A DNA stretch of 64,000 nt from Aquabacterium sp. (GTDB lineage Bacteria; Pseudomonadota; Gammaproteobacteria; Burkholderiales; Burkholderiaceae_C), in NCBI RefSeq assembly GCF_029946005.1, contig NZ_JAQSDR010000012.1, forward strand, positions 62,001 through 126,000, in the 5' to 3' direction. Both the position numbers and the translations under genes were made by a program. The notes beneath the pieces are model-generated. The model was not told the origin of the DNA. It ran no database searches and was given only the letters and a program-made list of their open reading frames with translations. Position 1 is the stretch's first letter, and each line of letters starts with the position of its first letter. Positions 1 to 64,000 of this stretch are shown here, in pieces.

Positions 1-486
1 CAGGCGAATCCAGTAGCTGACGGCTTCCAGGTTGCCGTTGCGGTCTTTGGCCATCAGCCGCTTGCCGGTGACCGGGTGGCCATCCGGGGTGCTCAGCGGG
101 AAGGTGACGTCGGTGAGGGATTCCACCGTGAAACCTTGGGCGGGGTAGCAAAGCTCCGGCCGATGGATCTTGACTTCCTGGCGTTGGCGTTTGCCCCAGG
201 CGAGCGCCACCTGGATCATGTGGCCGGTGTCATCGACGTAGCTGCGCATGACACTTTGATCGTAGGGCTGGTCGTAGGTGGTCTCGCCGGTGCTCAAGGA
301 CACTTGCACCCGGGGGTTGGGCAGCTCGCGCCATGGGCCGATCTGACGAGGCACTGAGCTCTCCAGGATGGATGCATTTTGGATTTCGTGCACGGTGGGG
401 GTGGCCACCATGGCCAGGACCGCGGAGGCCCCCAAAATGACCGAGACGATGACGCTTCGCACGAGGGTGGATGACGACGATTTCAT
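1..486 (-). CDS. epsI: Exosortase B-associated EpsI family protein, copy 1 (partial, runs off left edge)
   Basis: Minus-strand reading from ATG at 486: MKSSSSTLVRSVIVSVILGASAVLAMVATPTVHEIQNASI...IGPWREL...HRPELCYPAQGFTVESL; HRPELCYPAQGF motif typical of EpsI. Not in ORF track because no stop inside window. Confidence 0.85.
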   Translation of the reverse strand, partial: MKSSSSTLVRSVIVSVILGASAVLAMVATPTVHEIQNASILESSVPRQIGPWRELPNPRVQVSLSTGETTYDQPYDQSVMRSYVDDTGHMIQVALAWGKRQRQEVKIHRPELCYPAQGFTVESLTDVTFPLSTPDGHPVTGKRLMAKDRNGNLEAVSYWIRL

Positions 487-508
487 GACGTTTCAGCCTT
501 GCCTTTAC

Positions 509-1378
509 TCAGGCGTTGAACTCGTTGAGGATGACCCCAGCGAAGTCTTGTCCGCGTTTGCCGAGCGTTGCGACCAATTGCTTCATGGCCGGGACTGCGG
601 TTTGGCCCTTGCGACCAAGGGCGACCGATGCACCGCATTTGGCCGCCACCACCCGTGCATCAGCGCCATGGCTGAAGGCAGGTGTGTCGACCAGCACATA
701 GTCAAACTTGCTGACCAATTCATTGAGCAGGAGGTCGAACACGGGGCGCTGGATCAACTCAAGGGGGTTGGGAGGGACCACGCCCACTGGCAGCAAGAAC
801 AGGCTGGGCAATGCGTCAATTGGACGGATGACATTGGTTTCGTTGCGGCCGGAAAGAATGCCGCTCAGGCCCGTCTTGGGGTTCTCGATGCCAAAGATTT
901 CGTGCAGGCGGGGTGTGCGCATGTCGGCGTCTACCAGCAAGGTGCGGCCGCCCAGTTGGCTGAAGGCTACGGCCAGATTGGCCGCGAAGAAGGACTTGCC
1001 ATCTCCAACGTTGGGGCTGCAGATGGCCAGGGCCTTGCGAGGATCCTGGTCCGCGAACAGGTTGCTGATCAACTGGCTGCGCACGTCGCGGAAGAACTCT
1101 GAGGCGGCATCAAACGGCTTGGTGGCCACCACCAGTTCGGCGCAGACGGCGGTACCGCCTTCGGCCTGATAGGGGTAATGAAACTGTTGCGACAGGGCCC
1201 ACAGCACGTCTTCGCGCTTGATGAAGCCCAGGGCCACGGCGGCCTCGCCAAATTTGAGGCCGGTTTTTTGCTGATGCGCCAGGATCTGAGAGACTTGGCT
1301 TGCTGACAAATTATTGGCCTCGGCGATGATGTCGCCGATGGATTTGTCGCCAGTACCTGATGTTTGAAAGTCGGTCAT
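509..1378 (-). CDS. epsG: Chain-length determinant tyrosine kinase EpsG, copy 1
   Basis: 289 aa; MshEN-like N-terminus (IGDIIAEANNLSASQVSQILAHQQ...FGEAAVALGF), Walker A SPNVGDGKSFFAANLA, Walker A' LLVDADMRTP. Confidence 0.88.
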   Translation of the reverse strand: MTDFQTSGTGDKSIGDIIAEANNLSASQVSQILAHQQKTGLKFGEAAVALGFIKREDVLWALSQQFHYPYQAEGGTAVCAELVVATKPFDAASEFFRDVRSQLISNLFADQDPRKALAICSPNVGDGKSFFAANLAVAFSQLGGRTLLVDADMRTPRLHEIFGIENPKTGLSGILSGRNETNVIRPIDALPSLFLLPVGVVPPNPLELIQRPVFDLLLNELVSKFDYVLVDTPAFSHGADARVVAAKCGASVALGRKGQTAVPAMKQLVATLGKRGQDFAGVILNEFNA

Positions 1379-1396
1379 GCTGAATGTCTGGTGAGT

Positions 1397-2830
1397 TCAG
1401 GAAGATTGTCCGGGCGCGGACAATTCAGGCAAACCGCGTTGGGTGCCTAGGCGTGGAGAAGACCCCAATGGCAATTTGCGGCCCCGCTTGGCCTCTGATA
1501 CGGCGGGCATCGAGCCTAACAATGAGGCGCCCAAGGTCTCTGTGACGTCCTCTTCCAGCCGAAGTTTGCGGTTCATGAGTTCTCGGAGGATGGCGGCCCC
1601 AATGCCGAGCAAGGTGCCCAGGATGACCGACACGATGGTGTTCAGGATCAGGCGTGGTGACGATGCCTTGGCGGGCGGGGTGGCCATCTTCAGCAACGAG
1701 ACGTTGGTTTGGTTGGTGTTGCTTTCAAGGGTGGTTTGGGCCAGCCGCCCTTGCAGCGCGTCATAAGAGCGCTGGGCATTTTCAACGTCCCGCTGCAGGA
1801 CGGCGGCATCGTCACGTTGCTTTTTGAGAGTCATCAGCTTTTCACGCTGGGCTTCCAGGGTGGTGCGGAACTGGCGCTCGCGCTGCAGATTGACGTTGCT
1901 GGAAATGCCCATGCTGGCCCGGGCCGCGCGGGTTTCCGACTCAAGCTTGACTTGCAGCTCGCTGATGTTGGCCTGCAGTTCCAGAACCTGGGGGTGGGCC
2001 GGACCAAACTTGGCGTTGAGTTCTTTCAGGCGAGCCTGTTGGCGTGACATGTCGGCGCGGAGGCCGGCCACCACGGGACTGCCCAGTACTTCGGGGCTGT
2101 TCGCGCCAGATTGCGCATTGCGGCTTTGTGCATCGGCAGTTTGGGATTGCATGGCGACCAATTGGGCGGACAACTCGCCGAGCCTGGCGGTTTCGACGTC
2201 CAGTCGTTCATCGGTGGCCAGAATGCCTTTGCTGCGTTGATATTCGGACAGCCGGGTTTGGGCTTCTTCCAACTGTTGGCGGGCTTGCTTGATCTGCTCG
2301 TCAAACATCTTGGAGAATTGCCGGGCGGGTTCGATGCGCATGTCCAGACTGGTCTGGATATAGGCCCGAATATAGGCATTGGCCATGGCCGACGCAAATG
2401 AGGGGTCCACGGCAGTGTATGAAATACTGATGATGCTGGATTCTTTGCCGGGCGAAACGTCCAGATTCTTTTGCAGGATGTCGGAGAGCCAGGATTGGAA
2501 AGACCCTTGGCCTTGGGTGTCGTCCATCCACTGCTGACGCAGGTCGGAGTTTTCGGCCAGCTTGAGTGACTCGATGACTTTCTGCGAGACGCGTTCGCTC
2601 TGGAGCACGTCAATCTGGGTGGCGACATACCCGGGCAGCAGGGCATTCTGCATCGCCATGCCACTGATGGGGTCTGAGGCACGGAAGTCGATCAGGACGA
2701 CCCCGCTGGCGGTGTATTTTTTGGGCAGCAGCAAACTGAGCGCAATCGCCAAGGACACGGTGGCCACCAAGATGGTGACCAGAATGATCCATCTGGCTTT
2801 GAGTATGGAAATAAACTGATTGAAGCTCAT
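1397..2830 (-). CDS. epsF: Chain-length determinant protein EpsF (Wzz-like), copy 1
   Basis: 477 aa, N-terminal MSFNQFISILKARWIILVTILVATVSLAIALSLLLPKKYTAS, long coiled coil, C-terminal TM; upstream of epsG. Confidence 0.88.
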   Translation of the reverse strand: MSFNQFISILKARWIILVTILVATVSLAIALSLLLPKKYTASGVVLIDFRASDPISGMAMQNALLPGYVATQIDVLQSERVSQKVIESLKLAENSDLRQQWMDDTQGQGSFQSWLSDILQKNLDVSPGKESSIISISYTAVDPSFASAMANAYIRAYIQTSLDMRIEPARQFSKMFDEQIKQARQQLEEAQTRLSEYQRSKGILATDERLDVETARLGELSAQLVAMQSQTADAQSRNAQSGANSPEVLGSPVVAGLRADMSRQQARLKELNAKFGPAHPQVLELQANISELQVKLESETRAARASMGISSNVNLQRERQFRTTLEAQREKLMTLKKQRDDAAVLQRDVENAQRSYDALQGRLAQTTLESNTNQTNVSLLKMATPPAKASSPRLILNTIVSVILGTLLGIGAAILRELMNRKLRLEEDVTETLGASLLGSMPAVSEAKRGRKLPLGSSPRLGTQRGLPELSAPGQSS

Positions 2831-2854
2831 GATTTTTGATTTGTGCTGATCGAT

Positions 2855-3772
2855 TTAAGCGACCGAAGCTTCGTTCTTCGGCGGTTTTGGCTCAGTGATG
2901 AAAAGACCTAAAATGGAATCCGTACCGATGGTGAGTAAGGTCGCTACCATGAACAGCACAATACCTGCAAAGTCGTGAACAAAACCCTGCCCGACGGCAT
3001 CGCCAAAATAGTAAGTGACCAAGACCAGTGTCACCACTCGGATGACGTTTGACGCAAAAGAGATTGGCAAAATCAACACGGCCAACAAACTGTTGCGCAG
3101 TTGATTGGTGTGTTGGGCAACACTCATGTAAAAAACGCCAATCGCTTCAAGTGCAAAAATGGAGTTTAGCCCGGCGCAGGCGTCGGCGACCAGCAATTGG
3201 TAGGGCCCGATGGTAAGAACCACGCCAGACCGCCCGATGGGATAGCCTGCCCAATACAGGACGTGCTCGGCAGTGTAGGACACGGCTTGTTTCAGTGGCG
3301 CTGTGACTTGGTCAACCACCGAGCCGGGCACCGGAATCATGAAGATGATGAAAAACAGCGGGAACCACATGACCCGCAGGCCAGCCCAGCCCCGGTACAG
3401 CAGGAATATCCCGGCCAGAACCAGCAGTTGGGAGCCGACATCAATGAACAGGATGTCTTGCGAATGGCCCAAGATGTACAGCAACAGGCCGACGGTCAAG
3501 GTGAACGCACCGGCCATGTTCGCCGGTGCGCTGCTCAAGGCCACGAATTTTGGCCACCGCTGCCAGATGAGCCAAAGCATGAGCGCCAGAATCACCGGGC
3601 CGTGCCCTTGCCCCACGACGTTCCAGATGGTCTTGTCCAGAATCACGTAGGTAGGAACGTACAGCGCCAGGAGACCTGCCAGCACAAGCCCCAGTTCAAA
3701 CATGTTGAAGCTGGGCGCGTTTGCACTGGAGAGGCTGGAGGGTACGGTTGGGGTCACGGTGGCCTGTGTCAT
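2855..3772 (-). CDS. xrtB: Exosortase B (EpsH), copy 1
   Basis: Polytopic; catalytic motifs LLVADACAGLNS (Cys), SNVIRV (Arg), GFVHDFAG (His). Start trimmed from ORF start 3913 to MTQATVTPTVPSS, avoiding overlap with fcl. Confidence 0.88.
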   Translation of the reverse strand: MTQATVTPTVPSSLSSANAPSFNMFELGLVLAGLLALYVPTYVILDKTIWNVVGQGHGPVILALMLWLIWQRWPKFVALSSAPANMAGAFTLTVGLLLYILGHSQDILFIDVGSQLLVLAGIFLLYRGWAGLRVMWFPLFFIIFMIPVPGSVVDQVTAPLKQAVSYTAEHVLYWAGYPIGRSGVVLTIGPYQLLVADACAGLNSIFALEAIGVFYMSVAQHTNQLRNSLLAVLILPISFASNVIRVVTLVLVTYYFGDAVGQGFVHDFAGIVLFMVATLLTIGTDSILGLFITEPKPPKNEASVA

Positions 3773-3812
3773 GCAAGAATAATTCCAAGTGTATAGGGCC
3801 GACTGTTGCTGT

Positions 3813-4745
3813 TCACGCGGCGGTGCGTTTGAGATAGTCCTGATAGGCCAGTGCAATGCCTGTCTGCAGGGTGGTCTTGGCCTGCCACCCCAGACCGGAC
3901 AAGCGAGAAACATCCATCAGCTTGCGTGGGGTTCCGTCAGGCTTGGTGGTGTCAAAGCTCAGATTGCCTTCAAATCCAACGACCCTGACGACGGTTTGTG
4001 CCAGTTCGCGGATAGTGATGTCTTCACCAGTTCCAATGTTGAGCAGAGGGCCGTCGTAGCCTTGTTCCATGAGGTAAACGCAGGCGTCGGCCAAGTCATC
4101 GGCGTACAAGAACTCTCGCATTGGCGAGCCCGTGCCCCAAACGACCAGCGATTGGTCGCCCCGCAGTTTGGCCTCGTGGGCTTTGCGGATCAGTGCAGGG
4201 AGAACGTGGCTGTTGTTCAGGTCGTAATTGTCGTTGGGCCCGTAAAGATTGGTAGGCATGACGCTGATGTATTGCCGCTGGTACTGGTCGTTGTAGGCAT
4301 CGCACAACTTGATGCCGGCGATTTTTGCAATGGCGTAGGGCTCGTTGGTGGGCTCAAGCTCACCCGTGAGCAGGGCAGTTTCCTGGAGGGGCTGTGGCGC
4401 CAGCTTTGGGTAGATGCAGCTGGAACCCAGGAACATGAGGCGCTGCACCCCCGCGACGTGGGCGGCGTGGATGAGGTTGGCCTCAATCATCAGATTTTGG
4501 TAGAGAAAGTCGGCCCGGTAGGTGTTGTTCGCCTGGATGCCACCTACTTTGGCTGCCGCGATGAATGTGTAGCTGGGCTGCTCGGCGTGCATGAAGGCTT
4601 GGACCGCACGTTGGTCGAGCAGGTCCAGTTCATGGCGTTGGCGTGTGACGATCTGGGTGTAGCCGGAGGATTGCAGGCGGCGCACGATGGCCGATCCCAC
4701 CATGCCGCGATGACCAGCGACGAAGATTTTTGCAGCTTTGTTCAT
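3813..4745 (-). CDS. fcl: GDP-L-fucose synthase
   Basis: [25 protein letters not shown]...; [35 protein letters not shown] epimerase/reductase of the WcaG family. Confidence 0.9.
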
Positions 4746-4862
4746 ATGAATGCGTTGAGTCAGGGGCAGATCCCTGCAGTTAGGCAAAGGTTCAATGCAA
4801 TCTGTCACTAAACGTGCCCAACCGGGTGGTGGGGTCTGTGTTAACCGAGAGTTTAATCAGGC

Positions 4863-4895
4863 AAAAAAAAGCCCCGCCTTTGAAGGTGGGGCTGT
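4863..4895 (-). terminator. Rho-independent terminator after the WecG-family gene
   Basis: Minus strand CCCCACCTTCAAAGGCGGGGC followed by TTTTTTTT. Confidence 0.75.
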
Positions 4896-4922
4896 TGTTG
4901 GCGGGCCTCGCGGGTGGATTGG

Positions 4923-5789
4923 CTAGCCTTTTTGCTGTTTGGGATCTCGCCCAAACACTGCACGGGCTGCGAGCTTGGCCATGAAAACGCTGTTGGTTTC
5001 AAGGTAACGGCGTGCGAGGCGGCGGGGTTCGCAGACGAAGCGGTACAGCCATTCCAGGCCACGTTGCTGCATCCAGGCGGGGGCGCGGCGGAGCGTGCCA
5101 GCATGGTAGTCAAAAGCGGCGCCAACACCCACCATGACCGCCTTGACGGCGCCACGGTGCTCGGACATCCAGATTTCTTGTTTGGGGCAACCCAGGCCCA
5201 CAAATACGACATGGGCGCCTGAAGCATTGATTTTTTGGGTGTATTCGGCGTCTTCCTGCTCGGTCAACTTGCGGAAGGGGGGCGAAACCATGCCAGCGAT
5301 CTTCAACTTGGGGAACTTGGCCATCATCCGGCCGCGCAACTTGGCCAGGGTGTCGTCCACGCTGCCGTAGAAAAACACGGATTGGCCGCTGCGCTCGGCT
5401 TCTGCCAGGTAGCGCAGCATCAAGTCAGGGCCGCTGATGCGTTGTTGCTCGGTAAACCCTTCTTTGCGCATCATCCAGGCGATGGGGGCGCCATCGGGCA
5501 AGGCCATGTCCGCCTGGTTGATCACGTTGGCGAATTGCGCGCTTTGGCTCCCGGTCACCACGGAGTGCACATTGCACAAGGTGACATAGCGAGACTGATG
5601 CTCCGCTGCCCAGTCGGCGATGCGGCTGATGGCGTCATCCCAGGAAGTGGCGTCAATGAACGTGTCAAGGACGTACGCGCCGCTACGGATGATCTTCTTC
5701 TTCGCTTTTGGTTTCAAGCCGCCCAACACCTGTTCCCGCTCCAAGAACGACAGAGATGGGTAACCGAAATTTGGATCTGGATGTCTCAT
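4923..5789 (-). CDS. WecG/TagA/CpsF family glycosyltransferase
   Basis: LCNVHSVVTGSQ...ADMALPDGAPIAWMMR...VFFYGS...VVFVGLGCPKQEIWM...GVGAAFDYHAG motifs. Alternative GTG start at 5837. Confidence 0.9.
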   Translation of the reverse strand: MRHPDPNFGYPSLSFLEREQVLGGLKPKAKKKIIRSGAYVLDTFIDATSWDDAISRIADWAAEHQSRYVTLCNVHSVVTGSQSAQFANVINQADMALPDGAPIAWMMRKEGFTEQQRISGPDLMLRYLAEAERSGQSVFFYGSVDDTLAKLRGRMMAKFPKLKIAGMVSPPFRKLTEQEDAEYTQKINASGAHVVFVGLGCPKQEIWMSEHRGAVKAVMVGVGAAFDYHAGTLRRAPAWMQQRGLEWLYRFVCEPRRLARRYLETNSVFMAKLAARAVFGRDPKQQKG

Positions 5790-6031
5790 AGGACGCCCAC
5801 CAGGGGTTGTTGTTGATGCCCGCAACTTCTTGGGCACATGGGATGAATTTTAAAGGAGGGGTCATGCGCGCTACTTCAGGGTTAGCGCGTGGTCTGGCAA
5901 AAAGCCGAGTCGGAAAGCGCTGGCATTTATCACGAAGTGGTTGAATGGAGTGCTTTTAATCCGGGAAGTTCCGGGGGTGGGGTCTGGGCGACAATGCGGC
6001 GGGGTTGACCCGGGCGGCAGGATGGTCGTGG

Positions 6032-7183
6032 ATGAGAGTCTTGATGGTGCACAACGCCTACCAACAGCGGGGTGGCGAGGACAGTGTGGTTGAGTCGGAA
6101 GTGGCGCTCTTGCGCCAACATGGGCATGAAGTGCATGTCTATGAGCGTCACAACGACGAGGTCGGGCAAACGCCGAAATGGCAGTTGGCGGCGGGAACGG
6201 TATGGTCGTCGCGGACGGTGCGAGACGTCCAGGCCCTGATTGCGGGGTTCAAGCCTGACGTCATGCATGTGCACAACACCATGCCTTTGGTGTCGCCGTC
6301 GGTTTACTGGGCGGCCCAGAAGTTGGGCGTTCCTGTGGTGCAAACCTTGCACAATTTCCGACTTTTGTGCCCGCAGGCCATGTTCGTGCGGGAAGGGCGT
6401 GTGTGCGAGGACTGCCTGGGCAAGGTGCCCTGGCGAGGGGTGCTTCACAAGTGCTACCGGGGGTCGCGAATTCAGTCTGCAGTGATGGCGGGCATGTTGA
6501 CCACGCACCGTGTTCTGGGGACTTTTGCGACCAAGGTGGACAAGTTCATTGCGCTGAACGAGTTTTGCCGCGCCAAGATGATTGAAGGTGGGCTGGATGG
6601 CGATCGCATCAGCGTCAAGCCCAATTTCGTGGATTGGCAGCCCGCGCCTCGGTGGGATCAGCGGGTTGGGGGTTTGTACCTTGGCCGCCTGACGCCTGAA
6701 AAGGGCATGGATGTTTTGTTGCGGGCTTTGGTGCGCCAGCCTGGTCTGCGGGTCAGGGTGGTGGGTGGCGGGCCCATGGCGGAGGTTGTGACGGGGGCTT
6801 CAGGGGTTGATTACCTGGGGTTTTTGCCTTTGACCGAGATTTGGGGTCATTTGTCCACGGCCAGTTACATGGTGGTGCCCAGTGTCTGGTATGAGGGTTT
6901 CCCCCGAACCATCGTGGAGGCTTTTGCCAGCGGTGTGCCGGTGATTGCCAGCCGCCTGGGCTCGCTGGCCGAGGTGGTGACCGATGGGAAAACCGGCTTG
7001 TTGTTCAACCCGGGTGACGATGAGGATCTGGCGGCCAAGTTGGCTTGGGCGGAATCACACCCACAGGCAATGATTCGAATGGGGCAGGCGGCACGCGAGG
7101 AGTACGAAGCGCGCTATACCCCGGAGCGCAATTGTGCTGAATTGATTGAAATTTATCGGTCGGCCATGGCTCAATCAGGGTAA
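6032..7183 (+). CDS. Glycosyltransferase family 4
   Basis: MRVLMVHNAYQQRGGEDSVVESE...; EGFPRTIVEAFASGVPVIASRLGSLAEVV donor-binding motif. Confidence 0.88.
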   Translation: MRVLMVHNAYQQRGGEDSVVESEVALLRQHGHEVHVYERHNDEVGQTPKWQLAAGTVWSSRTVRDVQALIAGFKPDVMHVHNTMPLVSPSVYWAAQKLGVPVVQTLHNFRLLCPQAMFVREGRVCEDCLGKVPWRGVLHKCYRGSRIQSAVMAGMLTTHRVLGTFATKVDKFIALNEFCRAKMIEGGLDGDRISVKPNFVDWQPAPRWDQRVGGLYLGRLTPEKGMDVLLRALVRQPGLRVRVVGGGPMAEVVTGASGVDYLGFLPLTEIWGHLSTASYMVVPSVWYEGFPRTIVEAFASGVPVIASRLGSLAEVVTDGKTGLLFNPGDDEDLAAKLAWAESHPQAMIRMGQAAREEYEARYTPERNCAELIEIYRSAMAQSG

Positions 7184-7197
7184 TCCGAGCGAACTTT

Positions 7198-8172
7198 TTG
7201 CGCGGATCGGTAACAATCACCGGTGCCGACCCCGGGTGGTTGGCTTCATTGCTTTTTTGTCTGTGGTCTATGGCTCAATCAGCACCAACTTCCGGGGCGT
7301 TTCCCAGCGCTCAATCGCCTGTCAAGTTTCCGGTGTGGTCGCTGGTCGTTTTTTGCCTGGCATTCGGGGTCATGTACGTTCCTACGTTCGCGACCCTGGC
7401 CAACACCACTTGGGCCACGGACGAGCAAGGACACGGTCCTTTGATCCTGGCGGCCTGTGCCTGGCTGCTTTGGGGAATGCGCAACGATTTGTTTGGCCGG
7501 CCCGCCAAGCCGGCGCTGGTGCCTGGCTTTTTGCTGTTGTCGCTTGGGCTGGCGATGTACGTTGTGGGGCGTTCGCAGCGGGTCATCGAGTTTGAAGCAA
7601 GTTCCCTGATCCTGATCCTGGTGGCCTGCCTGCTTTTGATTCAGGGTGTGGCGGCCGTTCGCCGGGCTTGGTTCCCGTTGCTGTTCCTGCTGTTCATGGT
7701 GCCTTTGCCGGGCGCGTTTGTGCAGGCCTTGACGTTGCCGCTGAAAAGCGTGGTGTCCATGGTGGCCGAGCAGGTGCTGTATTGGGCGGGTTATCCCATC
7801 GGTCGCAATGGCGTGACCTTGACGATCGGGCCTTATCAATTGCTGGTGGCCGACGCGTGCTCGGGGTTGAACTCGCTGTTCACGCTCGAAGCCTTGGGCT
7901 TGCTGTACATGAACATCATGAACTACAAGTCCAAGGCCCGGAACGTGATCCTGGCCGTGGGCATCATCCCCATTTCCTTCATCGCCAATGTGACGCGCGT
8001 GATCATCCTGGTGTTGATCACCTACTACCTGGGCGACGAGGTGGGCCAAGGTTTTGCGCACGAGTTCGCGGGCTTGGTGTTGTTCAGCGTGGCATTGGTG
8101 CTGACCTATGGGTTGGATCGTTTGCTCGCGGCTCGGTTTGACGACATGGGAGGTGCGCGCGATGGCCGCTGA
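7198..8172 (+). CDS. xrtB: Exosortase B (EpsH), copy 2
   Basis: LLVADACSGLNS (Cys), ANVTRV (Arg), GFAHEFAG (His); clearly related to but diverged from copy 1. Start may be the internal MAQSAPTSG at about 7270. Confidence 0.88.
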   Translation: MRGSVTITGADPGWLASLLFCLWSMAQSAPTSGAFPSAQSPVKFPVWSLVVFCLAFGVMYVPTFATLANTTWATDEQGHGPLILAACAWLLWGMRNDLFGRPAKPALVPGFLLLSLGLAMYVVGRSQRVIEFEASSLILILVACLLLIQGVAAVRRAWFPLLFLLFMVPLPGAFVQALTLPLKSVVSMVAEQVLYWAGYPIGRNGVTLTIGPYQLLVADACSGLNSLFTLEALGLLYMNIMNYKSKARNVILAVGIIPISFIANVTRVIILVLITYYLGDEVGQGFAHEFAGLVLFSVALVLTYGLDRLLAARFDDMGGARDGR

Positions 8173-8893
8173 TGTGATGACAACCCCTGCGAGCGTGTCT
8201 AGACGCTTGCCTTTGGCGATTTTTCTGGCAGCCGGCCTGATGTTGGGCGGGGCAGCCGCTTCGGTCTGGCTGAAGCCCACCAAGATGATGGCCGATGGAA
8301 AGCCGCCCGTCGTGCTGCACACCGTGGTGCCCGAAAGCTTTGGTGATTGGCGCGTCGATCCAAGCATTATCCCGGTGCTGCCCGATCCCACCGTGCAAAA
8401 CAAGCTGGATGCGCTTTATTCCGAGACGCTCAATCGCACTTACATCAATCCGAGCGGCCAGCGGATCATGTTGTCGATTGCCTATGGGCGAAATCAGAAC
8501 TCGGAATCCACGGCGGCCCACCGTCCCGAGTTTTGCTACGTGTCGCAAGGTTTCACAATCAAGGGTTTTGGCAAGGAGCATGTGGCATTGCCTGCTCATT
8601 CCTTGAATGTGGTGCGGCTGGAGGCTCAGGCTGATCGCCGCATTGAGCCCATCACCTATTGGGTGACGCTCAACGAGGAGGCCTCAACGCCTGGCCTCGA
8701 TCGTAAGTTGCAGCAATTGCGTTATGGCCTGCAGGGGTTCATTGTCGATGGGATGCTGATGCGCATCTCGTCGCTGACCGATCTGGCCGCTTCGTCGGGT
8801 GGCAAGCCTGACTACCGGCTGCATGACCAGTTCATCGCGGATCTGGAAAAGGCCATGACCCCCGGCTTCAGGCCTCGTTTCTTTGGTTCTTGA
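8162..8893 (+). CDS. epsI: Exosortase B-associated EpsI family protein, copy 2
   Basis: ESFGDWRVD...[19 protein letters not shown] motif; overlaps the end of xrtB copy 2. Confidence 0.85.
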
Positions 8894-8904
8894 TGGTGTC
8901 TGAC

Positions 8905-10035
8905 ATGACAAAAAAAATAGCGTTGATCACTGGGGTGACAGGGCAAGATGGTTCGTATCTGGCCGAGTTCCTGCTCAAAAAAGGCTACGAGGTGCATGGC
9001 ATCAAACGCCGCTCCAGCCTGTTCAACACCGACCGGATCGACCACCTGTACCAGGATCCGCACGTTGACAACCGCAACTTCATCCTGCACTACGGCGATC
9101 TGACCGACTCGACCAGCCTGGTCCGCATCATGCAAAAGGTGCAGCCGGACGAGGTTTACAACCTGGCCGCGCAGTCGCACGTGGCCGTGAGCTTTGAAGA
9201 GCCCGAGTACACGGCCAACGCCGATGGCATTGGCGCCTTGCGCTTGCTGGAGGCCATTCGCATCCTGGGCCTGGAGAAGAAAACACGCTTTTACCAGGCA
9301 TCAACCTCCGAGCTTTATGGCCTGGTGCAAGAGATCCCCCAGAAGGAAACCACGCCCTTCTACCCGCGCAGCCCTTACGCGGTGGCCAAGCTGTACGCCT
9401 ACTGGATCACGGTGAACTACCGCGAGGCCTATGGCATGTACGCCTGCAATGGCGTGCTGTTCAACCACGAAAGCCCGGTGCGCGGCGAGACCTTCGTGAC
9501 GCGCAAGATCACGCGCGCCATCAGCCGCATCGCGCTGGGCCTGCAAGAGTGCCTGTTCCTGGGCAACATGAGCGCGCTGCGCGACTGGGGCCACGCGCGC
9601 GACTATGTCGAGATGCAGTGGTTGATGCTGCAACAAGACGTGGCCGAGGACTTCGTCATCGCCACCGGCGTGCAGTACAGCGTGCGCCAGTTCGTGGAGT
9701 TTTCTGCGAAAGAGCTGGGTGTGACGCTGGCTTTCGAAGGTGAAGGCGAACAAGAGGTGGGCAAAGTGGTGGCCGTGGAGCCGGTCAATGGTGAGCTGCT
9801 GGCCCGGTGCAAGGTGGGTGATGTGGTGGTGCGGGTTGATCCGCGCTATTACCGTCCGACTGAGGTGGAAACCTTGTTGGGTGATCCGACCAAGGCCAAG
9901 ACCAAGTTGGGCTGGACGCCGGTCATCACGCTGCAGCAGCTGGTGGCCGAAATGGTCTTGAGTGACTACACGGCTGCCAAGCGCGACAGTTTGGTCAAGC
10001 AGGCCGGTTACCAGGCCTATGACTATCACGAATGA
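8905..10035 (+). CDS. gmd: GDP-mannose 4,6-dehydratase
   Basis: [79 protein letters not shown]. Confidence 0.96.
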
Positions 10036-10070
10036 TTGGGAGCCCGAAGCGTTCGGATGGTGGGGGCCGC

Positions 10071-11366
10071 ATGTCTGAGGGGGCGGATCAGCGCAAGTTG
10101 CCGTTCCAGGGGGTTTCGCATTCGTTGGTTGACCAGGCCTTGCTGAGCATCAGCAATTTTCTGATTGGTCTGGCATTCATCAAGTTCGCGACGAAGCATG
10201 ACTATTACGCCTACAGCCAACTGATTGGTTATGTGGCACTGACCCTGGCCATTCAGGCGGCGTTGGTCAACACCACCGCATTGACGCTGTTGCCTCAAAA
10301 ACGTGGGCGGGAACGTGCTGAAGCCACCCATGTTTTCTTTGGCTTGCAGTTGTTTCTCAGTTCGACCCTGGCGATGGTCGGTGGCCTCTTCCTGTGGTTG
10401 ACGCCTGCGGCGATTTCCATGGATGTCATAGAAATGCCCTTGGCGTTGGCCATGGTCTTGATGGTGTTGTCATCTTGGTTGCGGGAGTTTCTGCGCAATG
10501 TGCAGTTCATCAACATGAGGGCCGACATGTGCTTGCAGCAGGACATGGCCTATGTTTTCTTGCTGGCCATTGCCATTGGCACCCTCGTGGTTTCCCAGAA
10601 TGTTCAAGCCGATGAAATGCTTTTGCTCATTGGGACAGCCGGCATCCTCAGTGCTTTGCCCTGGCTTCATCGGGCGTCGATCAAGCCTGTATTCAATTGG
10701 GTTCAGTGGTCTCGGCTGTGGTCAGAAATCTGGCCTTTGGCACGGTGGTCCTTGCCGGCAGGATTGGTGTCCTGGGCTTCCGGCAACGGTTACCTTTTGA
10801 TTGGTGCGGCCGTCCTGGGGCCCGAGACCACGGCTGAAATCGTGGCGGCCAAATTGTTCATGGCGCCTTTGGGCACCATATTTTTGTCATGGGGCAATAT
10901 CTTCAGGCCAAAGGTGAGCCACTGGATTTCCGTTGGGGCCAGGTCCGAAGTGGCTCGTTTAACCCAACTTTCAATTCTGGGCGTGGCAGGCGTGGTGTTG
11001 ATTTATTTTCTGGCCATGGTGTTCGCGTATCCATTCCTGGATGCTCACCTGTTGGGTGACAAATACAAAGGTTTGCAGTTTGACATCGCATGGTGGGGCG
11101 TGTTTTTTGTGGCCAGCGGCGTGTCTTCAATCTGCAATGGCGTGCTGTTCGCTGGCGGGCATTTCAGGCAATCCTTTTATGCGGCGGCCGTGAGTTGTGT
11201 TTTGAGCATCCCCGCCATGTATTTTTCTGGCCAGGTGTTCTCCAAGGACGGCCTCATGTTTGGTGCTGTGCTGGGTGAGGCAGCTTATGCCCTTGTTCTA
11301 TTTTTGGGTGTGAGGCGCATGATGCGTGGCGTGGCGGTGGGAAGAAACCTGGAGGTGCTGAAATGA
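10071..11366 (+). CDS. Polysaccharide flippase/transporter (Wzx-like), first
   Basis: About 430 aa polytopic protein within EPS operon; general MATE/flippase-like character. Confidence 0.65.
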   Translation: MSEGADQRKLPFQGVSHSLVDQALLSISNFLIGLAFIKFATKHDYYAYSQLIGYVALTLAIQAALVNTTALTLLPQKRGRERAEATHVFFGLQLFLSSTLAMVGGLFLWLTPAAISMDVIEMPLALAMVLMVLSSWLREFLRNVQFINMRADMCLQQDMAYVFLLAIAIGTLVVSQNVQADEMLLLIGTAGILSALPWLHRASIKPVFNWVQWSRLWSEIWPLARWSLPAGLVSWASGNGYLLIGAAVLGPETTAEIVAAKLFMAPLGTIFLSWGNIFRPKVSHWISVGARSEVARLTQLSILGVAGVVLIYFLAMVFAYPFLDAHLLGDKYKGLQFDIAWWGVFFVASGVSSICNGVLFAGGHFRQSFYAAAVSCVLSIPAMYFSGQVFSKDGLMFGAVLGEAAYALVLFLGVRRMMRGVAVGRNLEVLK

Positions 11367-12574
11367 CGACACGTTCACCCTGGATGATGCCGAAGTTTTA
11401 TGCGGCACCGATCTTTGTTGCCATGTGCTTGAAGTCGGGGGTTGATGCGTTCTTCGAGGTCAACGCAGTCAAGTACCTGTATTTGTTCCTTCTTGTGTTT
11501 GGGGTTTTCTTCCTTCGGACCGGAAAAGGGTTTGCGGGGATCAAGTCAAAAGCTTCTGGCGACTTGCAGTCTGTTCTGTGGGGACATGTGATCATTTACT
11601 TCACCTTTCTGGTGATGCTGATGATTTTTCAGAATGGGTCTCCGCAGCTGATATTCAAGATCGTCAGTCCATTCATATTTTTTGGTTTGGTGGTGGCCGC
11701 AGCAGACGAGAGCCTTCCATTTGCCATCGCGATTGGCGCGACCTTGAATATTTTAGCCAATGCGGCTTTGCTACCCTTTGACTACGGCTGGATCTATTGG
11801 GGTGGGCCACGCACTTTCAAGGGCTTTTATCTTTTCAAGACGGACTTGTCTTACAGCGTGACCACGTCATTGCTGATTTTTGCAGCATGGAACCGCTTCA
11901 GGTTGAACCCCGCCTACGTGGTTTTGGCATTGGTGGTGGTGGTGGAGGTGGTGCTGGCCAATTCACGGATGAATTACCTGACATTGGCCATCGTGCTGGC
12001 TTTTGTGGCTTTCAAGAATGGCACCAGACCACTCACTTTGTTGGCGTATGGCGCATTCCTCATCATTTTGGGATCGGCGGCCCTTTTGCTCTACGACTCT
12101 AACAAGCTGCTGGGCTTCGATACCAGCAACATGGAGAGTTTTACCCAAGGGCGTGACAAGGTGTTCGCGTTGCTGCTCAAGTATGGCCTCGGGACTTACA
12201 CCGCCTTGGAATGGTTGTTTGGACGTGGCTTGTATGCCGACATGATGATCTTCATGGAAAACGTGGGCAGCGGGGCCGTTTTTGGTGCGCACAATGAGTA
12301 CTTGTATCTGCTCATTACGCAGGGCATCACGGGTTTGGCCTTGAATGTGACGGCATGGGTGCTTCTCTACAAAATTTCCAAGACGGCGGGGCCCAGGCCC
12401 TGGGCTTCCGGATTGGCCGGGGTGGCATTTTTGATTTACATGGTGCAAGGCGCCACGACCACGATGTCGGTTTTTGCACTTAAAACCTGGCCGTTGGCCA
12501 CAGTGCTGGCGCTCATATTCTTGTCAGACGATCGGAATCAGGAATCAAAGCCTGCTCCGGTCAAGATTTCCTAA
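11363..12574 (+). CDS. O-antigen/EPS polymerase-like (Wzy-type) membrane protein
   Basis: 403 aa polytopic; ANSRMNYLTLAIVLAFVAF and GAHNEYLYLLITQGITGLALN resemble Wzy_C/O-antigen ligase motifs; overlaps preceding gene by 4 nt. Confidence 0.68.
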   Translation: MTTRSPWMMPKFYAAPIFVAMCLKSGVDAFFEVNAVKYLYLFLLVFGVFFLRTGKGFAGIKSKASGDLQSVLWGHVIIYFTFLVMLMIFQNGSPQLIFKIVSPFIFFGLVVAAADESLPFAIAIGATLNILANAALLPFDYGWIYWGGPRTFKGFYLFKTDLSYSVTTSLLIFAAWNRFRLNPAYVVLALVVVVEVVLANSRMNYLTLAIVLAFVAFKNGTRPLTLLAYGAFLIILGSAALLLYDSNKLLGFDTSNMESFTQGRDKVFALLLKYGLGTYTALEWLFGRGLYADMMIFMENVGSGAVFGAHNEYLYLLITQGITGLALNVTAWVLLYKISKTAGPRPWASGLAGVAFLIYMVQGATTTMSVFALKTWPLATVLALIFLSDDRNQESKPAPVKIS

Positions 12575-12577
12575 GGA

Positions 12578-13747
12578 ATGGTGGAGTTGGGTGTGAATGC
12601 TTCACCGGTGATCATTGCGTCCCTCATGCGGCTGGAAGGCACGACGGGGCTTCAAACCCACATGAGGGAGTTTGAATCCTTTCTGAAGGATCGGCGGCTG
12701 CCTTATGAGGTGGCCACCCCGTTTTACTCGTCGGGCGCTCCCGCACTGCATGTTTTCGTGGCATTGCGTTGGGTGTTGGAGGTGATTTGCAAGCCTGCGG
12801 CGGTCTGGTTATACCGGGCAGGGCACGCTTTTTTGTTGCGCTTGCGCTTGGCCCGTTTGATGGCGAAATACCCGCGTTGCGTGGTGTATGCGCAGTGCCC
12901 TCTGTCGGCGTCAGTCGCCTTGCGGTGCGTCAGGTCGCCTGAGCAGTTGGTCAGCCTGGTGGTTCATTTCAACCTGTCTCAGGCCGACGAGTGGATCGAC
13001 AAAGGCGTGATCGCCGCCGATGGGCCGATGGCCCGCAGCATTCGGCGCCTGGATCAGGCCGTTCTGCCGCGTTTGCACAGCCTGGTGTATGTGTCCAGAT
13101 TCATGCAAGAGGAGCTACCGCTGCGCGTGTCCGGCTTGCAATCGGTTCGGTCGGCCGTGATTCCCAATTTCGTGAAAGCGTTGCCCTCGGATAACGTGAT
13201 GCCCGCCTTGCGTGGGCGCGACTTGGTGTCGATCGGAACGCTGGAGCATCGCAAGAATCAGCAGTTTCTGTTGCGCGTGGTCGCGTTGGCCAAGTCGAGT
13301 GGTCGTGTCGTGACCTTGACGCTGGTTGGTGACGGACCCGATCGCAAAACCCTGGAAGCGTTGGCGGCTGAGTTGGGCATTGCGGAGCAGGTGTTTTTTG
13401 CCGGCTTTTGCGCAGGTGCCCGGGCCTACATCCCCGGGCACAAGTTGTACGTGCATGCGGCCATCATGGAGAACCAGGGCTTGGCACTGATCGAGGCCTT
13501 GTCCGCCGGTGTTCCCATCCTGGCAGGAGGGGTCGGAGGCATCGTCGAGGTGTTCGACGAGGGCGTTGAGGGGCGGTTCTGGCCGCTCGATGACGCCGCG
13601 CGCGCGCGTGACGTGCTCCTTGACGTGCTGGAGAGGCCGGGGGCGCTGGAGCAGATGGGCCAAGCGGCAACGCGGCGTTTCCAGGCGCGCTTCGAGGCCA
13701 GCGTGGTCGGCCAGAAGTTGTACGACTTCTTGCTCGGCAAATCCTAG
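12578..13747 (+). CDS. Glycosyltransferase family 4
   Basis: LVSIGTLEHRKNQQFLLRVV...ENQGLALIEALSAGVPILAGGVGGIVEV. Confidence 0.85.
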   Translation: MVELGVNASPVIIASLMRLEGTTGLQTHMREFESFLKDRRLPYEVATPFYSSGAPALHVFVALRWVLEVICKPAAVWLYRAGHAFLLRLRLARLMAKYPRCVVYAQCPLSASVALRCVRSPEQLVSLVVHFNLSQADEWIDKGVIAADGPMARSIRRLDQAVLPRLHSLVYVSRFMQEELPLRVSGLQSVRSAVIPNFVKALPSDNVMPALRGRDLVSIGTLEHRKNQQFLLRVVALAKSSGRVVTLTLVGDGPDRKTLEALAAELGIAEQVFFAGFCAGARAYIPGHKLYVHAAIMENQGLALIEALSAGVPILAGGVGGIVEVFDEGVEGRFWPLDDAARARDVLLDVLERPGALEQMGQAATRRFQARFEASVVGQKLYDFLLGKS

Positions 13748-13755
13748 CAGGGGCC

Positions 13756-15009
13756 TTGAGCTTGTCGAAGTTGAAAAGAAGCAGCGACCTGTTTCAGCGC
13801 GGGCTTGTTTTCATCAACAGCCCGATGGCCATGGGCATCGTGGCGCAAGCATCGAGCAGCGGCGTTTCTTTTTTGCTGAATCTGGTGCTGGTGGCCACCT
13901 TGAGCCCGGACAGGTTTGGTGAGTATTCGGCCGCCATCACGGTGGTGTATTTTTTGTCGGGCTTGGGCGCTGCCTTGTGGACCACGCAAGTCACGGTGTT
14001 TGACGAAGCCACTGACGAGGTGGGGCGGCGAGTCCATTTCAAGGGTCATTTGCCCCCGTTCAAATGGATGACCGTTCTGACCGTGATGGCCTTGTTGTGG
14101 CTGGGCTTGAGCCATGCGCCGACCGGTGGCGCCAAGGTGATTTCCGCGCCGGTGGTGCTGTCCATCCTATTGTGCGCCTACGGTTTTTTCTTAAAGGAAT
14201 ATCTGGTTCGGTTTACCTACAATTCAAGCAGTTTGACCAACACGGCTGTTGCGCAGGTTTTGTTTGCGGTGACGTCGTTGACATGTTTTTTCTTGGTCAA
14301 GATTTTGAAAGTGGATCAGATCTTTGAGGGTGTTTTCATTTCTTTGGCGGCTGGTAATTTCGCAGCTTTTTTGTACATCTATGTCAGATTTGATTTCTTT
14401 AAAACAGAGGCCACGCCTGGCCTAAGTTTTGAAAAATACCTTCGCCCTGGTATGTATGGTGCGTTTTCACATGTGCTTTCATGCCTCCGAAATTATGGGT
14501 ATGTTTACATATCCCCCATGTTCATCGGGATGAGGGGCTTGGCCGAGATCAACGCGGCAAGAATCACTACTTCGATTTCCAGTATCACCACACCGCCATT
14601 GACGCAAATCCATCAGGCCAAAATGATTCGCAAGGAGCCGGATGGTGCCATTCAGCGCAGTCGGCGGCAGATTTTGTTGGTCACAGTGCTTTCGTCATTG
14701 CCGATCGCGGCGGCGTACCCATACTTGAGCCAGACGGTTCTCAGCAAGTATGATGATTTGTTCTTGCTGGTGATGCTGTGGTGTGTTCAGGCCCTGGCAG
14801 CAGCTTATCGATCCACGCTCGAAGTCGAAATTCTGGTCCAGCACATGTTTCGTGTTCTCAGCATCACCAATGCCATTGCCCTGGTTTGCACGGTGGTGCT
14901 GGTGGTGGTGTTGAGCTATATGTTTGGCGCCACCGGGGCATTGATCGCTCTGATCGCGGCCGAGGTGATTGCATCGATCGCCTTCAAAGTATTGCAAAAG
15001 TTTTATTGA
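13756..15009 (+). CDS. Polysaccharide flippase (Wzx-like), second (TTG start as predicted)
   Basis: 417 aa polytopic; VAQASSSGVSFLLNLVLVATLSPDRFGEYSAAITVVYFLSGLG N-terminus typical of Wzx flippases. Confidence 0.7.
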   Translation: MSLSKLKRSSDLFQRGLVFINSPMAMGIVAQASSSGVSFLLNLVLVATLSPDRFGEYSAAITVVYFLSGLGAALWTTQVTVFDEATDEVGRRVHFKGHLPPFKWMTVLTVMALLWLGLSHAPTGGAKVISAPVVLSILLCAYGFFLKEYLVRFTYNSSSLTNTAVAQVLFAVTSLTCFFLVKILKVDQIFEGVFISLAAGNFAAFLYIYVRFDFFKTEATPGLSFEKYLRPGMYGAFSHVLSCLRNYGYVYISPMFIGMRGLAEINAARITTSISSITTPPLTQIHQAKMIRKEPDGAIQRSRRQILLVTVLSSLPIAAAYPYLSQTVLSKYDDLFLLVMLWCVQALAAAYRSTLEVEILVQHMFRVLSITNAIALVCTVVLVVVLSYMFGATGALIALIAAEVIASIAFKVLQKFY

Positions 15010-15020
15010 AATAAAAAATC

Positions 15021-16169
15021 ATGTCCAGATTTCAGAACCCTGCCTCGCGGCGGATATGTTTTGTGGCCCCTTATCTAGGAGGCAATGGCAAGGCGCTGTA
15101 TTGGGGGGCTCTTTTTGAGGGGCTGGTTGCCGGGGGCATGGCCGTGGAGGTATTGACGGGCCCACGATTTGACCGTGGCGAATGCCCCAGCATTGTTCAG
15201 AATGACACCGTGTCGTTTCGCCGCATCCTGGGGGTCACCATCCCATCGCCTTATGTTGTGGTGTCACTTCTGAAACTAAAATGTGACGCCATGCTGATTC
15301 TGGAATTCAGCATTTTGGCTTTGGTGGCCACGGTGTTGGCCCGGTTAAAAGGGCAGACGCGGTCTATTCTTCTGGTTGAGAATGCTCCTCAATTCACTTC
15401 TGCGAAAAGAGGTGGTGTTTTTAAATGGTTGAGGAAAATACAGTGCCGCTTGTGCACCGGGATCCTCACCAACAATGCCAAGGGATTTGAATATCTGGTG
15501 AGTGAACTGGGAGTCGATCCTTCCAAGATCACGGCGGCGGTCTACCTGACCTCGTCTCTCGCGGGAGCGGCGTTGCCTTTGAAACCAGACGTCCGGGGAC
15601 GCACCATCAAATTTGCCTGCATTGGCCGACTCATCCCCGAGAAGGGTTTCATGGAGTTGGTGGACGAAGTGGCCTTGCTGAGCGAAAGCGAAAAGGAGCG
15701 GTTGGAAATCGACGTGTTTGGTGCCGGTCCGCTGATGAGCGTGTTGCAGAACAAGATCAATGGCGAGCGGTTGTCCGATGTCATCCGGTTGAACGGGAAC
15801 ATTCCGTATGCCGAGCTCGGAACTCGTTTGGGACAGGCTGATGCCTTCATCATGCCGACCTTGGGCGACTATCGATCGCTGGCCTCTTTTGAGGCCCTGT
15901 CCCTTGGGCTACCGCTCTTGATATCCGTTCATGACGGCGCCCACAGTGAGGTGTTGGGCGATGGCGGAAGTGGGGTGCTGATTGATCCCCTGTTGAGGGG
16001 CAGCATGGCCGGAGCGATTCAAGACATCTTAAAGCACCCTGAAAAGCTGGAGGTGATGAGGCGCAACGCCCTGAACAGGGCTCAGGCCTTCACGGTGGAG
16101 AAGGCGGTGTCCAACATCGCGATGGCCGTGGAAAAGGCCACGCTCAGGGGGCAGGGCTCAGCGCGCTGA
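15021..16169 (+). CDS. Glycosyltransferase family 4
   Basis: IKFACIGRLIPEKGFMELVDEV...ASFEALSLGLPLLISVHDGAHSEVLGDGGSGVLIDP. Confidence 0.83.
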   Translation: MSRFQNPASRRICFVAPYLGGNGKALYWGALFEGLVAGGMAVEVLTGPRFDRGECPSIVQNDTVSFRRILGVTIPSPYVVVSLLKLKCDAMLILEFSILALVATVLARLKGQTRSILLVENAPQFTSAKRGGVFKWLRKIQCRLCTGILTNNAKGFEYLVSELGVDPSKITAAVYLTSSLAGAALPLKPDVRGRTIKFACIGRLIPEKGFMELVDEVALLSESEKERLEIDVFGAGPLMSVLQNKINGERLSDVIRLNGNIPYAELGTRLGQADAFIMPTLGDYRSLASFEALSLGLPLLISVHDGAHSEVLGDGGSGVLIDPLLRGSMAGAIQDILKHPEKLEVMRRNALNRAQAFTVEKAVSNIAMAVEKATLRGQGSAR

Positions 16170-16175
16170 TGCTTG

Positions 16176-17096
16176 TCAGTATTCGTTGACGATGGCACCC
16201 ACGAGTCTGGCGGAGCTCATTTTCACGGTGCGCACCAACTCTTGAAGCGCGGGAATCCGGCTTTGATTCTGGCGCGCCACGACGAGCGCCGCACCACACT
16301 TGGCGGCGATCACGGGGCCGTCAGTGCCTAGGCTCATGGCCGGGGTGTCCACGATGATGCGGTCGAACTTGGTCTTGAGCTCGCGCAGCAGCAGGCCCAG
16401 AGCGGGGCGCTCCAGGAGTTCAAGCGGGTTGGGCGGTGTGGGGCCGACCGGCAGCACAAACAGGTTGGGCAATTCCTTGACCGACTGGATGACCTTGGAG
16501 GCTGCGCGGCCCGACAGAATGGAGGACAGGCCCCCACTGCGGCTGGGCAGATTGAACAACTCGTGGATGCGCGGGTTGCGCATGTCCGCGTCGATCAGCA
16601 GCGTGCGGCCCGGAAGTTGAGAGAAGGCCACGGCCAGATTGGCGGCGAAATAGGTTTTGCCATCGCCACTGTCGGGGCTGAGGATGGCCAGCGCGGGGCG
16701 TGGGCCCTCGTCACTGTAGACCTTCATGATCAGGTGGCTGCGGATGGTGCGGAAGGCTTCGGCTTGAACGGTGAAGGGGCTGGCGCCCACGACCAATTCT
16801 GGATTCAGGCTGTTTTTGCCTTCAGAAGCGTACGGGTAGTGGAACTGCTGGGCCAGCGCCCAAAGTACATCGTCGGCATTGGCCAGACCCAGAGCCACGG
16901 CGGCTTCACCGAAGCGAACGCCATTGTCCTTTTGGTAGACCAGGATCTGTTCGATCTGTTCGGTGGACAGCTTGTTGGCTTCACTGATGATTTCGCCAAT
17001 GGAGCGTTCACTGGACAATTGCTGCGTTTCCTGGAAGTCCGACGAAGCGTTGTCCTGCACGGAGCTGAAGCGTGATGCGTGGAAATTCGTGTTCAT
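16176..17096 (-). CDS. epsG: Chain-length determinant tyrosine kinase EpsG, copy 2
   Basis: 306 aa; same architecture as copy 1: SIGEIISEANKLSTEQIEQILVYQ, SPDSGDGKTYFAANLAVAFSQL, LLIDADMRNPRIHELF. Confidence 0.88.
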   Translation of the reverse strand: MNTNFHASRFSSVQDNASSDFQETQQLSSERSIGEIISEANKLSTEQIEQILVYQKDNGVRFGEAAVALGLANADDVLWALAQQFHYPYASEGKNSLNPELVVGASPFTVQAEAFRTIRSHLIMKVYSDEGPRPALAILSPDSGDGKTYFAANLAVAFSQLPGRTLLIDADMRNPRIHELFNLPSRSGGLSSILSGRAASKVIQSVKELPNLFVLPVGPTPPNPLELLERPALGLLLRELKTKFDRIIVDTPAMSLGTDGPVIAAKCGAALVVARQNQSRIPALQELVRTVKMSSARLVGAIVNEY

Positions 17097-17102
17097 GTTC
17101 GT

Positions 17103-18551
17103 TCAGCCTTGAGCAGGTTCAATGTTGCTGTTGCTCAACGAGGGCGGTTGGGCTGCTCCCGGCGGTTTGCGGTTCAAGCTGAGGGCCATTTTGTTCTTGG
17201 CTTGCGAAGACGGTGACGGCAGCACGCCGACCACGGTCAACTCCAGGGCCTGTGCAATGTCCAGAGCGCCGCGCACACGACGATCGAACAACTCGACAGT
17301 CATGGCGGTCATCAAAGCCAGCAAGGTGCCCAGCACGACTGCAACCAGGACGTTCAGCACAACCCGGGGCGATGTGGCCGTGGTGGGTTCGGTGGCAGTG
17401 CTGAGCAGATAGATGCCCGATTGGCTGGCATTGCTTTCCAGGCTGGTTTGGCTGAGGCGAGCCTGGATGGAGTCGTAGATGCGCTGTGCGCTTTCGACCT
17501 CACGTTCCAGCACCTGGAGTTCGTAACGGGCATCTTTGAGCTTGAGCACGCGCTGGCGCTGATCGTCAAAGGCGGCGACCGCTTGGGCTTCTCGGCTGCT
17601 GGCCATTGAGCTATTTATGCGAGTGCTGCCAGTCACGCGCGCTGTTTCAGCGCGCAGGCGGCTGCGCAATGTGTTGATGCTGGCGCGTGCTTCCTGAACG
17701 GTGGGATGAGCATCCCCATATCTTTCTGACAGCTCTTGCAGTCGGCCTTCCTGGCGAACGAGGTCAGACTTCATGGTTGAAATCACAGTGTTGTTGAGCA
17801 CGTCCTGCATCTGATCTGGATTGCTGTTGGCTTGGCTGCTTCTTGTGCCTGTTTCGGCCTTCAGGGCACGCAAGCCGGTGACTTGTGCCGCAAGATCCGT
17901 CAGGCGAGCGGTTTCAACGTCCAAGCGTTCTTCGGTGGCCACGATGCCTTTTTCTCTTTGGGCGCTGGCCAATCGGCTTTGGGCTTTTTCCAGCTTCTCG
18001 CGTGCCAGTCGCGCGCGCTCTTCAAAGAATTCGGCATATTGACGGGCCGGGTCCACGCGGATCTGCACGGTGGAGTCGATGTAGGCCTTGGCGAAGGAGT
18101 TGGCCAAGGCGGCGGAGAAACCAGGCTCGGCACCTTCGTAAATGATTTCGATGACGTTGGATTCGCGCGATGGCTTGACTTCCAGGCCGCGGCCGATGAC
18201 GGTGGCCAGCCAGGCGGTGTAGTCACCCTTGCTGTCGGTTTCTTTTTCCCAACGTTGGCGCATCACGGGGTTGTCGGTGAGCTTGAGGGTGCGCACCACT
18301 CGCTGCGCCACACTGGGGCTTTTGATGATGTCGACCTGGGTGGCCAGATAGCCACTGGCCATCATCATGCCGCCGCCGCCCAAGGCGGATACCGGATCTG
18401 GCCTAACGTCGGCCATGACGGTGGCGCTGGCGGTGTAGGTTTTTGGCAGGATCAGACTGATGACCAAGGTCGCAATGACAGAAAATGTTAAAACCGCCAA
18501 TGCCAAAATCCAGCGGGCTCGGATAATTCTTAGAAATTGATTGAACGTCAT
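17103..18551 (-). CDS. epsF: Chain-length determinant protein EpsF, copy 2
   Basis: MTFNQFLRIIRARWILALAVLTFSVIATLVISLILPKTYTASATVMADVRPDPVSALG; Wzz-like. Start trimmed from 18611. Confidence 0.88.
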   Translation of the reverse strand: MTFNQFLRIIRARWILALAVLTFSVIATLVISLILPKTYTASATVMADVRPDPVSALGGGGMMMASGYLATQVDIIKSPSVAQRVVRTLKLTDNPVMRQRWEKETDSKGDYTAWLATVIGRGLEVKPSRESNVIEIIYEGAEPGFSAALANSFAKAYIDSTVQIRVDPARQYAEFFEERARLAREKLEKAQSRLASAQREKGIVATEERLDVETARLTDLAAQVTGLRALKAETGTRSSQANSNPDQMQDVLNNTVISTMKSDLVRQEGRLQELSERYGDAHPTVQEARASINTLRSRLRAETARVTGSTRINSSMASSREAQAVAAFDDQRQRVLKLKDARYELQVLEREVESAQRIYDSIQARLSQTSLESNASQSGIYLLSTATEPTTATSPRVVLNVLVAVVLGTLLALMTAMTVELFDRRVRGALDIAQALELTVVGVLPSPSSQAKNKMALSLNRKPPGAAQPPSLSNSNIEPAQG

Positions 18552-18609
18552 GCAGCGTACTCCTGGGCCATCCCCGGATTGTATTGAGTGATGGCTGCGC
18601 TCTGCTGTC

Positions 18610-18646
18610 AAAAAAGACGGGGAAAACCATTTGGCTTTCCCCGTAG
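18610..18646 (-). terminator. Rho-independent terminator between epsD and epsF (copy 2)
   Basis: Minus strand ACGGGGAAAG-CCAAATGG-TTTTCCCCGT followed by CTTTTTT. Confidence 0.7.
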
Positions 18647-18690
18647 CTTGCAGCCAGATGCAAAATCCTTGGCTTTTTCAGCAAGAAAAA

Positions 18691-19698
18691 TTATTTCAGG
18701 CCGGAAAGCCCCTTGTTGAGCGCTGCTGCGTCAATGCCATTGGCCGATGAGGCCGTGCTGGCGGCGGCTGCGGGGGCCGGTGCCGATGCGGCGGCAGCTG
18801 CACCAGAAGCGGCGCCAGCAGGTTTCTCTGCAAATTTGCCCAGATATTCAATCTTGGCCGCAGTGCGCAAATTCTTGGTCTCTTTTTGAATGAACTCTTG
18901 CTTGCGCGATTCGGTCAGGAAACGCTCAATCATGGGTTTGGCCTGGTCCAGGCTGAGGGGCTGAGGTTTGCTGGCCGCGACCAGCACGACTTTGAGCCCG
19001 CCATTCATGCCCTGGTACATGCCTTTGCCATCCACCAGTTTGGCGAATTGATCCACCAGATTCAGAGGCAAGGCTTCGGCTGGCTGAGTGACCTGGTTCA
19101 CGGCAAACTTCAAGCCGCTGTTCTTGAGGACTTCGACGAAGGCTTGTGAGCTGTCGGTGACCTGCAGTTTGGGCGTGATTTCGTTGATTTGCGCGGTATC
19201 GCCCTGGATGGTGAAGTCTTGCAGCATGTAAATGCGGCGTTGCCCGAACAAGGCGGGGTGCTCGTCAAAGTACTTCTTGATGTCTTCGGCCGGGGGCGCG
19301 CCCACGCTGGCCTGGGCTGCCTTTTCAAGGTAGGCGCGGGCCAGCAGGTTGCGGCGGGTGGCGTCCAGCATCTGGATGATCTGAGGGTCGCGGTCCAGCT
19401 TTTGCTCGGTGGCTTTTTGCAGGGCCAGTTCCTGGTCGATCAGGCTTTCCAGGATCTGGCGGCTGGCGGGTTCGGCTTGCTCGGGCTTGAGGCCTTGCTG
19501 GCGCTCCAGCACCATGTTGATCTGGTGAACGGTGACTTCTTCGCCGTTGATGCGGGCGGCTGTCTGGGTGGCCTTGGCCCCCTCCTTGCTGTCCTTGCCG
19601 CAGCCAGCTACCAAGAGGGCGGTGGCCACCACGATGGGGACCAGGGCTGCACGTTGCAGGGCGCGATGACGAGCGAAGGTAGGCTGGTTGGTGTGCAT
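18691..19698 (-). CDS. epsD: EpsD family peptidyl-prolyl cis-trans isomerase lipoprotein
   Basis: Lipobox-like VVATALLVAGC; INGEEVTVHQINMVLERQQGLKPEQAEPASRQILESLIDQELALQKA (SurA/EpsD N-domain); Ala/Pro-rich C-terminal tail. Confidence 0.85.
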   Translation of the reverse strand: MHTNQPTFARHRALQRAALVPIVVATALLVAGCGKDSKEGAKATQTAARINGEEVTVHQINMVLERQQGLKPEQAEPASRQILESLIDQELALQKATEQKLDRDPQIIQMLDATRRNLLARAYLEKAAQASVGAPPAEDIKKYFDEHPALFGQRRIYMLQDFTIQGDTAQINEITPKLQVTDSSQAFVEVLKNSGLKFAVNQVTQPAEALPLNLVDQFAKLVDGKGMYQGMNGGLKVVLVAASKPQPLSLDQAKPMIERFLTESRKQEFIQKETKNLRTAAKIEYLGKFAEKPAGAASGAAAAASAPAPAAAASTASSANGIDAAALNKGLSGLK

Positions 19699-19835
19699 AG
19701 GGCTGAAACGAAAAGTTAATGATTGGTGTGAAGACTCGATCGTGCAGAGAGACCCGCCGCAGAAGCGGTAAGTTCCCTGGGGACTTCCCTGAAGTCAAAA
19801 TTCAGCCAATGAGTGTACGTTCCCTGAGCAAGTGC

Positions 19836-20465
19836 TCATGGGCGGGATTTCGAGCAGGCGTGACCTCTGGGTAACGACAGTGTCAGGGTGATACCGATGC
19901 CCACCAGGGTGCCGGCCCAATGCGACAGCGGTGCGGCGTTCATGCCCAGACCCGGGCGGGGCAGCAGGACCTGCCAGTTGGGGTTCTCCAGCCAGCATTT
20001 GGCCAACATGCCCAAGAGCAGGGCCCACCCGTAGAGGGTGGGCCACTTGGCTGCGCGATCATCTTTGGCTTGAAGGATGAGGCTGGTCGCGGTGGTGCTC
20101 AGCCCGGCGTGCAAGATGCCTGACAGGCCGTAGTAGGTGTCCAGCCGAGGGTCGAGCAGGAGAAGCAGGTGCGTGATGGGCCAGGCCAGCAGCCACGCCA
20201 GGGCGGCGCGGGGGGGCAGTTTGAGGATCCAGCCCAGGCTCAGGATCAGGGCCAGGCCGCCGAGATTGGCCACCAGGTGGCGGGTGTTGGCGTGCAGCCA
20301 GGCGCAGGTCCACAGGTTCAAAGGGCTTTGTTGCAGCCCGGCGCTGGGGTGCAGGGCCCAGGTGTCGGGTGGCCAGTGCCCGGGCAGCAGGCCCCACAGA
20401 GTGGGCAGGCCCAGCGCCAAGGCGACGCCGGTCCAGGCCAAAGGCCCGAGAGGGCGGGGCGTCAC
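19836..20465 (-). CDS. Rhomboid-family intramembrane protease, putative rhombosortase
   Basis: WLHANTRHLVANLGG (rhomboid HxxxxHxxxN), YYGLSGILHAG (GxSG Ser), LSHWAGTLVG (His). GTG start overlaps glnE stop as GTGA. Confidence 0.75.
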   Translation of the reverse strand: MTPRPLGPLAWTGVALALGLPTLWGLLPGHWPPDTWALHPSAGLQQSPLNLWTCAWLHANTRHLVANLGGLALILSLGWILKLPPRAALAWLLAWPITHLLLLLDPRLDTYYGLSGILHAGLSTTATSLILQAKDDRAAKWPTLYGWALLLGMLAKCWLENPNWQVLLPRPGLGMNAAPLSHWAGTLVGIGITLTLSLPRGHACSKSRP

Positions 20466-23386
20466 GCTGAAGTATGGGTGCTGGGGCCCATGAACACGGC
20501 ACCCCACAGGCGCAGGACCGCATCGCGGTGGGGTTTGATCGCATCTTTGGCCTCGTCGGCCAGTTGCAGGGCCGATTCATCCAGGCGCGCCCTGTGCTGT
20601 ACGCGGCGCAACTCGCGGTAGGCCTGGCCCGCTTCGTGGCCAATGCCCGCAGGCAGCAGTCCGACTTGTTCTGCCCGAAGCAGCAAGGCGATGTTGCCGA
20701 CGTTGTCTTGCAGGCCTGGGTGGGCGTGGCTGTGCGCCAGCACGAGGTATTGCACGGCGAATTCGACGTCGATCATGCCGCCCGCGCTGTGTTTGACGTC
20801 GAATTGGTCGGGCGGGCAGGTGTGGGCGGAGCGCAGGCGTTCGCGCATGGCCAGCACCTCGTCACTGAGGGCCTGGGTGTCGCGCACCGTGGAGAGGATG
20901 GCCCGGCGGGTGGTCTCGAATTGGGTGGCCAGGGCCGGGTCGCCAGCGCACCAGCGTGCGCGGCTGAGGGCCTGGTGTTCCCAGGTCCAGGCGGTGTTGC
21001 TGCCGCGCTGGCGCTGGTAGTCGTCAAATGAGTGGAAAGAGGTGACGAGCAGGCCTGCGTTGCCATTGGGACGCAGCGCGGTGTCGATGTCGAACAACTC
21101 GCCGGCCGAGGTGCGCAGGGTCAGCCAGTTGATGACCTTGCGGGCAAAGACCAGGTAGGCGTCAATGGGGTCGGGGGCATCGGGACCGTCGTCGGCCGAG
21201 GAGCGGTCTTGGGTGTCGTCGAACAGGAAGACGACGTCCAGGTCACTGCCGTAGCCCAACTCCTTGCCGCCCAGTTTGCCGTAGGCGATGACGGCGAAAT
21301 GCGGTTCGCGGCCAACGGCGTAGCGGGCTTGTTTGGGTGGGCGTTGCTGCAGGTGGCCCCAGGCCCATTTCAGGGTGATGTCCAGGGTGGCATCGGCCAG
21401 GGCGGAGAGGTCGTCAGCGACTTGCTCAACCGTCAGCAGTTTTTCAACATCGCGCACCAGGGTTCGGAAGATTTCGGCGTGGTGGGCGCGGCGCAGGGTG
21501 TCGAGCAGGGCTTCTTCGTCGGCTTGGCCGGCGCGCTCCCAGCCGCGGTGGCGGTCTTGCAGGTCTTGCTGGTAGGCGACCGGGTCGAAGCGGCCTTCCA
21601 TCAGGCGTGGGTCGGCGAGCTCGTCGATCACGCCAGGGTGGAGCATGAGGTAGCGCGTTGACCATTTGGCCAGGCCCAGCAGGCGCAGCAGGCGCTTGAG
21701 GACTTCGGGGCGCTCAGCCAGCAGCGACAGGTAGCTGTCGCGGCGCAGCAGTGGGTTCAGCCAGTCGATGAAGCGCAGCACGGCGTCCTGGCCCAGGCAG
21801 TCTTGCGGGGTGGCGTCTGAGCAGTCTTCGCTGGTGTAGGCCAGCAGGGTGGCCCGGCCAATGAGTTTGGCCAGCCTGAGCTTGGCGGTGTCGCTGAGCA
21901 GGTTGACGCGTGGTTGCGCGGCGAAGGTGCGCACGTGCGAGGCGATGGGCTCGGGCAGTTTGGCGATGAACTCGTCGCTGTCGACTGGAAGGGGCGGGCC
22001 GCCGCAGGATCGGCAGCCTGCGGGTTTGTTGCTGGGCGCATTGCCTTCGTGCAGCAAGGCGTCGAACTCGGTGGCCACCAGTTCACGCACGTTGCACAGG
22101 ATGTCGAGCAACTGGCAGGTGCCACTGTTGCAATCGGGTTTGTCTTCGCTGGGCTTGCCCAGACCGAGGCTGGCGGCGATCCAGGCCAGGTCGGCATCGT
22201 CGGTGGGCAGCAGGTGTGTTTGCTGGTCGTCCAGGTACTGGATGCGGTGCTCGACCTGGCGCAGGAAGGTGTAGGCTTGCGCGAGCTTGTCGGCGGTGGC
22301 GTCGGAGATCAGGCCTCGTGCTGCCAGGCGCTTGAGGGCCTTGAGGGTGGAGCGGGTGCGGATCTCGGGGAACTGGCCGCCGCGCACCACTTGCAGCAGT
22401 TGCACGGTGAACTCGATTTCGCGGATGCCGCCGCGCGAGAGCTTGACGTCGTTGGCACGTTCGGGGCGGCCAGCGGCGCGGCGGTTGGCCTCATCCCGGA
22501 TTTTGCGATGCAGTTGGCGCAGGCCTTCAAAGATGCCGTAGTCAAGGTAACGGCGGAAGACGAAAGGGATGACCACGTCGCGCAGGGCCAGTGCGCGGGC
22601 GTGGCGGCTGCCTTGGGGCATGGCGGCGCGGGGCGCGACGACGCGGCTTTTGAGCCAGGCAAAGCGCTCCCATTCGCGGCCTTGCACCAGGAAATATTCT
22701 TCGAGCATGGCCAGACTGACCACGGGGGGCCCGGAGTTGCCGTTGGGGCGCAGGGCCAAGTCAACACGGAAGACGAAGCCGTCTTCGGTGGTGTCGCCGA
22801 TCAGACTGAAGAGTCGCTTGGCGACGTTCGAGAAGTATTCGTGGGCGCTGATCTGGCCTTTGCGGCCACCTCGGTCGTCGTCGATGCCGGTGGTGTGGCC
22901 GTCGTCTTCGTAAACGTAGACGAGGTCGATGTCGGACGACACATTCAACTCGCGTCCCCCCAGCTTGCCCATGCCGACGACCCACAAGTCGATGCGCTGG
23001 CCTTGCTCGTTCAGGGGGGCGCCATGGATGGCGTCGAATTCGGCCTGAGCACAAATCAGGGCGCGCTCCAGGGTGGCTTGTGCCAGCTCGGTCATGGCGG
23101 TGGTCACGTCGGCCAGCGGGCAAGATTGCTCCACATCGAGGCAGGCCAGGCGTTCCAGCACAAGTTGGCGGGCCACGCGCAAGGCAGACGGAAGCGCACG
23201 TCCCCCAGCCAGCAACTGATCGACCAGCGCGTCGATGGTGTTTTCGGTGGGGGTGCCGGGCGCTTGCTGGGCAAACTCCTCGCGTTCGGGGGTGTAGCGG
23301 CGACGGATGCGCTGCACGAACCGCGTGTGGTCCGCATGGGCCCTTGAGGGAGCCGGGTTGTGGGGGTTAAAGAATGTGAAGCCCAT
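20462..23386 (-). CDS. glnE: Bifunctional glutamine synthetase adenylyltransferase/deadenylyltransferase
   Basis: GMGKLGGRELNVSSDIDLVYVY and YGKLGGKELGYGSDLDVVFLFDD duplicated nucleotidyltransferase motifs; 974 aa. Confidence 0.96.
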   Translation of the reverse strand: MGFTFFNPHNPAPSRAHADHTRFVQRIRRRYTPEREEFAQQAPGTPTENTIDALVDQLLAGGRALPSALRVARQLVLERLACLDVEQSCPLADVTTAMTELAQATLERALICAQAEFDAIHGAPLNEQGQRIDLWVVGMGKLGGRELNVSSDIDLVYVYEDDGHTTGIDDDRGGRKGQISAHEYFSNVAKRLFSLIGDTTEDGFVFRVDLALRPNGNSGPPVVSLAMLEEYFLVQGREWERFAWLKSRVVAPRAAMPQGSRHARALALRDVVIPFVFRRYLDYGIFEGLRQLHRKIRDEANRRAAGRPERANDVKLSRGGIREIEFTVQLLQVVRGGQFPEIRTRSTLKALKRLAARGLISDATADKLAQAYTFLRQVEHRIQYLDDQQTHLLPTDDADLAWIAASLGLGKPSEDKPDCNSGTCQLLDILCNVRELVATEFDALLHEGNAPSNKPAGCRSCGGPPLPVDSDEFIAKLPEPIASHVRTFAAQPRVNLLSDTAKLRLAKLIGRATLLAYTSEDCSDATPQDCLGQDAVLRFIDWLNPLLRRDSYLSLLAERPEVLKRLLRLLGLAKWSTRYLMLHPGVIDELADPRLMEGRFDPVAYQQDLQDRHRGWERAGQADEEALLDTLRRAHHAEIFRTLVRDVEKLLTVEQVADDLSALADATLDITLKWAWGHLQQRPPKQARYAVGREPHFAVIAYGKLGGKELGYGSDLDVVFLFDDTQDRSSADDGPDAPDPIDAYLVFARKVINWLTLRTSAGELFDIDTALRPNGNAGLLVTSFHSFDDYQRQRGSNTAWTWEHQALSRARWCAGDPALATQFETTRRAILSTVRDTQALSDEVLAMRERLRSAHTCPPDQFDVKHSAGGMIDVEFAVQYLVLAHSHAHPGLQDNVGNIALLLRAEQVGLLPAGIGHEAGQAYRELRRVQHRARLDESALQLADEAKDAIKPHRDAVLRLWGAVFMGPSTHTSA

Positions 23387-23511
23387 GAGCCTAGGTGAGG
23401 GTCTGTGCTAGGGTGATCGGTTGTCGGGCCCTGCAACTGGTTCCGGGATGGTAGGGCAGTTGCGTTTCACAAAATGGCGAATTTGGCCCACCTGGACGAC
23501 AGTTTTGTTTC

Positions 23512-26500
23512 ATGCCCACGATTTCTTCTGATTCTTCTGGCCATGCCAAGGTGAGCAAGGCGCGCTCACTGCTCCGAGTGGGGCGGTGGTGCTTGCTGAC
23601 GCTGGCGGTGCTGCTGTTCATGGCCGCGATTGCCTGGTGGGCTTTGTTATTCCAAATTCTGCCCCGAATCGGTTCGTGGCGTGAGGCGCTGGCCCAACAA
23701 GCCACAAAGGCACTGGGGGTGCCGGTGCGCATTGGCGCTTTGTCGGGGCTGGCCGAGGGCTGGTCACCGGTGCTGTCACTGAAGGACGTGGCCTTGCTGG
23801 ACGAGCGCGGTAGCGTCGCCTTGCGCCTGCCGGAAGTGACCGCACGGATTTCACCCAGCACCCTTTGGCCCACGGTGTTGTGGCGCCAGGAGGTCCGGCT
23901 GGACAGGCTGGTGCTGGTCCGTCCGGAGTTGCAGGTGCGCCGTGATCTGGCCGGTGATCTGCATGTGGCGGGTTTGAAGCTGGCGTCCAAGGCGATGCCC
24001 GCGGGCAATGGCCAAGTGCTGGATTGGGTGCTGTCTCAGCGCTTGATCCGCATCGAGCAGGGCGCTGTGCGCTGGACCGATGAGTTGCGCCAGGCGCCAA
24101 CCTTGCTGCTGCAGAAGGTGGACCTGGATTTGAGCAGCCACCCCGGGCTGGGCACGCAGGTGCACCATTTGTCCTTGTTGGCCACGCCCTTGCCGGAGTT
24201 CGGTCAGCGCTTTGAGGTCAAGGCCCGAATGACGCAGCCTTTGTGGACTTTGTCCGCGCAAGAGGCCGCCTCGACCAAGGCGCTGGAGTTGCCCTGGTGG
24301 CGGCGTTGGCTGGGCGACGCGCCCAAGGCCACTGATTTGAGCACTTGGTCTGGCAAGTTGTCGGTGAACCTGCCGCATGCGGATGTGCAGTCCTTGCGCA
24401 AGCACGTGGACCTGCCCGTGGACGTAGAGGGCGGCCGTGGCCGCATGGCGGCGGAGCTGGTCCTCAAGCAAGGGCGGCCAAGCAGTCTGGCGCTTGATCT
24501 GAATGTGCAGGATGTGAGCATCCGCCTGGAAAAAGGTTTGCAGCCCTTGGCATTTCGGGCCCTGAGCGGTCGCATCATGGCCCGTAATGAGCGCACCGAA
24601 TCCCACGTGGCGCTGAAAAAACTGGCCTTCACCACCACCGAAGGGCTGGTGTGGCCAGCCAGCTCGGCCCAACTGGCATGGCGGCACGCGCCGCTGCAAG
24701 GGCAGATCAACGCCAATGTTTGGCGCCAGACCGTGGGCGGCCAGGTAGACGCCGACCGGCTGGACCTGGGCGTGCTGGCCCGACTGGCCGATCGTTTGCC
24801 GATCTCGACGGCCATGCGGCGGACCCTGGCGGACCTGGCCCCCGAGGGCGTGGGGCGGCAATTGACCTGGCGTTGGCAAGGACCGGCCGATGACCCGCGT
24901 GAATACAGCGCGCGCGCTCAGATCAAGGGATTTGGGTGGGCGGCCTCGGCCAAACAGGGGCGGCCCGGTCTGGCCGAGGCCGACATTGACCTGAAAGCCG
25001 ACGAGCATGGCGGCCAGGCCTCCGTGGCCATCCAGAAAGGCTGGGTCGAACTGCCGGGTGCTTTCGACGAGCCCCGCATTCCCTTGAGCGCGATGGCGGC
25101 CCGTGTGAACTGGCGCATCAAACCGGCCGACCAAGCGGCCTTGCCGCCTCAGTTGCAGGTGGAGGTCAAAAAAGCGACGTTTGCCAACGACGACGCCGAA
25201 GGCGAACTGCAAGCCACCTGGCAGACGGGCCCTGGCACCGGCACGGGGACGCAGGCCCGTTTTCCGGGCCACCTTGACCTGGAGGGCAAGCTGGCCTGGG
25301 GCCAAGCCAACCGGGTCTGGCGCTACCTGCCCTCGGTCATCCCCTTCCATGCCCGCGACTATGTGCGCATGGCCGTGCGCGAGGGGCGTGGCGAGAAAGT
25401 CACCTTCGAGGTCAAAGGGGCCCTGGCCGGATTTCCTTTCAAGGATGACCAGGGTGGGCGCTTCCGCGTGCATGTGCCCACCAAAAACGTGACCCTGGAC
25501 TACGTGCCCGCGGCCCTGCTGGAGGCGGGTGGCGTGCCCACCCAGACCCGCTGGCCTGCGTTCACCGGGCTGGACGGCGATCTGATTTTCGAGGGCCTGC
25601 GTTTGCGCATTCAGGGCGCCAAGGCCCAGTTGGGTGGATTGGGCACGGGCAGTTTTTTGCTGCGTGATGTCGAAGGGCGAATCGAGAACCTGGCGTCCGA
25701 CGACCCCCATCTGGAAATTCGTGGCCAGGGGCAAGGCCCCTTGAACGATCTGCTGCGCTACATGGCCGTGTCCCCTGTGGGTGTTTGGACGGGCAAGCTC
25801 TTGCACAAAGCCGAGGGCACCGGCACCGGCAGTTTGCAACTGGCCTTGGACATCCCGTTGAACCACACAGCCAACACCGGTTTGCGTGGCCGTGTCCGCC
25901 TGGTCGAGCAGGACCAGGCCGCGTTGCGCCTGCACCCCAGCGTCCCGTTGTTGCAAAAGGTGAGGGGGCAGGTTGATTTCACCCAGAAGACTTTGAAGGT
26001 CTCGGCCGTGGCCAATGTGTGGGGGCAGGATGTGACCGTGGAAGGCCAGCAAGACGCCAGCGGGGCCCCCAAGTTCGTGGCCCAGGGGCTGATCACCGCG
26101 GAAGGTTTGCGCACGGCCAGCGAATGGCCTGCGCTGGCCCAACTGGCCCAGCGCATGACGGGCCAGGCGGCGGTGACCGTCACCGTGGCCCTGCCCAAGG
26201 TTGCGGTGGATCAGGCCTCCACGGCGGCGCAGCCAGAACTGCACGTCGTGTCCACCTTGCAAGGCTTGGCAGTGGACCTGCCCGCGCCTTTGAACAAAAG
26301 CGCCGAGAGCATCTGGCCCTTGACGATGATCCACCGAAGCGATGACCCCAGCGGACTCAGCGACGCCTTGCTGGTGGAGTTGGGCGCGGCCCAGTCGGCC
26401 AACGCCGCGGGTTCGCCCTGGCTGCGGGCAGACTTCCGCCGCGATGTGAAGGGCGACCAGGCCAAAGTCACCCGCGGGGCCTTGAGTTTGGTTCAATCCA

Positions 26501-27870
26501 CGGCGGGCGGTGGCGCCATCGCCGTTCCGGCCTTGCCCCCCAAAGGCGTGGTGGCCCAGGTCACCGTGCCGACCCTGGACCTGGACGCCTGGCAAGGCCT
26601 GGCCCGCGTGGTGCGCTCACCCTCCAGCGACAGCGTGGGCCCGGGTGAGGACTATCTGCCCGACACCTTGAGCTTGCGCGCCGGTGTGCTGAACTACCAG
26701 CAGCGCAATCTGCGCAATGTGGACGTCACCTTGGCCCATCCCAACCCGGGCGTCTGGCGTGCGCAAATCGAGTCCGACCAACTGGCGGGCCAGATCGAGA
26801 TGCGGCCTGAGACTTCGCCCCTGGCCAGCGGGCCGACCGGCAACCGCATCGTGGCCCGCCTGTCACGCCTATCGGTACCGGCCGCCGAGGCCGAAGCCTT
26901 CGAGGACCAGGCTGCGCTGCAGTTGCTGACTCCGGAGACCGTGACCGTGCCGGCGCTGGACATCGTCATCGACGAGCTGGATTGGCGGGGCCTGCCCTTG
27001 GGCAAGATGGAGGTGGAGGCCCTCAACCGCCTGGTGCCTGCGGAGGGGGGCGGTGTGCAGCCAGAATGGCGCTTGAACAAATTGCGCATGACCAACCCCG
27101 AAGCCCAACTCAATGCCAGCGGCAACTGGATGGCGGTGGGCCTGGTGCCCGGCGCCAAACCCCAGCAGAAAGCGGCGTTCAACTTCACGCTGGAACTGAA
27201 CAACAGCGGCAGCCTGCTGGGCCGCCTCGGTTTGCCCCAGACCTTGAAGGGTGGCAAGGGCAGGCTCACCGGCCAGATTGCCTGGATGGGCTCGCCGCTG
27301 GAGCCCAACCCCGCGACCATGACGGGTGAGTTGTCCGTGGACATCAAGGAAGGGCAGTTCCTCAAGGTCGATCCCGGCATGGCCAAGTTGCTGGGCGTGC
27401 TCAGCCTTCAATCACTGCCCAGGCGCCTGGTGCTGGACTTCCGCGATGTGTTTCAACAAGGCTTTGCCTTTGATGCCATCGATGGCGACGTCTCCATCAA
27501 GCAAGGGGTGGCCGACACCCGCAACCTGCGCATGCGCGGTGTGCAGGCCGTGGTGATGATGGAAGGCCAGGCTGACCTGGCGCGCGAAACCCAGAACCTG
27601 CACGTGTTCGTGGTGCCCGAAGTGAACGCCGGCACGGCCTCGCTGGCTTACGCGGTCATCAATCCAGCGGTGGGCCTGGGCACGTTCATCGCGCAGGTGT
27701 TGTTGCGCAAGCAGGTGGCAGAGGCCAGCACCCGGCAGTTCAGCATCACCGGCTCCTGGGCTGATCCGCAGGTCGAGCGCGTGCAGCGATCGCTGCTGGC
27801 GCCCGTGCCTGCCGCCTCTCAACCCGCCAAGCCACCCGCCGGGCTCAAAGGGACGAAAAAACCTTCTTGA
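23512..27870 (+). CDS. yhdP: YhdP family (AsmA-like/DUF3971) envelope protein
   Basis: 1452 aa; N-terminal TM, C-terminal GVADTRNLRMRGVQAVVMMEGQADLARETQNLHVFVVPEVNAGTASLAYAVINPAVGLGTFIAQVLLRKQ. Confidence 0.9.
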   Translation: MPTISSDSSGHAKVSKARSLLRVGRWCLLTLAVLLFMAAIAWWALLFQILPRIGSWREALAQQATKALGVPVRIGALSGLAEGWSPVLSLKDVALLDERGSVALRLPEVTARISPSTLWPTVLWRQEVRLDRLVLVRPELQVRRDLAGDLHVAGLKLASKAMPAGNGQVLDWVLSQRLIRIEQGAVRWTDELRQAPTLLLQKVDLDLSSHPGLGTQVHHLSLLATPLPEFGQRFEVKARMTQPLWTLSAQEAASTKALELPWWRRWLGDAPKATDLSTWSGKLSVNLPHADVQSLRKHVDLPVDVEGGRGRMAAELVLKQGRPSSLALDLNVQDVSIRLEKGLQPLAFRALSGRIMARNERTESHVALKKLAFTTTEGLVWPASSAQLAWRHAPLQGQINANVWRQTVGGQVDADRLDLGVLARLADRLPISTAMRRTLADLAPEGVGRQLTWRWQGPADDPREYSARAQIKGFGWAASAKQGRPGLAEADIDLKADEHGGQASVAIQKGWVELPGAFDEPRIPLSAMAARVNWRIKPADQAALPPQLQVEVKKATFANDDAEGELQATWQTGPGTGTGTQARFPGHLDLEGKLAWGQANRVWRYLPSVIPFHARDYVRMAVREGRGEKVTFEVKGALAGFPFKDDQGGRFRVHVPTKNVTLDYVPAALLEAGGVPTQTRWPAFTGLDGDLIFEGLRLRIQGAKAQLGGLGTGSFLLRDVEGRIENLASDDPHLEIRGQGQGPLNDLLRYMAVSPVGVWTGKLLHKAEGTGTGSLQLALDIPLNHTANTGLRGRVRLVEQDQAALRLHPSVPLLQKVRGQVDFTQKTLKVSAVANVWGQDVTVEGQQDASGAPKFVAQGLITAEGLRTASEWPALAQLAQRMTGQAAVTVTVALPKVAVDQASTAAQPELHVVSTLQGLAVDLPAPLNKSAESIWPLTMIHRSDDPSGLSDALLVELGAAQSANAAGSPWLRADFRRDVKGDQAKVTRGALSLVQSTAGGGAIAVPALPPKGVVAQVTVPTLDLDAWQGLARVVRSPSSDSVGPGEDYLPDTLSLRAGVLNYQQRNLRNVDVTLAHPNPGVWRAQIESDQLAGQIEMRPETSPLASGPTGNRIVARLSRLSVPAAEAEAFEDQAALQLLTPETVTVPALDIVIDELDWRGLPLGKMEVEALNRLVPAEGGGVQPEWRLNKLRMTNPEAQLNASGNWMAVGLVPGAKPQQKAAFNFTLELNNSGSLLGRLGLPQTLKGGKGRLTGQIAWMGSPLEPNPATMTGELSVDIKEGQFLKVDPGMAKLLGVLSLQSLPRRLVLDFRDVFQQGFAFDAIDGDVSIKQGVADTRNLRMRGVQAVVMMEGQADLARETQNLHVFVVPEVNAGTASLAYAVINPAVGLGTFIAQVLLRKQVAEASTRQFSITGSWADPQVERVQRSLLAPVPAASQPAKPPAGLKGTKKPS

Positions 27871-28552
27871 GCAGGGCGCTGCCCGTGCCCACGGGATCAT
27901 TGCGGATGCGGCGTTCTTCTTCGCCGATCACGAAGTACAAGCCGTCCAGCGCCTTGTTGGTGACGTGCTGCTGCACGGTGGCCGCCTGGCTGCCCTTGAT
28001 CAAGCCCATGCTGCTGGCCTTGCCAGCCAGTTCGTTGTAGCGCTGGGCCAGCGACAGCTTTTCAACCGCCTTGTTGACCAGAGGCGAGAACTGAACCCCC
28101 AAGGGCGCGCGTGTTTTGGCGGCGAAGAAATCCGTCACCGCGTGTTCACCACCCGACAGAATCTGCCGCGCGTCTTGCACCGACATGCCCTTGATGGCAT
28201 TGCGCAGCAACGGCAGCGCCAGGCTCACCGCGTTCTCGGCCGCGTGGTTCATGGCGTTGACCAGGTCGTCCAACTGGCGGCCACGGCCGACCGCGCGCAG
28301 CAAGGGCGCGGCTTTTTCCAGCACATCGGGCAAAGGGATGCGGATCTTGTCATTGCCCATGAAGCCATTGACCTGGCCCAATTGCTTGACGGCGATGTCT
28401 GCGCCGCGTTCAAGCGCCGCACGCACGGCGCCGGTGGCATCTGCCTGGCTGAAGGTGGCAGCCCGCGCACTGGACGACGCCAACAAGGACAATGCCATGC
28501 TGCCTGCCAAAGCCTGGCAAGCAGACGACAATATGATCTGACGACGGTTCAT
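27845..28552 (-). CDS. DUF4197 domain-containing protein
   Basis: MNRRQIILSSACQAL...SQADATGAVRAALERGADIAVKQLGQVNGFMGNDKIRIPLP...NKALDGLYFVIGEEERRIRNDPVGTGSALLKKVF; start trimmed from ORF start 29074. Confidence 0.88.
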   Translation of the reverse strand: MNRRQIILSSACQALAGSMALSLLASSSARAATFSQADATGAVRAALERGADIAVKQLGQVNGFMGNDKIRIPLPDVLEKAAPLLRAVGRGRQLDDLVNAMNHAAENAVSLALPLLRNAIKGMSVQDARQILSGGEHAVTDFFAAKTRAPLGVQFSPLVNKAVEKLSLAQRYNELAGKASSMGLIKGSQAATVQQHVTNKALDGLYFVIGEEERRIRNDPVGTGSALLKKVFSSL

Positions 28553-28591
28553 TAGGTGATCCACTGATACAGCTCCACTGACCCAACGGCC

Positions 28592-29095
28592 ATGAATTCC
28601 AACAGACGACATCTTGCCTTGATCGCCGTGGCCGTGCCACTGTTTCTGTCCGGATGTTTTTGGGACACCCAGGCGTCTCTGCCTGATTTGCCCTATACCC
28701 GGATCGATGGCAGCCAGCACCGCACTTCTGATCTGAAGGGGCAAGTCACCCTGATCAACTTTTGGGCCACCAGTTGCACCACTTGCATCAAAGAGATGCC
28801 CCAGCTGATCGCCACCCAGAACAAGTTCAAGGCGCAAGGCTTGCAGACCCTGGCAGTGGCCATGGAATACGACCCGCCCGCCTACGTGATGCAATTCGCG
28901 CAGAGTCGGCAACTGCCCTTCCAGGTGGTCATGGACCACACGGGCGATCTGGCCAAGGCCTTTGGCCCGGTGCAGTTGACGCCCACGACTTTCGTGGTCA
29001 ACAAGAAGGGCGAGATCGTCAAGCGCTACATCGGCGAGCCTGATTTTGACGCGCTGCACACGCTGCTGGGCCAACTGCTGGCCGAGCCCGCCTGA
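28592..29095 (+). CDS. TlpA-family thioredoxin-like lipoprotein
   Basis: LFLSGCF lipobox; NFWATSCTTCIKEMPQL; TPTTFVVNKKGEIVKRYIG. Confidence 0.88.
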   Translation: MNSNRRHLALIAVAVPLFLSGCFWDTQASLPDLPYTRIDGSQHRTSDLKGQVTLINFWATSCTTCIKEMPQLIATQNKFKAQGLQTLAVAMEYDPPAYVMQFAQSRQLPFQVVMDHTGDLAKAFGPVQLTPTTFVVNKKGEIVKRYIGEPDFDALHTLLGQLLAEPA

Positions 29096-29106
29096 GCTTC
29101 ACTCAA

Positions 29107-30270
29107 TCACATGATGCGCGTGAGTTCGTAGACCAGGGCTGAGGGCAGCGATGTGGCCACAGCCGCCTGGCCCACACGCGCCATGCCGGTCGGGCTGATG
29201 CTGGAAATTTCGAAGGTGTGGCCTTCTTCCAGCAGCTCGATGAACACGAACTCGGGCACTTCCTGGCGGATGCTGCCCACCATTTGCATGAACCTCGGCG
29301 TCTTCAGGCTGGACTCGAACACGATGCCGTGAGGCAGCCCTTCGTTGCAAAATTCGATTGCATCGCTCACTGAGTTCACGAAGTCGATCACCAAGCCCAT
29401 GGACTTCATGGACTCGCGCACCAAGCCGCGCACATCGCGGCGCGCTACCACCACCAGCACGTGGCAACCGGCCAGAGGCTTGGAGTTGATCGAATCGGCA
29501 AAACCGGCCTCTGGGGCCTCGGTGCTGGCGCCTGCCGCCAGGCCGTTGGCCGTGCGTGGAAACTCCAGCGTCCAGCGCGCTTGCGAGGGCTCGATCTGGC
29601 GTTGCGGCACCAGGCCGAGTGTGCGGGCCGTTTGCGTCAGCAGGTGCCAGCTCATGCAGTCAAGGGCCGGGTTGTGGGTGCCGTTCTGATCCGGGGGCAG
29701 GTCCGGTGATCGGTGCTGGAACTGGCAGATCAGCGAGGCGGTGTCAGAAGAGGGGCCCATGTTGACTCGGACATCGACCAGGCCCTGGGCGCAACTCAAC
29801 CACCAATCGACCAAGGCGTTCAGCAGGCCATGCAGCATGGACGGGTCCACCTGCACCTCCACCTCGTGCAGTGATTGAACAATGTGGATGCCGCGCGCCT
29901 GCAGCTCACGGGCTCGGTGGGCCAGCACGCTTTGCACGGTGTTGGTCAGGTGGATGCGTTCATGAGACAAGCGCACACGGCCGGAGGCGAGCCGTGAAAT
30001 CTGCTGGCACCAGATGCCGACCTGGCGGGCGCGATCAACCTCCTCCAGCAAGGTGCGCAAGCCAGCGCGGTCGATGCGGCCCGTGGTGGTCAGCGTGGCC
30101 ACGCGTTCCAGCGCTGTGGTCAGGGGTTCGGCCAACTCCCGGCCGGCCTGGGCCAGCAACTCTTGCCAGCGCACCAGCTCGCATTCATCCGCGCCGAGCG
30201 GGAACTCAATCGGGTTGACCCCAGGCTGGGCCGACGCCAATTTGGCCGAGGAGGGGGAGGGCAAATTCAT
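29107..30270 (-). CDS. Hybrid sensor kinase-like protein with degenerate HisKA/HATPase and degenerate receiver domain
   Basis: N-half AGRELAEPLTTALERV (HisKA-like, no His), HATPase-like middle, C-half CheY-like fold without an acidic phosphoacceptor (HGIVFESSLKTP). Confidence 0.55.
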   Translation of the reverse strand: MNLPSPSSAKLASAQPGVNPIEFPLGADECELVRWQELLAQAGRELAEPLTTALERVATLTTTGRIDRAGLRTLLEEVDRARQVGIWCQQISRLASGRVRLSHERIHLTNTVQSVLAHRARELQARGIHIVQSLHEVEVQVDPSMLHGLLNALVDWWLSCAQGLVDVRVNMGPSSDTASLICQFQHRSPDLPPDQNGTHNPALDCMSWHLLTQTARTLGLVPQRQIEPSQARWTLEFPRTANGLAAGASTEAPEAGFADSINSKPLAGCHVLVVVARRDVRGLVRESMKSMGLVIDFVNSVSDAIEFCNEGLPHGIVFESSLKTPRFMQMVGSIRQEVPEFVFIELLEEGHTFEISSISPTGMARVGQAAVATSLPSALVYELTRIM

Positions 30271-30370
30271 GGCACATCTCGGTTCGTTCGACCTCAGTTT
30301 CGGCGGGTCGATCAGGCCTGTCCATCCCACGCATGGGTGAAATCATGGTCCTTTGTCCATAATTGGCGCC

Positions 30371-30991
30371 ATGAAACAAAGCTGGTGTGACAAGGGCGCT
30401 TGGGCGCTGTCGGTCGTGGTTTGCCTGGCCATGGTGGCGTGCAGCCCGGTTTTGGATTGGCGCACCGTCCGGCCCGAACATGCTCCGGCACTGCAGGCGG
30501 TGTTCCCCTGCAAACCGAACCAGGTCGACCGTTCATTGACCTTGCCTGCCTTACCTGGCCCGCCCGTGGCCATGCACTTGGTGTCGTGCAAAGTGGGCGA
30601 GTCCATTTGGGCACTCAGCTACTTTGACGCGCAAGACATCACCCGGGTGCCGCTGGCCCTGGCGGCGGACAGCCGCGCCCTGCGCGACAACTTGGAAGCG
30701 GTCAGCCGCCTGGGGACACCGTCCGCCGTGGCCACGGTATCAGCGGTGGACCTGGGGCCTGCCCAGGTCATCGGCATGACCCCCCACCCCTTGTCGCGGC
30801 ATTGGCGCCTGATGGGGCGGCGCCCGGCGGGCAACGGGCAAAGCGTGCCCGTTGAAGTGCACGCGTGGCATTTTTCCCACGGTTTGATGGTTTACCAGGC
30901 CAGCCTGTGGCGCCCCGTGCCGCCTGCAAATGCCAAGGATTCCACCGACGCGGTAGAGACATTCATCCAGGGCTTCAAATTTTTGGATTGA
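30371..30991 (+). CDS. Hypothetical lipoprotein
   Basis: MKQSWCDKGAWALSVVVCLAMVACSPVLDWRTVRPE: lipobox then DWR-containing region; no family recognised. Confidence 0.6.
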   Translation: MKQSWCDKGAWALSVVVCLAMVACSPVLDWRTVRPEHAPALQAVFPCKPNQVDRSLTLPALPGPPVAMHLVSCKVGESIWALSYFDAQDITRVPLALAADSRALRDNLEAVSRLGTPSAVATVSAVDLGPAQVIGMTPHPLSRHWRLMGRRPAGNGQSVPVEVHAWHFSHGLMVYQASLWRPVPPANAKDSTDAVETFIQGFKFLD

Positions 30992-31010
30992 GCAGCCCAT
31001 AATCATTGAT

Positions 31011-31469
31011 ATGCCCGGCTTGTTTCTCATTGCGCACGCCCCTCTGGCTTCAGCCCTGAAGCTGGCGGCGCAGCATTGTTTTCCGGAAGCGGCCCAGGCC
31101 CTGCAGATCCTGGACGTACCAGCCAACCTGCCCCCCGACGAGATCGAAGCACAGTGCCGGATCATCCTGGAAATGCTGCAAAAGGCTGATCCCCGGGGCG
31201 AAGCGTTGATCCTGGCCGATGTGTTCGGGGCCACGCCCTGCAACATCGTGCAGCGCCTGTCCGATGGGGTGCGCGTCAAGGTCATCACCGGCGTGAACGT
31301 CCCCATGCTCTGGCGTGCGCTCAACTATTCCAATGAGTCCCTGGACACCCTGATTACCCGCGCGGTGGCTGGTGGCACCCAGGGCGTCATGCAAATCGCG
31401 ACCAACAAGCCTCAAAACCAGGCCAGTCAGCCCACCAATGATCAAGACCACCGTCAACATCAGCAATAA
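31011..31469 (+). CDS. PTS mannose/fructose-type EIIA component
   Basis: MPGLFLIAHAPLASALKLAAQH (phospho-His region), ADVFGATPCNIVQRL, VITGVNVPMLWRALNY. Confidence 0.9.
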   Translation: MPGLFLIAHAPLASALKLAAQHCFPEAAQALQILDVPANLPPDEIEAQCRIILEMLQKADPRGEALILADVFGATPCNIVQRLSDGVRVKVITGVNVPMLWRALNYSNESLDTLITRAVAGGTQGVMQIATNKPQNQASQPTNDQDHRQHQQ

Positions 31470-31707
31470 GCTGGGACTTCACGCACGCGCCTCGGCCAAG
31501 TTCACCAAACTGGCCAGCAGTTTTCCATGTGATGTCTTCATGAGCCGCAATGACCGGCGTGTGAACGCCAAAAGCATCATGGGCGTGATGATGCTGGCCG
31601 CTGGCCTGGGGGCTGCGGTGGAACTGGAGTGCGATGGCGCCCGCGAAGAAGACGCCATGAAAGCGCTGGTGGCGCTGATCAACGACAAGTTCGGCGAAGG
31701 CGAATAA
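31438..31707 (+). CDS. ptsH: Phosphocarrier protein HPr
   Basis: MIKTTVNISNKLGLHARASAKFTKLASSF (His15 motif), VNAKSIMGVMMLAAGLG (Ser46 motif). Confidence 0.93.
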   Translation: MIKTTVNISNKLGLHARASAKFTKLASSFPCDVFMSRNDRRVNAKSIMGVMMLAAGLGAAVELECDGAREEDAMKALVALINDKFGEGE

Positions 31708-31920
31708 ACCCCTCTTCAGGGTCGATCCCCATTGGATTGAGCGATCTGGCGTGCAAAACCACCGCACTCCAGGTGATCCCTGTCGTGCCATTGCGACAAC
31801 CTGCGCACACATTTGGGGTCAAGCAAGGCACAGTTAGGTCGATATTGCACAGATACGTTTGCAACCTGCATTTTTTTAACAAACCCGTTGAACGAATTCA
31901 ATTCATTAGGAGCTGTCTGC

Positions 31921-33132
31921 ATGAACACCTTTCGCCGTGATGCTTCGTCGGCCTGCGCGCTGACCCTCAAGACCGTGGCCCTGGCAGCGGCCCTCAGCGC
32001 GTCGTCGGTGGCCCTGGCGGCCGAGAACGGCAACCAACGGTATTCGCCGGGTGTGGGCGGCAGCGACATGACCTCGCCTTTGGTGCCCGGCTGGTACGGG
32101 CAGGTGGCGATGGTGGCGTACCACGCCAACAAGATCAAAGGCAATGATGGCAAGCAGTTGGCTAAGACTGGGAATGTTTCGTCGGCGCAGGTTGGCGCGG
32201 CGGCCGGTGCTGCCTTCTTGGCGGCCAATCCGGGTAACGTGGCGGGCGCCGCTGCGACCGCTGCGGGAGTCTCGGCCGCATTCCCAGCAGGTATTGACTA
32301 CAACTCCAAGGTTGGTATCAAGGCGGATACCTATGCCATTCTTCCACGTATTACCTATCTGAGCAGTGAACAGGTGTTGGGTGGCAATGTCGGATTCACG
32401 GCCATGTTGCCCTTGGTCAGAAGGAAAGTTCAGCTGGCCGGAGAGGCTCCAACGCTGACGCCGATCGGTCCTACTCCGCTGAGTGCTGTACCAGGGCTCG
32501 CGGCAGGTCTTAGCTCGCGCATCACGGGTGGCATTGCCACTGATTCCGCCGCCTACGGCATCGGCGACCTTGAAGTCTCGCCCATCTGGCACATGGAAAT
32601 TGGTGATCACCAGCACGTGTCGATTGCCCCCACCATCGTGCTGCCCACAGGCGACTACGACGCAACCCAACGTGCCAATTCAGGCTTTGGCAACTTTTTC
32701 ACCTTCCGCCCCTCGGTGCAGTACGCCTTCGTGGGCGATGGCTGGGACGTGGGCGCTCGCCTGGTGTTGTCCTTCAACACGCGCAACAAGGAAAATGGCT
32801 ACCGCACGGGCAACATCCTGAACATCGACTACCAGGCCATGAAGTTCGTGTCTGAGGACATTCGCGTGGGTCTGCAAGGCTATGTGGTGGAACAGTTCAC
32901 CAAAGACTCGCAGGATTTGACGGGCTACTCGCCTGCTCAACAAACCGCGCTGGCCACCTCGTCTGACCTCAGCACCGGCAACAAGATGCGCGCCTACGCC
33001 GCTGGCCCTGCCGTGGCCTGGTTGGCCAATGGCGGCGAGTTCCTGCTGGAAGGTAAATTCTTGAAGGAGTTTGGTGCGAAAAATCGCACTGAAGGCCAAG
33101 CCTTCTGGTTGACGCTGTCCAAGCCGCTGTAA
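31921..33132 (+). CDS. SphA/phenol meta-pathway (MetA) outer membrane beta-barrel family protein
   Basis: Signal peptide; ENGNQRYSPGVGGSDMTSPLVPGWYGQVAMVAYHANKIKGNDG; C-terminal beta-barrel-like strands. Start trimmed from 31813. Confidence 0.75.
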   Translation: MNTFRRDASSACALTLKTVALAAALSASSVALAAENGNQRYSPGVGGSDMTSPLVPGWYGQVAMVAYHANKIKGNDGKQLAKTGNVSSAQVGAAAGAAFLAANPGNVAGAAATAAGVSAAFPAGIDYNSKVGIKADTYAILPRITYLSSEQVLGGNVGFTAMLPLVRRKVQLAGEAPTLTPIGPTPLSAVPGLAAGLSSRITGGIATDSAAYGIGDLEVSPIWHMEIGDHQHVSIAPTIVLPTGDYDATQRANSGFGNFFTFRPSVQYAFVGDGWDVGARLVLSFNTRNKENGYRTGNILNIDYQAMKFVSEDIRVGLQGYVVEQFTKDSQDLTGYSPAQQTALATSSDLSTGNKMRAYAAGPAVAWLANGGEFLLEGKFLKEFGAKNRTEGQAFWLTLSKPL

Positions 33133-33224
33133 TCTCCCCTGATTGATGGAATCCCCGGTCCGCGTGGTCGGTGGAGCCCGCGCTGCGGGCGAGTTGATGG
33201 CTGTGCCGTAGGAGTGGTCACATC

Positions 33225-33938
33225 ATGCAAGATGACCTTGTCGCTTTGTCCCCGTTTGAAAACCACCGACGCCAGTTGATGGCCAGTGCCATGGCGGCCG
33301 CGCTCGTGCCGTGGGCCCAGCCAGCGCACGCAGCGTCTGCCGAGCTGGAAGGGGTCGAACTGGAAGAAACCATCACCGCTTATGGGCAAAAGCTGGTGCT
33401 CAATGGCGCGGCGGTTCGCAAGCGAGGCTACTTCAAGGCGGACGTGACCGCGCTTTACCTGCCAGAAAAACGCACCACGCCCGATGCGATCTTCAAGCTG
33501 AACGGCATCCGCCGCATCCAGCTCAATCTCTTGCGCGAGTTCACCTCGTCCACCATTTCCCGCATCTTCATCGCCGATTTCAAGCAGAACTCCACCGATG
33601 CAGAGTTCAAGCAGCTGATCAACGAGATCAGCCAAGTGGGCGCCGCCTACAGCGCGGTCAAACGAGTGAGCAAGGGCGATGTGGTCAACCTGGACTGGCT
33701 GCCAGGCAAAGGTTGGATGTGCGCCATCAATGGCAAACAGTTGATGATCGACCCTGGGGTTGCCGGGGGATCCAGCAGCCACGCGATCAACAACGAGTTG
33801 GCCTACCAGATCTACCTGCGCATGTACATCGGGCCGGCCGCCCCTGAAGAGTTGCGCAATGGCCTGCTGGGCCTGACCCGTTTGCCCCGGTCTACCGGTG
33901 GTGGCAGGGACAGCAAGGACAAAGACGGCGACGCCTGA
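33225..33938 (+). CDS. Chalcone isomerase-like family protein
   Basis: LNGAAVRKRGYFKADVTALYLPEKRTTPDAIFKLNGIRRIQLNLLREFTSSTISRIF. Confidence 0.8.
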   Translation: MQDDLVALSPFENHRRQLMASAMAAALVPWAQPAHAASAELEGVELEETITAYGQKLVLNGAAVRKRGYFKADVTALYLPEKRTTPDAIFKLNGIRRIQLNLLREFTSSTISRIFIADFKQNSTDAEFKQLINEISQVGAAYSAVKRVSKGDVVNLDWLPGKGWMCAINGKQLMIDPGVAGGSSSHAINNELAYQIYLRMYIGPAAPEELRNGLLGLTRLPRSTGGGRDSKDKDGDA

Positions 33939-33944
33939 AGAGCC

Positions 33945-35828
33945 TCAGTCGCGCGGGTAGTGCGATGCCAAGGCGGGTGGCATGGGGGAGTCCATCAAGC
34001 CGGCCATCAAGCGCAGGGCGTTGGCGGTGTCGTTGGACATCAGGCCCCCCGTGCTGTGGTTCAACGCTTCTTCGACCCAGGCCCGCAGCAACACGGGCCT
34101 GATCATCCACGACAACTCCTGAACACCTGCCAGGGCGTGCATCAGGGCGTCAGCGTCAGGAATCTTGCCATCCGGTTTCAAATCCTGCAGCTGGTTGCAG
34201 CGTGCGACCACGCGCGCGTACCAGGCTCGGCTGGTGGCGGCCAGCAGGCCCTGCACTTCGGCCTCGGGCACAAATCGGGCCAGATACGCCGACAGCGCGA
34301 TCACGTGGGCCAGCTCGTCTTCCTGCAGATCGAACAGCTCGCGTCCTTGCCCGGTGACCGGGCGCATGAAGGGCCGACTGTTCTTCTTGTCGCTCATCTG
34401 ATGGCGCAGTGCCAGCCACCACAGGCGATCACGAGGGCTGACGCGGCCATCGGCTTTCAGCAGATCACGGGCGGCTTCGACGAGGGCGCGGCGATCACTG
34501 ATCGGATCATTGGCGATGCTTTTGGACAGACGCTCGAATTCCGGAACCAGGCGCTCGGGGCGCAGGCCCTGCACATCGTCCAGGATCTGCTGGGCGTGCG
34601 TGAGGCCCTCGGCCAGGTTCAGCCACAGCTTGTGTTCGTCGCGGTTGCCGGCCGACATCATCAGTGCCAGCACGGCCATGCGCTTTTCGCGGGGGCCAGC
34701 CAGGCGGCGCAGTCGGCCCACGGCATCGGCGTCTTCGGGCGGTGTCGGTTTGCCGGGCGACTGGGTGGCGCCCTCGGTGAGTGACGCAGCCGACAGCATC
34801 GCGCCTGGGACGATGGTTGGCGGGCGGCGAGGCTCGGCCTTCTCCAGCCTGAGCAAAGGCGCCGGCATGGGGGCCAACACGGCGCCGCAGATGCGGCGGA
34901 TGCGTTCAGGCAAACGCGGGTGCGTGGCCATGCAGCGCGACAGCCTGGATTGGTGCAGCAGCAAGGAGGCCACCATGTCTGCCTGAGGGTGGCGCATCTG
35001 GCCTCCCAGCATCTGCTGGTCAAACCAGATCTTGCGCAGCACATTGCCCAGACCATCCCGCGTGCGGGTGAACTGGATGGCGTTGGCATCGGCCAGGAAC
35101 TCGCGTTGGCGTGCCACGGCGGCCTGCAATAGGCGACCAGCGCCCCAGCCGAGCCAGCCGACCGCGGTGAATACCAGCCCCACCACCCAGCGCACCGGGT
35201 TGATGTGGTCTTGGTCATCCCGGCTCATCAGGGTCTGGCCATAGCCGTGCACCAGCGACAGGCCCCACACCAAGGCCAGCAGGCGCATGGCCATGGGCAA
35301 GTCTTCTTCTTTCAGGTGGCCGAACTCGTGCGCCACGAGGCCTTGCAATTCAGCGCGGGTGAGGCGGTCCAGCGCGCCACGGGTCACGCACAGGGCGTAG
35401 TCCTCGGGTGACCAACCGGCCACGAAGGCGTTGATGGCGTCTTCGCGCGTGAGCACGTAGACGTGTGGCACGGTCTGGCCAGAGGCCATGGCCATTTCAT
35501 CGACCACGTTGAGCAGGCGGCGTTCCAATGGGTCGTCCGGATCCTTGACGAGGCGGCCGTGCATCCAGTGGGCGACGCGCTCGCCGCCGCCTTCGCGCAG
35601 GCGCTGGGTTTCGATCAGGCAGCCCCCCAGCACAAACAGCAGGATGACGCCCGAGTTGGTTTCGAAGAACAAGGCGGGGTAGCCATGGCTGAACGGCATC
35701 AGCAGTTTGTAGGCCAATGCCAGCAGCACGTTGACGGCCACCACCAGGCCCGCCAACAGCACAGCAAACCAGGCGAACAGTTTGAAGGTTTGCGCCTGGG
35801 CCTGTTCCTGATGCTGTCGAAATTTCAT
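33945..35828 (-). CDS. M48 family Zn metallopeptidase (HtpX-like)
   Basis: LQGLVAHEFGHLKEEDLPM (HExxH), TM helices, AVARQREFLADANAIQFTR. Confidence 0.9.
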   Translation of the reverse strand: MKFRQHQEQAQAQTFKLFAWFAVLLAGLVVAVNVLLALAYKLLMPFSHGYPALFFETNSGVILLFVLGGCLIETQRLREGGGERVAHWMHGRLVKDPDDPLERRLLNVVDEMAMASGQTVPHVYVLTREDAINAFVAGWSPEDYALCVTRGALDRLTRAELQGLVAHEFGHLKEEDLPMAMRLLALVWGLSLVHGYGQTLMSRDDQDHINPVRWVVGLVFTAVGWLGWGAGRLLQAAVARQREFLADANAIQFTRTRDGLGNVLRKIWFDQQMLGGQMRHPQADMVASLLLHQSRLSRCMATHPRLPERIRRICGAVLAPMPAPLLRLEKAEPRRPPTIVPGAMLSAASLTEGATQSPGKPTPPEDADAVGRLRRLAGPREKRMAVLALMMSAGNRDEHKLWLNLAEGLTHAQQILDDVQGLRPERLVPEFERLSKSIANDPISDRRALVEAARDLLKADGRVSPRDRLWWLALRHQMSDKKNSRPFMRPVTGQGRELFDLQEDELAHVIALSAYLARFVPEAEVQGLLAATSRAWYARVVARCNQLQDLKPDGKIPDADALMHALAGVQELSWMIRPVLLRAWVEEALNHSTGGLMSNDTANALRLMAGLMDSPMPPALASHYPRD

Positions 35829-35862
35829 GGTGAACGGCGAGACTGCCCGTTGACTTGGTTGT

Positions 35863-36456
35863 TCAGAAAGCCACTTTCACGCCAGCACGTTCAGCATCGC
35901 TGGACGTGGACTGCAGCATGGTGGCCTCTTTGAAGCCAAAGACGCCAGCCACCAGGTTGGCCGGGAATTGCTGGGCCGCGTTGTTGTAATCCAGCGTGGC
36001 ATCGTTGAACAATTGGCGCGAGAAGGCCACTTTGTTCTCGGTGTGTGTCAGCTCCTCACTGAGGTCGCGCAGGGACTCGTCGGCCTTGAGTTCCGGGTAG
36101 GCCTCCACGATGGCTTGGAAACGCCCCATGGCGCTGCTGAGCACGCCTTCGGCCAGGTTCAGACTTTTGATGGGGCCAGCCTGGTTGGGTTGGTTGCGGA
36201 CCAGGTCGGTGGCCGCCACCACTTGCGCACGGGCGGCGGTCACGCGCTCCAGGGTCTCGCGTTCGTGTTCCAGGTATTTGCGTGCCACCTCGACCAGGTT
36301 GGGGATGAGGTCATGGCGGCGTTTGAGTTGCACGTCAATCTGTGCAAAGGCATTGGTGATTTCGTTGCGCAGCTTGATCAGTCGGTTGTAGGCGCCGACG
36401 CCCCAAAAGACGATCAAGGCGACCACCGCGAGGGTGATGATTTGGGTGATGTTCAT
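35863..36456 (-). CDS. lemA: LemA family protein
   Basis: YNRLIKLRNEITNAFAQIDVQLKRRHDLIPNLVEVARKYLEHERETLERVTAARA. Confidence 0.96.
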   Translation of the reverse strand: MNITQIITLAVVALIVFWGVGAYNRLIKLRNEITNAFAQIDVQLKRRHDLIPNLVEVARKYLEHERETLERVTAARAQVVAATDLVRNQPNQAGPIKSLNLAEGVLSSAMGRFQAIVEAYPELKADESLRDLSEELTHTENKVAFSRQLFNDATLDYNNAAQQFPANLVAGVFGFKEATMLQSTSSDAERAGVKVAF

Positions 36457-37224
36457 TCAATCAATCCTAGCAGTCGTCCATTGCTCAAAGCCTTCGCGAC
36501 GCAATTGGCAGGCGGGACATTGGCCGCAGCCGTAACCCCAGGCGTGGCGGTGGGTGCGGTCGCCCAGATAGCAGGTGTGCGTGTGCTCCACGATGATGTC
36601 GTTCAGTGCCGGGCCGCCCAACTGGTCGGTGAGGGCCCAGGTTTGCGCCTTAGTGAGCCACATCAACGGCGTTTCCACCGTCATGGGCGCGGCCAGGCCG
36701 AGGCTGAGCGCCACCTGCAGGGCCTTGAGGGTGTTGTCGCGGCAATCGGGGTAGCCGGAGTAGTCGGTCTCGCACATGCCGCCCACCAGCACGTTCAGGC
36801 CGCGTCGGTAGGCCACCGAGGCCGCGAAGGTCAGGAACAACAGGTTGCGGCCCGGCACGAACGTGTTGGGCAGGCCGTTGGACTGCATCTCGATGGCGCG
36901 GTCTTCGGTCAGGGCGGTGTCTGAGATCTGACCCAACAATGCCAAATCAAGGGCGTGGTCTTGGCCCAGCCGCGTGGCCCAGTCTGGAAACGCCTGGGCC
37001 ACAGCTTGGCGCACCGGTTCGCGGCAGTCCATTTCGACGCGATGGCGCTGGCCGTAGTCAAAGCCGATGGTCTCGACCCGGCTGAAGCGGCTCAGGGCCC
37101 AAGCCAGGCAGGCGGTGGAATCCTGCCCGCCAGAAAAGACGACCAGGGCGGCGCGTGGATCGGCAAAGGCGGAAAGGGGGGCGGCGGGCATGGCGAACAA
37201 ATCGATGTCGTAACAGCTCAGCAT
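36457..37224 (-). CDS. queC: 7-cyano-7-deazaguanine synthase
   Basis: [69 protein letters not shown]. Start may be [12 protein letters not shown]. Confidence 0.96.
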
Positions 37225-37333
37225 AGCGGATCAAATCCCCGGACTTCAGGGGTGGGCGTGGCTGGTGGTTGGCAGGGGCCGCAAAGCTGGGCGACAATAG
37301 AGGGTTTTCGAGAGCCCTTGCAGGAACCTGGTC

Positions 37334-38110
37334 ATGGCCGCCTTCAATACAGAAACTGTTACCCACGTCCACCACTGGAACGACACGCTGTTCACCTTCA
37401 GAACCACGCGTGATCCGGCCTTGCGCTTTGCCAGCGGCCATTTTGTGATGATCGGCCTCGAAGTCAACGGCAAGCCCTTGATGCGTGCCTACAGCGTGGC
37501 CAGCGCCAACTACGAAGAGCACCTTGAGTTCCTGAGCATCAAGGTGCAGGACGGCCCATTGACCTCGCGGCTGCAGCACTTGAAGGTGGGCGACAAGCTG
37601 CTGGTCAGCCGCAAGGCCGTGGGCACCTTGGTGGTCGACGACCTCAAGCCCGCGATGAACCTGTACCTGTTCGGCACGGGCACCGGCCTGGCGCCCTTCA
37701 TGAGCATCATCCAAGACCCTTACACCTACGAGAAATTCGACAAGGTGGTGCTGGTTCACGGTGTGCGCTACAAGAGCGAGTTGGCGTACCACGACTTCAT
37801 CAAGGACGACCTGCCCGACCACGAGTTGCTGGGCGACCTGGTCCGCGACAAGTTGATCTATTACCCCTTGGTGACGCGCGAAGAGTTCCGCAACCAGGGG
37901 CGCCTGACCGACCTGATCGAGAACGGCAAGATGGCTGCCGACATCGGCCTGCCTCCGCTGAACTCGGCCACCGACCGCGCCATGATGTGCGGCAGCCCTT
38001 CCATGCTGACCGACCTGTGCAAGATCCTCGATGCGCGCGGTTTCCATATTTCGCCTTCGCAAGGCGAGCCGGGCGACTACGTGATCGAACGCGCTTTCGT
38101 CGAAAAGTAA
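37334..38110 (+). CDS. fpr: Ferredoxin--NADP+ reductase
   Basis: RAYSVASANYEEHLEFLSIKV; FGTGTGLAPFMSIIQDP; MMCGSPSMLTDLCKIL; terminal VERAFVEK-type end (IERAFVEK). Confidence 0.95.
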   Translation: MAAFNTETVTHVHHWNDTLFTFRTTRDPALRFASGHFVMIGLEVNGKPLMRAYSVASANYEEHLEFLSIKVQDGPLTSRLQHLKVGDKLLVSRKAVGTLVVDDLKPAMNLYLFGTGTGLAPFMSIIQDPYTYEKFDKVVLVHGVRYKSELAYHDFIKDDLPDHELLGDLVRDKLIYYPLVTREEFRNQGRLTDLIENGKMAADIGLPPLNSATDRAMMCGSPSMLTDLCKILDARGFHISPSQGEPGDYVIERAFVEK

Positions 38111-38124
38111 GCCCTGGCCAGCAC

Positions 38125-39333
38125 ATGAGAGTCATCCCATCAAGCCCTACTGCACAACGAGGCAGCCTGCGCTGGCTGGCCTCCTGGGCCACGCCCGTGG
38201 CCGCTTTGGTGGCCTACCTGGCGTTCTGGCCTGTTCCGGCGGATCCCGTGCTGTGGTCGGCCCCCAAGGATCTGGGTTATGTGGGTGCCCATGCCGTTAA
38301 CCAGAAGCTGGCAGGCCTGCAGCAGATCACCCTGGGCGCGGGCCAAGTCGGGCCCGAGCACATCACGGCCCATCAAGGCTGGCTGTACACCGGCCTGCTC
38401 AATGGCGATGTGCTGAAGTTCAGCCCGGATGGCCAAAAGCGCGAGGTGCTCGCCAACACGGGCGGTCGCCCCTTGGGCATCGACCTGGACGCACAAGGTC
38501 GTGTGTTGGTGGCCGATGGCGTCAAAGGCCTGCTGCGCATTGAAGGCAGCGGCGCGAGCGCCAAGGTCCAGACCTTGCTCACCACCATTGATGACCCGGT
38601 GGCGGGCGATTCGATTCGCTATGCCGATGCGGTCAAGGTGGGTGCGGATGGCACGCTTTGGCTGACCGATGCCAGCCGCCGTTTTGGCGTGGTCGAGTGG
38701 AAAAGTACCCTGGAAGCCAGCGTGCTGGACATCCTGGAGCACAGCTGTACCGGTCGCCTCATCGCGGCCGACCCGGTGTCCTTGAAGTCGCGCGTGGCCT
38801 TGGCGGGCTTGTGCTTTCCCAATGGCGTGGCGTTTTCAAAAGATGGCAAGACGATGTACTTGTCGGAGACCGGCACTTACCGCATCCTCAAGATCGACTT
38901 GGCCAAGCTGTCCTTGACCCGCGCCACCCAAGGGATGATGAACACGCCCACGCTGGCCAACGCCCTCAGCCAGGGGGCGGCCACCGTGCTGGTGGACAAC
39001 CTGCCCGGCTTCCCGGACAACCTGGAGGCGGGCGAGCAGGGCCGCCTTTGGGTGGGTTTGACCAAGCCGCGCAGCCCGGTCATCGATTTTGCGGCCGAGT
39101 ACCCCGCCATCCGCAAACTGACCTTGCGCCTGCCCCGCTTTCTGTGGCCGGTGCCCAAGGCCTATGGCCATGTCGTGGCCTTGGACGAGTCCGGCAAGAT
39201 CGTGGATGACCTGCAGGACCCCAGCGGCGCCTACCCCGAAACCACGGCCGCGACCGAGTTGGGCGGCAAGCTGTTCATCCAGAGCCTGAATGCCAAAGCC
39301 ATTGGCTGGATGAACTACAGCGGCCCGAAGTAA
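38125..39333 (+). CDS. Strictosidine synthase-like/SMP-30-type beta-propeller protein
   Basis: MRVIPSSPTAQRG...; TGRLIAADPVSLKSRVALAGLCFPNGVAFSKDGKTMYLSETGTYRILKI. Start trimmed from 37987. Confidence 0.83.
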   Translation: MRVIPSSPTAQRGSLRWLASWATPVAALVAYLAFWPVPADPVLWSAPKDLGYVGAHAVNQKLAGLQQITLGAGQVGPEHITAHQGWLYTGLLNGDVLKFSPDGQKREVLANTGGRPLGIDLDAQGRVLVADGVKGLLRIEGSGASAKVQTLLTTIDDPVAGDSIRYADAVKVGADGTLWLTDASRRFGVVEWKSTLEASVLDILEHSCTGRLIAADPVSLKSRVALAGLCFPNGVAFSKDGKTMYLSETGTYRILKIDLAKLSLTRATQGMMNTPTLANALSQGAATVLVDNLPGFPDNLEAGEQGRLWVGLTKPRSPVIDFAAEYPAIRKLTLRLPRFLWPVPKAYGHVVALDESGKIVDDLQDPSGAYPETTAATELGGKLFIQSLNAKAIGWMNYSGPK

Positions 39334-39363
39334 GTCCCTGTATGCGGCGCCATGGCCGCGTTT

Positions 39364-40515
39364 TCAGTGTCCGTTGATCAGTCGGCGCATGGGTGTTTCA
39401 TACCAGCGGAACACCGCAGAAGAAAAAGCGAACACCGCCACAAAGGCGCTGGCAAAACCCAGCCAGAAGTTGTCCGTGCGGCCCTCCACGGCATGCTGAA
39501 TGGTGAACATGATCATGCCGTGGAAGAGGTACATGCCATAGGACACCTGGCCCATGTGCACCAGCACCCGGTGGTTGAGCACAGCGGCCAACCAGCCCGT
39601 GGTTCGGCTGGCCGCGAGCACCGTGAGGATCATCAGAAGACCGATCAGTATGGGCTCGACCATGTAGCCCACGCAGTACTTGAACACCGCGCTTTGACCA
39701 TCCATCACCGTTGACGCGTAGATCAGCAACACCAGCACCGGTCCGATCAGGGGCAACTGCATGATCACCGCCAGACGCTCCCGCCACTTGCTGTCCCGAA
39801 ACAGCGCGGCGATCAGGCAGCCCACGGCCAGTTCGTCGGCCCTGGTGTCCAGCGCCCTGTAGATGTAGTCCACGGATGCCTGGACTTGCAGGGTCAGGAA
39901 CAGGCGCCAGCACCACACCGCCACGATGATCATCACCAGCGCGCGAACCATGCTCAGGCGGCGACGCACCAGAAACGCCGCCAGCAGGGGCCAGAGCATG
40001 TAGAACTGCTCTTCCACGGCCAGGGACCAGCAATGCGCCACGATGTTGGTTTGGGCCCCAGTGAATGCCTGGTAGTAGTTGGTGACGTAGAGCATGGAGG
40101 CCGTCACGGCAGCCCAGGGAATCGGCTTGCCACGCACCCACAGAATCCCAATGGCCACCACCAGATACAGGTAAAAGGCCGGCATCAACCTAGCGAGGCG
40201 GCGCCGGTAGAACGCCCGAAAGTCAACGCGGCCGTGGGTGTCAAGCTCATCGAACAGCAGGCGCGTGATCAGAAAGCCCGACAGGACGAAAAAGACCTTG
40301 ACCCCCAAGCCGCTCACCACCCCCAGCAAGTCAGCCAGGCTGGCCACACTTTCCGCTGAATGACCGAGCAACACCAGGGCCACGGCCAAGGCGCGCAGAA
40401 AGTCCAATCCCGCGATGCGAGGGGCCATCAAGGCGGAGGCCAATGCGTCGGCATCCACAGCGCGGGACGGGGAGCCGAGCACGGTCGAACCCGCAGCGGG
40501 TGGTAGGGGTGACAT
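39364..40515 (-). CDS. Acyltransferase 3 family membrane protein
   Basis: AGLDFLRALAVALVLLGHS...FFVLSGFLITRLLFDEL...HCWSLAVEEQFYMLWPLLAA. Confidence 0.9.
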   Translation of the reverse strand: MSPLPPAAGSTVLGSPSRAVDADALASALMAPRIAGLDFLRALAVALVLLGHSAESVASLADLLGVVSGLGVKVFFVLSGFLITRLLFDELDTHGRVDFRAFYRRRLARLMPAFYLYLVVAIGILWVRGKPIPWAAVTASMLYVTNYYQAFTGAQTNIVAHCWSLAVEEQFYMLWPLLAAFLVRRRLSMVRALVMIIVAVWCWRLFLTLQVQASVDYIYRALDTRADELAVGCLIAALFRDSKWRERLAVIMQLPLIGPVLVLLIYASTVMDGQSAVFKYCVGYMVEPILIGLLMILTVLAASRTTGWLAAVLNHRVLVHMGQVSYGMYLFHGMIMFTIQHAVEGRTDNFWLGFASAFVAVFAFSSAVFRWYETPMRRLINGH

Positions 40516-40561
40516 ATCGGGGGCCTGAAAAGTGGTTGATGCAGCGCGCGACCGATTCTAG

Positions 40562-41347
40562 TCAAAGCCAGGTATTGCCCCAGGCGTCCCAAGCCGTCTT
40601 GAGGATCAAGGCGCCAACCACCACCAGGAACACCACGCGCACAAAGCCCGTGCCGTGGCGCAGCGCCAGGCGGGTGCCCACGCTGCTGCCCGCCACATTG
40701 GCCACCGCCATCGGCAAAGCCAGCGCCCAGTCCACATGGCCGTGCGGGATGAACCAGGCCAGTGCCGCCACATTGGTGGCGAAGTTCAGGCGCTTGGCCC
40801 CCGCACTGGCGTGCAGAAAATCCCACCCCAGGCCGCGCACCAGCGCGAAGACGAAGAAGCTGCCCGTGCCGGGGCCAAACAGGCCGTCGTAAAACCCAAC
40901 CGTGGCCCCCAGCAAGGTGGCCAGCAGGTGCTCGGTCTGGTGGGACCAGTGCGGTGTGTGGTGGCGGCCCAGGTCCTTGCGCCACAGCGTGTAAACCCAG
41001 ACCCCTGACAGCACCACGGGCAGCGCAACCCGGAATTGCGAAGCCGGGACCCTTGTGGCCAACCAGGCCCCTGTGATCGCACCCATCAAGGCCGCCACGA
41101 TGGCGCCCAGTAACCGCGACGATGGCAAGCGAACCTGTTTGGAAAACTGCCAGGCCGCCCAGCCCGTGCCCCAGACCGACGCGGCCTTGTTGGTGCCCAG
41201 CAGGGTGGCGGGCAAGGCTTGCGGGAACAAGCCGAACAGCGAGGGCACCATGATCAAGCCACCACCGCCCACGATGGCGTCTACCAGCCCGGCGGCGCCT
41301 GATGCCAGCAGCATCAGGCCGACATTGGCGGGCGTCAGGTCAAGCAT
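40562..41347 (-). CDS. TauE/SafE family sulfite exporter-like permease
   Basis: LLASGAAGLVDAIVGGGGLIMVPSLFGLFPQALPATLLGTNKAASVWGT. Confidence 0.92.
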   Translation of the reverse strand: MLDLTPANVGLMLLASGAAGLVDAIVGGGGLIMVPSLFGLFPQALPATLLGTNKAASVWGTGWAAWQFSKQVRLPSSRLLGAIVAALMGAITGAWLATRVPASQFRVALPVVLSGVWVYTLWRKDLGRHHTPHWSHQTEHLLATLLGATVGFYDGLFGPGTGSFFVFALVRGLGWDFLHASAGAKRLNFATNVAALAWFIPHGHVDWALALPMAVANVAGSSVGTRLALRHGTGFVRVVFLVVVGALILKTAWDAWGNTWL

Positions 41348-41364
41348 TCAACGGTGAGCTTGGA

Positions 41365-42672
41365 TCAAACGCGGATTTCGCCCTGGCCCAGCACCACGTA
41401 TTTCAGCGAGGTCAGCCCTTCCAGCCCGACCGGCCCACGCGCGTGGAACTTGTCGGTGCTGATGCCGATTTCAGCGCCCAATCCGTACTCGAAGCCATCG
41501 GCGAAACGGGTCGATGCATTGATCATCACGCTGGCCGAATCGACCTCGCGGAGGAAGCGCATGCTGTTGGGCTGGTTGGTGGTGAGGATCGAATCGGTGT
41601 GGTGCGAGCCGTAGTGGTTGATGTGGGTGATGGCCTCGTCCAGCGAATCAACCACCTTCACCGCGATGACCGGCGCCAGGTACTCTTCAAACCAATCCTG
41701 CTCCGTGGCCTCGACCACCTTGGCGCCCGGCACATCGGCCAGGATGGCCTTGGCACGCGGGTCGGCTCGCATTTCAACCCCCTTGGTCGCGAACACGGCG
41801 CCGATGCGCGGCAAGAAGGCGGCGGCCTGCTTCACGTGCACCAGCAGCGATTCGGTGGCGTTGCACGGGCTGTATTTCTGCGTCTTGGCGTTGTCGGTCA
41901 CCTTCACGGCCAGGTCCAGATCCACTTCAAAGTCGACGTAGGTGTGGCAGTTGCCATCCAGGTGCTTGATGACCGGCACCTTGGCCTCGGCACTGATGCG
42001 TTCGATCAGGCCTTTGCCGCCGCGCGGAATGATCACGTCCACGTACTGCGGCATGGTGATCATCTGGCCCACGGCGGCGCGGTCGGTGGTTTGCACCAGT
42101 TGTACGCCGGTGGCGGGCAAACCCACCTCGGTCAACGCGGCCTGCACCAGCTTCCACAGCGCCAGGTTGGAGTGGATGGCCTCGGAGCCGCCGCGCAGCA
42201 CGCAGGCGTTGCCGCTCTTGATGGCCAGCGAGGCGGCCTCGATCGTCACATTGGGGCGGCTCTCGAAAATCATGCCGAACACGCCGATGGGCACGCGCAT
42301 CTGGCCCACGGTGATGCCGGTGGGGCGACGGCGCAGGTTGGTCATCTCGCCCACCGGGTCGGGCAGGGCGGCGACCTGCTCGCAGCTTTGCGCCATGGTC
42401 TCGATGACTTTGTCGGTCAGGCGCAGGCGGTCAACCATGGGCTCGCTCAGGCCGTTGGATTGGGCCTTGCTCACATCTTGCACGTTGTCGGCCTTGAGGG
42501 CGGCGGCCTGCTCGCGGATCAGGCGGCCGAGCGCCAGCAGGGCGTTGTTGCGGGCGGCGGTGGAGGCGGCGGCCATCAGGGTGGCGGCGGCTCGGGCGGC
42601 CTGGCCCACGGCGCTCATGTACTGATCGACGGGTTGGTCGGCGGAAGGGGAAATGGTCTGCGCGGTGTTCAT
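41365..42672 (-). CDS. proA: Glutamate-5-semialdehyde dehydrogenase
   Basis: [83 protein letters not shown]. Start trimmed from 42720. Confidence 0.97.
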
Positions 42673-42703
42673 AAGGCAAGATTGTCGCAAACCCCGGCCA
42701 TTC

Positions 42704-43033
42704 ATGCACCACCAAGTCATCCATATTCACGCAGAGGCACCACCTAAACCCGCTTTGGGCGCGCCTTGCAATGGCTGTGGCGTGTGTTGCCTGGTCGAGC
42801 CCTGCCCGGTGGGCATGCTGATCAGTCGGCGCCGAAAAGGGGCGTGCGACGTGCTGGTGTGGTCGGATGAAGCCTCGGCTTACCGCTGCGGTTTGCTGGT
42901 GGCGCCTGAGCGGTTCACGGCCGGGCGTTGGATGAGTTGGGGGCCTTTGCGAGGCCTTTGGCTGCGCTGGGCGCGCCGGGTGATCGCCGCTGGCCGTGGC
43001 TGCGATGCTGACTTCTTGCCGGATGAACCCTGA
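42704..43033 (+). CDS. Small Cys-cluster protein (YkgJ-like)
   Basis: [20 protein letters not shown] cysteine cluster. Confidence 0.65.
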
Positions 43034-43036
43034 AGT

Positions 43037-43059
43037 ACCCCCTTAAGGGGGTTTTTTTG
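43037..43059 (+). terminator. Rho-independent terminator
   Basis: ACCCCCTTAAGGGGGTTTTTTT just after the stop of the small Cys-cluster gene. Confidence 0.8.
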
Positions 43060-43142
43060 CGCCTTTGGAAGGACAATCATCCTTCATACGATGAGGTCGT
43101 CCCGCTGCACGAGGGCGGCCCGCCAAATCAGAGGAGAACCCC

Positions 43143-43277
43143 ATGCGCAAAAAGTTGCTGCAAAACACCTTGTTTGCCGCCATGGCCGCGTGGGCCATTT
43201 ACGGATTGCACACAGCGGCTGAAACCGCAGTGGTCGATGCCCGATGGGCGTCCACCATGGTGGCCTTCCAGCAGTGA
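43143..43277 (+). CDS. Small hypothetical protein (44 aa), possible single-TM peptide
   Basis: ATG at 43143 with AGAGGAG upstream: MRKKLLQNTLFAAMAAWAIYGLHTAAETAVVDARWASTMVAFQQ*. Below the ORF track length cutoff. Confidence 0.5.
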   Translation: MRKKLLQNTLFAAMAAWAIYGLHTAAETAVVDARWASTMVAFQQ

Positions 43278-43283
43278 CCTGAA

Positions 43284-44576
43284 TCAGCGCAGGCCGAACA
43301 TCATCGTTCTGGCCAGCCGGTGTTTGAGGGGCCCCAGCGCTTGCATGGCGCCCAGCCCCAGTCCGCGCGCCGTCGCCAGGATGGGCGCGGGCCAGGTGAA
43401 GCTGCGGGCCAAGAAATCCGTCCCGGCAATCAAAGCCCAGCGATCAGGTTGGCGGCGGCGCTGGAAATGCCGCAATGCGGCGGCCACGTCGACCTGAGCG
43501 CCCACGCTGGCGCCTTTGATGGCCGACAGCAATTCGTGCACATCGCGCAGCCCCAGGTTCAGGCCTTGCCCGGCCACGGGGTGCAGCGTTTGCGCCGCGT
43601 TGCCAATCCGCACCACCGCGCCATCGTTCACCAGACTTCGGTGGGCGTTGAGCCCCAGCGGGAAGGACTTCAAAGCCGACACCTGGTGGATCTGGCCCAC
43701 CCGTTCGTGAAAGATCGTGTTCAGCACCACCAGGCGCTGGGCATCGCTCAGGTCACGCACCGGGTCGTCGTCTCGCTGCACACACCACACCAGGGCGGCG
43801 CGGCGGCCACTGGGGCCCCCGGGCACCACGCTGCCATTGCCCAAGGGCAGCAGGGCGGCCGGGCCGGACGGGGTGAAACGCTCGTAGGCCACGCCCGCTT
43901 CGCTGTCTTCGCTCAGCAAAACCTGGCCGACCCAGGCGGTCTGCGCATAGTCACGGCTAACGCCCTGCGGCCATTGCAAAGTGGGCTGGTCGGCGAACAC
44001 ACCGCCTTCGGCCACCACGGCCAGGTCGAAGGGCTCGGCGATCTCGGCATCGACTTCGACGCCACCCGACACGGGTTTGAGGCCTTTCACCGGCGTGCCA
44101 AAACGCATCAGCAGGCGATGGGGTTCGCGTGCGGTGGCCTGGGCCCAGGCGGCTTGCATGGGCGCCACCAGGGTGCCATAGCTGACCACGGCGCCCAGTT
44201 GGGCCACACCCTGCTCGGCCGCACTGATGCTCACAAAGGGCTGCTCGCGGCCCGGCCACAGCACGGTGGGCTGCTGCTGAGACACGTGCACGGCCAGGAT
44301 GGGCGCCACCTGTTGGCGCGCCTGGATGGCGGTCCACACGCCCATGCGTTCCAGCTCCTGAACACTGCCCAGCGACAAGGCCAGGGTGCGCGGGTCGCCG
44401 GACACGTCCTTGTCGGCGGGGCGCGCATCGAACACGGTGATGCGGGCCTGGGGCAGGGCCTGGGCGGCTTGCAGCGCCAAGGCCAGGCCAGCCGGGCCGG
44501 CGCCGATGATGGCCATCGACAAGCCAGCTTGGGCCAGTGGCGGGGGTGTCACAGCGGTGTCTTCAACGGTGTTCAT
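43284..44576 (-). CDS. UbiH/UbiF/COQ6-family FAD-dependent monooxygenase
   Basis: SMAIIGAGPAGLALALQAAQ; VVRIGNAAQTLHPVAGQGLNLGLRDVHEL. Start trimmed from 44642. Confidence 0.88.
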   Translation of the reverse strand: MNTVEDTAVTPPPLAQAGLSMAIIGAGPAGLALALQAAQALPQARITVFDARPADKDVSGDPRTLALSLGSVQELERMGVWTAIQARQQVAPILAVHVSQQQPTVLWPGREQPFVSISAAEQGVAQLGAVVSYGTLVAPMQAAWAQATAREPHRLLMRFGTPVKGLKPVSGGVEVDAEIAEPFDLAVVAEGGVFADQPTLQWPQGVSRDYAQTAWVGQVLLSEDSEAGVAYERFTPSGPAALLPLGNGSVVPGGPSGRRAALVWCVQRDDDPVRDLSDAQRLVVLNTIFHERVGQIHQVSALKSFPLGLNAHRSLVNDGAVVRIGNAAQTLHPVAGQGLNLGLRDVHELLSAIKGASVGAQVDVAAALRHFQRRRQPDRWALIAGTDFLARSFTWPAPILATARGLGLGAMQALGPLKHRLARTMMFGLR

Positions 44577-44608
44577 CGTGGGGCTCCTGAATGGGCATTG
44601 TCGCGCTG

Positions 44609-44639
44609 TTGCAGCCCCGGCGAAGGGGGTTCCTATAAT
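44609..44639 (+). promoter_or_regulatory. Possible sigma-70-type promoter for ispB
   Basis: TTGCAG (44609-44614) and TATAAT (44634-44639), 19-bp spacer, shortly upstream of the ispB start. Confidence 0.4.
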
Positions 44640-44670
44640 CACCGCTTACAGCACTCCAACCTTGTCCAGC

Positions 44671-45654
44671 GTGTCAGCCACTTCCACCCCCACCGTGAAC
44701 TACCGCAGCCTCATGGCCCCTGAGATGGCCGAGGTGGATCAGGTCATCCACCAGAGGTTGTCGTCCAAGGTGGCGCTGGTTAATCAGATCTCCAACTACA
44801 TCGTGAACGCGGGTGGCAAACGCATACGCCCGATGCTGTTGCTGCTGATCGCGCGGGCGCTGGGCAATGACTCGTCGCAACGGCATGAACTGGCGGCGGT
44901 GGTGGAGTTCATCCACACGGCCACGCTGTTGCACGACGACGTGGTGGATGAGTCAAACCTGCGGCGCGGCCGCCAGACGGCCAACGCCATGTTCGGCAAT
45001 GCGGCCAGCGTGCTGGTGGGCGATTTTCTGTACTCGCGCGCCTTCCAGATGATGGTCACGACCAATCGCCTGCGCGTGATGGACGTGTTGGCCGAGGCCA
45101 CCAATGTGATCGCCGAGGGGGAGGTGCTGCAGTTGATGAACATGCACGACCCCGACATCTCGGTGGACGACTACCTGAAAGTGATCGAATACAAGACGGC
45201 CAAGCTGTTCGAGGCCAGTGCCCGCCTGGGCGCGGTGATCGTGGATGCCTCGCCAGAAGTTGAAGAGGCGTGTGCGTCGTATGGGCGCACCTTGGGCACG
45301 GCGTTTCAGCTGATTGATGACTTGCTGGACTACGAAGGCAGCACGGCCGAGCTGGGCAAGAACATTGGCGACGACCTGCGCGAAGGCAAGCCCACTTTGC
45401 CCTTGCTGGTGGCCATGCAGCGGGGCACACCCGAGCAACGCGAGATGATCCGCAACGCCATCATCCATGGCGAAGTGGAGCGCATGGCGCAGATCGTGGA
45501 CATCGTGAAAACGACCGGCGCGCTGCAGGCCACGCGCGAGGCGGCCGAAGAGCAGGCGCGGCTGGCCGAGGGCTGTTTGGTGGCCTTGCCCGCCTCGGTT
45601 TACAAGGATGCGTTGTTGCAATTGTCTGCAGATTCGGTGCACCGGTCGTCTTGA
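44671..45654 (+). CDS. ispB: Octaprenyl/polyprenyl diphosphate synthase
   Basis: GGKRIRPMLLLLIARALG; LLHDDVVDESNLRRG (DDxxD); FQLIDDLLDYEG. GTG start (or TTG at 44662) inferred; ORF track start lies far upstream. Confidence 0.95.
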   Translation: MSATSTPTVNYRSLMAPEMAEVDQVIHQRLSSKVALVNQISNYIVNAGGKRIRPMLLLLIARALGNDSSQRHELAAVVEFIHTATLLHDDVVDESNLRRGRQTANAMFGNAASVLVGDFLYSRAFQMMVTTNRLRVMDVLAEATNVIAEGEVLQLMNMHDPDISVDDYLKVIEYKTAKLFEASARLGAVIVDASPEVEEACASYGRTLGTAFQLIDDLLDYEGSTAELGKNIGDDLREGKPTLPLLVAMQRGTPEQREMIRNAIIHGEVERMAQIVDIVKTTGALQATREAAEEQARLAEGCLVALPASVYKDALLQLSADSVHRSS

Positions 45655-45680
45655 TCGGCGCCGCTTTCGGGCAGTCAAAT

Positions 45681-45757
45681 CGGGGTGTAGCTTAGTCAGG
45701 TAAAGCGCTACGTTCGGGACGTAGAGACCGGAGGTTCGAATCCTCTCACCCCGACCA
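45681..45757 (+). tRNA. tRNA-Pro (anticodon CGG)
   Basis: CGGGGTG/CACCCCG 7-bp acceptor stem, anticodon arm CTACG-TTCGGGA-CGTAG, T arm GGAGG-TTCGAAT-CCTCT, encoded CCA. Confidence 0.97.
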
Positions 45758-45879
45758 GGTTGTTCCTTGCAACTCAAAGATTCACGAGCCCCTGAAGACG
45801 GGTTTTTCGGCATTCTGAGCGCGTTGGTTAATTTCCAGAATCGACTCAAAAAATGAGTCGAATGGATCGCTTAATCACC

Positions 45880-45990
45880 TCAACTCGGACCGATGACGTC
45901 GGATGTGACCTGCATCTGGCCGACACCACCTCGTGGCCTCGATCCTCCACGCATAGCACCTGCGTGGTGATCGCATGGCAAGCGCGGCAT
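45880..45990 (-). pseudogene. Possible ccdB-like toxin remnant (36-codon ORF)
   Basis: Begins in a TGATG overlap with the end of the ccdA-like relic: MPRLPCDHHAGAMRGGSRPRGG...; the MPR start resembles CcdB but the rest does not. Confidence 0.25.
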
Positions 45991-46177
45991 CAAAAGTGCC
46001 TGTGGTGCGCTAACGGCAGGCCGTTTTGCTCGACGTAAGCGTTCGAGCTTTCAAATGCTTCGCGGTTGGCCGCCAGCCAAAGTTCTCACCCGCCTCTGCG
46101 GCCGGTGAATCACTGATCCGCAAGGCCTTGGCCTGCAAGGCGGCATTGAACGTCACGTTGATGGCGTTGCGCTGCAT
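45990..46177 (-). pseudogene. Frameshifted ccdA-like antitoxin relic
   Basis: Frame 1 MQRNAINVTFNAALQAKALRISDSPAAEAGENFG, then another frame LAANREAFESSNAYVEQNGLPLAHHRHF*; the second part resembles the CcdA C-terminus. Length 188 nt is not a multiple of 3. Confidence 0.55.
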
Positions 46178-46265
46178 TCCAAGATCCCCTCACTTGAGCG
46201 TTACCCTCAGAGATTCAGACGAACACTCCATACAATAACGCACACTATTAAATCAGGGTGCTTGT

Positions 46266-48248
46266 ATGCGTCATCGCGCAGAGATAGACGGCCTGCGGGC
46301 AATTGCCGTTCTGCCAGTCATTTTCTTCCACGCTGGTTTCAGCGCTTTCCATGGCGGTTTCATCGGCGTGGATGTGTTCTTCGTCATCAGCGGCTTCCTG
46401 ATCACGAGCTTGATCCAGGAGGATCGGCAACGAGGGCGCTTCAGCATCGCCGATTTCTACGAGCGTCGGGCGCGGCGCATCCTGCCGGCGCTGTGTTTTG
46501 TGCTGCTGTGCAGTTTGGCCGCAGCCTGGTGGCTGATGAACTCCAGCGATTTCATCAAGTTTGGCCAGAGCCTGGCGGCCGTGGCGGTGTTCTCGTCGGG
46601 CTTGCTGTACGTCTTCACGGCGGGCTACTTTGACACCACCTCCGAGCTCAACCCATTGCTGCACACCTGGAGCCTGGGGGTTGAAGAGCAGTTCTACCTG
46701 TTCTTCCCGCTCATCCTGATCCTGCTCTCCAAATTGGGCGGCTGGGCCTTGCGCATCGGCCTGCTCGCCTTGGCCATTGGCAGCCTCTGGCTGGCCCATT
46801 GGGGCACCACCCATTTTCCCACCACCACCTTCTACGCCATGCCCACCCGGGCCTGGGAGATGCTGATCGGTGCGCTGTTGGCCTTGAATCAGGCCCGCCT
46901 CAGCCAATGGCCACAAGTGGTGTGCCAGGCCCTGTCGCTGCTGGGCATGGGCCTGATGCTGGCGGCGGCCATCCTGTATGACAAGGGGACACCTTTCCCC
47001 AGTGTCTATGCGCTACTGCCCACGCTGGGCGCGGCCCTGGTCATCGGCTTTGGCCATGCCAACACCTGGGTCGGCAGGCTGTTGTCAACGCGCGTGCTGG
47101 TGGGGGTGGGCCTGATCAGCTACAGCGCCTACCTCTGGCACCAACCCTTGTTCGCCTTCACCCGGCTCACCCATGGTGGCGAGCCCAGCCCTGCGGTCAT
47201 GTTCAGCTTGGCCCTTTTGAGCCTGGTGCTGGCCTACGCCACCTGGCGCTGGATTGAAACACCCATGCGTTCGCGCCAGTTGATGAGCCGCAGGCAGGTC
47301 TTCGCCTTGAGTGGCGCCTTCACGGTGGGCTTCATCGCCATTGGCATGGCCGGCCATTTCCACGTGCTGCCCACCCGCTGGGAGGTGCAAAACCCCCAAC
47401 TGGTCAACTACTCACCCGTCACAGATCCGCAACCCCGCAGCAGTTGTCGGCACCTGCTGGGCGACCTGGGCCTGGGTGATTGCTTGCAGATGGGCAATGG
47501 CCGCCGCACCATGGTGGTCTGGGGCGATTCGCACGCCAAGGCGCTGCAGGCGGGCACGCCCAACCTGCCCGACACCCGCATCCTGGTGATCACGCACTCT
47601 GGCTGTCCACCGTTGCCTGGCCTGCGCCGCATCGACAAGACCGACGGCGCCCATGTGTGCGACAAGTTTGACGTGCTGGATCGCTTTGAGCGTTTGATCG
47701 AATCCCTGAAGCCGGACACCGTGGTGCTCGCAAGCCGCTGGACGCTGTACCTGCGTGGCTGGGTGTACGAGGGGCGCACCATGCCTGAACACTTCATGCT
47801 CAGCGATGGGCAGGACGACAAGGTGCTCGCCTCCTTGCCCTACCGTGAAGAGATCTACCGGCAGCGCCTGCAGGGCCTCGTCGACCGATTGGCCGCGCGC
47901 ACCCAGGTGCGGATCCTGACCCAGCCGATGGACCTGGCTCAGCGTGACTTCCGGGCCGTGGAGTCAGGCAACCTGCAGTTCACCCGCGCCGAAGTGGACG
48001 CCTGGCATGAGCCCGAGCGGGCCTTGCTGGGCCAACTCAAGTTGCCTGCGAATGCGCATGTTCTTGATCTGAAACGGCTGTTTTGCAACGACCAGGCCTG
48101 TGCCACCCGCTTGGGAGGCACCTTGCTGTACCGGGACGACAACCATTTGTCAGCCCTGGGCGCCAGCCAGGTGTGGAAGGCTTTGCGTGAGCAAGAGACT
48201 CAGTTGGCGGGCTTGATGAAGACGGAGTTGCCCATCAGCAGACGGTGA
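46266..48248 (+). CDS. Acyltransferase 3 - SGNH fusion protein (OafB/OatA-like)
   Basis: RHRAEIDGLRAIAVLPVIFFHAGFSAFHGGFIGVDVFFVISGFLITSLI; SLGVEEQFYLFFPL; C-terminal TMVVWGDSHAKAL (SGNH block I-like) and DDNHLSALGA. Confidence 0.92.
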   Translation: MRHRAEIDGLRAIAVLPVIFFHAGFSAFHGGFIGVDVFFVISGFLITSLIQEDRQRGRFSIADFYERRARRILPALCFVLLCSLAAAWWLMNSSDFIKFGQSLAAVAVFSSGLLYVFTAGYFDTTSELNPLLHTWSLGVEEQFYLFFPLILILLSKLGGWALRIGLLALAIGSLWLAHWGTTHFPTTTFYAMPTRAWEMLIGALLALNQARLSQWPQVVCQALSLLGMGLMLAAAILYDKGTPFPSVYALLPTLGAALVIGFGHANTWVGRLLSTRVLVGVGLISYSAYLWHQPLFAFTRLTHGGEPSPAVMFSLALLSLVLAYATWRWIETPMRSRQLMSRRQVFALSGAFTVGFIAIGMAGHFHVLPTRWEVQNPQLVNYSPVTDPQPRSSCRHLLGDLGLGDCLQMGNGRRTMVVWGDSHAKALQAGTPNLPDTRILVITHSGCPPLPGLRRIDKTDGAHVCDKFDVLDRFERLIESLKPDTVVLASRWTLYLRGWVYEGRTMPEHFMLSDGQDDKVLASLPYREEIYRQRLQGLVDRLAARTQVRILTQPMDLAQRDFRAVESGNLQFTRAEVDAWHEPERALLGQLKLPANAHVLDLKRLFCNDQACATRLGGTLLYRDDNHLSALGASQVWKALREQETQLAGLMKTELPISRR

Positions 48249-48261
48249 GGCACCACGCCGC

Positions 48262-49551
48262 TCACGACATGATGACCTGCAGGCTGCGCTCATAAAGCGC
48301 CGTCAGGCCTTCAAACACCTCCAGCAGCACTTCGCTGGCCCGGCTGATGGCCAGGCGGCTTTCCGACTTGTCCAGAAAGCGCAGGCCTGAGAGCAGCCGG
48401 GTCCACTCCTCGCGCGCAGCCTTGAGGGCATCGCGGATTTCGGGGCTGGAAAGCGGAGCCAGCTCCAGTTCCAGCAAAGCGGCTTCGAATTCGGATTTCA
48501 GCTGTGCGAAACCCTCCCGGCGGGCGCTGTCGTCCAGCATCTCGGCCAGCAAGGCGTCTTTGGCCAGGCGCTGCGCCAGCATGCGTTGGCGGCCGCACAG
48601 GTTGACGACGTTCAAGGCGCGCCGGCCCGAGGCGGTTTCCAGTTCACTGACCAGCGCCTCGGCCTGCATGAGCAGGGCATCGGCCTTGTCGTCGGCCTGT
48701 TTCAGCACGGCCGCCGATTTGCGTTGCGCCAGGGTGGCTTGCAAGACCGACCATGCGGCTTGCGCTCTGGCCACGGCTTCGGGCAAGGCCTCGCCCTGAG
48801 CACCCAGTTGCGGCAGGGCCGATAAAAAATCCAGGTTGGCTTGGGCGCGTTGCTCGGAGTCCTCCTGCAGTTTGCGGGCGCGGTGCGCGTCCACCCCGGC
48901 CAGGCGCTGTGCCGCCAGTTTGACCAGGCGCTGCGACAGCATGCGCAACTGGCCCGCGCGGTTCAGGGCCTCGGCCCAGGCCGCGGCTTCAATCACCGAG
49001 CGGGACACCTCGCCAATCTTCAACTTGGCGTGCATGGCGGCGCCACGCAGCAGCTTGAAGGCCTCGTCTTCATCCAGCCCACGGGCCTGCGCCAGCACGC
49101 CTTTGGCGCGGTCCACATACTTGCGGTCGCTCAGTTGGCCTTGCACCTGACCCAAGGCCTGTGCCAGGGCGGCATGGCGTTGCCAGCGCAGGCCATCCAG
49201 GGCCAGGCCGGTGGCCAAGGCCGCCGCGGACAGGCCGGTGTCGGGCCACCAGCCGCTCAGGCCCAGGTCCAGCAGTTGGGTCAACTCGTCCTGGCTGGGG
49301 TTGGCGCCGACCCAGCTCACCGCGCAGGGGGGCGAGCCGTTCCAGGCGCCGATCGCTTCGACCACCACCGAGGCAACGCCCAAAAGCACGACCTGATTCG
49401 GTGCGTGTGCCTTGAATTGGTGCATCAATTGGCGGCAATCACCGCCGTCCACGACCGTCCAGGCGGGCCCGAGTGAGCCTTGTCGAAGCAGGGCCTGGGT
49501 CGGTGTCGGGGCGGCGCCTGGCGATGACATCACCAGCAAGGTGATGCTCAT
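48262..49551 (-). CDS. ANTAR-domain regulator with two C-terminal PilJ/NarX-like P-box motifs (putative nitrate-responsive antiterminator)
   Basis: ANTAR-like region DRKYVDRAKGVLAQARGLDEDEAFKLLRGAAMHAKLKIGEVSRSVIEAA; P-box-like NRAGQLRMLSQRLVKLAAQ and NLCGRQRMLAQRLAKDALL. Start trimmed from 49689. Confidence 0.8.
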   Translation of the reverse strand: MSITLLVMSSPGAAPTPTQALLRQGSLGPAWTVVDGGDCRQLMHQFKAHAPNQVVLLGVASVVVEAIGAWNGSPPCAVSWVGANPSQDELTQLLDLGLSGWWPDTGLSAAALATGLALDGLRWQRHAALAQALGQVQGQLSDRKYVDRAKGVLAQARGLDEDEAFKLLRGAAMHAKLKIGEVSRSVIEAAAWAEALNRAGQLRMLSQRLVKLAAQRLAGVDAHRARKLQEDSEQRAQANLDFLSALPQLGAQGEALPEAVARAQAAWSVLQATLAQRKSAAVLKQADDKADALLMQAEALVSELETASGRRALNVVNLCGRQRMLAQRLAKDALLAEMLDDSARREGFAQLKSEFEAALLELELAPLSSPEIRDALKAAREEWTRLLSGLRFLDKSESRLAISRASEVLLEVFEGLTALYERSLQVIMS

Positions 49552-49663
49552 GGGCGGCGCTTTCGCAGTGAAAACCACATGGTTGGTGTTCCGTGAAGGA
49601 TCTGAAAAGTCTGACATTCTGGGGTGCCGTGGCACCTTGGCGCGCATATTGCATGGATTTGGT

Positions 49664-49685
49664 CGTGGTGCAACGAAGCACCGCG
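49664..49685 (+). promoter_or_regulatory. Candidate ANTAR-target RNA hairpin (hexaloop AACGAA)
   Basis: CGTGGTGC-AACGAA-GCACCGCG: 8-bp stem (one G-U) and 6-nt loop with A1 and G4, in the narK leader. Confidence 0.5.
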
Positions 49686-49732
49686 CCAAAGCTTGAAATC
49701 TGCCCCAGCGGCAACCTCCTCAAGCATCCATC

Positions 49733-49768
49733 GCCCGGGCCAAATCTGGTCAGCGGGCTATTCCATTT
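49733..49768 (+). terminator. Candidate leader terminator/attenuator upstream of narK
   Basis: GCCCG-GGCCA-AATC-TGGTC-(AG)-CGGGC followed by TATTCCATTTTC; imperfect U tract. Confidence 0.4.
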
Positions 49769-49841
49769 TCTCCTGCCTTTCCAGGTGCACTTCAAAGCGT
49801 CTGGTGAGGCGTCGTTCGCTCATTTTTCACCGCACATTGCC

Positions 49842-51113
49842 ATGTCCAATTTCAGAACATTTTTAAGAAGCGGCCACAGCCCGACCTTGTTCGCGGCCTT
49901 CCTGTACTTCTCGTTCTCGTGTTGCATCTGGGTGCTCAACGGAGCCATGGCGCCGTTCATCAGCGAGACCTTCAACCTGACGCCGGCCCAGAAGGGGCTG
50001 ATGCTGTCGATCCCCATCCTCGCAGGGGCGCTCATGCGTTTCCCTCTGGGCATCCTGTCGCAGTACATCGGGCGCAAGAACGCCACGCTGGTCGAGATGG
50101 GCATGATTGCCTTGGCCATGCTGTACGGCGTGTTCATGGTGCACGAGTTCTCCGACCTGTTGAAGATGGGCGTGCTGCTGGGCATCGCCGGTGCGAGCTT
50201 TGGCGTGGCCTTGTCGCTGGGTTCGGGCTGGTTCCCGCCCCAGCACAAGGGCCTGGCCATGGGCCTGGTCGGTGCGGGCAATGTGGGCACGGCGGTGTCG
50301 GTGCTGGTGGCGCCTCCCCTGGCGCAATGGCTGGGTTGGCAGGCCGTGTATGGCGTGGCTGCGGTCGCCATCTTGCTGCCCATGATCGTGATGGTGCTGT
50401 TCGCGAAAGAGCCGCCCGATGTGGACAAGCACGCGACCTTTCGCGAACACATCGCCTGCCTGTTTGAAAAAGATGGCTGGGTCTTCAGCCTGATTTATGG
50501 CGTGACCTTTGGCGGGTTCATCGGCCTGATCACCTTCCTGCCCACGTATTACTACGACCAGTTCGGCGTCAGCAAGGTGCAAGCGGGCCAGTTGACGATG
50601 CTGGCGGCCTTCATGGGGGCTTTCGTGCGCGTTCTGGGTGGTTGGATCTCGGACCACTGGGGTGGCTTGAACACCTTGACCATCGTGCTGGCGGTCGTGG
50701 CCGTGACCTTGACCTTGGTGGGCCTGTCCTCTGAGTCCTTGATCCTCACCACGCTGTTGATGATCACGTGCTTCGCGGCGTTGGGCGCGGGCAATGGCGC
50801 CTTGTTCCAACTGGTGCCTTTGCGCTGGCCTTTGAGCACGGCCGTGGCCGGTTCGATGATCGGTGAGATTGGTGCCTTGGGCGGTGGTCTGGTGCCCAAC
50901 GCGATGGGCCTGTCCAAGCAGTACCTGGGCACCTACCTGTGGGGCTTCGTGCTGTTCTCGGTGTTGGCCCTGATCATGCTGGTGGTGATGCGCATCATGC
51001 AGGTTCGCTGGACGCGCACCTGGGCCGAGAAAGGCGGGCGCGCCCGTGTTCATGCTCAGCCGACCAGCCCGGCCCAGCAGCAAGCGCCTGTCGGCTTGCG
51101 CAGCGCGGACTGA
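49842..51113 (+). CDS. MFS nitrate/nitrite transporter (NarK family)
   Basis: CCIWVLNGAMAPFISETFNLTPAQKGLMLSIPILAGALMRFPLGILSQYIGRKN; GAGNVGTAVSVLVAPPLAQWLGWQAVYG. Start trimmed from 49593. Confidence 0.9.
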   Translation: MSNFRTFLRSGHSPTLFAAFLYFSFSCCIWVLNGAMAPFISETFNLTPAQKGLMLSIPILAGALMRFPLGILSQYIGRKNATLVEMGMIALAMLYGVFMVHEFSDLLKMGVLLGIAGASFGVALSLGSGWFPPQHKGLAMGLVGAGNVGTAVSVLVAPPLAQWLGWQAVYGVAAVAILLPMIVMVLFAKEPPDVDKHATFREHIACLFEKDGWVFSLIYGVTFGGFIGLITFLPTYYYDQFGVSKVQAGQLTMLAAFMGAFVRVLGGWISDHWGGLNTLTIVLAVVAVTLTLVGLSSESLILTTLLMITCFAALGAGNGALFQLVPLRWPLSTAVAGSMIGEIGALGGGLVPNAMGLSKQYLGTYLWGFVLFSVLALIMLVVMRIMQVRWTRTWAEKGGRARVHAQPTSPAQQQAPVGLRSAD

Positions 51114-51137
51114 GCTCAGCCAACCAGGACGACGGCC

Positions 51138-52391
51138 ATGAAAAAGATGAAGTTGGTGATGGTGGGCAACGGCATGGCCGGCGTCCGCACACTGGAAGAG
51201 TTGCTGAAAATCGCCCCGGATCTGTACGAGATCACGGTGTTCGGCGCTGAACCGCATCCCAACTACAACCGCATCATGCTGTCGCCCGTGCTGGCGGGTG
51301 AGCAGACCGTGGACGAGATCATCCTCAACTCATTGGACTGGTATGCCGGGCATGGCATCACGCTGCACCTGAACAAGAAGGTCACCAGCATTGACCGCAA
51401 GAAGCGCCTGGTGACGGCCGAAGACGGCACGCAGGCCGAGTACGACCGCCTGCTGATCGCCACGGGCTCCAACCCCTTCATCCTGCCTGTGCCCGGCAAA
51501 GACTTGAAGGGCGTGATCGCCTACCGCGACATCGCCGACACGAACACGATGATCGAGACGGCCACGACCCACCAGCACGCGGTGGTGATTGGCGGTGGCC
51601 TGTTGGGCCTGGAAGCGGCCAACGGCCTGATGTTGCGCGGCATGAGTGTGACCGTGGTGCACATCGCGCCCTGGTTGATGGAGCGGCAACTGGACGATGT
51701 GGCCGCCAAGCTGCTGCAAAAGTCGCTGGAAGACCGCGGTCTGAAATTCATGATCGGCGCACAGACGCAAGAGCTGGTGGGCAACGCCGAGGGGCGCGTG
51801 CAATCGGTCAGGTTCAAGGATGGCACCGAGGTGCTGGCCGACCTGGTGGTGATGGCGGCCGGCGTGCGGCCCAACACCGGCCTGGCCGAGAAGATCGGCC
51901 TGCATTGCAATCGCGGCATCGTGGTCACCGACACCATGCAAACGGTGACCGATCCGCGTGTGTACTCGGTGGGTGAATGCGCGGCACACCGGGGCATCGC
52001 TTACGGTCTGGTGGCGCCGTTGTTCGACCAGGGCAAGGTGTGCGCCAACCACCTGGCCATGCACGGCATCGGGCGCTATCTGGGCTCGCAGGTGTCCACC
52101 AAGCTCAAGGTCACGGGCATTGACCTGTTCTCGGCGGGCGATTTCATGGGCGGCGAGGGCACGGAAGAAATCCTGCTGTCGGACCCGTTTGGTGGTGTCT
52201 ACAAGAAGCTGGTGCTGCGGGACAACAAGCTAATCGGCGCTTGCCTGTACGGCGACACGGTGGATGGCAGCTACTACTTCAAGCTCATCCGCGAAGGGCA
52301 ATGCGTGGCCGACGTGCGCGACTGGTTGATGTTTGGCGAGGCCAGCGTGGACCTCCATGAAAACCGCCAGGCCACCGCCATGGCGGCGTGA
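51138..52391 (+). CDS. NAD(P)/FAD-dependent oxidoreductase, NirB N-terminal-like (nitrite reductase family)
   Basis: KLVMVGNGMAGVRTLEELLKIAPDLYEITVFGAEPHPNYNRIMLSPVLAGE; VVIGGGLLGLEAANGL. 417 aa, no siroheme/Fe-S domain. Confidence 0.9.
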   Translation: MKKMKLVMVGNGMAGVRTLEELLKIAPDLYEITVFGAEPHPNYNRIMLSPVLAGEQTVDEIILNSLDWYAGHGITLHLNKKVTSIDRKKRLVTAEDGTQAEYDRLLIATGSNPFILPVPGKDLKGVIAYRDIADTNTMIETATTHQHAVVIGGGLLGLEAANGLMLRGMSVTVVHIAPWLMERQLDDVAAKLLQKSLEDRGLKFMIGAQTQELVGNAEGRVQSVRFKDGTEVLADLVVMAAGVRPNTGLAEKIGLHCNRGIVVTDTMQTVTDPRVYSVGECAAHRGIAYGLVAPLFDQGKVCANHLAMHGIGRYLGSQVSTKLKVTGIDLFSAGDFMGGEGTEEILLSDPFGGVYKKLVLRDNKLIGACLYGDTVDGSYYFKLIREGQCVADVRDWLMFGEASVDLHENRQATAMAA

Positions 52392-52454
52392 TGCGGCTCA
52401 AGTTCACCGCCTGACGTCCGATGACCCTTGTGCAACCATTTGTTGTGCAGGGAG

Positions 52455-53495
52455 ATGATGACCATGTGGACGCCATTGCGAGGCTTTTGGGGTGGAGGCT
52501 CGCGCTCAGCGAAATCTGCGCCGCCTGTGGCGGTCGCAGCCGCAGTGTCATCGCCTGCGCCTGTCGCCCCGGCCTTGCCCACGCCTGCACCCGTCATGGG
52601 CTTGCCGGACGTGGACCCCGCGCTCGATGGCCGCTTCAGCGCCTTGCTGTTGTCCTTGGGGCAGTTGCGCCCGGGGGATGCCGACCCCACCGAACAACTC
52701 GTGCTCTTGCGCCTGGATGAACTGGTGCATGCCCGCGGCCAGAGGGACTTGCTGCCCCGCTTGCCCGCCGTGCTGCCCAAGTTGATGAGCCTGGTGCGCC
52801 GCGACGATGTGTCGCCCCGCGAACTGGCCGAACACCTGGCCAAGGACCCGGCACTGGTGAGCGAGGTGATCCGCATTGCCAATTCACCGCGTTACCGCGC
52901 CAGCCGGGCCATGGGCAGTTTGCAGGATGCCGTCATGGTGCTAGGGCAGCAGGGCATGCACCAGTTGGTGACCAATGTGGCCATGCGCCCGGTGTTCAAC
53001 GTGCAGGCCGGGCGCTTCAGCCTGGCGGCCCGAAGCCATTTGTGGGCGCAGGCGGCGCGTTGTGCCCACGCCTGTGCCTATTTGCAAGGACCACGGTCCG
53101 ACCAGTTCGAGGCGTATCTGGCGGGCATGGTCGTCAACGCTGGTTTGATCCCGGCCTTGCGGGTGCTGGACCAAAGCTACTCAAGGCCGAGCGCGCCCGA
53201 CTCGGTGGTGTTCCACGAAGGCTTCCTGAAACTGAGCTTGAAGATCTCGGCCAACATCGCCAAGGAGTGGAATTTCCCCGAGGGTGTGACCCAAGCCGTC
53301 GAGGCTTTGGGGACCTTGCCGCCGCCTCAGCCGACGGTCCACCTGGCGGTGTTGCTGCGCTCGGCCGACCAGGTCAGCAAGCGTCACCTGCTGATGTCGG
53401 CGCAGCGCCATCCAATCAACGAGGAAGGGGAGGGGGACCCTTGTTTTGCCGAGTTGGAGCGGGTGTTTGGCGCTGCCCAGATGCCGGCTCATTGA
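52455..53495 (+). CDS. HDOD domain-containing protein
   Basis: LPAVLPKLMSLVRRDDVSPRELAEHLAKDPALVSEVIRIANSPRYR...QLVTNVAMRPVF; HDOD fold motifs. Confidence 0.85.
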   Translation: MMTMWTPLRGFWGGGSRSAKSAPPVAVAAAVSSPAPVAPALPTPAPVMGLPDVDPALDGRFSALLLSLGQLRPGDADPTEQLVLLRLDELVHARGQRDLLPRLPAVLPKLMSLVRRDDVSPRELAEHLAKDPALVSEVIRIANSPRYRASRAMGSLQDAVMVLGQQGMHQLVTNVAMRPVFNVQAGRFSLAARSHLWAQAARCAHACAYLQGPRSDQFEAYLAGMVVNAGLIPALRVLDQSYSRPSAPDSVVFHEGFLKLSLKISANIAKEWNFPEGVTQAVEALGTLPPPQPTVHLAVLLRSADQVSKRHLLMSAQRHPINEEGEGDPCFAELERVFGAAQMPAH

Positions 53496-53511
53496 GCGGG
53501 CGAGGGAGCGC

Positions 53512-54255
53512 TCAGGCGGCGCGCGATGCCCCGCCTGATGATTGGTTGAACTGGGTGTGGGTGGCCTTGACGAAGGCGTTCTTGCCGCTCTTGAAGCGCT
53601 TCACGCAGTTGGGGTTCTGCACTGTTTCCAGGAAGGCCGCAGAGAGGTGGTATTCCTTCGTGTCCAGGCCCTGTTCGGCGACCGCGTTCCTGAAGCCCGC
53701 GGAGCTGCCCATGGCGGTGAAGAAGACCTCATTGATGTAGGTGGTGGGCCAGGTGCTGAGCGGCTCGTTCAAGGATTTCTCGCAGTTGTCCTTGTCGGTC
53801 GCGTGGTAGTTGCGGCACACGGACGGACGCACTGGGTAGATCGAGCAGCTGTTGTCGACCAGGAAAGGGCAGGCGTCTCGCAGGGCCAGCCGCGTTTCCT
53901 CGCTCACGCCTTTGCGCTTGGCCACATAGCTGGTCACCCTTTGGATCGTTTGGCGCAACTGGTCTGGCTTGAAATGCCGGAACACGTGAGCGTGGATCTC
54001 AAACACCTCGACGGGGAGTGCCACGACATCAAACTGCTGGCAGCAATGACTGCAGCCCTTGTCGCAGGCCAAGGCTTGAGGCGCGGACTGCACGGCGGAG
54101 TTCAGTCGGGTGTCATGCCGGGCATAGAACCTGACCACGGCTTCTCGCACGGTGTGTGTCTGAAGGTCTTGCAAAGCCTGCGCGAATTCGGGTCGCGCAT
54201 GTTCCAGCATCCGTTCTTCCGACATCACGGCCTCCTCTTCACCCATTAATTTCAA
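53512..54255 (-). CDS. YkgJ family cysteine cluster protein
   Basis: ALACDKGCSHCCQQFDVVALPVEVFEI; CPFLVDNSCSIYPVRPSVCRNYHATDKDNC. Confidence 0.9.
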   Translation of the reverse strand: MKLMGEEEAVMSEERMLEHARPEFAQALQDLQTHTVREAVVRFYARHDTRLNSAVQSAPQALACDKGCSHCCQQFDVVALPVEVFEIHAHVFRHFKPDQLRQTIQRVTSYVAKRKGVSEETRLALRDACPFLVDNSCSIYPVRPSVCRNYHATDKDNCEKSLNEPLSTWPTTYINEVFFTAMGSSAGFRNAVAEQGLDTKEYHLSAAFLETVQNPNCVKRFKSGKNAFVKATHTQFNQSSGGASRAA

Positions 54256-54333
54256 TGGGCGAGATTTTTGCCTTGATTGTCGGAAATTAGTACTGTCGAT
54301 GCGCTCTCAAAAAGTGAGAGAAGAATGCAAATG

Positions 54334-55623
54334 TTAATGCGCTGGGGCCCGCGCGCTCCACCAGTCCAGCACCCCTTGGCCGGCCGCTTTGCCAGTGGCC
54401 AAGGTGGCGGTGAGCAGGTAGCCGCCCGTGGGCGCTTCCCAATCCAGCATCTCGCCTGCGCAGAACACGCCCTCAAGGGTGGGCAGCATCTGGTGGGCTG
54501 TCAGTGATTCAAAACGAACGCCACCCGCCGTGCTGATGGCTTCGTCGATCGGGCGTGCCGCCGCGAGCGTGATGGGCAGGGCTTTGAGCAGCTGCGCCAA
54601 TTGCACTGGGTCGGCCAGTTGCGCCGGGGTCAGCACTTCGTGCAAACAGGCCATCTTCACACCCTGGATGCCCAGGCAGCTTTTCAGGTGCGTGGACAGG
54701 CTGCGCGGGCCACGCGGGCGCTTGGTTTCGGTCAGCACTTGCTCGGGCGTGTGGGAGGGCAGCAGGTCGAGGTAGACGGTGGCGGAGCCGTGGGCCTCGA
54801 TGGCATCGCGGATGCGGGCCGAAAAAGCGTAAACCAGGCTGCCTTCGAGGCCGGTGAACGTGAGCACAAACTCACCTTGCTGGCGGTGCGTGTGGCCCTG
54901 GGCATCGGTGAAGCTCATGGCCACCGGCTTGATGGGATGACCGGCGAAGCGGTCGCGCAGGTGGTCGCTCCAGCCGGTGCGGTCGGGGGCGGTGGGGGCC
55001 ACGTCGAAGCCACAGTTGGACGGTTTGAGCGGGGCGATGTCGGCGCCGCGGGCTTGCAGCAGGGGCACCCAGGCGCCGTCGGAGCCCAGGCGTGCCCAGC
55101 TGGCACCGCCAAGGGCGAGCACCGTGGCGTCGGCCTGGGCGGTGATGTCGCCTTGCGGTGAGGTGAACTTCAGGGCGCCGTCTTCAGCCCAGCCCTGCCA
55201 GCGGTGCCGCATGTGGAAGCGCACGCCAGCTTCGCGCAGTCGATGCAGCCAGGCGCGCAGCAGCGGCGCAGCCTTCAAGTCCTTGGGGAAGACGCGCTGC
55301 GAGGTGCCCACGAAGGTCTCGACGCCCAGGGCCTGCGCCCAGTCGCGCAGGACTTGCGGCGTGAAGGCTTCGATCGGCGGCGTGAGCGCGGCGCGGCGCT
55401 CGGCATAGCGGCCAAGGAAGAGTTCAATTGGTTCGGCGTGGGTGAGGTTGAGCCCGCCTTTGCCGGCCAGCAAGAACTTGCGGCCCACCGAGGGCATGGC
55501 GTCGTACACATCAACCTGCGCGCCACCGGCGGCCAGGGTTTCAGCGGCCATCAAGCCCGCAGGACCACCGCCGATGACGATGACGTGGGGGGCTGGGGCG
55601 GAGGAGGGGGTGGGCGTGGACAT
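54334..55623 (-). CDS. TIGR03862/YhiN-like NAD(P)/FAD flavoprotein
   Basis: HVIVIGGGPAGLMAAETLAAGGAQVDVYDAMPSVGRKFLLAGKGGLNLTHAEP; GVFCAGEMLDWEAPTGGYLLTATLATGKAAGQGV. Confidence 0.9.
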   Translation of the reverse strand: MSTPTPSSAPAPHVIVIGGGPAGLMAAETLAAGGAQVDVYDAMPSVGRKFLLAGKGGLNLTHAEPIELFLGRYAERRAALTPPIEAFTPQVLRDWAQALGVETFVGTSQRVFPKDLKAAPLLRAWLHRLREAGVRFHMRHRWQGWAEDGALKFTSPQGDITAQADATVLALGGASWARLGSDGAWVPLLQARGADIAPLKPSNCGFDVAPTAPDRTGWSDHLRDRFAGHPIKPVAMSFTDAQGHTHRQQGEFVLTFTGLEGSLVYAFSARIRDAIEAHGSATVYLDLLPSHTPEQVLTETKRPRGPRSLSTHLKSCLGIQGVKMACLHEVLTPAQLADPVQLAQLLKALPITLAAARPIDEAISTAGGVRFESLTAHQMLPTLEGVFCAGEMLDWEAPTGGYLLTATLATGKAAGQGVLDWWSARAPAH

Positions 55624-55713
55624 GGCAGGCGGCGCGGGGCGGGTGCCCCTGGGATCGGAAAACAGCCGCCGAGTGTCGCATGGCGGCGGGTTTTCGGGCC
55701 CTTGCCTGGCCTT

Positions 55714-58700
55714 TCAAGCCAGAACCACCACGTCCTGCCCTGCCGTGACGCCGCTGCCCTCCTGGCAGCGAACCTGCAGCACGGTGCCGTCCACCGGGGC
55801 CAACACGGGGAACTCCATCTTCATGGATTCGACCACGGCCAGGGTTTGGCCTTCGGTCACGGTGTCGCCTTCGGCCACCAGCACCTTCCAGACGCTGCCC
55901 GGCACGGGGCTGGCGACGGCACGCGCGCCGGGCGGCAAGGCTTGGTCGTCGGACGGCGGGTTGACGTCGAGTTCGCTCAGGCTGCCGTCCTGTCCGCTGG
56001 CCTTCCAGCGTTCGCGCTCGGCATCGAACGAGGCTTGCTGTTGCGACTTGAAGGCCTTGATGCTGGGCGCCTCGTCGGCCAGGAAGCGCTGGTAGTCGGC
56101 GAGGCTAAACTGGCCATGCTCGACCTTGAGCTTGAAGCGGCCAGCGGGGAAGTCGCGGCGCAGTTGCAGCAGTTCCTCTTCGGCAACCGGGTAGAAGCGG
56201 ATCTGATCGAAGAAGCGCAGCAGCCAGGGCTTGCCCGCTTCGAAGTCGATGGCGCCACTGCGTTCATCGCGCCAGCGGTTCCACATCTGGATGGTGCGGC
56301 CAACGAACTGGTAGCCGCCAGGGCCCTCCATGCCGTAGACGCACATGTAGGCGCCGCCGATGCCCACCGCGTTCTCGGGCGTCCAGGTGCGGGCCGGGTT
56401 GTACTTGGTGGTGACCAGGCGGTGGCGCGGGTCCAGCGGCGTGGCCACGGGGGCGCCCAGGTAGACATCGCCCAGGCCCATGACCAGGTAGCTGGCATCG
56501 AAGACGATGCGCTTGACGTCGTCAATGCTGTCCAGGCCGTTGATGCGGCGGATGAACTCGATGTTGCTGGGGCACCAGGGCGCATCGGCGCGCACCGACT
56601 GCATGTATTTCTCGATGGCCAGCTTGGTGGCGCTGTCGTCCCACGACAAGGGCAGCCAGACGGTGCGCGTCGGGACCACGATGTCGGCGGTGGAGCCGAG
56701 TTGTTCGTCGGCCTGTTTCAGGGCGGTGAGCAGTTCGTGGCGCGGCAACACGCAAGGGTCGAAATGGACCTGCAGCGAGCGGATGCCGGGGGTCATGTCG
56801 ATGATGCCGGGCAGCTTGCTCGCGTCGCGGTGGCCTTGCAGCCAGGCCATCAAGGCATGCACACGGAAGCGCAGGGTCAGGTCCAGCACCAGCGGGCCGA
56901 GTTCGACCAGCAGGTAGCGGTCGCCAGCCTGGCGGATGCACAGGGCAGGCTCCTCGCCTTGCGGTGTGTGGCGGGCGGCGCGCTGGTAGACGATGGGGGA
57001 CAAGGTGGTTGCCACCTCCGCGGCAGGCACGGCTGCTGGCAGCGTGGGCAAGGGGCCGGTGCCCGCCAGCCAAGCCTCTTGCGCGGTCAGCAGGGACTGC
57101 GCTTGCTCGGCGTGCAGGGCCTGGAAGCGGATGGTGTCGCCGGGTTTGAGCTGGCCCAGCTTCCAGCGCTCGGCGGCCACGACCACGGCCGGGCACACGA
57201 AGCCGCCCAGGCTCGGGCCATCGGGGCCAAGGATGACGGGCATGTCGCCCGTGAAGTCGATGGCGCCGATGGCGTAGGCGTTGTCGTGGATGTTGGACGG
57301 GTGCAGTCCCGCTTCACCGCCATCGGTGCGCGCCCATTGCGGCTTGGGGCCGATGAGGCGCACGCCGGTCCGGCTGGAGTTGTAGTGCACCTGCCAGTCG
57401 GTGTCAAAAAAGGTGGCGATGTCTTCGGGGGTGAAGAAATCAGGCGCGCCGTGGGGGCCATAGAGCACGCCGATCTGCCATTGCTGGCTCAGGGTGGGGG
57501 CTTCGCTTTTAACCGGCGGCGTGGTCATGTTGGCACTGACGGGCCACACGTGCAGCAAGTCGCCGGTGCGCAGGGTGCGGCCAGCGTGGCCGCCGAATTG
57601 GCCCAGGGTGAAGGTGCTGCGGCTGCCCAGGTACAGGGGCACGTCCAGGCCGCCTTGCACGGCCAGGTAGGTGCGCGCGCCGGGCCGACCATGCGGCACT
57701 GCGCCCAGTTTGAGTGTTTGTCCGCCGTTGATGGTGATGGCCTGGTTGAAGGGCGCCTCAGCGCCATTGACCGTGGCCACCATGGGCGCGCCGCTGAGCG
57801 CGATGACCACGTCATCGTGGAAGCGCAGCGTGGGGCCGGACAGCGTGCATTCGAGGGCGGCGGCATCGGTGTTGTTGCCCACGATTTGATTGGCCAGGCG
57901 CAGGTTCAGGTCGTCCATGGGGCCGGAGGGCGGCACGCCCACATCCCAGTAGCCTTGGCGGCCGGGCCAGTCCTGCACGGTGGTTTGCACGCCGGGGTCC
58001 AGGACCTCGACTGCGCGCGGGTGCCAGGCCAGTTGCGACAAGGTCTTGGTGATGACCTCGCCCTTGGCGAACACTTCTGAGGCGGTGACGGCGCGCAGGT
58101 AGCGCAGATTGGTTTCGATGCCCGCCAGCCGCGTGTCGGCCAGGGCTTGCTGCAGCTTGGCCACGGCCTGCTCACGCGTGTCGGCAGTGACGATCAGTTT
58201 GCCGATCATCGGGTCGTAGTGGGGCGGCACGTCGGTGCCAGTGTCGACCCAGGTGTCCACGCGCGCATCGCTTGGAAAGACGACCTCGGTGAGCACGCCC
58301 GCGCTGGGTTGGAAGTTGCGCGAGGGGTCTTCGGCATAGAGGCGCACCTGGATGGACGCGCCTTTGGGTTCGGGTGCTGGCAGCGCGAGCTGGTCACCAC
58401 GCGCCAGGCCGACCATCCACTCGACCAGGTCGATGCCGGTGACTTGTTCGGTCACGCCATGTTCCACCTGCAAGCGCGTGTTGACTTCGAGGAAGTAGAA
58501 GGCGCCCGTGTCGGCGTCGAGCACGTACTCGACGGTGCCTGCAGATCGGTAGCTCACGGCCTGGCCCAGGCGCACGGCGGCCTTCAGCAAGGCGTCGCGC
58601 GTCTCGGGTTTCAGGTGCGGTGCGGGGGTCTCTTCAATGACCTTTTGGTTGCGGCGCTGGGCCGAGCAATCGCGCTCACCCAAAGCCACCACCTGGCCTT

Positions 58701-59349
58701 GCCCATCGCCGAACAACTGCACTTCGATGTGGCGCGCATGCTCGACAAACTTCTCCAGGAACAAGCCCGCATCCTTGAAGTTGCTGCGGGCCAGTCGTTC
58801 GACCGCTTCATAAGCCGCATCCAGCTCAGCCGCATTGCGCACGAGCCGCATGCCGATGCCGCCGCCGCCAGCGGTGCTCTTCAGCATCATGGGGTAGCCG
58901 ATGCGCTGGGCTTGAACCCGCGCATCGGGGGCGTCACTCAGCAACTCGCTGCCGGGCAGCAAAGGCACATCGTGCTGCTGCGCCAAGGCGCGGGCCGTGT
59001 GCTTCAAGCCAAAGGCGCGCATCTGCTCGCCGGTGGGGCCGATGAAGGCAATGCCCGCTTGCTCGCAGGCATCGGCGAAGCCGGGGTTTTCTGACAGGAA
59101 ACCGTAGCCGGGGTGGATGGCGCCCGCGCCGGTTTCGCGCGCGGCAGCGAGGATGCGGTCCACATCGAGGTAACTTTGTGCGGCGGGCGCGGGGCCGATG
59201 CACACGCTGGCATCGGCCATGGCCACGTGGCGCGCATCGGCATCGGCTTCAGAATAGACGGCCACGGAGCGCAGGCCCATCTTGCGCAGGGTGCGGATGA
59301 TGCGGCAGGCGATGGCGCCGCGGTTGGCGATCAGGACGGTGTCGAACAT
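55714..59349 (-). CDS. uca: Urea carboxylase family biotin-dependent carboxylase; likely guanidine carboxylase given the riboswitch
   Basis: 1211 aa; biotin carboxylase N-terminus ([35 protein letters not shown]), middle carboxyltransferase ([35 protein letters not shown]), biotinyl motif [12 protein letters not shown]. Confidence 0.93.
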
Positions 59350-59356
59350 GGTGTGG

Positions 59357-60004
59357 TCAGTCCCAGATCAGGAATTGCGCAGGGGTGGGGTTGTAGGCGT
59401 TGCAGGGGTTGTTGAGCTGCGGGCAGTTGGACACCAGCATCAGGATGTCCATCTCGGCGCGCAGCTCCACATACTTGCCGGGCCCCGAGACGCCGTCTTC
59501 GAACTTCAGGCCGCCATCCGCGGTGACCGGCACGTTCATGAAGAAGTTGACGTTGGGCACCAGGTCGCGCTTGCCCAGGCCGATGTCGGCGTGCTGAAGC
59601 GCAATCAGGTAGTTGTCGCGGCAGCTGTGCATGAACTTCTTTTGCAAGGCATAGCGCACGGTGTTGCTCTCGGCGGCACAGGCACCACCCAGCGTGTCGT
59701 GGCGGCCACAGGTGTCGGCCACGATGGTCAGCATCGGCCGCGCTTCGCTGCTCATCAGCACGGTGCCGGTGGTCAGGTAGATGCCGCCCTGCGACAGCAT
59801 GGTGTCGGTGGCGCTGTAGTGCTCGGCCGGGTCTTGCGCGTTGTAGAAGATCACGTCGACGGCCTGGTTGCCCTCTAAATCGACGATGCGCAGGGTCTGG
59901 CCTTGCTTGATCGTTTTCAAGTAAGGCTCGCCCGAGGGCAGCTTGTGATTGAGCACGGCGCGCTCGGGCAACAGGGCGCTTTCCTGGATGCGGATGGCGG
60001 TCAT
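59357..60004 (-). CDS. Urea carboxylase-associated protein 1 (DUF1989; carboxyguanidine deiminase subunit CgdA-type)
   Basis: [77 protein letters not shown]; pairs with adjacent DUF1989 gene. Confidence 0.9.
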
Positions 60005-60022
60005 GGTGTGGCGTCCTTCAGG

Positions 60023-60826
60023 TCAGAGGTACAGCATGTCGGCGTTGTGAATGGCCCGCGCGCACTCGGGGCGGAAGGCGCGGCAAACGTCGTCCTTCGG
60101 TGCGGGGCCGCTGCGCCAGGCGGCCAGGCCAACCTTCTTGGGCGCGTAGCTCAACGAGGGGTCTAGCGGATGCGGTGCGGTCGAGAGGGCGATCAAGGTG
60201 TCCATGTCGAAGCGCAGTTGCACGGCCCCGCCAGCCTTGGCGTGGCCTGGGGCGAACTGGAAGCGGCCTTCCTCATCGACGCTGACCTTGCTGAAGAAGT
60301 TGACCGGTGCGATCAGGTCGCGGCGGCTCAGGCCGTGCTTGCCGATCTCGATCAGCAGGCCATCCTTGCCGCTGCGGTACATGGCGTTGCGGTGCGTGTC
60401 GAAGCTGCGCTCGCCGTACTGCTTCTTCAATCGCTCAGCATCCAGCAGGCCGCCCATGGGGTCGTGCCAGCCGACCGTGTCCAGCGTGATGCTGGCCAGT
60501 GATCGCCCCATGTCGCTCATCAGCACGTGGCCGCGCGTGTAGTGCGCGGTGTGCTGGGCCTTGAGCGAATCGGGCATGTTGTAGCGCTCCAATTTCTCGC
60601 GTGCCGAATACAACACCATGCTGAGGTTGGCGCCGTCTTCCAGCGCCACCATGCGCAGGCTGCTGCCACGCGGCATCACGTAAGACCAATGGCTGCCGCC
60701 CGGCACGATCTCGGACCACATCACCAAGTCTTCAGGCAGGTCTGGGGCGAAGCGCTTCCACAGCGCGGGCACGTCCACCGGGTCGGCGGCCGTGGGGTTG
60801 GCGGGGATCTCGGCGAAGCTTTCCAT
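60023..60826 (-). CDS. Urea carboxylase-associated protein 2 (DUF1989; carboxyguanidine deiminase subunit CgdB-type)
   Basis: IVPGGSHWSYVMPRGSSLRMVALEDGANLSMVLYSAREKLERYNMPDSLKAQHTAHYTRGHVLMSDMGRSLASITLDTVGWHDPMGG. Start trimmed from 60907. Confidence 0.9.
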   Translation of the reverse strand: MESFAEIPANPTAADPVDVPALWKRFAPDLPEDLVMWSEIVPGGSHWSYVMPRGSSLRMVALEDGANLSMVLYSAREKLERYNMPDSLKAQHTAHYTRGHVLMSDMGRSLASITLDTVGWHDPMGGLLDAERLKKQYGERSFDTHRNAMYRSGKDGLLIEIGKHGLSRRDLIAPVNFFSKVSVDEEGRFQFAPGHAKAGGAVQLRFDMDTLIALSTAPHPLDPSLSYAPKKVGLAAWRSGPAPKDDVCRAFRPECARAIHNADMLYL

Positions 60827-60861
60827 GCTCAAGGCTCCTTCTTCATCAGTCAATGCTGGCA

Positions 60862-61737
60862 TCAATGGGATGACGCGCCTGAGGCCACGTCCTGGGCCGA
60901 CTTGCACAATTGGTCCAACAGTTCGAAGTCGGTCTTCATGCCCGAGGTCTCGCGAATGCGGTCTAGCAGCAGGCGCTTGAGCTGCAGAAACTCGGGCGAC
61001 AGCTTCATGTCTTGATCGCGGATCAAAGGCAGCGGCACCGCGTGGATCGAATCGATGCGGCCCGGACGCGGCGCCATCAGCACCACGCGGTGGCCCAGGT
61101 ACATGGCCTCTTCCACGTCGTGCGTGACGAAGACGATGGTGGTGCGCTCCAGCTTGTGCACGTGCATGATCAGGTCGTGCATGACCTCGCGCGTCTGCGC
61201 GTCCAGCGCACCGAAGGGCTCGTCCATCAGGATGATGGGTGGCTTGCTCATCAAGGCCCGCGCAATGGCCACGCGTTGCTGCATGCCGCCCGACAGCTCG
61301 CTGGGGTAAGACTTGGCCACGTGCGTCAGGCCCATCAGGCGCAGCAGCGCATCGGCACGGCCCGCGGCGTTCTCCACGTCGTTGCTGGTGCGGCCATCGG
61401 TGTGGGTTTTCAGCTGGCGACAGAACTTGATGTTGTCCTGCACCGTGAGCCAGGGGTAGAGGCTGTAGTGCTGGAACACCATGACGCGGTCTGGCCCCGG
61501 CCCATGGATGGGCTGGCCGTTCACGCGCACGGCGCCCTGGCTGTGCGTTTCCAGCCCAGCGATGGTGCGCAGCAGGGTGGACTTGCCGCAGCCCGAGGCG
61601 CCCACAAGCGTCACGAATTCATTGGGCGCGATGTGCAGGTTGATGTCCTGCAGCGCGGGATTGGAAGCGCCTGGATAGGTCTTGAACAAGCCCTGGCATT
61701 CGATGCCCACGGACAGGGGTGGCGGGAAGGTGCTCAT
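60862..61737 (-). CDS. ABC transporter ATP-binding protein (nitrate/sulfonate/taurine-type, guanidine/urea-carboxylase operon)
   Basis: [58 protein letters not shown]. Confidence 0.94.
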
Positions 61738-61743
61738 GGGGTG

Positions 61744-62562
61744 TCAGCCTCGGACGTGCAGCCAGGGGAAAGCCTTGCGGTGGGACAGGCGGAACACCTG
61801 GTCGATCAGCAGGCCAATCAGGCCGATCAGCAAAATGCCCGCGAAGATTTTGTCGGTCTGAAGGAAGCGCTGCGCCTTCAAGATCGCGTAACCCAGGCCG
61901 GAGTTGGCGGCCACCAGTTCGGCCACCACCAAGTAGGTCCAGGCCCAGCCCATGGTGATGCGCAAGGTGTCCAGTAAGGCGGGCTTGACGGAGGGCACGA
62001 TCACCTTCTCCAGGATCTCCATGCGCGTGGCGCCCATGGTCTGCGCGGCCTCGATTTGCGGCAAGGGCACGCGGCGCACGTCTTCGGCCACCATCAGCAC
62101 CATCTGGAAGAAAGTGCCGATGAAGATGATGGCGATCTTGGCGCCCTCATCGATGCCCACCCACACCATCACCAGCGGCACAAAGGCCACGGCGGGCATG
62201 TAGCGCACAAAGTCCATCAGTGGCTCCAGCAGGGCCTGCACCGAGCGCCAGGTGCCGATGAACAAACCCAGCGGGATGGCGAGCAGCGCCGACAAGGCCC
62301 AGCCCACCACCACGCGCATCACGCTGATGCCCATGTCGCTCATCAACCCGTCGGCCCACCAGGCTTGGGCGCGGTCCAGCACCAATCCGGGGCCGGGCAG
62401 GAAGACCGGGTCCAGCGTGCCCATGGCGGCCAGCGCAGCCCACAGCAGCATGGGAAAGATCAGGCCCACGCCCGCCAGCGTCCAGTACACCGGCGAGGGA
62501 ATGGCTTGGCGGATGGCCCACAGGCCGGGCGACCTGGGTGGTGATGAAGTGGCTTGCGACAT
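61744..62562 (-). CDS. ABC transporter permease (same system)
   Basis: MSQATSSPPRSPG...; EAAQTMGATRMEILEKVIVPSVKPALLDTLRITMGWAWTYLVVAELVAANSGLGY. Start trimmed from 62607. Confidence 0.92.
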   Translation of the reverse strand: MSQATSSPPRSPGLWAIRQAIPSPVYWTLAGVGLIFPMLLWAALAAMGTLDPVFLPGPGLVLDRAQAWWADGLMSDMGISVMRVVVGWALSALLAIPLGLFIGTWRSVQALLEPLMDFVRYMPAVAFVPLVMVWVGIDEGAKIAIIFIGTFFQMVLMVAEDVRRVPLPQIEAAQTMGATRMEILEKVIVPSVKPALLDTLRITMGWAWTYLVVAELVAANSGLGYAILKAQRFLQTDKIFAGILLIGLIGLLIDQVFRLSHRKAFPWLHVRG

Positions 62563-62610
62563 GGCTTCGGCTTGTTGTTGCGTGGAGTGATGGGCAGGCA
62601 TCCGCAAGCT

Positions 62611-62790
62611 TCAGGCCGTGCTGGGCTGGCCAAAAGGCAGCGCAGGGACGACGCGGTGGTGCGGGGCGGGCGAGGGGGTGAGCAGTTGCGCCGTGGTGTC
62701 GGGCAGGTGTGCTGTCAGCGCCTCAATCGCGGCGACCGCAACCAAGGCGCTGAGCACTGAACGCTTGAGAGATGGCAAGACACGGCGCAT
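62611..62790 (-). CDS. Small ORF (59 aa) immediately downstream of the guanidine-I riboswitch
   Basis: ATG at 62790 with TGGAG upstream: MRRVLPSLKRSVLSALVAVAAIEALTAHLPDTTAQLLTPSPAPHHRVVPALPFGQPSTA*; basic/hydrophobic N-terminus. Below the ORF track cutoff. Confidence 0.5.
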   Translation of the reverse strand: MRRVLPSLKRSVLSALVAVAAIEALTAHLPDTTAQLLTPSPAPHHRVVPALPFGQPSTA

Positions 62791-62842
62791 GGGGGCTCCA
62801 GGTGAGACAAAGCGAGAGAGAGCACTTCAGCAATCGAAGCGA

Positions 62843-62958
62843 ATCTCCCGGGCTTTTGTCCCGCCGTGGAGCCTGCGTTGGTGAATGTGCCAACTCAGGC
62901 CGATGGCTCTCGGACCAGACATTTGGTTTGCACCAAACCGGAACCCTAGCCACCCTTT
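62843..62958 (-). promoter_or_regulatory. Guanidine-I (ykkC-type) riboswitch
   Basis: Minus strand GTGGCTAGGGTTCCGGTTTGGTGCAAACCAAATGTCTGGTCCGAGAGCCATCGGCCTGAGTTGGCACATTCACCAACGCAGGCTCCACGGCGGGACAAAAGCCCGGGAGA: conserved CTAGGGTTCCG, CTGGTCCGAGAG and ACGGCGGGACAAAAGCCCGGGAGA blocks, upstream of the carboxylase operon. Confidence 0.95.
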
Positions 62959-63081
62959 CGAGTCAACGATCGACGACATCGTTTCTCTCGCAACTTGGGT
63001 ATGCAAGCTTGATGCCAGACCATTTGCACTGCTTTGGTGAAGCTTGCACAATCGCCAGTCACCATGTGAAGGTCCCCAGCC

Positions 63082-64000
63082 ATGAGCCATTTGTTCCAGC
63101 CCCTGCAGATTGGGCCTTTGACACTGCCCAACCGCATCGTCATCGCGCCCATGTGTCAGTACTCGGCCACGGACGGCAATGCCAGCGATTGGCACCTCAT
63201 CCACCTGGGGCACTTGGCCTTGTCAGGCGCTGGCCTGTTGATCCTGGAGGCGACCGGGGTGTCGCCTGAAGCTCGAATTTCGCCGCAAGACCTGGGCCTG
63301 TATTCGGACGACAACGAAGCCGCCTTGGCCCGTGTCCTCAAATCGGTGCGTGCGTACTCAGGCATCCCCATTGGCCTGCAGTTGGCGCACGCGGGGCGCA
63401 AAGCCTCCACCCGCGTGCCTTGGGAGGGTGGCGCCCAGATCCGCCCCGATCAAGCCACCGGCTGGCACACCGTGGCGCCCTCCGCCGTGCCGCACAACGA
63501 GGGTGATGCGGTGCCTCAGGCCCTGGACGAAGCTGGCCTGGCCCGCGTCAAGTCTGATTTTGTCCAGGCGTCAAACCGTGCCGCGCGCCTGGGCATCGAT
63601 GGCATCGAGGTTCACGCCGCGCACGGCTACTTGCTGCACCAGTTTCTGTCACCGCTGGCCAACCAGCGTCAGGACCAGTACGGTGGCAGCCTGGAAAACC
63701 GCATGCGCTTTCCGCTGGAGGTGTTCGAGGCGGTGCGCGCCGCTTTTCCGGCCGACAAACCCGTCTGGGCGCGCATCTCGGCCACCGACTGGGTGCCCGG
63801 CGGCTGGGACATCGAAGGCAGCATCGCTTTCACCCAGGCCTTGAAAGAGCGGGGCTGTGCGGCCATCCACGTCAGCTCGGGCGGTGTGTCGCCCGCCCAG
63901 GACATCAAGTTGAGCGCTGGCTACCAGGTGCCCTACGCGCAACGCCTCAAGGCCGAAGTGGGCATGCCCACCATCGCCGTGGGCCTGATCACCGAGCCCG
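63082..64000 (+). CDS. NADH:flavin oxidoreductase/Old Yellow Enzyme (YqjM-like), partial at right edge
   Basis: MSHLFQPLQIGPLTLPNRIVIAPMCQYSATDGNASDWHLIHLGHLALSGAGLLILEATGVSPEARISPQDLGLY; HAAHGYLLHQFLSPLANQRQDQYGGSLENRMRFPLEV. Runs off window. Confidence 0.93.
   Translation, partial: MSHLFQPLQIGPLTLPNRIVIAPMCQYSATDGNASDWHLIHLGHLALSGAGLLILEATGVSPEARISPQDLGLYSDDNEAALARVLKSVRAYSGIPIGLQLAHAGRKASTRVPWEGGAQIRPDQATGWHTVAPSAVPHNEGDAVPQALDEAGLARVKSDFVQASNRAARLGIDGIEVHAAHGYLLHQFLSPLANQRQDQYGGSLENRMRFPLEVFEAVRAAFPADKPVWARISATDWVPGGWDIEGSIAFTQALKERGCAAIHVSSGGVSPAQDIKLSAGYQVPYAQRLKAEVGMPTIAVGLITEP

Follow-up and report, generated by a model that had tools for sequence, protein, structure and literature searches.

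The leader of narK, a nitrate/nitrite transporter gene in Aquabacterium sp., is probably a dual-control leader, in which a sigma54 promoter is joined to a hairpin (P1) that would be bound by a divergently encoded PilJ-ANTAR protein, giving read-through into narK and a truncated nirB. Its likely function is to answer to nitrogen limitation through sigma54 and to nitrate through the nitrate-bound ANTAR protein, which would permit read-through. Unlike the two-hairpin ANTAR switches studied so far, this leader and many related ones have a single predicted protein-binding hairpin. The window is the whole stretch of DNA analysed, 64,000 nt (GCF_029946005.1, NZ_JAQSDR010000012.1, positions 62,001-126,000, forward strand); the segment studied is 49552-49841 (Table 1).

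Table 1. Features of the narK leader and adjoining genes, in window positions
Feature	Position	Strand	Description
Divergent regulator	48265..49551	-	429 aa, start at 49551; pseudo-receiver ~1-120, ANTAR 135-187, PilJ region; PF03861 + PF13675
Sigma54 promoter TTGGCGCGCATATTGCA	49637..49653	+	12/13 consensus letters; predicted +1 at 49664
P1, ANTAR hexaloop hairpin	49664..49685	+	8 bp, loop AACGAA (A1, G4); first base is the predicted +1
Middle hairpin GCUUGA...UCAAGC	49691..49725	+	inner UGCC/GGCA, variable 5-nt loop, not a hexaloop; from folding
H3, attenuator-like hairpin without a good U-tract	49733..49758	+	from folding and invariance in the genus
H4, strong hairpin before narK	49774..49811	+	-19.6 kcal/mol; from folding and genus alignment
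narK/nasA-type nitrate/nitrite MFS transporter	49842..51113	+	ATG at 49842; PF07690; TIGR00886 E 1e-70, under that model's curated cut-off
Copy of NirB N-terminal half (FAD/NADH part)	51138..52391	+	417 aa; second gene of the putative unit

The start of narK (M-SNF-RTFL) is kept among relatives. The truncated nirB product is 93% identical over 404 aa to a full-length, 810-aa NirB encoded on another contig (L124:10346-12778, -) as a member of a nirB-PilJ-nasA cluster, so that the assimilation operon seems to be split, with a duplicated and truncated nirB. Between nirB and nasA that cluster encodes a stand-alone PilJ protein of 272 aa (L124:9476-10294, -), which bears two P-box-like motifs and seems to have an export signal.

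The sigma54 box has its -24 GG at 49639-49640 and its -12 GC at 49651-49652, spaced by exactly 10 nt. It is identical across all genus members having the P1 leader and resembles the sigma54 boxes at 68 loci of relatives; the genome encodes two sigma54 genes. A promoter scan found no sigma70 promoter in the leader region, and inspection by eye of the upstream DNA found no clear NtrC dyad. P1 lies directly downstream of the box, and the RNA is therefore predicted to begin with P1. This makes a start downstream of 49685, which the preliminary description had named as fatal to its reading of the leader, unlikely. It also disposes of two further structures raised there: the tetraloop hairpin GGTGC-CGTG-GCACC (49623-49636), a dyad that decays in the closest relatives, and an alternative TTGCA...TGCAA pairing whose TTGCA arm (49649-49653) is the -12 element itself. 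The tetraloop hairpin and the TTGCA arm lie upstream of the predicted +1 and are thus promoter-region DNA rather than leader RNA. The -24/-12 elements are those of sigma54/NtrC nitrogen-control promoters, which differ in not being joined to an RNA element beginning at +1. Upstream of the box many relatives (e.g. L012, L015 and L022) share a conserved GCATAGRGCA; read on the regulator strand it includes TATGC, which may be the -10 element of a promoter for the regulator itself.

P1, CGUGGUGC-AACGAA-GCACCGCG, has a folding energy of -13.4 kcal/mol (z -3.75), reached by none of 200 shuffles, and the fold of segment 49664-49785 beats all 200 of its own (z -3.6). Relatives of the divergent protein were drawn from whole genomes and genome contigs, and at 68 distinct loci where the best sigma54 box scored at least 10/13 we searched for an [A/G]NNGNN hexaloop whose stem had 5 bp or more and whose loop lay 31-37 nt past the -24 GG. 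Such a hexaloop was present at 61 of the 68, ahead of genes of narK or nirB type that diverge from a gene of the same ANTAR protein family, and the same search at other offsets succeeded in 1.2%; of the seven misses, most show a hexaloop that is somewhat shifted or mismatched. Because this search selects on loop letters, it was rerun without any loop-letter requirement. Among the 38 strict hexaloops then found at the register, unselected on loop, G4 occurs in all 38 and A1 in 36, with a closing C-G or U-G and a second pair G-C in every case. In a further group of leaders the rerun reads a loop of 4 nt, since GACGAU-type loops allow position 1 to pair with position 6.

An alignment of 42 P1 sequences has 95.6% paired cells and a covariation of 0.554, against 0.241 when shuffled; in five of seven pairs both bases change, and the pairing collapses when the partner is slid. 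These sequences were chosen for pairing, and the independent weight lies with the loop statistics and the register. A combined promoter and P1 model searched against the whole genome ranked the window site best (E 2e-8, the site being in the training set) and left it as the sole convincing match, the next being at E 0.06. An order-wide covariance search gave mostly weak matches, and Rfam 15 gave none for the leader up to E 5. The sigma54-to-hexaloop register offers a specific signature by which more ANTAR regulons can be sought.

The loop agrees with published ANTAR rules (PMC3369931, PMC7496416, PMC8934654), a 6-nt loop with A1 and G4 on a closing C:G pair, being AACGAA on C-G here and of this kind at ~60 loci; P1 also has the single hexaloop with G4 to which the minimal ANTAR site was reduced by Walshe et al. 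2022 (PMC8934654). P1 is almost certainly an ANTAR target. The preliminary description had proposed as much for the narK leader, from the hexaloop and the divergent ANTAR gene; fold, shuffles and register bear out the hairpin, relatives keep it with compensatory changes in the same register, and covariation, loop identity and the protein tree described below add good support for its identity. Judged by sequence, the window leader has every testable feature of an ANTAR-target leader except a second hexaloop.

The ANTAR domain reported earlier for the divergent gene is confirmed (PF03861, E 7e-17), and PilJ (PF13675, E 6e-16) matches in two stretches; the regulator start codon is conserved within the genus. 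Profile matches of the protein family extend to EutV and Rv1626 over receiver plus ANTAR (E ~1e-25), to the PilJ domain of the nitrate chemoreceptor McpN (E 2e-7) and to NarQ (E 2e-3). Both PilJ halves carry N-x-x-G-x-x-R-M, within the P-box-like motifs NRAGQLRMLSQR (197-208) and NLCGRQRMLAQR (317-328); the P-box pattern N-x-A-G-x-x-R-M is present, and relatives all keep G200, R203 and M204, while at least 90% of them keep N197. The P-box is the nitrate-binding motif of NarQ, NarX and McpN (PMC8199190), and we infer that the PilJ region binds nitrate or nitrite. On these domain and motif matches the regulator is, as far as sequence can tell, a nitrate-type one-component ANTAR protein with a PilJ sensor. 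It is not of the NasR type, in which a NIT domain (PF08376) is fused to ANTAR; other parts of the genome encode a true NIT-ANTAR protein and a NasT-like one.

No second hexaloop was found in the window leader, even with 3-bp stems. The middle hairpin was considered as a degenerate second hexaloop (P2) and rejected: its stems are kept in the genus while its 5-nt loop varies freely. Of 62 leaders, 17 clearly have a second hexaloop, placed 27-35 nt after P1, and several more have an imperfect one; in the remainder, the window's included, searching with stems of at least 5 bp gave none beyond two weak matches at chance level. The single good hexaloop noted in the preliminary description thus turns out to be a property of a whole clade. 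In the tree of the ANTAR proteins, a single clade with full support holds the two-hexaloop leaders (24 of its 26 rows), leaders with a single hexaloop and an intrinsic terminator form another (the T clade, support 99/92), and the window genus groups with Variovorax, also single-hexaloop (support 90/71). Leader type changes four times on this tree, against 26 with shuffled labels, an informative agreement since the labels were taken from the leaders and not from the proteins. One protein family thus has both leader types, cleanly split by clade, before the same genes and behind the same kind of sigma54 promoter: a natural experiment on whether one hexaloop can control elongation. The predicted combination of a PilJ-ANTAR regulator, a P1 fixed at the sigma54 +1 and a single hexaloop across a clade is what is distinctive here.

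Leaders of the other types have features of their own. The linker in the two-hexaloop clade exceeds the 5-12 nt of eut and usually holds a small hairpin. Several dual-hexaloop leaders (L015, L020, L021, L022, L054, L064 and L188) have a conserved CAUGUGCCUCC-like stretch right after P2, complementary to GGAG...CAUG near a start codon, that of narK in L021 and of short ORFs in the others, which suggests Shine-Dalgarno sequestration or a leader peptide. Variovorax-type leaders (L006, L040-L046, L048, L174-L176 and relatives) have GGUGA(R)G just after P1; this can pair with the 3' arm of P1 (CACC) or else with CACCCC further downstream, forming a possible switch which the window genus lacks.

Downstream of P1, the hairpin that the preliminary description called terminator-like is real, but its reading as a terminator is not borne out. 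H3 (GCCCGGGCCAAAUCUGGUCAGCGGGC, -15.1 kcal/mol) begins 48 nt beyond P1 and has the G+C stem of an intrinsic terminator, but its tail, UAUUCCAUUUUC, lacks a proper U-tract, and a terminator scan of 49400-49900 found nothing. H3 lies at +70 to +95 (one leader has it at +71 to +96) and belongs to a 32-nt block that all genus leaders compared share without change, while nearby loops vary; by position and conservation it is the best candidate for an attenuator. H4 is retained through base changes in some genus members and replaced by a shorter hairpin in two. In each of the eight T-clade leaders P1 is followed, at 27-91 nt and ahead of narK or nirB, by a clear and conserved intrinsic terminator, with only scattered 3-bp matches to a second hexaloop in between. 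These terminators favour attenuation, while the missing U-tract in the window keeps alternatives in mRNA stability, translation or Rho alive.

In the mechanism that we consider most probable, nitrogen limitation would drive the sigma54 promoter, presumably through NtrC, and the RNA would start at 49664 or within a base or two, making P1 the first structure to leave the polymerase. The PilJ-ANTAR protein would sense nitrate or nitrite by its PilJ region, as its P-box motifs and its similarity to McpN and NarQ suggest, and once bound to ligand would bind P1, to which loop identity and co-evolution point. The outcome would be positive: transcription would pass a downstream attenuator, putatively H3, into narK and the truncated nirB. 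Because there is one hexaloop, with no P2 overlapping the attenuator, the protein would have to act at a distance, by touching the polymerase or by blocking folding or Rho, and not by exclusion between P2 and a terminator.

Each known system shares part of this arrangement. NasR of Klebsiella oxytoca is likewise a one-component nitrate sensor with an ANTAR output, adjoining a nitrate-assimilation unit, and the nasF leader likewise has a hexaloop with A1 and G4 on a C:G closing pair. NasR differs in sensing through NIT, where the window regulator has PilJ behind a pseudo-receiver, and its RNA has P1, P2 and a proven intrinsic terminator, against one hexaloop and no U-tract here. EutV (REC-ANTAR) of Enterococcus faecalis eut shares the hexaloop recognition rules and a receiver-like N-terminus; the window regulator, unlike EutV, reads VVLLGV where the phospho-acceptor aspartate is expected, and EutV requires a pair of hexaloops separated by 5-12 nt, of which P2 overlaps the terminator. 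NasS-NasT also places nitrate assimilation under nitrate-responsive ANTAR control, at Paracoccus denitrificans nasA, where the first leader hairpin is essential, but senses nitrate through a separate protein, NasS (PMC5424462).

In the known form of ANTAR antitermination there are two hexaloops, and the terminator is excluded by the second (PMC3369931). EutV can bind one hexaloop, but antitermination, which needs two closely spaced, was lost when the second was moved 20 nt further away (PMC8934654), and NasR has a ~12-fold lower affinity for one hairpin than for two (PMC7496416). By the known mechanism a lone hexaloop is therefore not expected to suffice, and single-hexaloop leaders would have either another outcome (stability, translation or Rho) or a different control of elongation. 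Walshe et al. 2022 (PMC8934654) called for bioinformatics on the role of single hexaloops. We offer only tentatively, as a proposal more doubtful than not, that in this family of nitrate-assimilation leaders one hexaloop at +1 controls a non-overlapping attenuator 27-91 nt downstream without P2. If true, this would be a previously undescribed, distance-independent ANTAR mechanism, in which the protein might, for instance, travel with the elongating polymerase or modify it.

The strongest competitor to read-through control, though rather unlikely, is that P1, bound or unbound, acts post-transcriptionally, through 5'-end control of mRNA stability or, with the downstream structures, through narK translation, and that no termination step exists. 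A hairpin at the 5' end can protect mRNA, and P1 begins at the predicted +1; H3 lacks a U-tract, the window narK has no Shine-Dalgarno sequence visible in its sequence, and the sister dual-hexaloop clade has the start-codon complementarity noted above. The conserved A1 and G4 nevertheless show protein recognition beyond a mere protective hairpin, the T clade has its clear terminators, and the characterised nitrate ANTAR systems work through antitermination.

An improbable reading makes the leader a dual-hexaloop target of the classical kind, with a second hexaloop that overlaps H3 and is cryptic through an odd loop size or a mismatched stem. The invariant block around H3 does contain CC-AUCGCCC-GGG, whose 7-nt loop has A1 and G4, and some dual-clade leaders (L018, L021 and L112) have an imperfect P2. 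As a P2, this 7-nt loop was rejected: at -0.4 kcal/mol it is worse than most shuffles, and its stem is not conserved, with 2 bp in L039. Moreover, four of five genus leaders examined have no [A/G]NNGNN hexaloop even on 3 bp, the fifth, L039, has one weak, non-homologous candidate, and the absence is essentially the same across the Variovorax clade.

By eye, two other leaders in the genome, each adjoining an ANTAR gene, have a sigma54-like box and a hexaloop about as far apart as in the narK leader. The nrtABC (nrtA) leader (L035:8690-8960, -), next to the NasT-like gene, has a sigma54 box, CTGGCACAGCGCTTGCA, a hexaloop, CGAAATC-AACGGC-GATTTCG, near +1, a second one, AATGAA, inside a TTGAACA/TGTTCAA stem, and then a terminator-like hairpin with the end GCGCCTTTTTT. 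The nirC leader (L036:7230-7390, +), next to the NIT-ANTAR gene, has a sigma54-like box, a P1, GTCAAGCT-AATGGC-GGTTTGAC, and a P2, GGAT-GACGGC-GTCC, that overlaps a strong terminator; its resemblance to a classical NasR-type two-hexaloop leader suggests that the classical form is also present in this genome. As the genome encodes both proteins, each adjoining its own sigma54-plus-hexaloop leader, and ANTAR domains recognise similar loops, one of them might read P1 instead of, or besides, the PilJ-ANTAR protein. This has a very small chance of being right, given that P1 leaders are divergent to the PilJ-ANTAR gene at ~60 loci and that their type tracks its protein tree. The idea of a DNA operator, or of a dyad arisen by chance, which the place of the inverted repeat just downstream of a sigma54 promoter could suggest, is hardly credible in view of the repeat's G-U pairs, loop identity, compensatory changes and strict register.

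The nirB-PilJ-nasA cluster, on contig 8, was considered as a further target and set aside, having a sigma54-like box and no hexaloop. Elsewhere in the window, a guanidine-I riboswitch was identified with Rfam at 62843-62960 (-), scoring 91.5 bits.
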